Part shown: positions 1-48,147 of the stretch, one piece after another
How the letters are laid out: each line of letters opens with the position of its first letter
Numbering within the stretch: the first letter of the stretch is position 1
Source: an uncultured Hyphomicrobiales bacterium
GTDB lineage: Bacteria; Pseudomonadota; Alphaproteobacteria; Rhizobiales; Beijerinckiaceae
Assembly: GCA_903877935.1 (NCBI GenBank)
Contig: CAIRGA010000071.1
Location: 1 to 48,147, forward strand
DNA length: 48,147 bases
Direction of reading: 5' to 3'
Notes under the pieces: model-generated
Seen by the model: the letters and a program-made list of their open reading frames with translations, nothing else
Database searches by the model: none
Told to the model about the DNA's origin: nothing
Position numbers and translations under genes: made by a program

Positions 1-293
1 AGCTTGTCTTCGATCAACTGGTCGGACGTCGCGGCATCCGGTACGCGCAAAAGAGCTTCGGCCAATACCATAAGCGCCAAGCCTTCGGGCGTTGAGAGCG
101 AATATTCACGCAGCAATTCTTCAACGCCACCAAGGCCCGATGACTTAGAGCGGATCGCCTCAATCATGCCAGTAGCCGTTGTATCAATGCGCTCTTCGGC
201 ATCGCGGGCGAGTGAGGCTTTGGCCAAAAGGGCTGCGGCCATGCCCTTATCCGCGGGAGCAAAATCGGTACGAAAGGCTGCAAATCCGGACAT
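1..293 (-). CDS. putA: PutA, bifunctional proline dehydrogenase / glutamate-semialdehyde dehydrogenase (5' end only)
   Basis: Only the first 97 codons lie in the window; the gene runs off the left edge. PutA oxidises proline to glutamate in two steps (FAD-dependent proline dehydrogenase, then NAD-dependent P5C dehydrogenase) at the inner face of the membrane. The visible part starts MSGFAAFRTDF and contains the conserved helical stretch with EELLREYSLSTPEGLALM followed by LAEALLRVPDA, which is typical of the PutA N-terminal arm. The gene is divergent from an Lrp/AsnC-type regulator at 420, the usual arrangement for putA/putR in alphaproteobacteria. The catalytic domains are outside the window, so completeness cannot be judged. 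Confidence 0.88.
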   Translation of the reverse strand, partial: MSGFAAFRTDFAPADKGMAAALLAKASLARDAEERIDTTATGMIEAIRSKSSGLGGVEELLREYSLSTPEGLALMVLAEALLRVPDAATSDQLIEDK

Positions 294-372
294 GGTGCGG
301 GCGCTCCTGATAGCGTTATGTGATAAATCTTTTATAACGCAAAAATTTAAACGTTTTAATTGGGTAGTTTCT

Positions 373-403
373 AAATTATATAGTGAAAATCACTAAATAA
401 TTT
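373..403. promoter_or_regulatory. 31-bp dyad in the putA/Lrp divergent promoter region, candidate Lrp-family operator
   Basis: The left arm is AAATTAT-A-TAGTGA (373-386) and the right arm TCACTA-A-ATAATTT (390-403), with a 3-nt AAA centre. The arms are perfectly complementary except for one A:A position. It lies 17 bp before the regulator start codon in a very AT-rich 126-bp divergent region. Lrp/AsnC proteins commonly bind AT-rich dyads and autoregulate, so this is the best candidate site. Binding itself is inferred. Confidence 0.55.
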
Positions 404-419
404 GGATTTTTAGGGAAAT

Positions 420-881
420 ATGCAAGAGCTTGACCGCACCGACCGTTCGATCCTCAAACTTCTTCAGAAAGATGGTCGGATCACGACCGTCGAGTTAGCC
501 GAAAAAATCGGATTATCGCCAACGGCCGCGAGCGAACGCATCAAAAGATTGCAGCGCGAGCATTACGTGCTGGGTTACCGCGCCATGCTGGACCCGAAAA
601 AGCTTGGCCTCGGCCTGCTCGTCTTTATCGAAGTGACGTTGGACAAAACCACGCCCGACGTGTTTGAGCGCTTCGCCGACGCGGTAAAGCGATCGCCCGA
701 AGTGCTCGAATGTCATATGGTGGCCGGCGGGTTCGATTACCTCGTCAAAACGCGTGTGGCCGATATGGCCGCCTATCGCAATTTGCTGGGCGATGTGGTG
801 CTGGCGCTGCCCGGGGTTAAAGAATCGCGCACCTATGCCGTGATGGAAGAAGTGAAGTCCGACGGTGCTTTACCTGTTTAA
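420..881 (+). CDS. putR: Lrp/AsnC family transcriptional regulator, probable proline-responsive regulator of putA
   Basis: A 153-residue protein of standard Lrp length. The N-terminal winged HTH (about residues 4-62) includes DRSILKLLQKDGRITTVELAEKIG followed by a recognition helix with SPTAASERIKRL. The C-terminal RAM/AsnC ligand-binding domain (about 65-145) has the glycine-rich VAGGFDYLVKTRV turn. The start is supported by AGGGAAAT directly before the ATG. It is transcribed divergently from putA, as is usual for PutR, which senses proline and activates putA. The family call is firm; the symbol rests on that neighbourhood. Confidence 0.85.
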   Translation: MQELDRTDRSILKLLQKDGRITTVELAEKIGLSPTAASERIKRLQREHYVLGYRAMLDPKKLGLGLLVFIEVTLDKTTPDVFERFADAVKRSPEVLECHMVAGGFDYLVKTRVADMAAYRNLLGDVVLALPGVKESRTYAVMEEVKSDGALPV

Positions 882-893
882 ACATCTCTTGCT

Positions 894-921
894 CTGTTGC
901 ACTGCACCTGTTGCATTGCAA
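894..921. promoter_or_regulatory. Tandem TTGCA-N-TGCA dyads before the acyl-CoA synthetase gene, candidate operator
   Basis: Two adjacent 14-bp units, CTGTTGCACTGCAC (894-907) and CTGTTGCATTGCAA (908-921), match at 12 of 14 positions. Each carries a TTGCA-N-TGCA dyad; the second is a perfect TTGCATTGCAA palindrome. They lie between the Lrp stop codon and the probable start of the next gene, where an operator for that gene would be expected. The binding protein is unknown. Confidence 0.4.
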
Positions 922-977
922 TAGCCCCCAATCCGCGCTTAAAGTGCCTGCCGTTTTGGGCAGGGCGAGGCCGGTCG

Positions 978-2594
978 ATGCTTCCCGATATTAGAGATGA
1001 AAAGCAGCTTCATGCAGCGTTCCGGTGGGATATACCGGAACGCTATAATATCGGCGTGGCTGTTTGCGATGTCTGGGCCGAACGCGAGCCAGACCGTCTC
1101 GCTTTATTAAATGTTCTGGATACGGGCGCGGTTGAACGGGTTACCTTCAGCGCGCTTCGGGCGCAATCCAACCGCTTGGCTAATCTACTCGTCGCCTCCG
1201 GCATTGTACGCGGTGAACGAATTGCGATTTTGCTGCCGCAATCGCGCGAAGTGGCGGAGAGCCATATAGCAATCTATAAGATGGGTGCTATTGCTTTGCC
1301 CTTGGCGGTTTTGTTTGGCATTGATGCCCTTACCTACCGCCTTGATGATGCGGGCGTTTCCGCATTGATCACCAACAAGGCGGGATTGGCCAAGCTGCGC
1401 TCTGCGCCAGAGGGCATGCTACCTTTTAAGCTGGTGCTCTCGATCGATGGACCCGATGGTTCCGCGCTTGGCTATACTGACGCTTTAGCTTCACAATCCG
1501 ATTCCTTCACGCCTGTTGCGTCAACGCCCGACGATCCGGCCTTGATGATTTACACGTCCGGCACAACCGGCCAGCCAAAAGGGGCGTTGCATGGCCATCG
1601 GGTTCTGCCCGGCCATTTGCCTGGCTTTCAATTGGTTCATGAATTTTTCCCGCAAAATGATGATTTATTATGGACGCCCGCTGACTGGGCATGGGCGGGT
1701 GGCCTATTGAATGGTCTCTTACCCTCGCTCGCGCTTGGTGTACCCGTCGTCGCGCGTAAGTTCGAAAAATTTGACGCGAGCGAAGCGTGGCAACTCATTG
1801 CCAATTTAAAGATCCGAAATATTTTTATTCCTCCTACCGCCTTGCGAATGCTAAGGACCGTGCCGAACCCTCGCGCGAGCTATGATATAAACTTACGGAC
1901 AATCGCTTCTGCAGGCGAAGCCTTGGGCGCGGAAACATTACGATGGGCGCAAAGCGAATTGGGCCTCACCATTAACGAAGCCTATGGCCAGACCGAATGT
2001 AATTTGGTGATAGGCTCGTCCGGATTGCTCGGCATTACGAAGCCCGGCTTTATCGGCAAACCAGTTCCGGGACATCAGGTTGCCATTATTCGTGAAGATG
2101 GCTCCTCCTGTTTGCCCGGAGAAGTCGGACAAATCGCGATTTTCAGACCTGATCCTGTCATGTTTTTAGGATATTGGCGGCGCGATAAAGCAACGATAGA
2201 AAAATTTATCGGCGATTGGATGACAACAGGCGATCAGGGCATCCAAGACGAGGAAGGCTATATCCAGTTTATCGGGCGCGACGACGATGTTATAACATCC
2301 TCAAGCTATCGGATCGGGCCTGTCGAGATCGAGGATTGCCTCATCCGGCATCCCGCTGTGGCGTTAGCAGCCGTTGTCGGCAAGCCCGATCCCTTACGCA
2401 CCGAAATTGTCAAAGCGTTTTTGGTGTTGCGGCCCGACTTCGAACCGTCTGAGGTGCTCGCTTCTGATATTCGTGATTTTGTGAAATCACGTCTGTCAGC
2501 CCATGAATATCCACGCGAAATAGCGTTTGTGGAGTCGTTGCCGATGACAACGACCGGAAAAATTATTCGCCGTGAATTGAGAGCACGCGGTTAA
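978..2594 (+). CDS. AMP-binding acyl-CoA synthetase (acetyl/medium-chain acyl-CoA synthetase-like)
   Basis: ANL-superfamily ligase that activates a carboxylic acid to acyl-AMP and then acyl-CoA. The 538-residue product has all core motifs: P-loop YTSGTTGQPK at 192-201, the adenine-site EAYGQTE motif, the WMTTGD motif, the hinge region with GRDDDVITSSSYRIGP, and the catalytic C-terminal lysine in TTTGKIIRREL near residue 528. An upstream in-frame ATG at 897 would add 27 residues rich in Cys and Arg. The ATG at 978 is preferred because GGGCGAGG lies before it and family homology begins there. The architecture fits the acetyl/medium-chain (Acs/ACSM) branch; the acid cannot be told from sequence. 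Its stop codon overlaps that of the convergent FATP-like gene. Confidence 0.85.
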   Translation: MLPDIRDEKQLHAAFRWDIPERYNIGVAVCDVWAEREPDRLALLNVLDTGAVERVTFSALRAQSNRLANLLVASGIVRGERIAILLPQSREVAESHIAIYKMGAIALPLAVLFGIDALTYRLDDAGVSALITNKAGLAKLRSAPEGMLPFKLVLSIDGPDGSALGYTDALASQSDSFTPVASTPDDPALMIYTSGTTGQPKGALHGHRVLPGHLPGFQLVHEFFPQNDDLLWTPADWAWAGGLLNGLLPSLALGVPVVARKFEKFDASEAWQLIANLKIRNIFIPPTALRMLRTVPNPRASYDINLRTIASAGEALGAETLRWAQSELGLTINEAYGQTECNLVIGSSGLLGITKPGFIGKPVPGHQVAIIREDGSSCLPGEVGQIAIFRPDPVMFLGYWRRDKATIEKFIGDWMTTGDQGIQDEEGYIQFIGRDDDVITSSSYRIGPVEIEDCLIRHPAVALAAVVGKPDPLRTEIVKAFLVLRPDFEPSEVLASDIRDFVKSRLSAHEYPREIAFVESLPMTTTGKIIRRELRARG

Positions 2595-4381
2595 AGGCGA
2601 AGACGGCCTTCCTTCAACGCATGGCGGGTATCTGAATCCAACACCCGATATTGACCAATGCCTGTATCATACCAATGAATATCCTCTGCCGTATCTGGAG
2701 GTTCAATCCCTTCGCGCATCAAATCAATCTTCCGTAGTTTAAAGGTTCCGGTTATATCCATTTCACGGCGAATGCGAATGAAGACTGGGCGAGCGTGTTG
2801 CGGAAGATTTTTAGTAAGATGATCGACGAGTCGATCAAGCTGCAATGGAATATCATCTGACGGCATAATCGCAGCCATTCCTGCTTTACCATCATGGCCA
2901 GGGACTGAGACGCCATAGACCGCACACGCCGCAACACCGGCATGGGTATTTATTGTTTCAGCGACTTCATTTGTCGAAACATTTTCACCCTTCCAGCGGA
3001 ACGTATCACCAATACGATCGACAAAATAAAAATAGCCCTGCTCGTCGCGTGTCACGAGATCGCCGGAGCGAAACCACGCGTCTCCTTCGCCGAATACATT
3101 ACGAAGTATTTTTGCTTCATCCGCCTTTTTGTCCGCATAACCCTCGAAACGATTAGCCGGCGCTAAAGGATCATCGATGATCTCGCCAATAATTTCGCCA
3201 ATTTCACCCGGCAGGCAGGGGATGCAATGGCCATTCTTGTCTCGCATTGGGCGTTCATGTTCGACATCAAACCGAACGACGTTCACGACGAAGCGTTTTT
3301 CTGCCCATTTCGGAATTCGACCCACAGCACCGGGACGGGCATCAAAATTAAAGAGCGCAATATTGCCTTCGGTCGCGCCGTAAAATTCGCGGATATGCTT
3401 GATGCCAAAGCGCGATGAAAACGATTTCCAAATATCGGGCCGCAGACCATTTCCACAAATCAGTTTGATCGTATGGGAGCGGTCATACGGACCGGGTGGC
3501 GCGTTCAAAAGATAACGGCAGAGTTCGCCAATATAGAAAAACCGAGTGCAGTGATGCTTGACAATATCCGACCAAAATTCGCGCGCCGAGAATTTCTCAC
3601 GGATCACCACACTACCACCGCGGATGAGAACACCAAGCGTGGATAAGATGCCACCATTCGAGTGATACATTGGCAAGCAATCATATAGCCGGTCACGCGC
3701 CTCAATTTCCATGACAGAGGAAAATCCGAGCGCCATCGCACTCACGCGATAATGATTAATATTTGCGGCTTTCGGTAGGCCTGTCGTTCCGGACGTAAAG
3801 ATATAAAGACATTTGTCATCAATCGTCAGCGTGACGCGCTCATTCAGGCTCAAGGCGTCAGGCGAAAAGCCTAATAGCGCCGCATCAAAAGCGGATTCGC
3901 CGTGCACAAAAAGCTTTGGTGGGTTTTCAAGAAAAGGCAGAGCGCTTTGCCATGCTTCTAAAAGGTCGACTGACACGATCGCAAGCTTAGGTTTGACGAT
4001 AGCGATGGAATGAGCAAGCGCTTGGCCGCTCTGGCTTGTGTTGAGTAACGCGGTAGCGCCACCGGCTCGCGCAACACCCATCCAGACAGCGAGATAATCA
4101 GGACGGTTCGGCATCAACAAAACAATTGTATCGCCCTTTGCAATACCTTCGGATTGTACAAAACGAGCATAGCGATTGGCGCGCCCGTTATACGCGCCAT
4201 AGGTGAAGGTTTCACGGTCCGAGATGAGGGCGATGCGATCTGGGTGCAGCGCGGCGACCTCCTCCATACGCTCACACATCGTGCGATTAGGCGTTGATTT
4301 GATAGGCTTAACGCGGTTCAACGTCCGCAAGGCACCCCGCAGATAGGCGATTTCACTGGCGGCACGTTGGAAGATACCCAT
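2591..4381 (-). CDS. Long-chain/very-long-chain acyl-CoA synthetase, FATP (SLC27) type
   Basis: A 596-residue ANL-superfamily enzyme that activates long-chain fatty acids, possibly coupled to uptake (vectorial acylation). The AMP-binding P-loop FTSGTTGLPKAA is at 195-206. The EFYGATEGN motif and the FRSGDL motif follow, and then the FATP signature containing DRIGDTFRWKGENVST. That signature separates it from FadD-type enzymes. There is no clear signal peptide; membrane association would be through the N-terminal hydrophobic/basic region. It is the last gene of an apparent three-gene minus-strand operon: EamA transporter, G3E GTPase (18 nt upstream), then this. Substrate range is unknown. Confidence 0.87.
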   Translation of the reverse strand: MGIFQRAASEIAYLRGALRTLNRVKPIKSTPNRTMCERMEEVAALHPDRIALISDRETFTYGAYNGRANRYARFVQSEGIAKGDTIVLLMPNRPDYLAVWMGVARAGGATALLNTSQSGQALAHSIAIVKPKLAIVSVDLLEAWQSALPFLENPPKLFVHGESAFDAALLGFSPDALSLNERVTLTIDDKCLYIFTSGTTGLPKAANINHYRVSAMALGFSSVMEIEARDRLYDCLPMYHSNGGILSTLGVLIRGGSVVIREKFSAREFWSDIVKHHCTRFFYIGELCRYLLNAPPGPYDRSHTIKLICGNGLRPDIWKSFSSRFGIKHIREFYGATEGNIALFNFDARPGAVGRIPKWAEKRFVVNVVRFDVEHERPMRDKNGHCIPCLPGEIGEIIGEIIDDPLAPANRFEGYADKKADEAKILRNVFGEGDAWFRSGDLVTRDEQGYFYFVDRIGDTFRWKGENVSTNEVAETINTHAGVAACAVYGVSVPGHDGKAGMAAIMPSDDIPLQLDRLVDHLTKNLPQHARPVFIRIRREMDITGTFKLRKIDLMREGIEPPDTAEDIHWYDTGIGQYRVLDSDTRHALKEGRLRL

Positions 4382-4399
4382 GCGTTTTCCCTTGATCTG

Positions 4400-5533
4400 T
4401 TATTCTCGCCTGAGTGACAGCGGATTATCGAGCATGGCTGAGCGGTCCGGCGTGTCAATCCCCGGACGACCGAGAAAGGCATTCCACAAGCCTTCAACAA
4501 AGCTTTGCTCCAAGTCTTTGGTGATAAATACCAGACGGGTACGGTGATCGGCATCCGGCCATCCCGCTAGCGCGATCGGCGGGTGAAAAACATGTTGTAC
4601 GCCGTGTAGGATAATAGGGCGCTCCGGCGTTTCGGCCAGTTTCACAATGCCTTTCATACGAAGCATTTTTTCGCCATGAGCGGAACGCAAAAGCGATAAG
4701 AACATATCGAAAGCAGAGGATGGGATTGCATCATCCGTCGTAAGACAAAACGCACGAATATGGGCATCGTGTCGGTTCACATCATGGGCGTTCCGGCCTT
4801 CGGGTCCGTCATGATTGTGATCATGGTGATGATCGTGGTGATGATGATCATCATGATAGGCTTCAGCATTCAGCCAACGTGCAACATCGGGGATTTTTGA
4901 AGCAATATTAAAAGGGCCGGTGCCGATCAAGGCACTTGCTGTTGCGTCACCTTTCATCGCATCGAGAACAGGAGCAGCGGGATTGAGCGCGAGAAGGCGC
5001 TTAATTAATGCGGAAGGATCATCAACCAAATCGCTTTTCGTGAGTACGATACGGTCGGCAACGGCGGCCTGTTTAACAGCTTCCATGTGATGATCGAGGG
5101 TTGACGATCCGTTCGCCGCATCAACCAAGGTAACAACCCCATCAAGCGCATAGCGTGCCGCAAGATAGGGATGGGAAAGCAGTGATTGCAAAATGGGTGC
5201 GGGGTCAGCAAGACCGGTTGTTTCAATGACGATGCGCTGGAAGTGAGAAATTTTACCGGTGTCGCGCTTCTTCATTAGATCATCGAGCGTATCGACGAGA
5301 TCGCCTCGAATCGTACAGCATAGACAGCCTGAGGCCATCAAGATCATGCCGTCATCGCGGGTTTCGATAAAAAGATGGTCGAGTCCGATCTCACCAAATT
5401 CGTTGACGATAACGATGGAGTCGGAAAGCAACGGGTCTTTTAAGAGCCGATTGAGCAAAGTTGTTTTGCCAGCACCCAAGAAGCCGGTCATCACGGTGAC
5501 AGGTACTGGCATTGGCAGGGCTCGATCCATCAT
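4400..5533 (-). CDS. G3E-family GTPase (COG0523/CobW-like), probable zinc metallochaperone
   Basis: A 377-residue GTP-binding protein. Walker A is GFLGAGKTT (17-25), and the COG0523 metal-binding CxCC motif GCLCC follows at 69-73. The base-recognition motif TKSD is near 165-168, and a C-terminal CobW_C domain follows. A histidine/aspartate-rich stretch (about 227-258, with runs such as HHHHDHHHDHNHD) is the kind of metal-binding linker seen in ZigA/YjiA-like members. Family members deliver Zn, Co or Fe to target enzymes. The start overlaps the stop of the upstream EamA gene as ATGA, which indicates translational coupling. No cobalamin or nitrile hydratase genes adjoin it, so zinc is the default guess. 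The metal is not proven. Confidence 0.85.
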   Translation of the reverse strand: MMDRALPMPVPVTVMTGFLGAGKTTLLNRLLKDPLLSDSIVIVNEFGEIGLDHLFIETRDDGMILMASGCLCCTIRGDLVDTLDDLMKKRDTGKISHFQRIVIETTGLADPAPILQSLLSHPYLAARYALDGVVTLVDAANGSSTLDHHMEAVKQAAVADRIVLTKSDLVDDPSALIKRLLALNPAAPVLDAMKGDATASALIGTGPFNIASKIPDVARWLNAEAYHDDHHHHDHHHDHNHDGPEGRNAHDVNRHDAHIRAFCLTTDDAIPSSAFDMFLSLLRSAHGEKMLRMKGIVKLAETPERPIILHGVQHVFHPPIALAGWPDADHRTRLVFITKDLEQSFVEGLWNAFLGRPGIDTPDRSAMLDNPLSLRRE

Positions 5534-6417
5534 GCTGCTTTATTCCGTTCAACAATAACCGTTGCAATGATTGCCGAGATTACAATGGCACCACCTATGT
5601 ATTGGATAATGGCCAATCGCTCGCCTAAGACAATGGCGGATGTAATGGCGGCGACAACGGGTTCAAGGCAAAAGGCTAATCCCGCAACAGAAGCCGAAAT
5701 GCGCGTTAAGGCCAGAATCTGAAATCCAAAGCCAAAGACGAAGCCGCCAATGGTGAGCCAGACCGGCACAAAGGCCGCGAGCTGACTATCGATGGTGAAG
5801 ACAGACCCGATGAAATAAACCGTGAAAAGCGCGGTTGGCAAAACGATCACCTGACTAAAAACGAGTTTGGCCGCTGTCCCTGTCTGGCGACACCGCGTTC
5901 CTGCGAAGAATTGGATGGCAGCGGAAGCACTGGCTCCGGCCGCTAGGAGAAGGCCTCGTGGATCGAGGCTGGCATCGGTGGTGCCAAGCACCAAAACAAC
6001 GCCAATAAAGGCCGCTAGCACAATCGCCATCATGGATACGGTTAAGGGCTTTCGATCAATCAATGGGCTTAAGACGACGATCAAAATCGGAAACGTATAA
6101 AAAATCACGGCAGCGATCGTGATCGGAATAAAAGCGACCGACGAGATATAGCAGATCGAAACACCTGTACTGCCAAGCCCCAACGCGAAGAGCGAGACAC
6201 GCTCATGACGGGGCACGGAAAAGGAGGCGCCTGTTAGACGGCCAACGAGCAATCCGATCGCGATCATCACCAGCACGCGCTCGGCGACAATCATTGGCCC
6301 GCCGACGCCTAGCTCGGCCGCAATCTTCGCAAAGGTGATGTTAAAGCCATAGAAAAAGGCGCCCGAAAGCGCGAAAACAAGGCCCGTTCCGCTCCGCTGC
6401 ACCCGCTCCATCGCCAT
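5530..6417 (-). CDS. EamA/DMT-superfamily permease
   Basis: A 295-residue drug/metabolite transporter with about ten hydrophobic segments arranged as two EamA repeats. The second repeat contains the usual Glu-Pro motif (FCLEPVVAAI). DMT permeases mostly export amino acids, nucleosides or toxic metabolites; no substrate can be assigned here. The open frame extends upstream to 6504, but that extension is Arg/Thr-rich. The ATG at 6417 (MAMERV), preceded by AGGGTGGAG, gives a normal length. The gene overlaps the G3E GTPase downstream by 4 nt and is divergent from a second EamA gene at 6521. Confidence 0.82.
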   Translation of the reverse strand: MAMERVQRSGTGLVFALSGAFFYGFNITFAKIAAELGVGGPMIVAERVLVMIAIGLLVGRLTGASFSVPRHERVSLFALGLGSTGVSICYISSVAFIPITIAAVIFYTFPILIVVLSPLIDRKPLTVSMMAIVLAAFIGVVLVLGTTDASLDPRGLLLAAGASASAAIQFFAGTRCRQTGTAAKLVFSQVIVLPTALFTVYFIGSVFTIDSQLAAFVPVWLTIGGFVFGFGFQILALTRISASVAGLAFCLEPVVAAITSAIVLGERLAIIQYIGGAIVISAIIATVIVERNKAA

Positions 6418-6520
6418 CCATCTCCACCCTAACGTACTTTTCGTTGGCGTTCTTCTAACGTGCGTTGACGCGTGACGAAAGCGGCAAACGGGACTAAGGG
6501 ACAAAGAAAGGACGGACGCA

Positions 6521-7414
6521 ATGACACTCTATTGGGTTTTGGCCACCATTATTGGAGCCGCAGGACTGACCACCCGTAACGCGATGCAACGCAATCTAAC
6601 CCAGCGCATCGGAACCGTTGGTGCCACTCAGGTCCGCTTTTTATATGGCCTACCCTTTTCGGTGATTTTTCTCGCGGTCAGCGTTTGGATTACAGGTCAT
6701 GCCATCCCGTCGCTTACCATCGCCATGCTTGGTTTTGCGCTCGGCGGGGCTGTTACCCAGATCATCGCAACGGCCTTGATGCTGCTGGCGATGAAAGAGC
6801 GATCCTTTGCGGTTACTACCGCTTACACGAAGACCGAGCCCGTTCAGGTCGCGATTTTCAGCGTCGTCGTTTTAGGTGACAAAATCAGCGCCCTTGCAGC
6901 CTTAGCCATTGTAACGGCCACGATCGGCGTGATTTTGATGGCCGCTAAGCCTGGCGATAGTTGGACCAAAAGCGGGTTACGGCCCGTGGCCTATGGCATT
7001 GTGTCGGGTACTTTTTTTGCCCTTTCTGCGGTTTCTTATCGCGGAGGTATTCTGGCGCTGGAGGATACACCTTTTTTATTGGCGGCTAGCACCACGCTGG
7101 TCACGGCGCTGAGCATGCAATCTGCCATTTTGCTCGTTTATATGGCGCTTTTCAACCGAACTGCCCTTATGGGTAGCTTAAACGTCTGGCGTGCATCGCT
7201 TTTGGCCGGGTTTGTCGGTGCCTTTGCCTCGCAAGCCTGGTTTATTGGTTTTTCGCTGACAAGTGCCGCCAATGTGCGAACGCTAGGCCTTGTGGAAATG
7301 ATTTTCGCGCAAATCATCACGCGACGGGTGCTTAAAGAACAAACCGCAGGTCGCGAATGGATCGGGATGGCGCTTATTTTAGTAGGCGTCGCTGCGTTGC
7401 TTGCCTTTGGCTAA
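6521..7414 (+). CDS. EamA/DMT-superfamily permease
   Basis: A 297-residue protein with about ten predicted membrane helices in two EamA halves. The first half ends with TKTEPVQVAIFS and the second with GLVEMIFAQIITRRVLKEQ, the places where the family's conserved Glu-Pro or Glu residue sits. The start is supported by AAAGGACGG a few bases before the ATG. It is divergent from, and only distantly similar to, the EamA gene at 5530-6417, so it is not a recent tandem duplicate. It is convergent with bolA, sharing a CTAA at the stops. Substrate unknown. Confidence 0.83.
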   Translation: MTLYWVLATIIGAAGLTTRNAMQRNLTQRIGTVGATQVRFLYGLPFSVIFLAVSVWITGHAIPSLTIAMLGFALGGAVTQIIATALMLLAMKERSFAVTTAYTKTEPVQVAIFSVVVLGDKISALAALAIVTATIGVILMAAKPGDSWTKSGLRPVAYGIVSGTFFALSAVSYRGGILALEDTPFLLAASTTLVTALSMQSAILLVYMALFNRTALMGSLNVWRASLLAGFVGAFASQAWFIGFSLTSAANVRTLGLVEMIFAQIITRRVLKEQTAGREWIGMALILVGVAALLAFG

Positions 7415-7671
7415 CCCGCTCGCGCGCTAATGGCCAAGGCATGAACCCGCTCGGCGAATTCCTCGGCCAATACCGCATTAATTGCTCGGTGCATGTCCAC
7501 GCGGCTTTTGCCAGCAAAGGCCAAGCTCGCAATATCGACCGAGAAATGCGTCTCTCCGCCCTCTCTCGCTCCGCCATGACCGGCATGATGATGCGAATCA
7601 TCGGTTACCGTTAGCGATGATGGCGCAAAAGCTGCCGTAAGCTTTGCCTCAATTCGATCCCGCATCGTCAT
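7411..7671 (-). CDS. bolA: BolA-family protein
   Basis: An 86-residue BolA protein, the normal family length. BolA proteins pair with monothiol glutaredoxins to bind [2Fe-2S] clusters and affect iron regulation and cell shape. The domain runs from MRDRIEAKLTAAFAPSSLTV through the GETHFSVDI and FAGKSRVDMHRAI segments to EEFAERVHALAI; the C-terminal invariant histidine lies in VHAL. A His/Gly-rich loop (DDSHHHAGHGG) precedes the strand and could be a cluster ligand region. The open frame extends to 7938, but AAGGAAC before the ATG at 7671 and the family N-terminus fix the start. It is divergent from the J-domain gene, a pairing common in alphaproteobacteria. Confidence 0.92.
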   Translation of the reverse strand: MTMRDRIEAKLTAAFAPSSLTVTDDSHHHAGHGGAREGGETHFSVDIASLAFAGKSRVDMHRAINAVLAEEFAERVHALAISARAG

Positions 7672-7756
7672 TATGTGTTCCTTAAAATACCCTGAAAACG
7701 GAATAAGAACCGTCGACTTGTTTGGCAAGGCTTGCCCCCGACTAGGCTTGGCGACT

Positions 7757-8392
7757 ATGAGAACATCCATGAACCCTTCTTCAAAACTATTCGACAAGAT
7801 TCGCATCGGTCCGCGTAAGGGCCGCACGGCTGCGCCTGCGGAGCCACCGCGTTGCGAGCGCCCCGGTTGCGAGGCGCCTGGGCCGCATCGGGCCCCCAAG
7901 GGACGGAATTCCGAAGGTAAATTTTGGAATTTCTGCATCGAGCATGTGCGGGAATATAACCAATCCTACAATTATTTTGCAGGAATGCCGGATGACGCGA
8001 TCCTTTCCTATCAAAAGGACGCCTTAATTGGTCATCGTCCGACGTGGAAACTTGGCGAAAATGCTGCAAGTGGTAAGCGCAGCCCTCGCAAAGGCGGCGT
8101 GCCCAAAGACGAGGCCTATGTGGATCCCTTTGATCTGTTTGTCGCGAGCGGACAAAAGCGCCCGCGTCGCGAAGCCGAGGCATCCAAACCAAAATTTGGG
8201 CCTGTGACCCTGAAAGCCTTCGAGACGCTGACATTGGAGACATCCGCTGACTCAGCGACTATCCGTTTGCGCTACAAGGAACTGGTCAAACAGTTCCATC
8301 CGGATGCCAATGGCGGCGATCGGTCGCTAGAAGATCGGTTACGCGAGATCATTAACGCGTATAATACATTGAAAGCGGCGGGTCTGGCCTGA
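7757..8392 (+). CDS. J-domain (DnaJ-like) protein
   Basis: About 211 residues. The C-terminal J domain (last ~60 residues) has the family hallmark HPD in VKQFHPDANGG, flanked by helices with IRLRYKELV and LEDRLREIINAYNTL. A J domain stimulates Hsp70 ATPase activity. The N-terminal part is a conserved region with a four-cysteine/histidine pattern (CERPGCEAPGPHRAP, then FCIEHVREYN) that could bind zinc. This architecture is common beside bolA and cobS in alphaproteobacteria. Start choices are ATG 7757 or ATG 7769; an upstream in-frame start at 7673 is unlikely because it overlaps the bolA promoter. Confidence 0.87.
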   Translation: MRTSMNPSSKLFDKIRIGPRKGRTAAPAEPPRCERPGCEAPGPHRAPKGRNSEGKFWNFCIEHVREYNQSYNYFAGMPDDAILSYQKDALIGHRPTWKLGENAASGKRSPRKGGVPKDEAYVDPFDLFVASGQKRPRREAEASKPKFGPVTLKAFETLTLETSADSATIRLRYKELVKQFHPDANGGDRSLEDRLREIINAYNTLKAAGLA

Positions 8393-8502
8393 TAGGGTGA
8401 ACCTGACTGTGCCATTCAGGATCATCCATTTTTCCCGGACGATCGGTTAAGGTTATGCAACGGCGGGGCTAAACCGCCTAAGATGTGATGTGAGGTTCGA
8501 CT

Positions 8503-9486
8503 GTGACTGCCACCCATACGGTTCCCGCCATGCCCGACATTATGGTGTCGGCACGTGAAATGTTCGGTATCGATAGCGATATGATGGTTCCTGCCTACTC
8601 TGTAGCAGACTCCCATGTCCCGGACCTTGACCCCGATTATCTCTTTGACCGCCAAACAACCTTGGCAATTCTGGCAGGCTTTGCCAAAAACCGCCGTGTT
8701 ATGGTGTCGGGCTATCACGGCACGGGCAAATCGACCCATATCGAGCAAATCGCAGCGCGCCTGAAATGGCCTTGCATCCGCATCAATCTCGACAGCCATG
8801 TCTCGCGGATCGATCTCGTCGGCAAGGACGCCATTGTCTTGAAAGACGGCAAACAGATTACCGAATTCCAAGACGGTATTTTGCCTTGGGCGTTACAAAA
8901 CAATGTCGCTCTCGTGTTTGACGAATATGACGCAGGTCGCCCCGATGTGATGTTCGTGATCCAGCGCGTGTTGGAGCTTTCCGGAAAACTGACCTTGCTC
9001 GACCAAAAGCGCGTCATTCGGCCGCACGGCGCATTCCGCCTGTTTGCAACGGCAAATACGGTTGGTCTTGGCGATACGTCGGGCCTTTATCATGGCACGC
9101 AGCAGATCAACCAGGGCCAGATGGACCGTTGGTCGATTGTCACCACGCTCAATTATCTGCCGCATGACAAGGAAGTCGACATCGTGCTCGCGAAGTCGAA
9201 GCATTATACGGGCAAGGAAGGCCGCGACATCGTCAACCGCATGGTGCGACTGGCGGATTTGACGCGTTCGGCTTTTATCAATGGCGATCTTTCGACCGTG
9301 ATGAGCCCGCGTACGGTGATCACATGGGCCGAAAATGCAGATATTTTCAATGATATCGGCATGGCATTTCGCCTGACCTTCCTCAACAAATGCGACGAGT
9401 TGGAGCGCGCTTTGGTAGCAGAATTTTATCAGCGCAGCTTTGGCGAGGAATTGCCGGAGAGTTCGCTGAATGTGGCGTTGAGCTAA
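8503..9486 (+). CDS. cobS: Cobaltochelatase subunit CobS (AAA+ ATPase)
   Basis: A 327-residue MoxR/CobS-type AAA+ ATPase. With CobT and CobN it inserts cobalt into hydrogenobyrinic acid a,c-diamide in aerobic cobalamin synthesis. Walker A GYHGTGKS is at 70-77 and Walker [11 protein letters not shown] at about 136-145; the sensor stretch [12 protein letters not shown] and the Arg-containing [12 protein letters not shown] follow. The start is GTG with GAGG upstream. cobT follows after 30 nt. No cobalamin riboswitch is visible in the 110-nt leader, which holds only two 5-bp hairpins. Confidence 0.95.
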
Positions 9487-9516
9487 TCGCCAATCGCAAA
9501 GGATCGGCCAAACCCC

Positions 9517-11403
9517 GTGTCAACCTCCAACCGCAAACCTGCCCAGCCTAAAGAAGCGCCGACCGAACCGTTTAAACGGGCGGTTGGTGGCGCTATGCGT
9601 GCAATTGCGGGGCGCGCCGAGCTCGATATTGCCTTTGCCAATGATCGTCCGGCCCTGATTGGGGACAAAGCACGCCTGCCCGAACCTCCCCGCAAAATGT
9701 CGGCGGCAGATGCCGCCATTGTGCGTGGCCATGCGGATTCGATGGCGCTTCGCCTTTCCTGCCATGACAGCAATGTGCACCGCCGCCTTCTACCCGAAGG
9801 CCAGACGGCGCGTGCCGTTTATGATGCGGTAGAGCAAGCACGTGTTGAATCGATTGGCTCGCGGCGGATGGACGGCGTTGCCTCCAATATTTCGGCGATG
9901 CTCGAAGACAAATATCACCGCGGTAATTTCCAAGATGTTCGCGATGTGGCCGATGCGCCCATTGAAGATGCCATCGCGATGATGGTGCGCGAGCGGCTGA
10001 CGGGTATGGCGCCGCCCGCGTCTGCGAAGCCCTTGGTGGATCTCTGGCGCTCCCATATTGAGGAAAAAGCGGGCGCCACGCTCGATACGCTGACAGGCCG
10101 GATTGAAGATCAAAAGTCGTTTGCGCGTTTGGTGCGCGATCTGCTCGTAAAGCTCGATATGGCCGAAGAAGCCCAAGGCGAACCGCAGGCCGACGAGGAC
10201 CAGAGCCAGGACGAGCAGCAAAGCGAAAGCGAAGAACAAAATCAGGGCGAGACGGAAGAGCAGTCCTCAACCGAGCAGGCTGAATCCTCAAGCGCTGACG
10301 AGTCGACGCAAGAACTCGAAGACGGCATGGCCGATTCCGAAGATGGCCCAACGGGCGAAATGCCGGAAGAGGATGAAGGATCGGATGCAGACGATTCATC
10401 CGAGTCGAGCCGTCCGCCACCAGCATCGGGACGCGATAGCCGGGTGACGGATTACAAGCTGTTTACGGCCAAATTTGACGAGACGATTTCCGCCGAAGAA
10501 CTCTGCGATGCCGAAGAGTTGACCCGTTTGCGTGCCTATCTCGATAAACAGATCAGCCATTTGCAAGGTGTCGTTGCACGGCTTGCCAACCGGTTGCAGC
10601 GGCGTTTGATGGCGCAGCAAAACCGCGCATGGGAATTCGATTTGGAAGAAGGCACGCTCGATCCAGCGCGCTTGCCCCGTATCGTGATCGACGCGCAACA
10701 ACCCCTCTCGTTCAAGCACGAGAAAGATACGAATTTCCGCGATACGGTTGTGACGCTGCTGATCGATAATTCAGGATCGATGCGCGGGCGTCCGATTTCG
10801 GTTGCTGCAACCTGCGCCGATATTTTAGCACGAACATTAGAGCGTTGTGGTGTGAAGACCGAGATTTTGGGCTTTACAACACGGGCTTGGAAGGGCGGGC
10901 AATCTCGCGAGCTTTGGCTACAATCGGGCAAACCACCCATGCCGGGGCGTTTGAACGATTTGCGGCATATCGTCTATAAATCGGCGGATTCGCCATGGCG
11001 GCGGGCGCGCAAGAACCTTGGGCTAATGATGCGCGAAGGCTTGCTAAAAGAAAATATCGACGGAGAGGCGCTCGATTGGGCGCATAAGCGACTTCTGGCG
11101 CGGCCCGAGCAGCGCAAAATTCTGATGATGATTTCCGATGGCGCGCCGGTGGATGATTCAACGCTGTCGGTCAATCCCGGCAATTATCTCGAAAAGCATT
11201 TGCGCTTTATCATCGAAGAAATCGAAACACGCTCACCCGTTGAACTGATCGCGATTGGCATCGGGCATGATGTGACGCGTTATTACCGCCGTGCGGTAAC
11301 GATCGTCGACGCCGAAGAACTCGGCGGCGCGATGACGGAAAAGCTTGCGGAACTGTTTGAAGAAAACGGCCCGACACGCGGACGCAAAAAGCGCGCGGCC
11401 TAA
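9517..11403 (+). CDS. cobT: Cobaltochelatase subunit CobT
   Basis: A 628-residue subunit that forms the ring-shaped ATPase module with CobS in aerobic cobaltochelatase. An N-terminal conserved domain (about 20-210) is followed by a very acidic Glu/Gln/Ser-rich linker (about 215-300), a CobT hallmark. The C-terminal von Willebrand A domain has the MIDAS motif LLIDNSGSM (D417, S419, S421). The start is GTG, 30 nt after cobS. cobN, the large subunit, is not in the window, as is usual for split cob loci. Confidence 0.95.
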
Positions 11404-11412
11404 TTAGCTCGT

Positions 11413-12015
11413 TTAGACTGCGGCTTTTTCAACCCGTTCCATCGGCAAAATCGAGCTCATCAGCGCGCCGTAAGGCAAAAGCGCAATCAAAGCCACAAGC
11501 ATCTTGACCGAGAAATCGAAGATCGCGAGGCTTTGCCAAAGCGGCAAGGTCGTACCGAAGAGATCGACCGGGCCCGACATATCAGGATCACCCGCAAAGG
11601 CGAGCGAGAAGAACAAGGCCGTATCCAAAGCGGAACCAATCACGCTGCCAATCAAAGGCGCGCGCCACCACGTTTGACGGCGCAGGCGATTGAAGGCCGT
11701 AATATCGAGCAACTGGCCGACCAAGAACGCCGTTCCAGACGCCAGCGCGATGCGGGGTGTGGCAAGCCCAATCGAAAGGGCCACAGCGATCACGAAACCA
11801 ACGGCCACGAGCTTACGGGCCATGCCCGCTCCATAACGGCGATTGGTGAGATCGGTGACCAGAAAGGCCACGGGGTAGGTAAATGCGCCCCATGTCAGGT
11901 AATCCCCGAGGCCGAAAGGCTCGAACGGATATTGCACGAGGACATTTGAGGCCACGACAACAATCGTCATAGCCAAAACAGGCAGCGCGAGCTGGCGCAG
12001 CGGGAGATTAATCAT
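11413..12015 (-). CDS. Queuosine precursor transporter, VUT family (YhhQ/QPTR-like)
   Basis: A 200-residue membrane protein with about six helices. It has the family motif TWGAFTYPVAFLVTDLTNRRYG, in which VTDLTN is diagnostic, and later FLVGQLLDITAFNRLR. YhhQ-type proteins import preQ0/preQ1 for queuosine tRNA modification. The start at 12015 has AAAGGAAGCATAGG before the ATG. No preQ1 riboswitch is recognisable in the short leader. It lies downstream of rpmB on the same strand, separated by two small palindromic repeats. It is convergent with cobT with only 9 nt between the stops. Confidence 0.88.
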   Translation of the reverse strand: MINLPLRQLALPVLAMTIVVVASNVLVQYPFEPFGLGDYLTWGAFTYPVAFLVTDLTNRRYGAGMARKLVAVGFVIAVALSIGLATPRIALASGTAFLVGQLLDITAFNRLRRQTWWRAPLIGSVIGSALDTALFFSLAFAGDPDMSGPVDLFGTTLPLWQSLAIFDFSVKMLVALIALLPYGALMSSILPMERVEKAAV

Positions 12016-12030
12016 CCTATGCTTCCTTTA

Positions 12031-12093
12031 GCTGACGGCTGAAGCCGACGCAGGGTCATCGATCACGAAAGGCTGACGGCTAACGGCCGACGC
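12031..12093. repeat. Pair of REP-like palindromic repeats between rpmB and the VUT transporter gene
   Basis: Copy 1 (12031-12051) reads GCTGACGGCT-GAA-GCCGACGC and copy 2 (12072-12093) reads GCTGACGGCT-AACG-GCCGACGC, so the units match apart from the few bases at the centre. Each can fold: GC, G-C and GGC/GCC pairs form around a short loop with one bulged base. They sit in the 94-nt gap between two minus-strand genes, where they could act as a processing or termination element after rpmB. Whether the genome has more copies is unknown. Confidence 0.5.
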
Positions 12094-12109
12094 CGCACGG
12101 AAGGCAAAC

Positions 12110-12397
12110 TTAGTGAGCAGCGAGCTTCTTCTCAATGTCGCGCTTCAAATGGCGAGCATTGATCGACAAATCATCGGCGTGAGCCTTGATCAAGAAGGCA
12201 TCGAGACCGCCACGGTGCTCAACGGAGCGAAGCGCATGAGCGGTAACACGCAAAGATACAGAACGGCCAAGCGCTTCGGACTGCAAGGTCACTTGGCACA
12301 GGTTCGGCAAGAACTTGCGCTTGGTCTTGTGGTTCGAATGGCTCACGAGCTGTCCGCTCTGAACGGCCTTGCCCGACAATTCGCAACGGCGTGCCAT
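12110..12397 (-). CDS. rpmB: 50S ribosomal protein L28
   Basis: 95 residues, normal for alphaproteobacterial L28. It begins [15 protein letters not shown] and continues with [15 protein letters not shown], which form the typical N-terminal L28 signature. It ends IEKKLAAH. It is a structural component of the large ribosomal subunit near the E site. It is monocistronic or leads into the VUT transporter gene downstream. The leader on its strand contains a small GGCAA-GATT-TTGCC hairpin (12453-12466), about 55 nt before the start. Confidence 0.97.
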
Positions 12398-12648
12398 GGT
12401 CTTTATCCCTTATCGTCTGAGGTCGTCCAACATAGGATCCGATACGAACCCAGGCAAAATCTTGCCCTTTGTGTCACACGCCTGAAAAAACAGATTGGGG
12501 TCTATAGGGTAGAAGATCGGGAAGCGTCAAGCGAAACATCAGAAAATATGCCGCGAGCAGCCCCGAAAGCAAAGACAAGATACGCGAAAGCCGCTAGATT
12601 GACGACATGTTCGCCACTGCAAGAACAAATTGAACAGAAATTTATCCA

Positions 12649-13512
12649 ATGCCTTCGCTTAAAATTCCCAAATTCGCTCATTTTGTCCGCTATGGCGGAT
12701 TTTTAGCGATTTTTGCTGGTTTCATTCCTTCTCCGCCAAGTCTAGCAGCCGAACCGTCAAAGCCTGTAACGATTACCTATGCGGTTTCGATTGCCTATGT
12801 TCCAATCGGAACGGCGAGATTTTCGCAAAGTTTCAAGGGATCGACCTATCATTTGCACCTTGGCGCCGAATTTACGGGTCTTGTCAGGATGTTTTTTGCC
12901 CCCGATCTCTCATCCGACGCCGAGGGCTTTGATGCAGGCAATCATCTCGTCGCGCAGCGTTATACTCTGACCGTCAATCATCCTGATGACCCGCAGCGGG
13001 TGGACATGAAGATGTCGGGCGGGAACGTGGTAAGCGCCGAACTTGACCCGCCTTTGCCAGAACGGGCTGATCGCGTGCCCGTACTGCCTGAGCATAAAAG
13101 GGGTATCCTTGATCCGCTGAGCGGCTTTTTAATCCCGTCAGCATCCGGGCAGCCCAACGCAGCCAGCCATTGCAACCATGCCATTCCAGTTTTTGATGGT
13201 GCCGGGCGGTTTGACATCACGCTGATGCCTGATGTCGATCAAACCTATGAAACGGCGGGATATAAGGGTCCAGCCATCCGCTGCCTCGTTCGCTATACGG
13301 CGGTTTCCGGCCACCGAGCCAAAAAGACCAATGTCACCTTCATGGAAAATAACCGCGATATTATGGTGACGCTGGCTCCGATACCGGGCAAAGCCTATCT
13401 GGTTCCTCTGGAAATTTCGGTTGCGACCTTGATTGGGAATTTGCGCCTGCGCGCCGAGAAGGTTGACGGGTTAACGCCCGCAAATGCCGAGACCGCGGCC
13501 GCAGCCCAGTGA
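12649..13512 (+). CDS. DUF3108 domain-containing exported protein
   Basis: A 287-residue protein with an N-terminal signal peptide: a hydrophobic stretch with GGFLAIFAGFIPSPPSLA and probable cleavage near SLAAEP, about residue 34. The rest matches the DUF3108 pattern. A first beta strand has ITYAVSIAYVPIGTARFSQSF, and a central GILDPLSGFL motif is followed by PVFDGAGRFDITL, typical of alphaproteobacterial members. It probably acts in the periplasm or outer membrane; no biochemical role is established. It precedes the helicase gene, but 455 nt separate them. Confidence 0.85.
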   Translation: MPSLKIPKFAHFVRYGGFLAIFAGFIPSPPSLAAEPSKPVTITYAVSIAYVPIGTARFSQSFKGSTYHLHLGAEFTGLVRMFFAPDLSSDAEGFDAGNHLVAQRYTLTVNHPDDPQRVDMKMSGGNVVSAELDPPLPERADRVPVLPEHKRGILDPLSGFLIPSASGQPNAASHCNHAIPVFDGAGRFDITLMPDVDQTYETAGYKGPAIRCLVRYTAVSGHRAKKTNVTFMENNRDIMVTLAPIPGKAYLVPLEISVATLIGNLRLRAEKVDGLTPANAETAAAAQ

Positions 13513-13565
13513 ATGATCGTCCCATTTAGGGACAAATTAATTAAAATCCACCGCTTTTCACCGTC

Positions 13566-13592
13566 AAACGATACAGCCAATTCGGCCGATTC
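13566..13592 (+). repeat. Repeat copy 1 (degenerate) of the AAACGAATCAG...GCCGATTC family
   Basis: This copy reads AAACGATACAG, a 7-nt AT-rich spacer region, then CGGCCGATTC. It is the most diverged of three copies and keeps one GANTC site (GATTC). Confidence 0.45.
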
Positions 13593-13619
13593 TTTCGCAA
13601 AATGAGCTTATCCCATTGA

Positions 13620-13645
13620 AAACGAATCAGTTTTTTGCCGATTCG
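13620..13645 (+). repeat. Repeat copy 2 of the AAACGAATCAG...GCCGATTC family
   Basis: It reads AAACGAATCAG, TTTTTT, GCCGATTCG. CGAATC and GATTCG form a 6-bp inverted repeat around an 11-nt centre, and each arm holds a GANTC site. It matches copy 3 at all but one position over 26 nt; weaker similarity continues downstream (TTCGTT...GCGCGTTCG-like sequence). Confidence 0.65.
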
Positions 13646-13805
13646 GGCCTGCTTCGTTCACGCTTCGCGCTCATTCTTAATTGAAGTTCAATTTTGCCTA
13701 GGCTTTGGTTAAGGTCTTTGAAACCTCTTGCGGGCCGCTTAGCCCCGCCCAATGGTTAATGACGATAGGGCAAAGGATTGTTCAAATGGGGTCGCTTTGG
13801 CGGAG

Positions 13806-13814
13806 TTATCCACA
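13806..13814 (+). promoter_or_regulatory. Perfect DnaA box
   Basis: TTATCCACA is an exact match to the high-affinity DnaA consensus and lies between repeat copies 2 and 3. No second good DnaA box is seen nearby; TTATCCCAT near 13608 matches only the first six or so positions. Confidence 0.5.
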
Positions 13815-13835
13815 GACCGAGCCTTATTTGCGCGC

Positions 13836-13861
13836 AAACGAATCAGATTTTTGCCGATTCG
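13836..13861 (+). repeat. Repeat copy 3 of the AAACGAATCAG...GCCGATTC family
   Basis: It reads AAACGAATCAG, ATTTTT, GCCGATTCG, and lies 216 bp from copy 2. It has the same CGAATC/GATTCG inverted arms and two GANTC sites. It lies 106 bp before the helicase start codon. Confidence 0.65.
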
Positions 13862-13967
13862 GACGCGTTTCGTTCCTTGCGCGTTCGTTTCGTTAACAGC
13901 CTTCCTTATTTATGTGTCATATCGGGACAAGCTGGTCCGGCGGATCTGCCTCGTTGAGTGATCGATA

Positions 13968-16900
13968 ATGGCCTTCTCTAACCTACCACCCGCGATGCGG
14001 GCCCGTGGTGTCACTGCCATTTTAGGGCCAACGAACACGGGTAAAACACATCTCGCCATTGAGCGTATGCTGGGTCATCCCTCGGGGATGATTGGGTTAC
14101 CGCTCCGGCTTTTGGCGCGGGAAGTCTATGGCCGTGTTGTCGATAAAGTCGGAGCGCCCGCTGTTGCCTTGATCACCGGCGAAGAAAAGATCAAGCCACC
14201 CGGCGCGCGTTACTGGATTTGCACCGTCGAGGCGATGCCGCGCGATATCGACGTCTCGTTTGTTGCCATTGATGAAATCCAACTCGCCGCCGATTTCGAC
14301 CGCGGCCATGTGTTTACCGATCGCATTCTGAATCTGCGGGGTTACGCCGAGACGATGCTGATCGGCGCTGATACGATGCGCGCACGGATTGAAGAATTGA
14401 TCCCCGGCGTTCACATTACATCGCGCCCTCGCCTCTCTCAGCTCACTTTTGCCGGCGAGAAGAAAATCAGCCGTTTGCCCCGTCGCAGCGCGATTGTCGC
14501 TTTCTCGGCGGAGGAAGTTTATGCGATCGCGGAACTGATCCGACGGCAAAGTGGCGGCGCTGCCGTTGTGCTTGGCGCGCTTTCACCCCGCACGCGCAAT
14601 GCCCAAGTGGCGCTCTTTCAATCCGGTGATGTCGACTATTTGATCGCCACCGACGCCGTCGGCATGGGGCTTAATCTCGATGTCGACCATGTAGCCTTTG
14701 CGGGAGATCGCAAATTCGACGGCACCAAATTTCGAAGCCTTCTACCGGCTGAATTTGGACAAATTGCCGGACGCGCGGGACGGCATTTGCGCGATGGCAC
14801 GTTTGGAACGACTGGACGATGCCCCGGATTTGAGCCGGAATTGGTCGAAGCGCTTGAAGCGCATCGGTTTGAGCAAATATCTATGTTGCAATGGCGCAAC
14901 ACTGTACTTGATTTTTCAAGCGTGTCGGCGCTGATCCATTCGCTGGATCGGATCCCAACGGAGCCAGGCCTGACCCGCGCGCCGATCGCGGATGACCTTC
15001 GTTCACTTGAATCAGCGGCTCGCGATCCCGAGGTTAAATCGCTGGCAATCGGCAAGAATAATGTCGAAAGACTATGGGAAGTCTGCCAAGTCCCCGATTA
15101 TCGCAAGGTTTCACCCCAAGCGCATGCCGATTTGGTGAACACGCTTTACACCTATCTGATGCAGCGCGGACGGGTGCCGGATGACTGGTTCAAACGTCAG
15201 ATTGCCGAGATCGATCGCACCGATGGCGACATTGATACGCTGTCAGCACGCATTGCACAGGTGCGCACTTGGACTTTTGTTGCTAATCGAAATGACTGGT
15301 TACGTGATCCTTTGCATTGGCAGGAGGTCACGCGACAGGTAGAAGATGGATTGTCGGATGCTCTGCACGAGCGTTTGGCCCAACGGTTTGTGGATCGTCG
15401 CACGAGCGTTTTGATGCGGCGACTTAGAGAGAATGCGATGTTAGAGGCGGAAATAACGGCGACAGGCGATGTTCTTGTCGAAGCCCATCCTGTCGGTCGT
15501 TTGATCGGGTTTCAATTTATACCTGAATCCGACAATGGCTCAACGGAGGGAAAAGCCCTTCGTGCAGCGGCGCTTAAAGCGCTCGCGAGCGAGTTCTCCA
15601 ATCGTGCGACACGGGTTTCAAACGCCGTCGATGACGCCTTTGCGCTGAGCAATGATGGATCGCTTCGCTTTTTGGGGGAGCCGATTGCTAAACTCTCGGC
15701 GGGCGAAAAAATCCTTGACCCACGGCTTCGCATTCTAGCCGACGAACATTTAGAGGCTCCTTCGCGTGAACTCGTGCAAACGCGGATCGATCTTTGGATC
15801 AAGGCGCATATTGAAAAACTGCTTGGCCCTCTCCTAAAACTCGAAACAGCGGAAGCGCTAACCGGTATCGCGCGTGGCATTGCCTTTCAAACGGCAGAGG
15901 CACTCGGTGTCCTTGATCGTACGCGTGTTGCAGACGATTTGAAGACGCTCGATCAAGACCAGCGCGCCGCGCTGCGCTCGCTAGGTGTTCGGTTTGGTGC
16001 GTATCATCTGACCGTTCCGACACTTCTAAAGCCGGCGCCGCGCGGCTTGGCGTGTCAGCTCTGGGCGTTGAAGGAAGGTGGCGCCGACATTACGGGCCTT
16101 GATGACATCCTACATTTGGCTGCATCGGGCCGTACGTCCATTCCGGTTAACGAAGAGACGCCGAAGGCGCTTTATCGCGCAGCGGGCTTCCGCGTGTGTG
16201 GTACACGCGCCGTGCGTGTCGACATTTTGGAGCGTTTAGCGGATCTTATCCGGCCAGCCATTCAATATCGGCCGGGCGTAACGGTGGGTGAGCCGCCGGC
16301 TGGGGCCGCTGATGGCGATGCCTTTGTGGCAACCATTGCCATGACGTCGCTTTGCGGATGTGCGGGTGAAGATTTCGCCTCCATTCTCAAATCGCTCGGT
16401 TATGTTTTGGAGCGCCGCGTTGGTCCAGCCATTACCAAGGAATTAGCCAAGCCCGCTTCGATGGAGCCTATCTCAGCTCCTGTATCGGAAGCAGCCGATT
16501 CGCAGGCTGACAGTGAACCCGTCGCGCCCACAGAACCTGACCTGGTTATTGAAGCGGCGCCTGTTGAACTAGCACCCATTGTCGAAATTGCCTCTGAGGT
16601 AACGGAAGCAGCAGAGCCTGTAATGATCGATGTGTGGCGGCAACACCGCCAGCGGCCGCATGCGCCAAGGCATCAGCGGAACAAGCCACAAGGACAGCGC
16701 CCCGCCGTGCCCAGCGACGTGCCGGCAGATGCGTCTTCTGAGGCTACGAAAAACGAGCGGCCAAAGCAGGATCGCCCGCGTCATGAGCGTGACAAGCGCA
16801 TTTCCGATGATCAAAAACGCGACCAGCGCGCGCCGCGGGCCGAAGGCTCCGAAGAGCGTCGGGGGCCACGCCCGCCGCGCCGCGATGATAAACGGAACGA

Positions 16901-17039
16901 TCGTCGCCCGCAGGAAAATCGCGGATGGCAAGATCCCCCTAAGGCACGCGCTGACAATAAAGCGCCAGATCCTGATTCACCTTTCGCAAAGCTACTCGCA
17001 TTGAAAGCTGAAATGGAATCAAAAGGCAAAAAAGGCTGA
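13968..17039 (+). CDS. SUV3-like superfamily 2 RNA helicase
   Basis: A 1023-residue protein. The N-terminal helicase core has Walker A GPTNTGKT (20-27), motif II DEIQ (102-105) and a C-terminal RecA lobe ending in QIAGRAGRHLRDG. This Suv3-type core resembles the mitochondrial degradosome helicase. A long middle region follows, then an Ala/Glu/Pro-rich linker (about 830-890). The tail is a strongly basic, Arg/Asp/Pro-rich and probably disordered region (about 890-1005) that looks RNA-binding. It is widely conserved in alphaproteobacteria, and a role in RNA turnover is likely. An S4-domain protein and ferredoxin often follow this helicase; here a convergent channel gene follows instead. Confidence 0.85.
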   Translation: MAFSNLPPAMRARGVTAILGPTNTGKTHLAIERMLGHPSGMIGLPLRLLAREVYGRVVDKVGAPAVALITGEEKIKPPGARYWICTVEAMPRDIDVSFVAIDEIQLAADFDRGHVFTDRILNLRGYAETMLIGADTMRARIEELIPGVHITSRPRLSQLTFAGEKKISRLPRRSAIVAFSAEEVYAIAELIRRQSGGAAVVLGALSPRTRNAQVALFQSGDVDYLIATDAVGMGLNLDVDHVAFAGDRKFDGTKFRSLLPAEFGQIAGRAGRHLRDGTFGTTGRCPGFEPELVEALEAHRFEQISMLQWRNTVLDFSSVSALIHSLDRIPTEPGLTRAPIADDLRSLESAARDPEVKSLAIGKNNVERLWEVCQVPDYRKVSPQAHADLVNTLYTYLMQRGRVPDDWFKRQIAEIDRTDGDIDTLSARIAQVRTWTFVANRNDWLRDPLHWQEVTRQVEDGLSDALHERLAQRFVDRRTSVLMRRLRENAMLEAEITATGDVLVEAHPVGRLIGFQFIPESDNGSTEGKALRAAALKALASEFSNRATRVSNAVDDAFALSNDGSLRFLGEPIAKLSAGEKILDPRLRILADEHLEAPSRELVQTRIDLWIKAHIEKLLGPLLKLETAEALTGIARGIAFQTAEALGVLDRTRVADDLKTLDQDQRAALRSLGVRFGAYHLTVPTLLKPAPRGLACQLWALKEGGADITGLDDILHLAASGRTSIPVNEETPKALYRAAGFRVCGTRAVRVDILERLADLIRPAIQYRPGVTVGEPPAGAADGDAFVATIAMTSLCGCAGEDFASILKSLGYVLERRVGPAITKELAKPASMEPISAPVSEAADSQADSEPVAPTEPDLVIEAAPVELAPIVEIASEVTEAAEPVMIDVWRQHRQRPHAPRHQRNKPQGQRPAVPSDVPADASSEATKNERPKQDRPRHERDKRISDDQKRDQRAPRAEGSEERRGPRPPRRDDKRNDRRPQENRGWQDPPKARADNKAPDPDSPFAKLLALKAEMESKGKKG

Positions 17040-17054
17040 GGGACTAACCCTCAG
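17025..17054 (-). terminator. Intrinsic terminator for the mechanosensitive channel gene, overlapping the helicase stop
   Basis: CTGAGGG (17036-17042) and CCCTCAG (17048-17054) form a perfect 7-bp stem with a 5-nt loop. On the minus strand the stem is followed by CC and six T residues, contributed by the AAAAAA in the last helicase codons. The stem covers the stop codons of both convergent genes, so it may also stop plus-strand transcripts weakly. Confidence 0.75.
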
Positions 17055-19408
17055 TCCGCTTTAGGCTCGGACACCAAAATCGTTTTGTGAACGATGTCAC
17101 CGAGGCCGTTGGCGCGCAAAGCCGTGTCGATGGCGAGCAGGAGATCGCTGCCAACTTTGCCTGTTTGATCGACATCAGCAACAAAACAAATCAGCTCAAA
17201 CTCTTTCGTCGTTTCGCCGAGTTTGCGGAAGAGAACGACTGGCGCGGTCTCGCGTAAAATTTCTGTATTTGCAGCGGCAGCTTCGGAGATGAGGCGTATC
17301 ACGAGATCAGGATCGGCCTCTCTGGAAACGGGAATTGTTACAACGACGCGTCCGGTACGATCATTATGCACCCGGTTTTTAACATTACCCGATACAAGGC
17401 TTGAATTCGGAACAATCAGGATCGAGCGGTCAAAGGTTTCGATCTCAGTGGCGCGAACATTGATGCGCTTGACCAAACCCTGCTCATCCCCGACCACGAT
17501 CCAATCGCCGACGCGAATGCCGCGTTCCCATAAAAGGATCAATCCAGAGACGAAATTATTGACGATAGACTGCAGGCCAAAACCGATACCAACCGATAAG
17601 GCACCTGCAACAATCGTCACTTTCTCGAGACTTAATCCAAGAACGCTGAGGCCGACGGCAATCGAAATAATAAAACCGAGATAGCCAACGCCTGTCACGA
17701 TAGAATTACGTAACCCTGAATCGAGATAGGTATGCGGCAAATAGGTGTTGTTTAGCCAACGCTGGATACCGCGTGTGAAAAGAATGCCCGCTCCTAAAAG
17801 CACAATGGCAAACAGTGCCGCTCCGAAGGAGATGGTAACATCGCCAATCGAAAAGCCGAAAATAACCGCACGCAGCGGCATTAAAATATCGCCTGAATCG
17901 ACACGCCACGGCGCAAGCGCAAAGGTTGCGCAGAAGCCCAAGATAAGAAGCTGCGTTAATCCTGAAAGAATGACCGCCAGCTGCTCAAGCGCTTGTCGGG
18001 AGAGACCAGAGGCTGATTGAATCGATTTAAAAAGCTTTGTTTCTGGGCGCAGCAATTGTTCAAACAAGGCGCTAGAAATATGCATCGCAAGAAAGGTTAG
18101 CGCCGCTAGAATGGAAAGTGTCGCAAGCTGATCGCTTAGAAAGGCGGCCAACGCAGAATACCCAAATAATACCGCTGTCAAAATTCCGAAGACGATGAGC
18201 CAGGCGCACATCCGTGCAATCACAATCCAAATTGGCCGCGTCTCTTGACCTTGTGACCCTTGGTCCTCCGGCTTAATGGCATGAAGGCCTGCAGCTAAGA
18301 TGCATGCAACCAGCAAGGCAAAGAGTGATTTTGATAAAACGGAAAGAGCAAGCCCCGCAACGATCGCTTGGGTAATGCCTTCAACGATACGACCAATAAC
18401 AATGATCAAACTCACACGCCCAGCAAGGGCCGAGAGCCGAAAAGCCGTTCGGTTGGGGAGCGTTAATAGTCGCCATTCGGGTTTAGCCGTCGCTAATAGC
18501 CCCTCGGCTAGGCCACGTATCAGGCTGACAAATACAACGCCATGCAAGATAACGAGTAAAACTTTTTCAACACGTGCCGGCAGAATATCAGCACCATTAA
18601 TCGCCTGACCAATGGCATAGGTTCCGGCGGCCGGAATTAAAAAGCCAATTCCTCCAAAAGCAATCGCGCGCAAACCCTTTTGCATCGCCGTTGGGTTGCC
18701 AAACAACGTCGTCCGCTCAATAGCCGCAAGAACTTTGCGACGTGCAAAAGCCGTCGCCGCCGCCGTTAATGCCAAGCCAAAGAAAATAAGGAGGCCGCCG
18801 ATGAGCCCCGCACGGTCGACAGCGCGGCTATAGGTATCTTGTGCGACGATTAGGAGTGCACGAACATCATGCCCCAGATTGACGGCGACATCCGTCCAAA
18901 GCGTTGGCGATAAAATACTCGATGAAGGGGTAAATAATTGGTCAGCAAAAAGCGCACGACGCTTATCCGATATCGCTGTCGCTAATTGGTCCGATTGGAC
19001 AAGCAAGGCTCGAGCAAGCTTTACCGTTTCTTCGACATCTTTTACCGCTTTTTCCCGATCGTCGCGCTCCTTTGTAATTTCGGGGCTCTCAGGGGGGGAT
19101 TTATCGTCGGGCCGAGGACCAAGTTCCTTCAGGCGCGAGCGCACCGCGTCAGCGCGCGGCGACTGCTCATCGGCGACCGTCTTGATGTCGGTAGCAATCT
19201 CATCAATCCGCTTGCGATTGGACTGCAACGCGATATCGGACGTGGTGCGGGTTGTTACCGAGGTTTCAATCTGATCAAGCTCGAGCCGCAGCCCATCTAA
19301 CCGGGAGCGGATCGCCGATTGTTCTTGAGCCAAAGAAAATGAAGAGCTGCCCAGCAATAGCAGCACGATGAGCGCAAATGAGGTGATGTAGCGTTGCATG
19401 AGATACAT
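17051..19408 (-). CDS. MscS-family mechanosensitive channel with DUF3772 domain
   Basis: A 785-residue inner-membrane protein. A signal peptide (residues 1-28, ending SLAQ) precedes a periplasmic, Arg/Glu-rich helical DUF3772 region (about 30-170). About eleven hydrophobic segments follow, and the last is the MscS pore helix region with GALSVGIGFGLQSIVNNF. The MscS beta and C-terminal domains come next (GDWIVVGDEQGLVKRINVR, then ETFDRSILIVPNSSL). The large multi-helix arrangement is that of MscK/YbdG-sized channels that release solutes on hypo-osmotic shock. The start is fixed by AAGGA five bases before the ATG. Confidence 0.87.
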   Translation of the reverse strand: MYLMQRYITSFALIVLLLLGSSSFSLAQEQSAIRSRLDGLRLELDQIETSVTTRTTSDIALQSNRKRIDEIATDIKTVADEQSPRADAVRSRLKELGPRPDDKSPPESPEITKERDDREKAVKDVEETVKLARALLVQSDQLATAISDKRRALFADQLFTPSSSILSPTLWTDVAVNLGHDVRALLIVAQDTYSRAVDRAGLIGGLLIFFGLALTAAATAFARRKVLAAIERTTLFGNPTAMQKGLRAIAFGGIGFLIPAAGTYAIGQAINGADILPARVEKVLLVILHGVVFVSLIRGLAEGLLATAKPEWRLLTLPNRTAFRLSALAGRVSLIIVIGRIVEGITQAIVAGLALSVLSKSLFALLVACILAAGLHAIKPEDQGSQGQETRPIWIVIARMCAWLIVFGILTAVLFGYSALAAFLSDQLATLSILAALTFLAMHISSALFEQLLRPETKLFKSIQSASGLSRQALEQLAVILSGLTQLLILGFCATFALAPWRVDSGDILMPLRAVIFGFSIGDVTISFGAALFAIVLLGAGILFTRGIQRWLNNTYLPHTYLDSGLRNSIVTGVGYLGFIISIAVGLSVLGLSLEKVTIVAGALSVGIGFGLQSIVNNFVSGLILLWERGIRVGDWIVVGDEQGLVKRINVRATEIETFDRSILIVPNSSLVSGNVKNRVHNDRTGRVVVTIPVSREADPDLVIRLISEAAAANTEILRETAPVVLFRKLGETTKEFELICFVADVDQTGKVGSDLLLAIDTALRANGLGDIVHKTILVSEPKAD

Positions 19409-19545
19409 CAGAGTCCTTAAATTCTAAGACGAAAACGGCTAATCACTTCGTCAAACCGTAATCAACCCCATTAAGATAACTGTCCGCAAGGGTACAGTCC
19501 CGCACAAGGTCAGGCAAACATGGCTGGAAAATGACAGACGAGCGC

Positions 19546-20079
19546 TTATTTGTGCTTTTTAGCGCGCTCGACGCCTTCAAGAATGAGCTTTTTAGCTTCG
19601 ACGGCATCGCCCCAACGAACAATCTTGACCCATTTGCCGGGCTCAAGATCTTTATAGTGCTCGAAGAAATGCTCAATCTGATGCAACGTGATTTCCGGTA
19701 AATCGGTATAATTTTCTACTTTTTCGTAGCGGCGGGTGAGCTTCACGCTTGGAACGGCTATGATTTTCTCGTCCTGACCGGCCTCATCCTCCATGATGAG
19801 AACGCCAACCGGCTTCACGCTCATAATGGCGCCCGGAATAATTGCCCGTGTATTGGCCACGATCACGTCGCACGGATCACCATCGTCCGAGAGTGTATTG
19901 GGGATGAAGCCGTAATTCCCCGGATAGCGCATCGACGTATATAAAAACCGATCAACGACCAGGGCACCGGCCTCTTTATCCATTTCATACTTAATAGGTT
20001 CGCCGCCAATGGGTACCTCAATGATCACATTGACGTCATCGGGGGCATTGGCACCTAATGAAATAGCAGAAAGATTCAT
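19546..20079 (-). CDS. ppa: Inorganic pyrophosphatase (family I)
   Basis: A 177-residue soluble family I PPase hydrolysing PPi to two phosphates. The active-site signature DGDPCDVIV is present, with the preceding [14 protein letters not shown] and the later VPSVKLT. The alternative upstream TTG at 20097 would add six residues; the ATG at 20079 (MNLSAIS) matches the family N-terminus. Metal-binding aspartates in DGDPCD and the later acidic segment are intact. Monocistronic. The 137-nt gap on its 3' side holds only a weak ACTGT/ACAGT hairpin. Confidence 0.95.
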
Positions 20080-20223
20080 GGTTACATTCGCTTTCAAGAT
20101 GAAATTGGCACGATGAACCTGTGTATGAGCCTAAGCTTAAGGAGGCAATAACGACTTTATACGAAAGCAAAACCTGGCGGAATTCTTTGACATCGTGCGC
20201 CGTCACCCCCATCTTGTGTGGAT

Positions 20224-21237
20224 ATGACCAATGATTCATCCTCCACGCGCAAAAGTCGAAACCCCTATTATAAAGGGCCGGTTTCAGACCATTTTGATGG
20301 CGAACATTTCTTTAATCCCGGCCGCCGCTGGGCTAAAACCTCGTCGGACCTGTTCAAATGGATGATGGAACGGCGCACGGAGCGCTGGCCAAAAGAGCAT
20401 CCAAGCCCTTTTTCTGACCGCCCGCCTCGCCGGATCACTGGATTTGATATGCGCGTCAGCTTTGTCGGGCATGCCAGTTTTTTGATCCAAACCGCAGGTC
20501 TCAACATCCTCCTCGATCCGGTTTGGTCAGATCGTGTGTCGCCCCTTCGGTTTGCGGGTCCTAAGCGGGTCAATGTGCCGGGTATTGAATTTGCGAGATT
20601 GCCGCCGATCGATGTCGTTTTAATATCGCATAATCACTACGACCACCTCGATATTGCGACGCTCCGCCGCCTCCATGCCGATCACGCACCGCGCATCATT
20701 ACGCCCTTGGGCAACGATACGATTATCAAAAATGCGCATGACGGGATCCGCGTCGAAGCGCATGATTGGGGTGATCGTATTGAGTTAGGCAATGGCGTTT
20801 TCGTGCATCTCGAAGAAGCTTATCATTGGTCCGCACGCGGCGTGCGCGATCGGCTTCGTGCGTTATGGGCCGCCTTCGTGATTGAAACACCGGGTGGAAA
20901 AATTTATCATATCGGTGACACCGGCTTTCACGATGGCAAGATTTTTCCTGCGGTGCGGGAAAAGCATGGGCTGATCAAGCTCGCCATCTTACCCATTGGT
21001 GCTTATGAACCGCGCTGGTTTATGGCCGAGCAGCACATGAATCCCGATGAAGCCGTGCGAGCCTTTATCGCGTCAGGCGCCCAGCGAGCGGTCGCTCATC
21101 ATTGGGGCACGTTTCAATTAACCCACGAGGGTGTGACAGCGCCGCCGGAAGATTTGCGCAAGGCACTAAAAGCCCACGGCGTTATTGAAGAGCGGTTTGC
21201 CGTTCTTCGACCGGGTGAAGTTTTATCGGTGCGCTGA
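20224..21237 (+). CDS. MBL-fold metallo-hydrolase, NAPE-PLD/UlaG-like
   Basis: About 337 residues. The metallo-beta-lactamase motif SHNHYDHLD gives the HxHxDH zinc ligands. Further ligands lie in HIGDTGFHDG and VAHHWGTFQLTHE. The N-terminus has the GPVSDHFDGEHFFNPG pattern and the middle has the VGHASFLIQTAGLNILLDPVWSDR block, typical of the N-acyl-phosphatidylethanolamine phospholipase D-like branch. No signal peptide is seen. The start could be GTG 20218 or ATG 20224; neither has a clear ribosome binding site. Substrate uncertain; phospholipid or nucleotide phosphodiester hydrolysis are the options for this fold. Confidence 0.82.
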   Translation: MTNDSSSTRKSRNPYYKGPVSDHFDGEHFFNPGRRWAKTSSDLFKWMMERRTERWPKEHPSPFSDRPPRRITGFDMRVSFVGHASFLIQTAGLNILLDPVWSDRVSPLRFAGPKRVNVPGIEFARLPPIDVVLISHNHYDHLDIATLRRLHADHAPRIITPLGNDTIIKNAHDGIRVEAHDWGDRIELGNGVFVHLEEAYHWSARGVRDRLRALWAAFVIETPGGKIYHIGDTGFHDGKIFPAVREKHGLIKLAILPIGAYEPRWFMAEQHMNPDEAVRAFIASGAQRAVAHHWGTFQLTHEGVTAPPEDLRKALKAHGVIEERFAVLRPGEVLSVR

Positions 21238-21975
21238 TTATTTCTTCGGTTGAACGAAGATATTGATGGTTGTTCCCGGTGATGCCGAGTTTTCACCAAA
21301 TACCAGATATTCTTCGATGAAAGCATCTTTGACGACAATATCTTTAGCATCGAGATAGGCGGTGATTTGCTCATAGGCTCCGTCAATTTCATCATAGGAC
21401 GCCAAATGGGCGAAGCGAATGGCTTTACCGGACGGTGTGGTTCCTAATTTGATATCGGCTCCCAGATCAACGGGCGGCGGCGTAGGCGCGGACGCAATCG
21501 GCAGGATGGCATCATAGGTGAACGACGCGTCGTTGGTTTCAACAAACACGGTGATGGGATAACCGGAAACAACAAGGCCTGCCTTTGATGCCGCTGCCTG
21601 TCCACGATCAAAAGCTGCCCGCAAATCGCTATAAGCAGTTTCCCACTGCGCCTTGCCGCGGACGATGACGGCGGGCTTGGCGACAAGCTCCAATGAATCC
21701 GGCAAGGTTACTTCAGACATGGGAGGCGCAAGGCTGGTAAGCGTTGAAACGGGATTGGCGTTCGATGCATCAGGAACCGATGGCGCACTTTGCGGCATCG
21801 TTTGTGACACAGGCGCTGGTGTAACGCTGAGCGTGTTTGGGCTTGCGGAAGGTGGTGCGAGCGGCACGGCTTCAATGCTCGGTGACGCTGTTTGCGCTGC
21901 GACCGGTAAGGAGAGGAGTATCATGAGCAGTGACACGGAGCCCCATGTGGCAATACTCAAATATGGACGATACAT
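21238..21975 (-). CDS. Exported protein with GyrI-like/AraC-effector-binding domain
   Basis: 245 residues from the ATG at 21975, which has GGAGGG seven bases upstream; the open frame extends to 22020 but without such a site. A signal peptide (hydrophobic LLMILLSLPVAAQT) precedes a Pro/Ser/Ala-rich low-complexity linker (about 28-95). The C-terminal domain (about 105-245) has the GyrI/SOUL-like pattern: YPITVFVET, AHLASYDEIDGAYEQITAYL and DAFIEEYLVFG. Such domains usually bind small ligands in the cytoplasm, in AraC regulators or GyrI. Secretion suggests periplasmic ligand binding. The domain call is from pattern only. Confidence 0.65.
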   Translation of the reverse strand: MYRPYLSIATWGSVSLLMILLSLPVAAQTASPSIEAVPLAPPSASPNTLSVTPAPVSQTMPQSAPSVPDASNANPVSTLTSLAPPMSEVTLPDSLELVAKPAVIVRGKAQWETAYSDLRAAFDRGQAAASKAGLVVSGYPITVFVETNDASFTYDAILPIASAPTPPPVDLGADIKLGTTPSGKAIRFAHLASYDEIDGAYEQITAYLDAKDIVVKDAFIEEYLVFGENSASPGTTINIFVQPKK

Positions 21976-22118
21976 CCCATAACCCTCCCGACGGCCAAAC
22001 TGATTCGCCGCGCGTTTCATCTTTGAAAGATAGAACGTGGCGAAAGCGAGGTCGAGCAGCGTGTGACTCGCCTCCCCGCCCTAAATTATGATATGGGGCG
22101 TCGAAATCAGGATTTATC

Positions 22119-22991
22119 ATGACAAGCGCATTAAACGGCCGTCCCTATTTGAAGATGAATGGGGCAGGCAATGAAATCACGGTCCTCGACCTACGCGGAA
22201 GCGGCCTAACCGTGCGTCCCGAAGAGGCGCGCGCGATCGCCAAAAATCAGCAAACGGCATTTGATCAGCTGATGGTGTTGTTTGATCCCCAAACGGCAGG
22301 CACGGATGCCTATATGCGGATTTTTAATACCGATGGCAGCGAGTCATCGGCCTGTGGTAATGGCACACGCTGCGTGAGCTGGTATGTGCTTGAGCACGAC
22401 GGCCGTGACACGCTGAAGCTTGAGACGGCTGCAGGATTACTCGATTGCCGGAGAGATGGGCCGCTATCCTTCACGATTGATATGGGAATGCCCCGTTTTG
22501 ATTGGCAAGACATTCCATTGGCCCAACCGCAAGCCGACACGAAGGCGATTGATTTTCAATTTACAACGTCAAACAGGAAAATCCTATCAAACCCCGCTTG
22601 TGTGAATATGGGCAATCCGCATGCGATCTTTTGGGTGGATGATGTCGAGGCCTTCGCACTGGATGTGAACGGGCCCGTGCTTGAGCACGACCCGATATTT
22701 CCGGAGCGCGCAAATATCTCGCTTGTTGCGGTTAAAAGCCGGGATCACCTTGTGCAAAAAGTGTGGGAGCGTGGCGCGGGCTTAACCTTGGCGTGTGGTT
22801 CTGGTGCTTGTGCAGCAGCCGTTGCAGCGGCGCGCCTTGATCTTACGGATCGCAAGGTTCGCGTGACCTTGCCGGGTGGTGATCTCTTAATCGATTGGCG
22901 TGAGAGGGATGACCATGTGTTGATGACCGGGCCCGTTGCCCTTGAGCACCGCGGCCAGTTTGATGCGGACGTGTTCAAGGGCATTTCCTGA
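22119..22991 (+). CDS. dapF: Diaminopimelate epimerase
   Basis: A 290-residue PLP-independent epimerase making meso-DAP from LL-DAP for lysine and peptidoglycan. Both catalytic cysteines are present: C79 in SSACGNGTRC and C226 in LACGSGACAAA. The N-terminal KMNGAGNEI motif is normal. It overlaps mtaB by one base (TGATG), so the two are translationally coupled. Confidence 0.96.
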   Translation: MTSALNGRPYLKMNGAGNEITVLDLRGSGLTVRPEEARAIAKNQQTAFDQLMVLFDPQTAGTDAYMRIFNTDGSESSACGNGTRCVSWYVLEHDGRDTLKLETAAGLLDCRRDGPLSFTIDMGMPRFDWQDIPLAQPQADTKAIDFQFTTSNRKILSNPACVNMGNPHAIFWVDDVEAFALDVNGPVLEHDPIFPERANISLVAVKSRDHLVQKVWERGAGLTLACGSGACAAAVAAARLDLTDRKVRVTLPGGDLLIDWRERDDHVLMTGPVALEHRGQFDADVFKGIS

Positions 22992-24238
22992 TGGGCGTTG
23001 AGCTCGTAACCTTTGGTTGCCGCCTCAACGTCGTTGAATCAGAGGCCATGAAGCAAGCGGCGGAGGCTGCAGGACAGGATGATCTTATCATCATCAATAC
23101 CTGCGCGGTGACGAACGAAGCGGTCCGGCAAGCGCGGCAAACCATCCGCAAGCTTAAGCGCGAACGGCCTCTCGCGAATATTGTTGTAACAGGCTGCGCT
23201 GCACAAATTGAACCCGAGCGCTTCGCAGCAATGGCAGAAGTATCAAACGTTATCGGTAATGAATCAAAAACAAAGCCGGATACTTGGGCCTCACTCGCGG
23301 ATCCGACGCATGGTTTTGAGCGCGTTCGTGTCTCGGACATTATGGCGGTTAAGGAACTTACACCGCATTTGGTCGGCGCTTTTGAAAGTCACACGCGGAG
23401 CTTCGTTGAAATTCAAAATGGCTGCGATCACCGCTGTACGTTTTGCATTATTCCCTACGGCCGCGGCAATTCACGCTCGGTTCCAATGGGAGCCATAACG
23501 GAACAGATTGCGAAGCTTGTTGAAGCGGGCCACAAGGAAGCGGTGCTCACGGGTGTTGACCTGACAAGCTATGGCGCGGATTTGCCGGGTGTACCAAAGC
23601 TCGGCGCATTGGTAAAAGCTATCTTGCGGTATGTGCCGGATTTAAAACGACTTCGGCTTTCGTCTATTGATTCCGTTGAGGCCGATGATGTTCTTATCGA
23701 CGCCATAGCGACAGAGCAACGCCTGATGCCGCATCTGCATTTATCGCTGCAATCCGGCGATGATCTGATTTTAAAACGCATGAAGCGGCGGCATTTGCGC
23801 GACGACGCTATTCGCTTTTGTAACGACATTCGTAAGCTTCGACCCGACATCGCCTTTGGTGCCGATATCATTGCAGGCTTTCCGACGGAGACAGAGGAGA
23901 TGTTTCAGCACTCACTCGATCTTGTCGATGAATGTGGCTTGGCGTTTCTTCACGTCTTCCCCTACTCGCCACGCCCCGGCACCCCAGCGGCGAAGATGCC
24001 ACAGGTGAAGGGCGACGTAATCAAAGAGCGGGCGCGGCGGTTGCGGGACAAGGGTGAGGTCGCACTCCGTCAGCATTTAGAAAAGCTTGTCGGTACCCAG
24101 CAGGAAATCTTGGTGGAGCGTGGCGGTATTGGGCGAACGCCTTGTTTTACGCCGGTGCGGGTTGGTAACGGGTTTGAGGCGGGAACGTTAACGACGCTGC
24201 CTATTCGCGAACAGGATGGCAGCTACCTGACAATCTAA
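22991..24238 (+). CDS. mtaB: tRNA t6A37 methylthiotransferase MtaB
   Basis: A 415-residue radical-SAM methylthiotransferase converting t6A37 to ms2t6A in ANN-decoding tRNAs. The UPF0004 domain carries the auxiliary cluster cysteines C10, C38 and C69. The radical SAM motif GCDHRCTFC gives C145, C149 and C152. The C-terminal TRAM-like region includes EILVERGGIGRTPCFTPV. The MtaB subfamily (rather than MiaB or RimO) is inferred from the N-terminal VTFGCRLN motif and the gene order dapF-mtaB-ftsY, which is common in alphaproteobacteria. Confidence 0.93.
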   Translation: MGVELVTFGCRLNVVESEAMKQAAEAAGQDDLIIINTCAVTNEAVRQARQTIRKLKRERPLANIVVTGCAAQIEPERFAAMAEVSNVIGNESKTKPDTWASLADPTHGFERVRVSDIMAVKELTPHLVGAFESHTRSFVEIQNGCDHRCTFCIIPYGRGNSRSVPMGAITEQIAKLVEAGHKEAVLTGVDLTSYGADLPGVPKLGALVKAILRYVPDLKRLRLSSIDSVEADDVLIDAIATEQRLMPHLHLSLQSGDDLILKRMKRRHLRDDAIRFCNDIRKLRPDIAFGADIIAGFPTETEEMFQHSLDLVDECGLAFLHVFPYSPRPGTPAAKMPQVKGDVIKERARRLRDKGEVALRQHLEKLVGTQQEILVERGGIGRTPCFTPVRVGNGFEAGTLTTLPIREQDGSYLTI

Positions 24239-24924
24239 CGTTGATACCCACACGCCGCCATGCGCTCGATCATATGATCGGGAGGCGGAGCCTCAACGCG
24301 GATCGGTAGCTTGTTTTTATAGAGCGGCACCGTGATAGAGCGGGCATGCAGATGCAGCCGCTCGCCTGTAATTTTCCCATCGCCATAGATCGGGTCCCCA
24401 ATGATCGGCCAACCCATGGCTTGGGTGTGGACGCGCAATTGATGGGTGCGGCCCGTGTGGGGCGATAATTCCATTAAGGTGCAACCCTCGGCTCGTCCCA
24501 TGACTTTCCAGCCAGTTTGCGAGGGCAATCCATTCGGATCAGGCTTCATCCACCAGCCTTTGGATTGATCCATTCGGCCTAAGGCCATATCGATAAAGCC
24601 TTCGTCTTCCTCTGGACCACCCTTCACTACCGCCCAATAGGTTTTCGTCATCAGGCCTTCGCGGAACAATTTGGAGAGATCATCCAGCGCTTTGCGGTGA
24701 CGACCGAGCACCAGGCAACCGGACGTGTCCTTATCTAAGCGATGCGCCAATTGCGGCGGCTTTGGCAGGCCGAATTGCAAAGCGGGAAAATATTGCTCCA
24801 AATGTGCGTCGCGGCTTACCGCGTTCGGATGAGCCTGATGCACGGCGATGCCGGCCGGCTTATTGATCACCAGCATCAGCGCGTCACGGTAAAGAATTCG
24901 ACCTTGGATTTCTTCAGGCGTCAT
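24235..24924 (-). CDS. RluA-family RNA pseudouridine synthase
   Basis: A 229-residue pseudouridine synthase. The catalytic aspartate is D64 in HRLDKDTSG. The conserved GRTHQLRVH and IIGDPIYG motifs follow. There is no S4 domain, which fits short RluA/TruC-like members that modify tRNA or rRNA. The open frame begins at 25044, but the ATG at 24924 has GGAAG upstream and starts at the family N-terminus (TPEEIQGRILYRD). It lies on the opposite strand between mtaB and ftsY, overlapping the mtaB stop by 4 nt. The target uridine cannot be deduced. Confidence 0.9.
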   Translation of the reverse strand: MTPEEIQGRILYRDALMLVINKPAGIAVHQAHPNAVSRDAHLEQYFPALQFGLPKPPQLAHRLDKDTSGCLVLGRHRKALDDLSKLFREGLMTKTYWAVVKGGPEEDEGFIDMALGRMDQSKGWWMKPDPNGLPSQTGWKVMGRAEGCTLMELSPHTGRTHQLRVHTQAMGWPIIGDPIYGDGKITGERLHLHARSITVPLYKNKLPIRVEAPPPDHMIERMAACGYQR

Positions 24925-24936
24925 GGTGAGGCTTCC

Positions 24937-24967
24937 TAACCCTTTCCTGTTGAGCGGGAAAGGGTTA
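24937..24967. promoter_or_regulatory. 11-bp perfect inverted repeat in the rluA-like/ftsY divergent region
   Basis: TAACCCTTTCC (24937-24947) and GGAAAGGGTTA (24957-24967) are perfect complements around a 9-nt loop. The dyad fills most of the 53-bp gap between two divergent start codons. It could be an operator or an RNA hairpin just before the ftsY ribosome binding site (GAGGGGG). No T-tract follows, so a terminator is unlikely. Confidence 0.5.
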
Positions 24968-24977
24968 TCGAGGGGGC

Positions 24978-25991
24978 ATGACGAACGATGCGCCCAAAAA
25001 GTCTGGCCTGATGTCCCGCCTGTTCGGCGGCGGGGTGACTGCATCGGCGCCCAGCCCGTCGAGCGTTGGACTGAAGCTTAACTGGTGGCAGCGGCTCAAA
25101 AGCGGACTTGCGCGTTCGTCCTCCTCCATCGGCCAAGGCATTACCGACCTTTTCACCAAAAGGCGCTTGGATGACGACACGCTGCAAGATTTCGAGGATG
25201 TGCTGATCCGCGCCGATCTTGGCCTTCCGGTTGCCAGCCGCATTGTCGAGGCGGTTGGCAAAGGCCGCTATGGCAAGGAAATTGAGGGCGAAGAAGTCAA
25301 AGCCATTTTGGCGGCAGAAGTAACAAAGACGCTAACGCCTGTCGCAAAACCGCTTGTGATTGACGAGACAAAAAGGCCATTTGTGATTTTGATGGTTGGC
25401 GTGAACGGTTCGGGCAAAACCACCACCATCGGCAAGCTGGCGGCTAAATTTTCTGCCGAGGGGCGCAAAGTGATGCTGGCGGCGGGGGATACGTTCCGAG
25501 CTGCGGCGATCGAGCAGTTGCAAGTGTGGGGGACGCGGGTGGGGGCGCCCGTGATCACACGGCCGCAAGGTTCAGACGCGTCAGGTCTGGTGTTTGATGC
25601 GCTCGACAAAGCCTATGAAGCGGGCAGCGACGTATTGCTCATCGATACCGCAGGGCGTTTGCAGAACCGTACCGAATTGATGGCGGAGCTCGAAAAAGTT
25701 ATCCGCGTCATCAAAAAGAAAGACGAGACGGCACCTCATGCTACGGTGCTGGTGCTTGACGCGACCGTTGGACAAAACGCGCTCAGCCAAGTCGAAATTT
25801 TTGGCAAAATGGCAGGCGTAACGGGCCTTGTGATGACCAAGCTCGACGGCACCGCGCGGGGCGGCATTTTGGTGGCATTGGCGGAGAAATTCGGATTACC
25901 CGTGCATTTTATCGGCGTGGGCGAAGCGGTGGATGATTTGGAACCGTTTAACGCGGATGAGTTTGGGAGAGCGATTGCGGGGTTGGATTAG
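24978..25991 (+). CDS. ftsY: Signal recognition particle receptor FtsY
   Basis: A 337-residue SRP GTPase that docks SRP-ribosome complexes at the membrane. A short N-terminal membrane-targeting region is followed by the N domain. The NG GTPase domain has G1 GVNGSGKTTT (141-150), the DTFRAAA motif (171-177), G3 DTAGR and G4 TKLDGTARGG. There is no long acidic A domain, normal for alphaproteobacteria. GAGGGGG precedes the ATG. The usual dapF-mtaB-ftsY order is interrupted only by the antisense RluA-type gene. Confidence 0.96.
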   Translation: MTNDAPKKSGLMSRLFGGGVTASAPSPSSVGLKLNWWQRLKSGLARSSSSIGQGITDLFTKRRLDDDTLQDFEDVLIRADLGLPVASRIVEAVGKGRYGKEIEGEEVKAILAAEVTKTLTPVAKPLVIDETKRPFVILMVGVNGSGKTTTIGKLAAKFSAEGRKVMLAAGDTFRAAAIEQLQVWGTRVGAPVITRPQGSDASGLVFDALDKAYEAGSDVLLIDTAGRLQNRTELMAELEKVIRVIKKKDETAPHATVLVLDATVGQNALSQVEIFGKMAGVTGLVMTKLDGTARGGILVALAEKFGLPVHFIGVGEAVDDLEPFNADEFGRAIAGLD

Positions 25992-26036
25992 AATTTTCTT
26001 TATCGATTGAAGCGCGGTTTAGCCCTTATTACTAAC

Positions 26037-26090
26037 GGACCGCGCGCCTCCCGGCGCGCTCAAGAATGCGAGCCAGGAGGCTCGCAGTCC
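26037..26090. repeat. REP-like double-hairpin element between ftsY and rlmN
   Basis: Two 7-bp hairpins lie side by side: GCGCGCC-TCCC-GGCGCGC (26042-26059) and GCGAGCC-AGGA-GGCTCGC (26068-26085). The pair is closed by GGAC (26037-26040) and GTCC (26087-26090), so the whole can fold as a three-way junction. The loops contain CCTCC- and GGAGG-type complementary sequence that could kiss. It lies between convergent genes, a typical place for dispersed palindromic elements, and could also stop transcription from both sides. Confidence 0.7.
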
Positions 26091-26117
26091 ATCATTAGCC
26101 TCGTCAATGGGGCAAAA

Positions 26118-27386
26118 CTAATCCTCGCCACTCCCCAGTGCATAAACCCCTTCAGCGCCAATGCCTTCTTCGAGCATCAGTCGCGCCCGCGCCCTTAACT
26201 TTTCCGTCTCGCTCTTCAACTGCCCGCAGGCTGCCAAAATATCGCGCCCGCGCGGGGTGCGAACGGGCGAGGCATAACCTGCACGAAACACAACATCGGA
26301 AAATTCTTCGATCCGTCCCCAATCCGAGCATTTATATTTGGTACCGGGCCATGGGTTGAACGGAATGAGGTTGATCTTGGCTGGAATGCCGTTAAGCAGC
26401 CGCACCAATTCGCGCGCGTCTTTCAGACTGTCATTGATGCCATCCAGCATCACATATTCGAAGGTGATACGGCGGGCATTGGAGACGCCCGGATAGTTCC
26501 GGCAGGCGTCTAAGAGTTGCGCGATCGGATATTTCTTGTTGAGCGGCACCAACTCGTTACGCAACTCATCGCGCACGGCGTGCAGTGAAATGGCCAGCAT
26601 CGAGCCGATCTCATCGCCTGCCCGCTCAATCATCGGCACAACGCCGGAGGTGGAGAGTGTAATGCGGCGACGGGAAAGCGAGAGGCCTTCGCCATCGGTA
26701 ACAACGGCCATGGCATCGCGGACATGTTCAAAATTATAGAGCGGCTCGCCCATGCCCATCAGAACAACGTTTGAGACGGCGCGCTCGGCATCCGGCACCA
26801 GCCCGTCGGTTGGGCGCGCCGCACCCGGCCAATCGCCGAGGCGATCCCGCGCGATCATCACTTGAGCGACGATTTCTGCGGACGTCAGATTACGCACCAA
26901 GCGCTGCGTACCCGTATGGCAAAACGAGCACGTTAGTGTGCAGCCGACTTGCGAGGAGATGCACAAGGTCCCGCGGTCTGATTCGGGGATATAAACCGTC
27001 TCGATTTCCGCGCCTTTGTCGTGGGCACTGACGGGTGGCATGCGGATTAGCCATTTGCGCGTGCCATCGACCGAGATTTGTTCGGAAACGATTTCCGGGC
27101 GATCAAGCGTGAAATGCTGCGCCAAACGACCCCGCAACTCTTTGGAAACATTGAGCATTACATCAAACGACGTAGCGCCGCGATGATAGATCCAATGCCA
27201 GAGCTGGCCCGTGCGCATGCGCAATTCGCGCTGATTAACACCAATTTCAGCTAGTTTTTGAGATATCTCAGCCCGGCCGAGGCCTGCTAGCGATGATTTA
27301 CCATCCGCGAAGACGGGCTGAGGCGACAGAATTTCGGCTGTCTTCTCGATGGCGTCGATAGGCCCGGCTGCGCGCCCTGATGTCAC
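26118..27386 (-). CDS. rlmN: 23S rRNA A2503 / tRNA A37 C2-methyltransferase RlmN
   Basis: A 422-residue radical-SAM methyltransferase. The [4Fe-4S] motif GCTLTCSFC gives C149, C153 and C156. The N-terminal region has [10 protein letters not shown] and the centre [13 protein letters not shown], both diagnostic for RlmN. The C-terminal FVAR-like region carries the mobile-loop cysteine in DILAACGQL. The length exceeds the E. coli enzyme because of an N-terminal extension of about 25 residues. The start overlaps the stop of the IalB-like gene by 4 nt, suggesting translational coupling. Confidence 0.95.
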
Positions 27387-27979
27387 GGACAGGCCTTTTT
27401 CACCTGATCAAGCGCTTGAGCGAAGCCGGCTAAGGCATAATTTTCCTGCAACGCATTGCCGCGCTTGGACGTCACTTTCAACGAAAGCAGCGGATTTTTC
27501 TTCATTTGCTCGATGACAGAGGCATTCTCTTGTGGGTTTTTGAGCCACGCCACAAAGGTGCTGCCCTGCGATTTGGGCGATACGACGAAATTGGCCTTGC
27601 CGAGCACAAGCTGCGCGTCAGCACCGTCTTTCGGCGGGAAGCCCAACACAAAGCTGATCTCGTCGCGGATATTCTCTTTGGGCCGCGTTGATACGAATAA
27701 ATATCCCGGATCGCGGGTCAAATTAGCAGGTAACCGTTCTTTCGGCACCGCCAACGCATAACAGATGCGGCCATTTGCCGTATCGGAGGCGTAGACATTC
27801 CAGCTGCCAAAGGTCCCCAATTGAGTCGGCTGCGACTCAGTGGCTGCTGGCTTTGCTGGTGCCGCCTTAGCAGCTTCCGGCTTCTTTACCTGAGCAAATG
27901 CCTCGGGTGAGAGCGCAAAAAGACCTGCAGCCATAAGGACGGCTGCGGCAAGGATCCGGACGTTAAGACGATAAACCAT
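27383..27979 (-). CDS. Invasion-associated locus B (IalB) family exported protein
   Basis: 198 residues from the ATG at 27979; a TTG start at 28000 is possible. A signal peptide ([21 protein letters not shown]) precedes an Ala/Lys/Pro-rich linker. The IalB domain begins [15 protein letters not shown] and has the pattern [10 protein letters not shown], then GYLFVSTRP and [18 protein letters not shown]. It closes with a terminal cysteine (KKACP) that probably pairs with the Cys of ICYAL. IalB-like proteins are common periplasmic/outer-membrane proteins in Hyphomicrobiales. Despite the name, no virulence role is implied. It is upstream of and overlapping rlmN. Confidence 0.85.
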
Positions 27980-28155
27980 GGGCGTATCAGGCTCCGACAA
28001 ATCAGTTCGTGAGGTAGCGCCTACCCTAATCCGAGTTCAGTTGAAACCAAAATTCTTCTTAAGAAGTGAAAACTCCGTTTCAAACGGCGAATTTTCATGC
28101 CAATATCGGGTCAATTGAGTGGTTAATTCCCGGTATTCGCGGCGAGGTACAAGCG

Positions 28156-28731
28156 TTGTCGACACATCAAGAGCTCGGCGAGCTTGTGCGAGCTGTAGCC
28201 AGCACCCGCGACCGGGCGGCTTTTGCACAACTTTTCGACCATTTTGGGCCTCGTTTACACGCGTATTTGACCCGTTTAGGGTCGGATGCGGGAACGGCGG
28301 ATGAGATTTTGCAAGATGTGATGACGACGCTTTGGACGAAAGCGCATCTTTTCGACCCCTCGAAGTCATCCATCGCAACTTGGCTCTACCGAATCGCTCG
28401 AAATCGTCGAATCGACACGCTCAGACGTGACCGCTTGGACTTTTTCGATCCCATGGAAGCGCCTGAAACGGCGGCTGAAGACGAAGGCATCGACCGGCGG
28501 ATCGATATGCAGTTTCGTGAGGAGCGAATCAAAGAATCTCTGGTGTCGCTCCCCGAGGAGCAGCTCACTTTGATTCGGATGGCGTTTTTCGATGATCTTT
28601 CCCATAGCGAAATCGCCGAAAAAACGGGGCTTCCCCTCGGCACGGTCAAATCTCGAATCAGGTTAGCCTTTGGCAAGCTCCGGCGACAGCTGGAAACAAA
28701 TGGCGTGATTGACGCGGGATCTGAGACTTAA
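28156..28731 (+). CDS. ECF-type RNA polymerase sigma factor
   Basis: About 191 residues from a TTG at 28156, which has GAGGT seven bases upstream; a GTG at 28066 would add 30 residues. Region 2 (about 15-85) includes the -10-binding block with DEILQDVMTTLWTKAH and the segment TWLYRIARNRRIDTLRRDR. Region 4 (about 125-180) has LPEEQLTLIRMAFFDDLSHSEIAEKTGLPLGTVKSRIRLAF. It resembles the RpoE/ChrR-linked group that responds to singlet oxygen in Rhodobacter. No ChrR-like anti-sigma gene follows: the next gene is on the other strand. The group assignment is tentative; the sigma factor call is firm. Confidence 0.88.
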   Translation: MSTHQELGELVRAVASTRDRAAFAQLFDHFGPRLHAYLTRLGSDAGTADEILQDVMTTLWTKAHLFDPSKSSIATWLYRIARNRRIDTLRRDRLDFFDPMEAPETAAEDEGIDRRIDMQFREERIKESLVSLPEEQLTLIRMAFFDDLSHSEIAEKTGLPLGTVKSRIRLAFGKLRRQLETNGVIDAGSET

Positions 28732-28734
28732 TCG

Positions 28735-29040
28735 CTATTTTGATCCATCCAAAATGGCGTTGACGGCTTTCGCGAGGGCAATGTCGCGATGCGACAGGCC
28801 TTTGACGTCGTGGCTGGTCAACACAAGATCGACCGTCCGATAGACGTTTGACCATTCCGGATGATGGTCCTGCTTTTCGGCAATAATTGCAACGCGCGTC
28901 ATAAAGCCGAATGCCTCGTTAAAATCACGAAACACACATTGGCGATGAAGTGCATCGCGACCATCGACCAAAGTCCAGCCTGTTAAATCAGAGAGCAGGG
29001 TTTGGCGTTCCTGATCCGTTAGCTTGTCTTGATTGCCCAT
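28735..29040 (-). CDS. phhB: Pterin-4a-carbinolamine dehydratase
   Basis: 101 residues, standard PCD length. The active-site block EKQDHHPEW and the later [17 protein letters not shown] contain the three conserved histidines. It dehydrates 4a-hydroxytetrahydrobiopterin in phenylalanine hydroxylase recycling; many bacterial PCDs may also serve folate or molybdopterin metabolism. No phenylalanine hydroxylase is nearby. It is 12 nt downstream of thpR on the same strand and convergent with the sigma factor gene 3 nt away. Confidence 0.92.
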
Positions 29041-29052
29041 TGATGGATTCCA

Positions 29053-29622
29053 TTAAGCGGTAATGCGCGCCCGCTCTGTGTCTTCTTTTTGATGAAGCGG
29101 ATAGATCGCCTCTGTCACATAAAGCCCGCCGCCCGTCGACGAACGAGACGAAAATACATTAAATGATTCAGCAACAAACTGCATAGATGGTACATGTCCA
29201 ATCACGCTTAAAAAATTAGCGAGCTCGAAAGGAGATGTATCGCGCAGCCGCGCCAAGGTAATGTGCGGTGTATATTTGCGTGACTCGGGTGGCAAGCCAA
29301 TACGGCGAATTAACCGCTCATGCTCAGCTTGCAGTTCGATCAAAGCGCTGGTGGGAATAATTTTAGCCACCAAAGCGCGTGGCCTATCACCACCAAAGAC
29401 GGTAATCCCTTCAATGGTCAGCGGTATCGGTGCGCGCGAGATGCGGCCAAGGACAGCGTAAATATCATAAGCCGTACTCTCATCGATATCGCCGATAAAG
29501 CGAAGCGTGATGTGGTAATTATCGGGCGTTATCCAACGTGCGCCAGAAAGACCACCCCGAATAGTCATTAGCTGTTCAGCAACTGAATCGGGAATTTCGA
29601 GACCGGTAAAGAGGCGGGGCAT
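29053..29622 (-). CDS. thpR: RNA 2',3'-cyclic phosphodiesterase (2'-5' ligase family)
   Basis: A 189-residue 2H phosphoesterase. Both catalytic HxT motifs are present: HITL at 37-40 and HITL at 120-123. It opens 2',3'-cyclic phosphates on RNA. The start at 29622 follows a strong AAGGAGGAG, so the upstream in-frame ATG at 29664 is unlikely. It shares a strand with phhB (12 nt downstream); an EamA gene lies 131 nt upstream. Confidence 0.93.
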   Translation of the reverse strand: MPRLFTGLEIPDSVAEQLMTIRGGLSGARWITPDNYHITLRFIGDIDESTAYDIYAVLGRISRAPIPLTIEGITVFGGDRPRALVAKIIPTSALIELQAEHERLIRRIGLPPESRKYTPHITLARLRDTSPFELANFLSVIGHVPSMQFVAESFNVFSSRSSTGGGLYVTEAIYPLHQKEDTERARITA

Positions 29623-29753
29623 GGGCTCCTCCTTCGACAGCTCTGAAGCCGTATCCTTAGGCACGAATCATATATTGCAGTGCATCACACAGAACAGTTT
29701 CCGGCAAGATGGCGATGATGCATCCGTATATCTTCGGATCCATGCAGACCCAA

Positions 29754-30650
29754 TCAAGCCCGTTGTAAAGTTCTTGATTTCCACCCTTCGACGACAATTA
29801 ACGCCAGCCCACTCGCCAGAATAAGGGTAGCGCCTTCAAAGACGGCAACCGGTGGCCAATCACCCCAGATTAAAAATCCCCAGCTAAAGGACCATATCAA
29901 GGTAATATATTCGAATGGAGCAACGGCCGAAGCGGGGGCCAAGCGGTAACCCTCAAACATCAGAAATTGTCCCGATGCCCCAACGCCACCCAATAATAAA
30001 AGAAGCAACAAACTATTTAAATCAGGTGTCACCCATACGAAGGGAAGCGTTACCCCGCAAACCAGAATAACAACACCATTGCTTGCTAACATGAGACTGA
30101 GCGACGATTCTTTGCGGCTAATGAGACGCACCAGAATATTGGTCCACGCCCAGCAAAATGCAGCGATCAGAACCAACGCAATTGGAATAAGATCAACCGA
30201 CCCTGCCGGGGCTGCCGCAATGATAACGCCGATAAAGCCAATGAGTGTGGCTGCCCAACGGACCAATCCAACGGTTTCTTTGAGAACCAGAACCGAAAGA
30301 ACGACAGCAAAAATTGGCGTCGAGAAATAGATTGTTACAAGCTCTGCAAGATGCAGCGAGCGGGATGCAGTAAAATAGGCAAGCCACGCAATAAGAATAA
30401 GCGCTGAACGGATCAAGAGCGCATTACGGTTTGAACTTTGGGTTAATTCAACAACCCGCTTGGGGCCCGTAATCGATAGACACAAGATGACGATCAAGAT
30501 GCTGCGCGAAAACAAAACCTGCCAAACCGGCAAGGTCGTAACGAGCCACTTAACGGTCGCATCTTGAATCGAAAAAATCGAAAATCCAGCTAACGCATAG
30601 CCAATGCCCGCCATGGTGCGGGTGTGAAGATCTTTTGTATCTGAGGACAT
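29754..30650 (-). CDS. EamA/DMT-superfamily permease
   Basis: A 298-residue protein with about ten membrane helices in two EamA repeats. Markers are FSIQDATVKWL at the N-terminus, FSTPIFAVVLSVLVLKE at the end of repeat 1, and APFEYITLIWSFSWGFLIWGD in repeat 2. The pattern is close to RhaT/S-adenosylmethionine-carrier-like EamA exporters of alphaproteobacteria. It is divergent from the DeoR-type regulator, sharing a 148-bp intergenic region that contains the candidate DeoR operator. It might therefore belong to the same regulon. Substrate unknown. Confidence 0.83.
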   Translation of the reverse strand: MSSDTKDLHTRTMAGIGYALAGFSIFSIQDATVKWLVTTLPVWQVLFSRSILIVILCLSITGPKRVVELTQSSNRNALLIRSALILIAWLAYFTASRSLHLAELVTIYFSTPIFAVVLSVLVLKETVGLVRWAATLIGFIGVIIAAAPAGSVDLIPIALVLIAAFCWAWTNILVRLISRKESSLSLMLASNGVVILVCGVTLPFVWVTPDLNSLLLLLLLGGVGASGQFLMFEGYRLAPASAVAPFEYITLIWSFSWGFLIWGDWPPVAVFEGATLILASGLALIVVEGWKSRTLQRA

Positions 30651-30754
30651 TGGGCGCCTGAGGAAAAATTGTGCCTGCAGATTAGGCAGCGCATCCTTGA
30701 TCCGGCAAGGAAATTTTCTACACCCGTTTCTCTGCCTAGCCGAGGCGGATTAAA

Positions 30755-30781
30755 TCACATATAAAGTCACAAAATATCACA
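30755..30781 (-). promoter_or_regulatory. Three TGTGA repeats upstream of the DeoR-type gene, candidate autoregulatory operator
   Basis: On the minus strand TGTGA occurs at 30781-30777, 30771-30767 and 30759-30755, with spacings of 10 and 12. The first two form TGTGATATTTTGTGAC, which matches the TGTGGTATTTTGTGGT upstream of phnW at 13 of 16 positions. The repeats end 18 bp before the regulator start codon. The DeoR-type protein itself is the natural candidate to bind. Confidence 0.55.
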
Positions 30782-30798
30782 TTGAGCGAGAAACGCCG

Positions 30799-31563
30799 AT
30801 GACCCGCCCGCTTGCGATCAACCGCCTTAACCAAATTTTACAGACGCTCCATGATACGGGCTCGGTCAGCGTTGGCGCTTTGGCGGATCAATTCGATGTT
30901 TCAAAAGAAACCATTCGGCGCGACCTTAAACAATTGGCCGAACAAGGCCGGGTGAGCCTTGTCCATGGCGGAGCAACCGTGGGTATTCCAGCCGAGCCTT
31001 CGCTTTCCAGACGCGAGGCCGAGAATGCAACCGGCAAAGCGGCGATTGGTCGAAAAGCGGCGAGCCTTGTCAAAGATGGCATGGTGATATTGATCGACTC
31101 CGGTTCAACCACGCTTTTTCTTGCGGAAGCCCTGACGACGCGTGAGCATTTAACCGTCATGACCAATAGCCTGCCGATTGCGTTGACGTTGTGCCGCACC
31201 CCAGGGGTGAAGACCATCATGTTAGGCGGGGAAATTCACGCCAATGACGAAGCGAGTTTTGGCGTCGATACGCTTGAAAGCCTGAAACATTTTAACGTCG
31301 ATCTCGCCTTTGTCGGTGCCGGCGGCATATCGGACGAGGGCGAATTCACCGATTATACGCGGCTTGCCGCCGAACAGCGCCACGCCATGCTCAATACCGG
31401 ACGGAAAGCATATGTTTTGGCCGATCACACCAAATTTGAACGCAAAACACCCGTTAACATTGCACCGAGCGACCGCATTGCAGGGCTCATCGTTGATTAT
31501 CTACCATCGGGACAGATATCGGCCGCCGCGGCGCAAAGCCGTTGGCCTATTATGTTGGCCTAA
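30799..31563 (+). CDS. DeoR/GlpR-family transcriptional regulator, probable regulator of the phn genes
   Basis: A 254-residue regulator. The N-terminal DeoR HTH (about 6-58) has the motif SVGALADQFDVSKETIRRDLKQLAEQG, typical of the family. The C-terminal sensor domain (about 75-235) has the sugar-phosphate-isomerase-like fold with VILIDSGSTTLFLAEAL and AFVGAGGISDEGEFTDY. Family members usually bind phosphorylated metabolites, so a phosphonate intermediate such as phosphonoacetaldehyde is a reasonable effector. It stands upstream of phnW in the same direction with 143 nt between, and shares an operator-like sequence with it. Confidence 0.85.
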   Translation: MTRPLAINRLNQILQTLHDTGSVSVGALADQFDVSKETIRRDLKQLAEQGRVSLVHGGATVGIPAEPSLSRREAENATGKAAIGRKAASLVKDGMVILIDSGSTTLFLAEALTTREHLTVMTNSLPIALTLCRTPGVKTIMLGGEIHANDEASFGVDTLESLKHFNVDLAFVGAGGISDEGEFTDYTRLAAEQRHAMLNTGRKAYVLADHTKFERKTPVNIAPSDRIAGLIVDYLPSGQISAAAAQSRWPIMLA

Positions 31564-31622
31564 TTATCCTGAATTTTTTAATCCAATGAGGGACGGACTA
31601 ACGCAAAAGCCGTGTGATCAAA

Positions 31623-31670
31623 TGTGGTATTTTGTGGTATATTGACTGTTTTTGTGGAATGCGGTATGCA
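31623..31670 (+). promoter_or_regulatory. phnW promoter with four TGTGGTAT-type repeats
   Basis: A sigma-70-like promoter TTGACT (31642-31647), 17-nt spacer, TATGCA (31665-31670) lies about 37 bp before the phnW start. Repeats TGTGGTAT (31623-31630), TGTGGTAT (31633-31640), TGTGGAAT (31653-31660) and TGCGGTAT (31660-31667) surround and overlap it. The first two are 10 bp apart, one helical turn. The same motif stands upstream of the DeoR-type gene. Sites overlapping the -10 and spacer suggest repression; the upstream pair could also allow activation. Confidence 0.6.
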
Positions 31671-31706
31671 GCTGAAGTGAAGATGGCTGATCCTGGAGAC
31701 ATTCCT

Positions 31707-32855
31707 ATGACACGCGCTTTTCGTGGGCCTGAAGGCCAAGCAACAACCCCTTATCTGCTGACGCCCGGCCCGCTCACCACAACGCCGGCGGTCAAAGAAG
31801 CGATGCTTCGAGATTGGGGATCATGGGACGCGGACCTTCGTAGAGTTGTGGCCAATATTCGAGAACAATTGCTCGACATTGCAGACGCCTCGAACGGGTT
31901 TGAATGCGTCTTGTTGCAAGGATCAGGATCCTACGGCGTTGAAGCAGCTCTGGGCAATTTTGCCCCGAAAGACAAAAAAACACTTATGCTGACCAATGGC
32001 GCCTATGGCGAACGGGCCATTAAAGCACTCGCCTATATGAATCGTGACTTTATCTCGTACGAAACGGACGAACTTGAGGCGCCGTCCGCCGATGAAGTTG
32101 CCGCCTTACTAAAAGCCAACCCAGATATTGGGGCGGTATTCTTGGTTCAATGCGAAACAACGAGTGGTATCGTCAACCCCATTGAGGATATTGCGGCGGT
32201 CGCACAAAAGGCTGGCTGCATTGTTATTCTCGATGCCATGTCGAGTTTTGGGGCGATGGATATCTCGATGAAACGAATGGGCATTGATGTTGTCATTTCA
32301 TCAGCGAATAAGTGTATCGAAGGCGTCCCAGGCTTTACCTATGTGATCGCACGTCGTGATTTGCTGGCAGCCTCACAAGGCATGTCGCATTCGCTGGCGC
32401 TCGATCTTTATGAGCAATGGGCCTATATGGAAAAGAGCGGTCAGTTTCGCTTTACACCCCCAACGCATACGCTCGTTGCCTTTTCTAAAGCGCTCGAACA
32501 ACACGCTGCCGAAGGTGGCGCACCGGGACGCCTCGCGCGCTATAAGAAAACCGCGAAGACGCTGCGTGATGGTATGCGAAAGATCGGGCTTTCACCGCTT
32601 TTGGGCGACAATGAAACAGGGCCAATTATCCAGACCTTTGCAACGCCACGCGACAAGAATTTCGACTTCATGACATTCTATGAAGGTTTGAAACAGCGGG
32701 GCTTTATTATCTATCCCGGCAAGCTCACCAAAAAGCCAAGCTTCCGAGTAGGCAATATGGGGGCGCTTGATTGGGAAGTCATGGAGATGCTCGTGGCTGC
32801 TACTCAAGCCACCCTTAAAGAAATGAATGTCACAGACCTCACGCCTGCGGAATAA
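31707..32855 (+). CDS. phnW: 2-aminoethylphosphonate:pyruvate aminotransferase
   Basis: A 382-residue class V PLP aminotransferase converting AEP plus pyruvate to phosphonoacetaldehyde plus alanine. The N-terminal YLLTPGPLTT motif, QGSGSYGVEA, ILDAMSSFGAM and the PLP lysine K202 in SSANKCIEG are all PhnW features. The open frame starts at 31614. The ATG at 31707 (MTRAFRG) is chosen because GGAG stands eight bases upstream. It is the first gene of phnW-phnA-phnY, with gaps of 6 and 5 nt. That neighbourhood separates it from other class V aminotransferases. Confidence 0.93.
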   Translation: MTRAFRGPEGQATTPYLLTPGPLTTTPAVKEAMLRDWGSWDADLRRVVANIREQLLDIADASNGFECVLLQGSGSYGVEAALGNFAPKDKKTLMLTNGAYGERAIKALAYMNRDFISYETDELEAPSADEVAALLKANPDIGAVFLVQCETTSGIVNPIEDIAAVAQKAGCIVILDAMSSFGAMDISMKRMGIDVVISSANKCIEGVPGFTYVIARRDLLAASQGMSHSLALDLYEQWAYMEKSGQFRFTPPTHTLVAFSKALEQHAAEGGAPGRLARYKKTAKTLRDGMRKIGLSPLLGDNETGPIIQTFATPRDKNFDFMTFYEGLKQRGFIIYPGKLTKKPSFRVGNMGALDWEVMEMLVAATQATLKEMNVTDLTPAE

Positions 32856-32861
32856 AGAGCA

Positions 32862-34100
32862 ATGAACAAAGCACCCGTAACGATTAATGGTCGCGTTTTT
32901 AATTGGCCAAAACGAACCCTTGTTGTCATCTGCCTTGATGGGTCAGAACCCGCTTACACGGATGAAGCGCGGAAACGCGGCTTGATGCCTAATCTTGAGA
33001 AGCTGATAGCAAAGGGCGGTGAATATCGCGCCGATAGCGTGGTGCCGAGCTTTACGAACCCGAACAATCTTTCCATCGCAACAGGCCGCCCACCGGAAGT
33101 GCACGGCATTTGCGGGAATTATCTGATCGACCCTGACACGGGGCTCGAGACGATGATGAATGACCCAAAGTGGCTCCGTGCCCCAACCATCTTTGCAGAA
33201 TTTCAAAAGGCCGGCGCTCGCATTTTGATGGTGACAGCGAAAGATAAGCTCAGACTGCTGCTGTCGAAGGGGTTGGTTTATGACGGGAGCGCGATTGCAT
33301 TTTCTTCAGAGAAGGCCAATATCGCAACCCTTGAAGCAAATGGAATAGCCGATCCATGCACGGCGTGGGACATGGCGTTACCCGATGTTTATTCCGGTGA
33401 TTTATCGGAATTCGTCTTTTCCGCAGGCGTGAAATTAATACCGCAGATGAAGCCTGATCTCGTTTACCTTTCAACCACCGATTTTATCCAGCATAAATTT
33501 GGGCCCACTGAAGCAGGCGCGCTGGATTTTTATGCGATGTTTGATCGCTATGTTGGCGAACTTGACGCGTTGGGCGTTACACTTATCATCACCGCCGATC
33601 ATGGCATGAATGACAAGCACACCGCGGATGGCAAGCCTGACGTCCTTTATTTGCAGGATGCGCTCGATCAAAAATTTGGATCCGGCAAGAGCAAAGTTAT
33701 TTTGCCAATTACGGATCCCTATGTTGTCCACCACGGCGCACTTGGATCTTACGCAGCCATCTATCTTTATGGTGCGGTGGCCTCAGACGTGACCGATTAT
33801 ATCCGCTCGCTTGACGGTATCGACGTCGTGCTAACAAAAGCCGAGGCCTGCGGGCGATTTGGCCTACCGCCGGACCGGACGGGCGATCTCGTTGCTATTT
33901 CGGGCGGGCCTAACAAATCGAAAGTGATCGGTACCTCGGCAGCAGCGCATGATTTATCAGGCCTCGACGTTCCGCTGCGCTCCCATGGCGGCTTGACGGA
34001 ACAGACCGTACCTTTCTTTATCAACGGACATGTAAGCGAATTGCCAAAGGGCTTGAGAAATTTCGATGCCTTTTTCGTCGGCTGTAATTTCGCGGAGTAA
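32862..34100 (+). CDS. phnA: Phosphonoacetate hydrolase
   Basis: A 412-residue alkaline-phosphatase-superfamily metalloenzyme cleaving the C-P bond of phosphonoacetate to acetate and phosphate. The nucleophile is T65 in [10 protein letters not shown]. Two-metal ligands are visible at D26 (ICLDGS), D207 and H211 (TTDFIQHK), D246 and H247 (TADHGM) and H375 (RSHGG). The gene lies between phnW and phnY, matching the operon known from Sinorhizobium meliloti. No signal peptide is seen, so it is cytoplasmic. The acetate it releases may feed the acetate kinase encoded 4.5 kb downstream. Confidence 0.94.
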
Positions 34101-34105
34101 GACCT

Positions 34106-35548
34106 ATGAGCAAGATTATTAAGGAAACGATGCGCATCGGCGGTAAACAGGTTTCGACCGATGGCGCTGTCAACGTCCATTATCCTTATACCAATGAAGT
34201 CATCGGCACGGTTCCGGCCGGGCGAGCAGAACATGCGCGCGAGGCGTTTAGGATTGCCGCAAATTATAAGCCAAAGCTTACCCGATACGACCGACAGAAG
34301 ATTCTCTTCCGAACGGCTGAATTGATTAATGCGAGAAAGGACACTCTTGCCCCACTCATCACAAGTGAGCTCGGTATATCGCTGAAAGATTCATTGTATG
34401 AATGCGGCCGTGCCTATGATGTTTTTTCCTTAGCGGGACAATTGGCCATTCTGGATGATGGCCAAATCTTTTCATGTGATTTAACGCCGCACGGTAAGTC
34501 GCGTAAAATTTATACAAAGCGCGAACCTGTAAGAGCCATCTCAGCAATCACGCCATTTAATCATCCGCTCAATATGGTGTCGCATAAATTAGCCCCCGCG
34601 ATTGCAACCAATAACTGCGTTGTGTGCAAGCCGACCGAATTAACGCCCCTCACTGCGATTGCCCTTGCGGATATTTTATATGAGGCAGGGCTACCACCCG
34701 AGATGGTGCAGATGGTAACGGGCATGCCCGATGATATCGGCGATGAGATGGTTACCAATCCCGATATCTCGCTGATTACCTTTACCGGTGGCGTGAAGGT
34801 TGGAAAAATGATTGCCGCAAAGGCCGGGTATCGGCGGGCTGCGTTGGAACTTGGCGGCAATGATCCGCTAATTATTTGCGATGATTTGTCAGATAGCGAT
34901 CTCGACAAAGCGGCCGAACTCGCTGTTCAGGGTGCCACAAAAAATTCCGGCCAACGGTGCACAGCCGTGAAGCGCATTTTGGTTATGGAAAAAGTAGCCG
35001 ATGCCTTTGTAGAAAAAGTTTTGGCAAAGGCCAAGAAAATCAAATTCGGCGATCCGATGGATCCGAATACGGATCTTGGAACCGTGGTTCATGAACAGGC
35101 TGCGGCAATGTTTGAAAAGCGTGTTTTTATGGCCGAGGAACAAGGGGCAAAAATACTGTACCATCCCGGTCGCCAAGGCGCTTTGCTACCCCCAATCGTC
35201 GTTGACTATGTGCCCCATGGCTCTGAGCTTGTCTTGGAAGAAACATTCGGGCCGATTATTCCGATCATTCGCGTGCCGAACGACGTCGAAAAAGTCATTG
35301 AAATTTCGAATTCGACGGCCTTCGGTCTTTCATCAGGCGTTTGCACCAATCGGCTAGACCGTATCACGGCGTTTATCGAAGGACTCGACGTCGGCACCGT
35401 GAATATTTGGGAAGTGCCTGGCTACCGGATTGAAATGTCGCCTTTTGGTGGCATCAAGGATTCGGGCAATGGTATTAAGGAAGGTGTATTAGAGGCCATG
35501 AAATTCTTCACCAATGTGAAGACCTATTCGCTGCCATGGCCGGCATAA
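34106..35548 (+). CDS. phnY: Phosphonoacetaldehyde dehydrogenase
   Basis: A 480-residue NAD-dependent aldehyde dehydrogenase oxidising phosphonoacetaldehyde to phosphonoacetate. The catalytic cysteine is C285 in [11 protein letters not shown], and the general base is E248 in LELGGND. The NAD-binding [11 protein letters not shown] and FTGGVKVGK stretches are normal. The RCTAVKR context is that of PhnY/GapN-like members. Placement five bases after phnA fixes the role. With phnW and phnA it completes the AEP to acetate plus Pi route, which differs from the PhnX (phosphonatase) route. Confidence 0.93.
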
Positions 35549-35557
35549 AATAAAAAA

Positions 35558-35589
35558 GCCCCGGTAAGCAAATGCTCCCGGGGCCTTTT
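35558..35589. terminator. Bidirectional terminator between phnY and the omega-aminotransferase gene
   Basis: GCCCCGG (35558-35564) and CCGGGGC (35578-35584) form a 7-bp stem, with an inner AGCA/TGCT pairing. CTTTT follows on the plus strand and a T-rich TTTTTTA on the minus strand. It serves both convergent genes. Confidence 0.85.
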
Positions 35590-35602
35590 AAATTTACTTT
35601 AC

Positions 35603-36916
35603 TTAGAATGCTTTCAGCGTCGTACGCATGATATCGATCATCTGATCTATATGACCCGTTTCCATCACGAACGGCGGAGCAACAACCGCGGCATCGCCGG
35701 TTGTTTTAATATGAAGGCCTGATTCAAACATCCGCTTCTGCCATTGATAGCCCCGCGTGCCGGGGCCACCCATCGGGGCAACGTCGACCCCACCCATCAT
35801 GCCATAACCGCGAATATCGGTAACGACCGGAAGATCCTTCAGAGAGAATAATCCCTCAAGAAAATAGGCTGACATCTGAGCGGCACGCTCGAAGAGCCGC
35901 TCATCCTCATAGATCTTCAAAGTGGCGAGTGATGCAGCGCAAGCGGCCGGGTGTGCCGACCATGTGTAACCATGGAAAAACTCGGTTACATTTTCAGGAG
36001 CTGCGTTAACAATCGTATCGTGAATTTCACGACTTGCCGCAACGGCTGCCATGGGTTGCGCCCCATTGGTAATGGCTTTGGCCATTGTGATAAGGTCTGG
36101 CTTTACATTGAAACTATGGGTCGCAAAGGAACGGCCTGTGCGACCAAAGCCCGTGATCACTTCATCGAAGACCAGCAAAATGCCATGTTGCGTGCATAAT
36201 TCGCGAAGGCGCTTCAAATAGCCCTTTGGCGGAACGAGCGTACCCGTTGAACCAGCGATCGGCTCGACAAACACAGCCGCTATATTTTCGCCCCCGTAAT
36301 TAGCAATGATGCGTGCCAAATCTTCCGCTAAATCGACGCCATGTTCACCTTCGCCGACTTGGAATTTGTTTTCTGCAATATGCGTATGGCGCATATGCAC
36401 GGCGCTTGGCAAAGCGCTACCAAAGGCGCGGCGATTATTGACCATACCCGACAGGGCAACACCGCCGAAATTAACGCCATGATAAGCGCGCTCGCGGGAA
36501 ACGAACATCTGCCGATTACCCTGACCGCGAATACGGTGATAGTTCAGCGCCATTTTCATAGCCGTATCGACGGCCTCAGAACCTGAATTCACGAAGAATA
36601 TCTTATCGAGACCTTCTGGCATAAAGGCCGCTATCTTGGTGGAAAGTTCAAAGCTCTTATCGTGGCTGCGTAGGAAGCTTGGCGTGAAGTCGAGCTCGGA
36701 CAATTGTTTGTAGACGGCTTCGGCGATTTCCCGGCGGCTATGGCCGGCTGGGGTTGTGAACAGGCCAGAGGAGCCGTCGAGGATTTTGTTGCCTTCCCGG
36801 TCGTAATACCAAACGCCTTCAGCGCGGGCGAACATCTTGGGATCTTGTTTGAAATCCCTATTCGCCGAAAACGGCATCCAATGATTTTCCATGGAAGGCG
36901 ATGCGGATGAAGCCAT
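35603..36916 (-). CDS. Class III omega-amino acid:pyruvate aminotransferase (beta-alanine:pyruvate type)
   Basis: A 437-residue PLP enzyme moving the terminal amino group of an omega-amine to pyruvate. The PLP lysine is K280 in ITMAKAITNG, and the pyridine-N aspartate is D251 in FDEVITGFGRTGRS. The N-terminus NHWMPFSANRDFK and the motif AYHGVNFGGVALSGMVNNR are characteristic of the beta-alanine:pyruvate (OapT) subgroup. Taurine or related aminoalkyl acids are known alternative substrates in this group, so the true amine is open. The start at 36916 has AAAGGA upstream; a longer frame to 37018 would cross the mocR promoter. It is divergent from the MocR-type regulator. Confidence 0.87.
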   Translation of the reverse strand: MASSASPSMENHWMPFSANRDFKQDPKMFARAEGVWYYDREGNKILDGSSGLFTTPAGHSRREIAEAVYKQLSELDFTPSFLRSHDKSFELSTKIAAFMPEGLDKIFFVNSGSEAVDTAMKMALNYHRIRGQGNRQMFVSRERAYHGVNFGGVALSGMVNNRRAFGSALPSAVHMRHTHIAENKFQVGEGEHGVDLAEDLARIIANYGGENIAAVFVEPIAGSTGTLVPPKGYLKRLRELCTQHGILLVFDEVITGFGRTGRSFATHSFNVKPDLITMAKAITNGAQPMAAVAASREIHDTIVNAAPENVTEFFHGYTWSAHPAACAASLATLKIYEDERLFERAAQMSAYFLEGLFSLKDLPVVTDIRGYGMMGGVDVAPMGGPGTRGYQWQKRMFESGLHIKTTGDAAVVAPPFVMETGHIDQMIDIMRTTLKAF

Positions 36917-36953
36917 AATGTAATCCTTTTCAAAGGTCGGAACTTCTGCCAGA

Positions 36954-36985
36954 TTGGACCAGAATGGACAAATGGGTCCAGAATG
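36954..36985. promoter_or_regulatory. Candidate MocR operator in the divergent aminotransferase/mocR region
   Basis: The 66-bp region contains TGGACC (36955-36960) and its complement GGTCCA (36975-36980). TGGAC repeats 10 bp apart (36955 and 36965), and CCAGAATG repeats 19 bp apart (36959 and 36978). Closely spaced direct repeats are typical of MocR-family sites between regulator and divergent target gene. The second repeat overlaps the first possible start codon of the regulator. Confidence 0.5.
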
Positions 36986-38551
36986 ATAGAGCCAGAAGGT
37001 GAGTTTCTCTTGGAACACGGTATCCCACGCCCTTTACGGACGGAACTGTCAATCGCATCCGCAACCGATGAGACGGTTATTTGGGATTCGTTGTTCCAGA
37101 AATTTTCCCATAGTGGTCGTTCTCTCCAAGTTCAAATTCGGCAGATGATTGTTGCTGCGATTGAAGAGCGAAGGCTTCCTTCCGCCGCTCGGATGCCTTC
37201 GAGCCGTGATCTGGCCGCTATTCTTGGTGTCGCGCGCAACACGGTTGTTCTTGCCTATCAGCAGCTTGTTGACGAAGGATTTTTGGAATCCCGCGAACGG
37301 AGCGGCTATTTTGTAAAAAGTGCTTCGCCAGTCGACCATTTGGGACGAGAGCCTCGGCCTTTAGCGGGTGACAGCTCCAATAAGCCGCAATGGTCAAACC
37401 GCTTTACGATGCAGCCATCGACGCGGCGTAACATTACGAAAACCAAAGAATGGCTAAGCTACCCCTATCCGTTTTTATATGGTCAATTCGATCCGGGGCT
37501 CTTCCCAACCAATGATTGGCGTGAATGTGCACGCGGCGCTTTAAGCGTGCTGGAAATCCATAATTGGGCTCGTGATTTGGTCGATGGCGACGATCCCGAA
37601 TTGATCGATCAATTAAGGCTTCACGTTTTGCCTCGCCGGGGCATCTGGGCAAGCCCTGATGAAATTATTGTTACGATCGGTGCGCAACAGGCGCTCTATT
37701 TGCTGGCGCGCCTTCTCTTGAATAAAGAGTCGCGCGTTGGCGTTGAAGACCCCGGCTATCCGGATGCTCGAAATATTTTTTCAATTATGACCGATCATGT
37801 CGTCGGACTTCCCATTGATGAAGATGGGCTCCAGATTTCTGAAGGCCTGAAAGAATGTGATTACGTCTATGTAACGCCGGGTCATCAATGCCCAACAACT
37901 GTAACAATGCCTGTTGAACGGCGTAAAAATCTGCTCGATTTTGCGGCCAAGCGCGACATTGTTGTTATTGAGGACGATTACGAGACCGAGTTTTTGCCTA
38001 ACGCACGAGAGACGCCTTCGCTTAAAAGTTTCGATCAATCGGGTCGCGTGCTTTATGTTGGCAGCCTTTCCAAAGTGTTAGCCCCGGGCTTAAGGCTTGG
38101 CTATATTATAGCACCCGCTGAAGTCGTCCGTGAATTACGCGCCTTACGGCGATTAATGTTAAGGCATCCTCCTTCGAACAATCAGCGAGCTGCCGCATTG
38201 TTTTTGGGACTTGGTCACTACAAAGCGCATATCCGTAGGCTTGGCTCGTCACTCGGGACACGTGCAAGTCAGCTTGATGCAGCTCTGAGAAAGCATTTGC
38301 CAGAATTTAATTTTTTTCTTGGCCAAGGTGTATCAAGTTGCTGGTTAAAGGGACCTGATGCATTGGACGGACGGGCTCTTGCTGTTGCGGCACAAGATAA
38401 AGGCGTGTTGATCGAGACGGGTGATATTTTTTTCAAAAGTGATGAACCGCCCAGCAATTTTCTCCGCTTGGGTTTTTCATCGATTCCCTCGGAACGCATT
38501 GAACCGGGAATTGCGGCATTAGCCGCTGCCTGGCATGGGATGAAAACCTAA
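36983..38551 (+). CDS. MocR-family regulator (GntR wHTH fused to aminotransferase fold)
   Basis: 522 residues. A GntR-type winged HTH (about 45-112) includes MPSSRDLAAILGVARNTVVLAYQQL. A type I aminotransferase-like domain (about 160-515) keeps the PLP lysine K364 in GSLSKVLAPGLRLGY. MocR proteins sense amino compounds through PLP chemistry, as GabR and TauR do. The ATG at 36983 lacks a clear ribosome binding site and overlaps repeat sequence; a TTG at 37010, preceded by AAGGTGAG, is an alternative start. It heads a tight plus-strand run with ackA (3 nt gap), the ureohydrolase and the acylase. It probably controls these and the divergent aminotransferase. Confidence 0.88.
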   Translation: MIEPEGEFLLEHGIPRPLRTELSIASATDETVIWDSLFQKFSHSGRSLQVQIRQMIVAAIEERRLPSAARMPSSRDLAAILGVARNTVVLAYQQLVDEGFLESRERSGYFVKSASPVDHLGREPRPLAGDSSNKPQWSNRFTMQPSTRRNITKTKEWLSYPYPFLYGQFDPGLFPTNDWRECARGALSVLEIHNWARDLVDGDDPELIDQLRLHVLPRRGIWASPDEIIVTIGAQQALYLLARLLLNKESRVGVEDPGYPDARNIFSIMTDHVVGLPIDEDGLQISEGLKECDYVYVTPGHQCPTTVTMPVERRKNLLDFAAKRDIVVIEDDYETEFLPNARETPSLKSFDQSGRVLYVGSLSKVLAPGLRLGYIIAPAEVVRELRALRRLMLRHPPSNNQRAAALFLGLGHYKAHIRRLGSSLGTRASQLDAALRKHLPEFNFFLGQGVSSCWLKGPDALDGRALAVAAQDKGVLIETGDIFFKSDEPPSNFLRLGFSSIPSERIEPGIAALAAAWHGMKT

Positions 38552-38554
38552 TTC

Positions 38555-39748
38555 ATGAAGCTTGTTCTTGTTCTCAATGCTGGTTCGTCAAGCGTTAAGT
38601 TTGCTTTGATCGATGTCGATCACTATGGCAACGAGCAAGATATCGCCCGTGGCGCCGTTGATGGCATAGGGCAAACGTCTCGATGGAATGTTCATCGATC
38701 TGATGGTGTGATGAATAGCGAAACTACAATAAAAGACGGCATAGCCTCTAATCACAAGGAGGCTTTATCGCACATCGTTACATGGATCGATAAAAATTAT
38801 GGACTAACGTCACTTGCGGGGGCCGGGCATAGGGTGGTCCATGGCGGTGCGCACTTTACGAAGCCGGTCCGATTGACGGCTGAAAATATTGAAGCGCTTC
38901 GTAAACTCGTTCCGCTAGCACCTTTGCATCAGCCACATAATCTGGCGGCAATTGATAGTCTAACCGACTTAGCGCCAACGCTTCCGCAAATTGCTTGCTT
39001 TGATACGGCCTTTCACTCAACGATACCGGATGTTGGACGTGAATTCGCGCTGCCGCGTTCAATCACGGCATTGGGAGTCAAGCGATATGGCTTTCATGGA
39101 TTATCCTATAGCTATATTGCGAATGAATTAGCCAACAAAAATCCTGAACTTAGTAAGGGCCGAGTACTCGTCGCGCATCTGGGTAATGGTGCGAGCCTTT
39201 GTGCGATGAAGGAAGGCAAGAGTATTGCAACAACGATGGGATTTTCGGCGCTTGATGGTTTGATGATGGGAACGCGGACAGGTTCAATTGATCCCGCCGT
39301 TATCTTTTATCTTATGCGGGATCAAGGCATGAGTGCCGATGATATAGAGACCCTGTTTTATCAAAAATCGGGCTTGCTTGGTGTGTCGGGAATATCGAAC
39401 GATATGCGGACACTGCGCGAGGCCGCTCACAACAATCGTCATGCACGCGAAGCGCTTGAACTGTTTACCTATCGGATTATTCGCGACGCCGGAGCGATGA
39501 TTGCGGTTCTGGGCGGTATTGATGCTTTGGTCTTTACCGCCGGTATTGGCGAAAACGATAGGCAGTTGCGCGCCGATCTTATACGCGGTTTATCTTTTAT
39601 GGGCTTCGCACTTGATGAAGCTGCGAATGCTGGGAAGAAAAGAAAGATTAGTGGCGAGGTTGGACCGGTAGCATTGGTCATACCTACGAATGAAGAAGTG
39701 ATGATCGCCCGCGAAACGGCGATGCTCATTGATTGTAAACATAAGTGA
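38555..39748 (+). CDS. ackA: Acetate kinase
   Basis: A 397-residue enzyme interconverting acetate/ATP and acetyl phosphate/ADP. The N-terminal VLNAGSSSVKFAL (acetate kinase signature 1), GHRVVHGG, RYGFHGLSYSYIA (signature 2) and MMGTRTGSIDP are present, and the C-terminal FTAGIGEND closes the ATP site. No phosphotransacetylase gene adjoins it, which is unusual for ackA. Its place in a MocR-led operon, just after a pathway that releases acetate from phosphonoacetate, suggests acetate recovery or ATP formation from acetyl phosphate. A three-base gap follows the mocR stop. Confidence 0.94.
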   Translation: MKLVLVLNAGSSSVKFALIDVDHYGNEQDIARGAVDGIGQTSRWNVHRSDGVMNSETTIKDGIASNHKEALSHIVTWIDKNYGLTSLAGAGHRVVHGGAHFTKPVRLTAENIEALRKLVPLAPLHQPHNLAAIDSLTDLAPTLPQIACFDTAFHSTIPDVGREFALPRSITALGVKRYGFHGLSYSYIANELANKNPELSKGRVLVAHLGNGASLCAMKEGKSIATTMGFSALDGLMMGTRTGSIDPAVIFYLMRDQGMSADDIETLFYQKSGLLGVSGISNDMRTLREAAHNNRHAREALELFTYRIIRDAGAMIAVLGGIDALVFTAGIGENDRQLRADLIRGLSFMGFALDEAANAGKKRKISGEVGPVALVIPTNEEVMIARETAMLIDCKHK

Positions 39749-39755
39749 GGATATC

Positions 39756-40727
39756 ATGACGATAAAGGACCTAAAGCGCTATCCAGAAATGTCCGAGCCA
39801 CAATTGCGACCGCGCTATTCTGGCGTAGCAACTTTTTTTCGTCGGCCATTGGTTGATACAACCGACGGTGTTGATATCGGTGTTATTGGTGTGCCATTCG
39901 ATGGAGGCGTTACAAACCGCACGGGCACACGGCACGGCCCTCGTGCCGTACGGGAGCAAACAACACTCGTACGTCGGGTTAATCAGGCAACGGGCCTTTC
40001 ACCCTTCGATCTTGTCAATGTTGCGGATTGTGGCGATGCGTTTTTTGAAGCACCTTATGAGCTGATTAGCGCACACAAGGAGATCGAAGCATTTTTTGCG
40101 AAAGTCAAAGGCTCCGGTACCACGACACTGGCCGTTGGGGGAGATCATTCGATCTCCTTGCCAATCTTAAGGGCTATTGCGAAAGACGGTCCGGTTGGCA
40201 TGGTGCATATTGATGCGCATTGCGACACCGGCGATGATTATCTCGGTTCAAAATTTCACCATGGCGCGCCGTTCTCCCGCGCCGTCGAGGAGGGACTGCT
40301 CGATCCGAAGCGGGTGATTCAAATTGGCATTCGAGGCTCCATCAATCACAAGGATATGTGGAAGTTCAGCCATGATAGCGGCATGCGCGTTGTCTATATG
40401 GAAGAATTGACCGACAAAGGTTGGGCTTGGGCGGCTGAGGAAGCGCGCCGGGTTGTGGGCGACGGCAAGACCTATCTTTCCTTCGATATCGACAGTCTTG
40501 ATCCTGTATTTGCGCCTGGAACGGGCACGCCCGAATCCGGTGGCCTTACGATGATCGAAGCCCAGCGCATGATCCGCTCGCTCAATGGTATTGATTTTAT
40601 CGGCGGCGATCTTGTCGAAGTATCGCCCCCTTTTGACAATGGAACAATCACATCCATGAATGGGGCTAATGTTCTCTTTGAAATTTTATGCGTGCTCGCG
40701 ACGGCGCGTCAAAAGCGAAATGGTTAG
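39756..40727 (+). CDS. Ureohydrolase (agmatinase/guanidinobutyrase family)
   Basis: A 323-residue manganese enzyme that removes urea from a guanidino compound. All six metal ligands are visible: H131 (GGDHS), D153, H155 and D157 (IDAHCDTGD), D244 and D246 (SFDIDSLDP). The C-terminal GGDLVEVSPPFD motif fits the agmatinase/guanidinobutyrase/guanidinopropionase branch rather than arginase. The exact guanidino substrate cannot be told from sequence. The start at 39756 has GAGG close upstream; the frame extends to 39729 inside ackA. It lies 7 nt after ackA and 3 nt before the acylase gene. No guanidine riboswitch is visible. Confidence 0.87.
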   Translation: MTIKDLKRYPEMSEPQLRPRYSGVATFFRRPLVDTTDGVDIGVIGVPFDGGVTNRTGTRHGPRAVREQTTLVRRVNQATGLSPFDLVNVADCGDAFFEAPYELISAHKEIEAFFAKVKGSGTTTLAVGGDHSISLPILRAIAKDGPVGMVHIDAHCDTGDDYLGSKFHHGAPFSRAVEEGLLDPKRVIQIGIRGSINHKDMWKFSHDSGMRVVYMEELTDKGWAWAAEEARRVVGDGKTYLSFDIDSLDPVFAPGTGTPESGGLTMIEAQRMIRSLNGIDFIGGDLVEVSPPFDNGTITSMNGANVLFEILCVLATARQKRNG

Positions 40728-40730
40728 GGC

Positions 40731-43055
40731 GTGACCGAACACGAAACGTGGCAAATTGGCGGCCTTAAGGCGAATGCGGAAATTCTCATCGATCGATGGG
40801 GTATTCCGCATTTGCGGGCGAGCAATCTTGATGATCTTTTTTTTCTGCAGGGTTTCAACGCGGCTCGCGACCGGCTTTGGCAAATTGACCTGTGGCGAAA
40901 GCGCGGTCTCGGGCTATTAGCAGCTGATTTCGGGCCGGGCTATTTGGCGCAAGATTATGCGTCGCGGCTTTTTCTATACCACGGGGATATGCAAGCGGAA
41001 TGGGATGCTTATTGTCCCGATGCCGAACAAATTTGCACCTCGTTCGTAAAAGGTATCAATCAATACATCGATCGTATTGAAAGCGATCCTTCGCTTCTAC
41101 CGCCCGAATTCGGAATCATGGGTACAAGGCCTGCCCGTTGGAAGGCAGAAGACGTGGCGCGGATCAGAAGCCATGGGCTTTGCCGAAATGTACTATCGGA
41201 ACTTTTGCGGGCACGACTTCTGACCGATGCCGATCGAGCTACCGATGAGATAAGGCGACCTTTGGAGCCAGAGCATATTCCGGGTAACATTCCCGGAATG
41301 GATTTGGGTTCGATCCCGATTGATATAGCGACGCTTTTTAAGCTTGGCATCGCCGGGGTTACGTTTTCCGAAGCACGCCTTAACGCAAAACTTGAGGATG
41401 CGTGGAGCTGGACCGAGATCAACGACCTTGGCGAGGTGATCGAGGAAATCGCCACAACAGGGTCAAATAACTGGGTTGTGGCAGCCGAACGCTCGGCAAC
41501 AGGGCGGCCAATTTTGGCCAATGATCCTCACCGTGCGCATGGATTACCTGGTCTGCGCTATCTCGTGCATTTAACAGCACCCGGCTTCGACGCTATTGGT
41601 GCTGGCGAACCCGTCATCCCTGGAATTTCCATCGGTCATAATGGTACATCCGCTTTTGGGCTAACCATTTTCTACACGGATCAGGAAGATCTCTACGTGT
41701 TGGATACTGATCCAGACACTCCTACGCGATATCGTTGGCAAGACGGTTGGCGAGAGTTGCGCGCGGTGGATGAAACGTTCCGTGTAAAAAATTCACCAGA
41801 CCAGATTTTGAAACAGTATTTTTCACATCACGGTCCGGTACTTTTGCAGGATGAGCGACAAAATCGAGCCTATGCAGTTCGCTCGGTATGGTTTGAGCCC
41901 GGTGCGGCACCCTATTTGAAGAGCATAGCTTCGATGCGAACAAAATCGCTTGGTGAATTCCGGGAAGCCGTTCGTGGATGGGGCGTGCCGTCCGTCAATC
42001 TTGTTTATGCGGATACGTCAGGCGAAACCGCATGGGCGCCCGTTGGTTTTACGCCAATCCGTAAAAATTGGGATGGGTTATTACCCGTTCCCGGCGACGG
42101 CACCTATGAATGGCAAGGGTTTTTAGACAATGAAGAATTGCCGCGGACGGTTAATCCGGCCGATGGGTTCCTAGCAACTGCCAATGAAATGAACCTGCCG
42201 GACGGGTTCCCACACGCCATCGGCTATGAGTGGGTAGATCGGGCGCGAGCTGACCGTATCAACGAGGTGTTGAGCGGGAAGCAAAAAATCTCGTTGGAAG
42301 ATTGCTGCGCATTGCAGAATGACCCTGTTTCAATACCGGCACGTCGTCTGGCTCATTTGGCACAAACGGCATGTCGGGACGAACCGGAAACCGGTCTTCT
42401 AGAAAATTGGGCGGGAGAGCTTAAGGAAGATAGCGCCGCGGCGGCATTGATTGAAATTTGGTGGACCCTTCACCTAAGACCCGCCCTCCTTGCAGCCCTA
42501 GTTCCCCATAAGGCGGTTCGCAACTTGGTGGGGGCGGGCGATATTGAATCTCTCTTGCGAGCGCTCGAAGTGCCCGATAACCGATTTGGTGCCCACCCGA
42601 CGAAGGAGCGCGATACACTTCTGCGCGATACGCTGAAAGCGGCCTTTCAAGATTGCCAACGTCGTTTGGGCGCTGATTCTGGCGTCTGGCGCTGGGGGGA
42701 TATTCACTATGCCGCCTTTGAACATGGCCTTTCAGCCGTCTCGAAATCCGCTAAAGACTGGACCGTTGGCCCCTTCCCCCATGGTGGCAGCGGCTCCAGT
42801 CCGATGCATACGGGATATCGCTCGTCGGATTTTCGGACGACGCAGGGAGCATCCGTGCGGATCGTCATGGATGTTGGAAATTGGGACGCTAGCCTGTGGA
42901 TTAATGCGCCAGGCCAATCAGGCGACCCAAGATCTCCGCAATTTGGTGACCTTGCCCCGATTTGGGCAAAAGCTGGATATGTACCCATGCTTTACAGTCT
43001 AAATTCGATAAAAAAGCAATTGATCAAGCAAATCTCGCTTGTTCCTATAATTTAA
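40731..43055 (+). CDS. Penicillin acylase-family Ntn hydrolase, apparently cytoplasmic
   Basis: A 774-residue S45-family amidase. The precursor should cleave itself at G244/S245 in ATTGSNNWVVA, exposing Ser as N-terminal nucleophile; the short segment before it is the spacer peptide. The alpha-chain motif IDRWGIPHLRASNLDD and the beta-chain ILANDPHRAHGLPGLRYLVHL are typical. Unlike classical penicillin acylases and AHL acylases there is no signal peptide: the protein starts TEHETWQIGG from a GTG. It would cleave an N-acyl amide inside the cell. The acyl group and amine are unknown; the operon suggests an acylated omega-amine. Confidence 0.85.
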   Translation: MTEHETWQIGGLKANAEILIDRWGIPHLRASNLDDLFFLQGFNAARDRLWQIDLWRKRGLGLLAADFGPGYLAQDYASRLFLYHGDMQAEWDAYCPDAEQICTSFVKGINQYIDRIESDPSLLPPEFGIMGTRPARWKAEDVARIRSHGLCRNVLSELLRARLLTDADRATDEIRRPLEPEHIPGNIPGMDLGSIPIDIATLFKLGIAGVTFSEARLNAKLEDAWSWTEINDLGEVIEEIATTGSNNWVVAAERSATGRPILANDPHRAHGLPGLRYLVHLTAPGFDAIGAGEPVIPGISIGHNGTSAFGLTIFYTDQEDLYVLDTDPDTPTRYRWQDGWRELRAVDETFRVKNSPDQILKQYFSHHGPVLLQDERQNRAYAVRSVWFEPGAAPYLKSIASMRTKSLGEFREAVRGWGVPSVNLVYADTSGETAWAPVGFTPIRKNWDGLLPVPGDGTYEWQGFLDNEELPRTVNPADGFLATANEMNLPDGFPHAIGYEWVDRARADRINEVLSGKQKISLEDCCALQNDPVSIPARRLAHLAQTACRDEPETGLLENWAGELKEDSAAAALIEIWWTLHLRPALLAALVPHKAVRNLVGAGDIESLLRALEVPDNRFGAHPTKERDTLLRDTLKAAFQDCQRRLGADSGVWRWGDIHYAAFEHGLSAVSKSAKDWTVGPFPHGGSGSSPMHTGYRSSDFRTTQGASVRIVMDVGNWDASLWINAPGQSGDPRSPQFGDLAPIWAKAGYVPMLYSLNSIKKQLIKQISLVPII

Positions 43056-43208
43056 GTAGGATGGTGCCAGTTAGCATAAGTTGTTTGGTTCACATAAAAT
43101 ATATTTGCCCTTAATTTAGACAGTTTTAGCTTCGTTGCTACGTATAGAGGCAAAATATATTTCCATTCTGCCGACTTCGTTTAAATTTTATTCTGTAAAT
43201 GCTTTTTC

Positions 43209-43260
43209 GTGTCATCGGCGTAATCAGGGTGTCATAATCAATGTGACATCTGATTGTCAT
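43209..43260 (+). promoter_or_regulatory. PHO-box-like TGTCAT repeats upstream of the ABC importer
   Basis: GTGTCAT (43209-43215), GTGTCAT (43229-43235), GTGACAT (43243-43249) and TTGTCAT (43254-43260) resemble the PhoB half-site CTGTCAT/CTGACAT. The last two are exactly 11 bp apart with a 4-nt spacer, as in the 18-bp PHO box, and match 12 of 14 consensus positions. The other spacings (20 and 14) are irregular. The box ends 15 bp before the likely -10, slightly longer than the usual 10 or so. Confidence 0.5.
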
Positions 43261-43281
43261 ACTTGTCTTTAATGGTATAAA
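43254..43281 (+). promoter_or_regulatory. Probable promoter of the ABC importer operon
   Basis: TTGTCA (43254-43259) and TATAAA (43276-43281) are separated by 16 nt, a good sigma-70 pair. The -35 coincides with the last PHO-box-like half-site. The leader from there to the GTG start is about 100 nt. Confidence 0.6.
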
Positions 43282-43384
43282 AAGTCCGGGTTCTTGCTCT
43301 GTCAGGTCAAACAGAGGGCGAGAGTCGGCATGTCCGCTTTATTTTAAGTTGATGCGTTCCACAAACAGAGATGGAGAATTCACT

Positions 43385-44521
43385 GTGATCAAGAACACGA
43401 CATCTGTAAGCCGCCGTTCCTTTCTAAAGAGCACGGCAGCTCTCGGCCTCGGTGCAGTTGCTGCACCAGCGCTGATTTCCCGCTCCGCACTCGCCTCCTC
43501 TGGCGAGCTCAATTATATGGGCTGGGCCGGCTACGACTTCAAAGACGCCTTTGCTTCGTTTACGAAAGCAACCGGCATCAAGATGAACTTCACGGAACAG
43601 CCTGATAACGACACGATCTTTGCTCAAGCAAAGCTTGCTATCCAAACGGGCGCAATCGACGTCATCGAACCTACCGTTGACCGGGTGCAGTCCTACAACG
43701 AAAATGGCCTGGTTCAGGCTTGGGACATGAGCAAGATCAAGCTCGACCAGTGGGAAGCTGGCCTTGTAAGCGGTCAGGCTGGCGACATGGCCACGATCGA
43801 TGGCAAGCGTCTGTTCCTCCCCGGCGTCTGGGGCACGGAAGCATTGACCTTCAACACGAAGGACGCTCCGATGGAATACGGCAAGGCAAGCCTCGCCGAC
43901 CTTTGGGATCCAAAGTTTGAAGGCAAGGTCTGCGTGCGCGCTCACTCCTCGCTCGCAGCCCTTGGCCGCGTGTTGGATGCGCAGGGCAAGCTTCCGCATC
44001 CATTCATGGAAGGCTACAAGGACGACGCCAAGATGAAGAAGATCTGGGACGTTATCCTCGCCGAAGCCATCAAGCATAAGAAGAACATCGCTCAATTCTG
44101 GAAGGGCGAAAACGAAGCTCAGGCTGGTTTCCGTACCAATGGTTGCGTGATCGGTCTGACGTGGGATTCCACCGGCTACAACATGGGCAAGGAAGGTCCT
44201 TTCTCCTACATCGCTCCTAAGGAGGGCGCGTTTGCTTGGAACCAGGGCAACATGCTCATGAAGAACGCCAAGAACGTTGAACAGGCGCATGCGTTCCAGA
44301 ACTGGGTATCTTCGGCTGAAGGTTCCGCACTTTGGGCAACCGCATTCTCGGCCAACCCAGTGGGCAAGGGCGCAGGCGCGAAGCTCGATGCAGCGGTTGC
44401 AAAGTTCTACACGGACTCGTTCCCAGGCGACGCGCTTTCGAAGCTTTGGTGGTGGCCCGTTCAGACCAGCTCGTTCTTGAAGCTGCGTGCTGAATACGCC
44501 GACAAGTTCATCGCGGCATAA
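43385..44521 (+). CDS. ABC transporter substrate-binding protein, spermidine/putrescine (PotD/PotF) or PhnS type
   Basis: 378 residues from a GTG with GGAG eight bases upstream; the frame opens at 43349. The N-terminus is a twin-arginine signal (SRRSFLK, R10-R11, then a hydrophobic stretch to ALASSG). The mature part matches family 1 PotD-like binding proteins (LNYMGWAGYDF, KATGIKMNFTEQPD). Codon use is strongly biased, with almost only AAG for lysine, which suggests high expression. A strong terminator follows directly. The gene order binding protein, ATPase, permease, permease is that of PotFGHI and PhnSTUV. Polyamine or aminophosphonate are the main candidate ligands. Confidence 0.87.
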   Translation: MIKNTTSVSRRSFLKSTAALGLGAVAAPALISRSALASSGELNYMGWAGYDFKDAFASFTKATGIKMNFTEQPDNDTIFAQAKLAIQTGAIDVIEPTVDRVQSYNENGLVQAWDMSKIKLDQWEAGLVSGQAGDMATIDGKRLFLPGVWGTEALTFNTKDAPMEYGKASLADLWDPKFEGKVCVRAHSSLAALGRVLDAQGKLPHPFMEGYKDDAKMKKIWDVILAEAIKHKKNIAQFWKGENEAQAGFRTNGCVIGLTWDSTGYNMGKEGPFSYIAPKEGAFAWNQGNMLMKNAKNVEQAHAFQNWVSSAEGSALWATAFSANPVGKGAGAKLDAAVAKFYTDSFPGDALSKLWWWPVQTSSFLKLRAEYADKFIAA

Positions 44522-44537
44522 TCAAGAAGCCTTTAAG

Positions 44538-44566
44538 CGGCGGGTTTTCGGACCCGCCGTTTTTTT
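44538..44566 (+). terminator. Strong intrinsic terminator inside the ABC operon, after the binding-protein gene
   Basis: CGGCGGGT (44538-44545) and ACCCGCCG (44552-44559) form an 8-bp GC-rich stem with a 6-nt loop, followed by seven T residues. It lies between the binding-protein gene and its ATPase gene. Partial readthrough would explain excess binding protein over membrane components. Confidence 0.9.
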
Positions 44567-44607
44567 ACATAAACCTAGCGCGGCATCAGAAAGAACTCGG
44601 TTTTAAA

Positions 44608-45705
44608 ATGAGTGAAGACGTTCATTTATCCCAAATTTGCATGGATTTCGGCAGTTTCCGCGCGGTCAATAATGTTGAAGTAACGATCAAGCCCGGCGAG
44701 TTCTTCTCCTTTCTAGGCCCATCGGGCTGCGGCAAGACGACGATCCTCCGTTTGATTTCCGGCTTTATGGAGCCGACCCAAGGTGCGGTAAAAATTGGTG
44801 GCAAAGACATGAAGGGCATCCGCCCGAATGCCCGCCCGACCGCCCTTATCTTTCAGAATTTAGCACTCTTCCCGCTGATGCCCGTTTGGGAAAACATCAC
44901 ATTTGGTCTTGAAGTTCGCGGTGTTTCAAAAGAAACTCGCCGCGCAAAGGCGGAAGAGTTGCTGCAACTCGTTGATCTTCACGATTCGGCCGACAAGCGC
45001 ATCAGTCAATTGTCCGGTGGCCAGAAGCAACGCGTGGCAATTGCCCGCGCGCTTGCGGTTGAGCCTAAGGTGATGTTGCTCGATGAGCCGCTTTCAGCGC
45101 TCGATCTGAAGCTTCGCCAGCATATGCGCGCGGAATTACGCGCCATTCAAAAGCGTACCGGCGTTACCTTTATCTATATCACGCATGATCAGGGCGAAGC
45201 GCTCGCTATGTCGGATCGGGTTGGTGTGATGTCGCAAGGTATTTTGCAACAGGTCGCTACGCCGCAGGAAATCTATAACAATCCTGTAAACGGCTTTGTT
45301 GCTTCCTTCGTTGGTGAGAACAATGTCATCAATGGAAAGGTGGCGTCGGTTAACGGCGGAATGGCGCAGTTCGAAACGGCCAAAGGGTCGTTCCACGCGA
45401 AACTCGGTGCTTCGGTTGGTTTAGGTGATCAAGCCAAACTTTTCGTCCGACCCGAATTTTGTTCGCTTCAACCGGCAAGCGAAACAAAAGCCAATTCGAT
45501 TGCAGTTGAAGTAACCGAGATTGCCTTTGAAGGTAATTTCGTGAACGTTTTTGTTCGTGATAACAGCGGCGATACGCATATGGTTCAGGTTCAAAATGAT
45601 CCATCTCTGCCGCCGCCTGCGCCGCATACGGCCTGTCAAATGGTCTTCAATCCCGAAAGCTGCATGATTTTGTCAGAAGCCGCAACTTCCCGGCACGGGC
45701 ATTGA
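44608..45705 (+). CDS. ABC transporter ATP-binding protein (PotA/PotG/PhnT type)
   Basis: A 365-residue ATPase. Walker A is GPSGCGKT (37-44), the signature LSGGQ is at 135-139, Walker B ends at E160 in VMLLDEPLSALD, and the switch histidine is H193. A C-terminal TOBE domain (about 285-355) matches the PotA/MalK class. It energises import through the two downstream permeases. It is 14 nt before the first permease gene. Confidence 0.9.
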   Translation: MSEDVHLSQICMDFGSFRAVNNVEVTIKPGEFFSFLGPSGCGKTTILRLISGFMEPTQGAVKIGGKDMKGIRPNARPTALIFQNLALFPLMPVWENITFGLEVRGVSKETRRAKAEELLQLVDLHDSADKRISQLSGGQKQRVAIARALAVEPKVMLLDEPLSALDLKLRQHMRAELRAIQKRTGVTFIYITHDQGEALAMSDRVGVMSQGILQQVATPQEIYNNPVNGFVASFVGENNVINGKVASVNGGMAQFETAKGSFHAKLGASVGLGDQAKLFVRPEFCSLQPASETKANSIAVEVTEIAFEGNFVNVFVRDNSGDTHMVQVQNDPSLPPPAPHTACQMVFNPESCMILSEAATSRHGH

Positions 45706-45719
45706 GGGGCTAGCGAGAC

Positions 45720-46604
45720 ATGCAAGAACTTATTCGGCGATATGGGATTAGTTTATCGGTGATTATGGCGGCGATGACGGCCTTTTGGCTTCTCGCATTG
45801 GTTGTTATTCCAAACCTTGTGCTCTTTAAGTTCTCGTTTCGGCTCTATCTTCCCGTCGATCAATTGGGCGGCCCCAATGACGTCTATACGCTGAAAAATT
45901 ACGCCACGTTTTTTAGCAGCCCTATTCACATCAACGTGTTTTTCTTGACGATTCTATACAGCAGCCTGGTGACCATTATCTGCCTCGCCGTTACTTACCC
46001 ACTCGCCTATATACTCGCTAAAGTGTTGAAACCAACCGACACCGCGACATTCTTTCTCGTACTACTCATTCCATTATGGGTGAGTGAGATTTTAAGATCG
46101 TTTGCTTGGTTCATTATTCTATCAATGCAGGGGCCATTAAATGCGATCCTCACCGGTATCGGATTAATCGATAAGCCGATCCGTTGGATATCAGGCTTTC
46201 AATCGGTCGTTATCGGTTTGGTCTATGCCTATATCCTCTTTATGTTGTTCCCGATTTACAACGCGATCCAAGCGCTTGATACGAACCAAATCGAAGCCTC
46301 GCAGGATCTTGGTGCATCCACTTGGCGCACGCATTGGCGGGTTATCATTCCACACGCGAAGCCCGGTATCGCATCGGGTTGCGTGATGGTGTTCATGCTC
46401 TGCGCGGGTTCTGTGGTTGTGCCAACCACACTTGCCTCAACCAATTCGCGTTGGTTCACGGAAATCATCCAACAATGGATGTTTGAAGGCCTCGATTGGA
46501 ATGTTGGATCAGCATATGCCTTCCTTCTTCTCGCCTTGTGCATCCTGTTTGTTAGCCTCGTCATGCGCGTACTGAACGTACGCCTTGTCGATATTGCCAA
46601 GTGA
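45720..46604 (+). CDS. ABC transporter permease (PotB/PotH/PhnU type)
   Basis: A 294-residue inner-membrane protein with six helices. The cytoplasmic EAA loop is EASQDLGASTWRTHWRVIIP, the docking site for the ATPase. It is the first permease of the importer and overlaps no neighbour. The second permease starts 10 nt after its stop. Confidence 0.9.
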   Translation: MQELIRRYGISLSVIMAAMTAFWLLALVVIPNLVLFKFSFRLYLPVDQLGGPNDVYTLKNYATFFSSPIHINVFFLTILYSSLVTIICLAVTYPLAYILAKVLKPTDTATFFLVLLIPLWVSEILRSFAWFIILSMQGPLNAILTGIGLIDKPIRWISGFQSVVIGLVYAYILFMLFPIYNAIQALDTNQIEASQDLGASTWRTHWRVIIPHAKPGIASGCVMVFMLCAGSVVVPTTLASTNSRWFTEIIQQWMFEGLDWNVGSAYAFLLLALCILFVSLVMRVLNVRLVDIAK

Positions 46605-46614
46605 GGGACGGACG

Positions 46615-47433
46615 ATGAATTCCCAAACCTTCGCTAAGATTACGATGCGGGTCTATCTCGCACTGTTTCTTGCTTACATGCTGCTGCCTTTGGCAATCAT
46701 GGGGGGCGCAGGCCTTAACAATACGCGGTTTCCATCGGTATATCCGTGGGTCGGCATCACCGATCGGTGGTTCGTCGATTTATGGAATGACCAGCGCATG
46801 TGGGGGGCGGTGCGCAACACAACATGGGTTGCGTTGGCCGTTGTCGCAATTTCAGTTCCGATAGGAACGGCAGCCGCTATTTTGTTGAACAGCGTTAAGC
46901 CGAAAGTTCGCTCCTTCCTCTATGGCTTTATGGTGGCGCCAATTTTGACGCCTGGTGCCGTCATTGGCATTTCAACGCTACTGTTCTGGAATAGTTTTGG
47001 CGTATCGGCTGGGCTTTATCTCTCGGTCTTGGGACAGGTTTCGTTTGTAGCAGCCTATGTGATGCTCTTGGTGCTTGCGCGGCTACAAAGCTTTGATCCG
47101 GGACTTGAAGAAGCCGCCCTCGATCTTGGTGCAAGCCATGGACAAGTTATTCGCCGCATTCTTGTGCCGCATCTTTATCCGGCCATTGGTGCGGGTGCGA
47201 TTATCGCCTTTTTCCAATCGGTCGAAAATTTCAACGTGACTTTGTTTACGCGCGGCAACTCCGACACGTTGACCGTTTATGTCGGGTCGAAGATTCGCTC
47301 AGGCATCACGCCAACCATCAATGCGCTGGCGCTCTTGCTGATTATCGTCACGGTGGTCTGCGCCATTATCTACGAAGTATTGCGCCGTCGGGCCGAAAAG
47401 CGCGCTGCTGCGTTGGTCGCTGTTGAAGAATAA
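46615..47433 (+). CDS. ABC transporter permease (PotC/PotI/PhnV type)
   Basis: A 272-residue protein with six helices and the EAA loop EEAALDLGASHGQVIRRILV. The start at 46615 has GAGGGACGG upstream; an in-frame start at 46585 inside the previous gene is less likely. It closes the four-gene importer, and a strong terminator follows 7 nt after its stop codon. Confidence 0.9.
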   Translation: MNSQTFAKITMRVYLALFLAYMLLPLAIMGGAGLNNTRFPSVYPWVGITDRWFVDLWNDQRMWGAVRNTTWVALAVVAISVPIGTAAAILLNSVKPKVRSFLYGFMVAPILTPGAVIGISTLLFWNSFGVSAGLYLSVLGQVSFVAAYVMLLVLARLQSFDPGLEEAALDLGASHGQVIRRILVPHLYPAIGAGAIIAFFQSVENFNVTLFTRGNSDTLTVYVGSKIRSGITPTINALALLLIIVTVVCAIIYEVLRRRAEKRAAALVAVEE

Positions 47434-47440
47434 TAAAAAA

Positions 47441-47474
47441 GGCGCTTTCGATATTTAAACCGAAAGCGCCCTTT
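47441..47474. terminator. Bidirectional terminator between the importer and the aldo/keto reductase gene
   Basis: GGCGCTTTCG (47441-47450) and CGAAAGCGCC (47461-47470) form a perfect 10-bp stem with a 10-nt loop. CTTT follows on the plus strand and TTTTTT on the minus strand. Confidence 0.88.
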
Positions 47475-47506
47475 GACATTATCCGATCAATGGTAATTGA
47501 CCGTTC

Positions 47507-48147
47507 CTATGGGCAGGGATTGCAATAGGTGTGGTGTATCGCATTAATCTTTGCCTCTAGCTCGGGCGTCATTACAATATCTATGGATGCAATGGCAATT
47601 TTAAGCTGTTCCATCGAGGTCGCGCCAATGATGTTGGCGCCGAGAAATGGTCGCGAATTGACGAAGGCTTGGGCTAAATCTTCGGTCCTGATACCAACTT
47701 CTTTCGCCAAAGCCACATAGGCCTTAATGGCAGGTTCGGCATTCGGCGTTTGATAGCGCTGGCCACGATTGAATAGCGTTGTGCGGGCGCCAGCAGGGCG
47801 TGCGCCATCCAAATATTTTCCGGTGAGATAGCCTTGCGCCAAGGGCGAAAATGCCAATAGCCCGGCCTCCTCGCGCATTGAAACTTCAGCAAGTGCCGTC
47901 TCATAGGTGCGGTTCAAGAGATTATAGGCATTTTGGATGCTCGCCATGCGCGGCAAACCATGTTTATCCGACAAAGCGAGATAGTGCATCGTGCCCCACG
48001 CGCTTTCGTTTGAAAGGCCGACGTGACGGATCTTGCCTTCCTTCACACACGTGCCGAGTGTTTCGAGAATTTCGAGCATTGAGTTTTCATGGCCTTGATA
48101 GGTCTCAAGCTTGAATGCCGTTGGATTGGAACCCCATGGCATCGGAC
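47507..48147 (-). CDS. Aldo/keto reductase, Tas-like (C-terminal part; cut by window edge)
   Basis: The frame is open to the right edge, so the N-terminus with the catalytic Asp/Tyr/Lys is outside. The visible ~213 residues include the catalytic-His-distal barrel part: GKIRHVGLSNESAWG, IQNAYNLLNRTYE and LLAFSPLAQGYLTGKYLDG, then the NADPH-binding ANIIGATSMEQL. The pattern closely follows E. coli Tas. An internal ATG at 48142 is not a credible start because homology continues upstream. Substrate unknown. Confidence 0.87.
   Translation of the reverse strand, partial: PMPWGSNPTAFKLETYQGHENSMLEILETLGTCVKEGKIRHVGLSNESAWGTMHYLALSDKHGLPRMASIQNAYNLLNRTYETALAEVSMREEAGLLAFSPLAQGYLTGKYLDGARPAGARTTLFNRGQRYQTPNAEPAIKAYVALAKEVGIRTEDLAQAFVNSRPFLGANIIGATSMEQLKIAIASIDIVMTPELEAKINAIHHTYCNPCP

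Follow-up and report, generated by a model that had tools for sequence, protein, structure and literature searches.

A PHO-box-like direct repeat at the promoter of a PotABCD-type importer in an uncultured Hyphomicrobiales bacterium

Half-sites and core promoter upstream of the importer genes

Does the promoter of an importer with the gene set of a polyamine transporter carry a PHO box on which PhoB could act, and would this say anything about the cargo? The question is raised by the window analyzed here (the whole stretch of 48,147 nucleotides), which is one entire contig of a 2.70-Mb genome assembled in 226 contigs. A first-pass annotation had described four TGTCAT/TGACAT half-sites upstream of the importer, the last two with the 11-bp spacing of a PHO box, overlapping a -35 sequence and followed after 15 bp by the -10. 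This description proved accurate. The half-sites, all on the plus strand, are TGTCAT at 43210-43215, 43230-43235, and 43255-43260 and TGACAT at 43244-43249; they span 51 bp with start-to-start spacings of 20, 14, and 11 bp, and therefore only the last pair (43244 to 43255) has PHO-box spacing. The last half-site shares bases with the hexamer TTGTCA, and the distance from TGTCAT to TATAAA is 15 bp. The features of the region are as follows.

43210-43215, plus strand: first TGTCAT, absent from the six other orthologues in the genus alignment and probably outside the element
43230-43248, no strand assigned: 19-bp imperfect palindrome TGTCATAATCAATGTGACA, a putative operator that covers the second half-site and the larger part of the third
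43244-43260, plus strand: PHO-box-like 11-bp direct repeat TGACAT-N5-TGTCAT, assigned from its pooled score, its conservation, and the layouts of distant orthologues
43254-43259, plus strand: -35-like hexamer TTGTCA, which shares bases with the last half-site and is unchanged in 7/7 genus orthologues
43273-43281, plus strand: extended -10 TGG-TATAAA, 16 bp 3' of the -35, with TATAAA itself at 43276-43281
43385-44521, plus strand: substrate-binding protein with a PotD fold, GTG start
44608-45705, plus strand: ABC ATPase, PotA/PhnT2-like
45720-46604, plus strand: permease, PotB-like
46615-47433, plus strand: permease, PotC-like

Over the whole window, the motif TGWCAT is no more frequent than expected (39 observed, 40.1 expected). 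In 20,000 sequences simulated with a first-order Markov model of the local composition, four half-sites within 51 bp never occurred and three or more occurred in 6; a genome sample of 765,668 strand-bases contained no cluster of three. The four half-sites are clustered beyond chance, yet they are not one PHO array or operator. TGACAT-N5-TGTCAT, two TGTCAT-type direct repeats 11 bp apart with one mismatch, is among 13 places in the 2.70-Mb genome that lie within one mismatch of TGTCATNNNNNTGTCAT.

Passages of the literature describe the PHO box as two 11-nt direct repeats (PMC4415409), with the Escherichia coli consensus CTGTCAT-A(AT)A(TA)-CTGT(CA)A(CT) (PMC3465305). They also record confirmed PHO boxes at genes without obvious phosphate regulation (PMC4415409) and a rhizobial study in which one of three predicted PHO boxes was excluded (PMC3131613). 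The window shares with PhoB-activated promoters the two TGTCAT-type half-sites 11 bp apart but differs in that its first half-site is TGACAT, its TA lies at 15 bp, and its downstream half-site doubles as the -35.

PHO boxes of the genus and conservation of the window pair

The genome encodes PhoB (332.5 bits; NCBIfam cut-off, 296.2), and reading of the translations places genes for a sensor kinase, PstSCAB, and PhoU ahead of phoB. Its pstS promoter carries TGTCACAAAGCTGTCAT and its phnC promoter carries TGTCATGTCGTTGTCAT plus a weaker third repeat upstream; matches of the PhnC protein carry the annotation phosphonate ABC transporter ATP-binding protein. In the genus, a PHO box was obtained upstream of 9 of 10 pstS genes, the second pstS of genome G004 yielding no training box, and of 7 of 7 phnC genes. 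Boxes 5' of a phoR-like gene were left out of training because they lie within coding sequence. In all 16 pstS and phnC boxes, the TA of the -10 lies exactly 10 bp past the second half-site, whereas in the window-type promoter it lies at 15 bp in 7/7 genus orthologues, which departs from the 10-bp layout of a PhoB promoter.

Matrix scoring, proposed in the first-pass annotation as a check, gave a divided answer. In a pooled half-site model, the window pair scores 16.5 bits, compared with 16.9 to 21.6 for the genus PHO boxes, and 1 of 765,028 background positions reaches that value. A strict 17-column matrix gives it 6.2 to 6.3 bits, compared with 19.9 to 27.3 for the training boxes, and 55 to 60 of the 765,028 positions do as well. 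With the same matrix, the relatives G004 and G009 score 9.6 and 15.5 bits. When the matrix was trained on the boxes of one gene and applied to those of the other, the window pair scored 5.0 and 9.8 bits, and true boxes scored 7.8 to 20.8 (phnC) and 10.1 to 17.5 (pstS, the second copy of G004 aside), respectively. A PHO box at phnWAY was considered and rejected: of the 15 best matches in a PHO-box scan of the whole window, none is 5' of the DeoR-type gene or of phnW, and the second-best falls within phnW on the opposite strand.

The genus alignment comprises the window and six other species, with orthologues 89 to 97% identical. Because TTGTCAT, followed after 15 bp by TAT preceded by TGG, is kept in all seven, the last half-site belongs to the promoter TTGTCA-N16-TATAAA; in the -10, TGGTAT is invariant (7/7), with TATAAA in six species and TATTGT in G002. 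The half-sites at 43230 and 43244 are shared with G006, G008, and G010 only. The hexamer found 11 bp 5' of the invariant TGTCAT is TGACAT in these four species, TGTCGT in G002, TTTCAT in G009, and GTTCAT in G004, so that the 11-bp spacing of the pair is exact in 7/7 orthologues if one or two changes are allowed. Pooled-model scores are 16.5 bits for the TGACAT species and G002, 16.6 for G009, and 11.6 for G004. Among the four close species, column identity rises abruptly at 43229, from 72/173 (43056-43228) to 53/55 (43229-43283), and is 91/101 in the leader (43284-43384). An alternative pair, CGTAAT-N5-TGTCAT at 43219, scores 13.1 bits in the window but is missing in the three closest relatives and was rejected.

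These data are compatible with an ordinary sigma-70 promoter that overlies a decayed ancestral PHO box, with no PhoB action in the genus and with constitutive expression or control by other factors. The -35/-10 unit with its TGG is invariant while the upstream half-site varies, the spacing to the -10 is shifted by 5 bp, and the strict-matrix score is low. A stricter version, a -35 plus chance only, was in fact favored after the genus alignment and the strict matrix; the distant orthologues described below weakened it, and it is kept as part of this rival. Decay is also at odds with the upstream half-site itself, which stays within one or two changes of TGTCAT in the diverged orthologues. We consider this decay reading unlikely.

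Layouts in distant orthologues

Among seven orthologues of intermediate identity (60 to 78%), six have a pair of at least 10 bits, a persistence that also argues against decay, and two carry TGTCAC-N5-TGTCAT; none of the seven has TA at 10 bp. In 25 far orthologues (about 44 to 51% identical), the mean best score, compared over spacings of 7 to 20, is highest at a spacing of 11 (7.7 bits; the next is 4.5). A pair of at least 10 bits is present in 11/25 far orthologues and in 18/472 control regions. L180, a near-duplicate of L179, was counted in the spacing test (n = 25) and excluded from the TA tests (n = 24).

The strongest test is the -10 position, a feature unused in choosing the pairs. TA lies exactly 10 bp past the pair in 18/24 far orthologues and in 3/258 control regions of the same loci; among the controls whose pair reaches 4 bits, it does so in 2/37. 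The spacing control of this test drew on 19 of the far loci. Because the orthologues share kinship, the orthologue counts given here are not independent trials. When TGTYAY-N10-TA alone served as the selector, it picked out 15/24 far orthologues and 2/258 controls. In the loci so selected, the hexamer 11 bp upstream matches TGTCAY in 4.07 of 6 positions, compared with 1.0 to 2.8 of 6 for hexamers at the remaining distances from 7 to 17. Six of the 24 (L181, L182, L185, L194, L196, and L197) lack the 10-bp layout at the model's best pair, and a strong pair is missing from L178 (5.6 bits) and from the 60% identical L031 (5.7 bits). L031 and G048 were placed in no group; G048, 40% identical, has a 17.0-bit pair and TA at 10. 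A matrix built from the 18 far sites, only partly independent because these sites were first chosen with the pstS/phnC model, scores the pstS and phnC boxes of the genome itself higher than any of the 765,028 background positions and gives the window pair 10.2 bits, which 72 of the 765,028 reach.

The far orthologues thus share the 10-bp distance with the PhoB-activated pstS and phnC promoters of the genus. phnC-type promoters on rhizobial plasmids have the same 11-bp/10-bp geometry, with TGACAY as the first half-site, in three of four cases (Sinorhizobium meliloti SM11, S. fredii, and NT-25, with Allorhizobium pseudoryzae as the exception). PhoB controls phoCDET of S. meliloti. In two Mesorhizobium soli strains, a full PHO box whose TA lies at 10 bp (L186 3460 and L187 3524) precedes an autotransporter gene that adjoins potD on its upstream side. 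Paralogues with 39% identity (in G001, G003, G005, G007, and G011; L046-L050 and L119-L123) were likewise placed in no group; a 16.5-bit pair, TGTCATGAATTTGTCTT, is present in those of G003, G005, and G011 and absent from those of G001 and G007. In four of the five genomes this transporter adjoins the same aldo-keto reductase gene, and GGACC-type sites occur in its promoter in G001, G003, G005, and G011.

The 10-bp layout in 18 of 24 far orthologues points to PhoB-type promoters across much of the family; it occurs in none of the seven intermediate or the seven genus orthologues, and the genus of the window retains the pair with the layout changed. Pho control seems to be ancestral in the importer family. 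We favor, at a probability of roughly 55%, the reading that the importer family inherited a PhoB-type (PHO-box-like) element, which lies at 43244-43260 in the window and still matters there. What stands of the earlier PHO-box proposal is the last pair, for which the pooled score, the conservation of spacing in the genus, the far layouts, and the TGACAY of the SM11 promoter all speak; the four half-sites as a single operator do not stand, and the low strict-matrix score, the 15-bp offset, and the fit of the upper sites to the palindrome weigh on the other side.

A mechanism can be proposed along these lines. In the distant relatives, the second half-site lies 10 bp 5' of the TA of the -10, a position from which PhoB would activate a promoter that lacks its own -35. 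In the genus of the window, the pair is retained, a self-sufficient -35, TTGTCA, is fused with the downstream half-site, and the -10 lies five bases, about half a helical turn, further downstream. PhoB, the presumed binder of the pair, might then modulate a self-running promoter or, by covering the -35, restrain it. In the four closest species, the upstream palindrome probably brings in a second regulator.

The palindrome and ornithine decarboxylase promoters

At the potD promoter, the palindrome is kept in the window, G006, G008, and G010. A pattern symmetrized from the potD site alone finds one other place in the genome within two mismatches (it has one), and about 0.04 matches at up to one mismatch are expected from permuted palindromes; four further places match with three mismatches. 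The second palindrome, TGTCATAATTTTTATGACA, lies at L114 1415-1433 (G000:C167, in the genome of the window) 5' of an ornithine decarboxylase gene. The leader of this gene matches the Rfam families speF and ar45, and the palindrome ends 10 bp 5' of a promoter-like sequence recognized by reading, TTGCAA-N17-TATTTC.

Exact matches to TGTCAYAWNNATTATGACR, a pattern fitted to most of the sites found, occur in the 12 genomes at seven decarboxylase promoters (G000, G001, G002, G006, G008, G009, and G010) and four potD promoters (G000, G006, G008, and G010) and nowhere else. Fitting made no use of the decarboxylase sites of G006 and G010, which lie at contig breaks and were assigned from the sequence that flanks them. 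The decarboxylase site of G004 differs from the pattern at one position and the remaining places listed differ at two; in G003 and G005 the site is degraded. Because the matches fall at decarboxylase promoters, a second reading of the upper half-sites in the four species has to be taken seriously: they would form the candidate operator of a regulator that also serves polyamine synthesis.

Taken further, the palindrome at 43230-43248 would be the functional operator, import and ornithine decarboxylase would be coregulated, and the PHO-like pair would be a by-product. The low expectation for a second site, its position ahead of a decarboxylase gene with a speF leader, and the restriction of exact matches to decarboxylase and potD promoters favor this account. 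However, the palindrome at potD is confined to the four close species and missing from the 60 to 78% identical orthologues; G002, G004, and G009 lack a potD copy even though their decarboxylase promoters have one (exact or with one mismatch); and the 11-bp repeats elsewhere are left unexplained. As the second pattern was also fitted to most of the sites found, we regard this account as improbable. No greater weight is given to a composite, also improbable, in which the genus rebuilt the PHO box into a -35-containing promoter and added an operator of polyamine synthesis, so that phosphate and polyamine status would converge here.

Finally, OmpR/PhoB-family regulators often bind direct repeats of 10 to 11 bp, and the genome has eight Trans_reg_C domains, but binding of the 11-bp repeat by a member of this family other than PhoB is very unlikely, as the far half-sites and their distance to the -10 match the genus pstS/phnC promoters and the rhizobial phnC-type promoters.

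Gene neighborhood, cargo, and implications

Further genes of the window bear on the question of the cargo.

31614-35548, plus strand: phnW, phnA, and phnY (2-aminoethylphosphonate degradation), all three above the NCBIfam cut-off
36983-43055, plus strand: genes for a MocR-type regulator, AckA, a guanidinopropionase-like ureohydrolase, and a penicillin-acylase-type enzyme

The MocR regulator, AckA, and the 3-guanidinopropionase-like hydrolase accompany the importer or its 39% identical counterpart. phnWAY stands beside this module in 6 of 12 genomes (G000, G001, G002, G006, G008, and G011) and elsewhere in G004 and G009; its position could not be placed in G003, G005, G007, and G010. The penicillin-acylase-type gene (40731-43055) is present in 4 of the 12 genus genomes, the same four that have the potD palindrome. 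The closest solved structure to the "agmatinase" (39756-40727) is 3-guanidinopropionase (3nip; E value, 5.5e-105), and the neighboring pathway may therefore handle a guanidino acid. Xsc (sulfoacetaldehyde acetyltransferase, G000:C9:236-1963) is above its cut-off in 11 of the 12 genomes; together with AckA and the omega-aminotransferase, it hints at taurine-type metabolism. MocR was considered as a binder of TGTCAT and rejected: the MocR/AptA intergenic region instead has conserved GGACCA/GGTCC-type sites. These lie at 36956-36980, between the MocR gene and the divergent omega-aminotransferase gene, and are a candidate MocR operator; because the listed open reading frames overlap at their starts, the true starts of both genes are probably further in.

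The importer resembles PotABCD in gene set and fold, but its binding protein is only about 21 to 22% identical to PotD (1pot) and VcPotD1 (7xjm/7xjn) in the fold match. All four proteins score below the NCBIfam equivalog cut-offs for polyamine importers (PotD, 60.4 of 582 bits; PotA, 333.3 of 482; PotB, 166.3 of 348; PotC, 145.7 of 326). The acidic stretch LLTDDA of PotD is replaced by CVRAHS, and WMDS aligns with WNQG; the PotD residues in both stretches bind polyamine. R185, H187, S188, D99, and D261 do not vary among 29 orthologues, a set of residues that would suit a zwitterionic ligand. The fold search of the binding protein indicates a PotD-like protein and gives no verdict on the cargo.

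As in known 2-aminoethylphosphonate importers (AepXVW and PhnSTUV), phnWAY is nearby: AepXVW genes neighbor phnWAY or phnWX according to passages of PMC8316502, and passages of PMC9311074 report that full activation of Pseudomonas putida aepXVW on 2-aminoethylphosphonate as the sole P source requires PhoBR. Unlike PhnSTUV-type importers, the importer of the window scores below the NCBIfam equivalog cut-offs for PhnT2 (351.5 of 457.7 bits) and phnS2 (19.8 of 392.75), and 2-aminoethylphosphonate transport here is putative. Twenty frames that neighbor distant orthologues (AP_endonuc_2, LysR, ROK, M20, and others) have no common theme; the neighbors of L174 include cyclic-nucleotide-phosphodiesterase-like and Na/Pi-symporter-like genes, both below the NCBIfam equivalog or subfamily cut-offs. 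Among the matches listed in a literature search, we found no report of this importer as Pho regulated, and passages of PMC5127829 make no mention of spermidine, putrescine, or polyamine.

Because distant relatives carry a textbook PHO repeat, the importer may serve phosphorus nutrition. A role tied to phosphorus supply would make 2-aminoethylphosphonate or another zwitterionic organophosphorus compound the first guess for the cargo; a phosphorus-containing cargo is plausible, to about the same degree as a guanidino acid.

Many importers bear the annotation spermidine/putrescine transporter, and most of them are uncharacterized. If one clade is truly a Pho regulon importer, phosphorus compounds would be the place to look for its cargo, and a large number of annotations would need revision. 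The move of the TA from 10 to 15 bp would let one trace how a PhoB promoter becomes -35 dependent, and the palindrome common to potD and ornithine decarboxylase is a concrete lead to its regulator.
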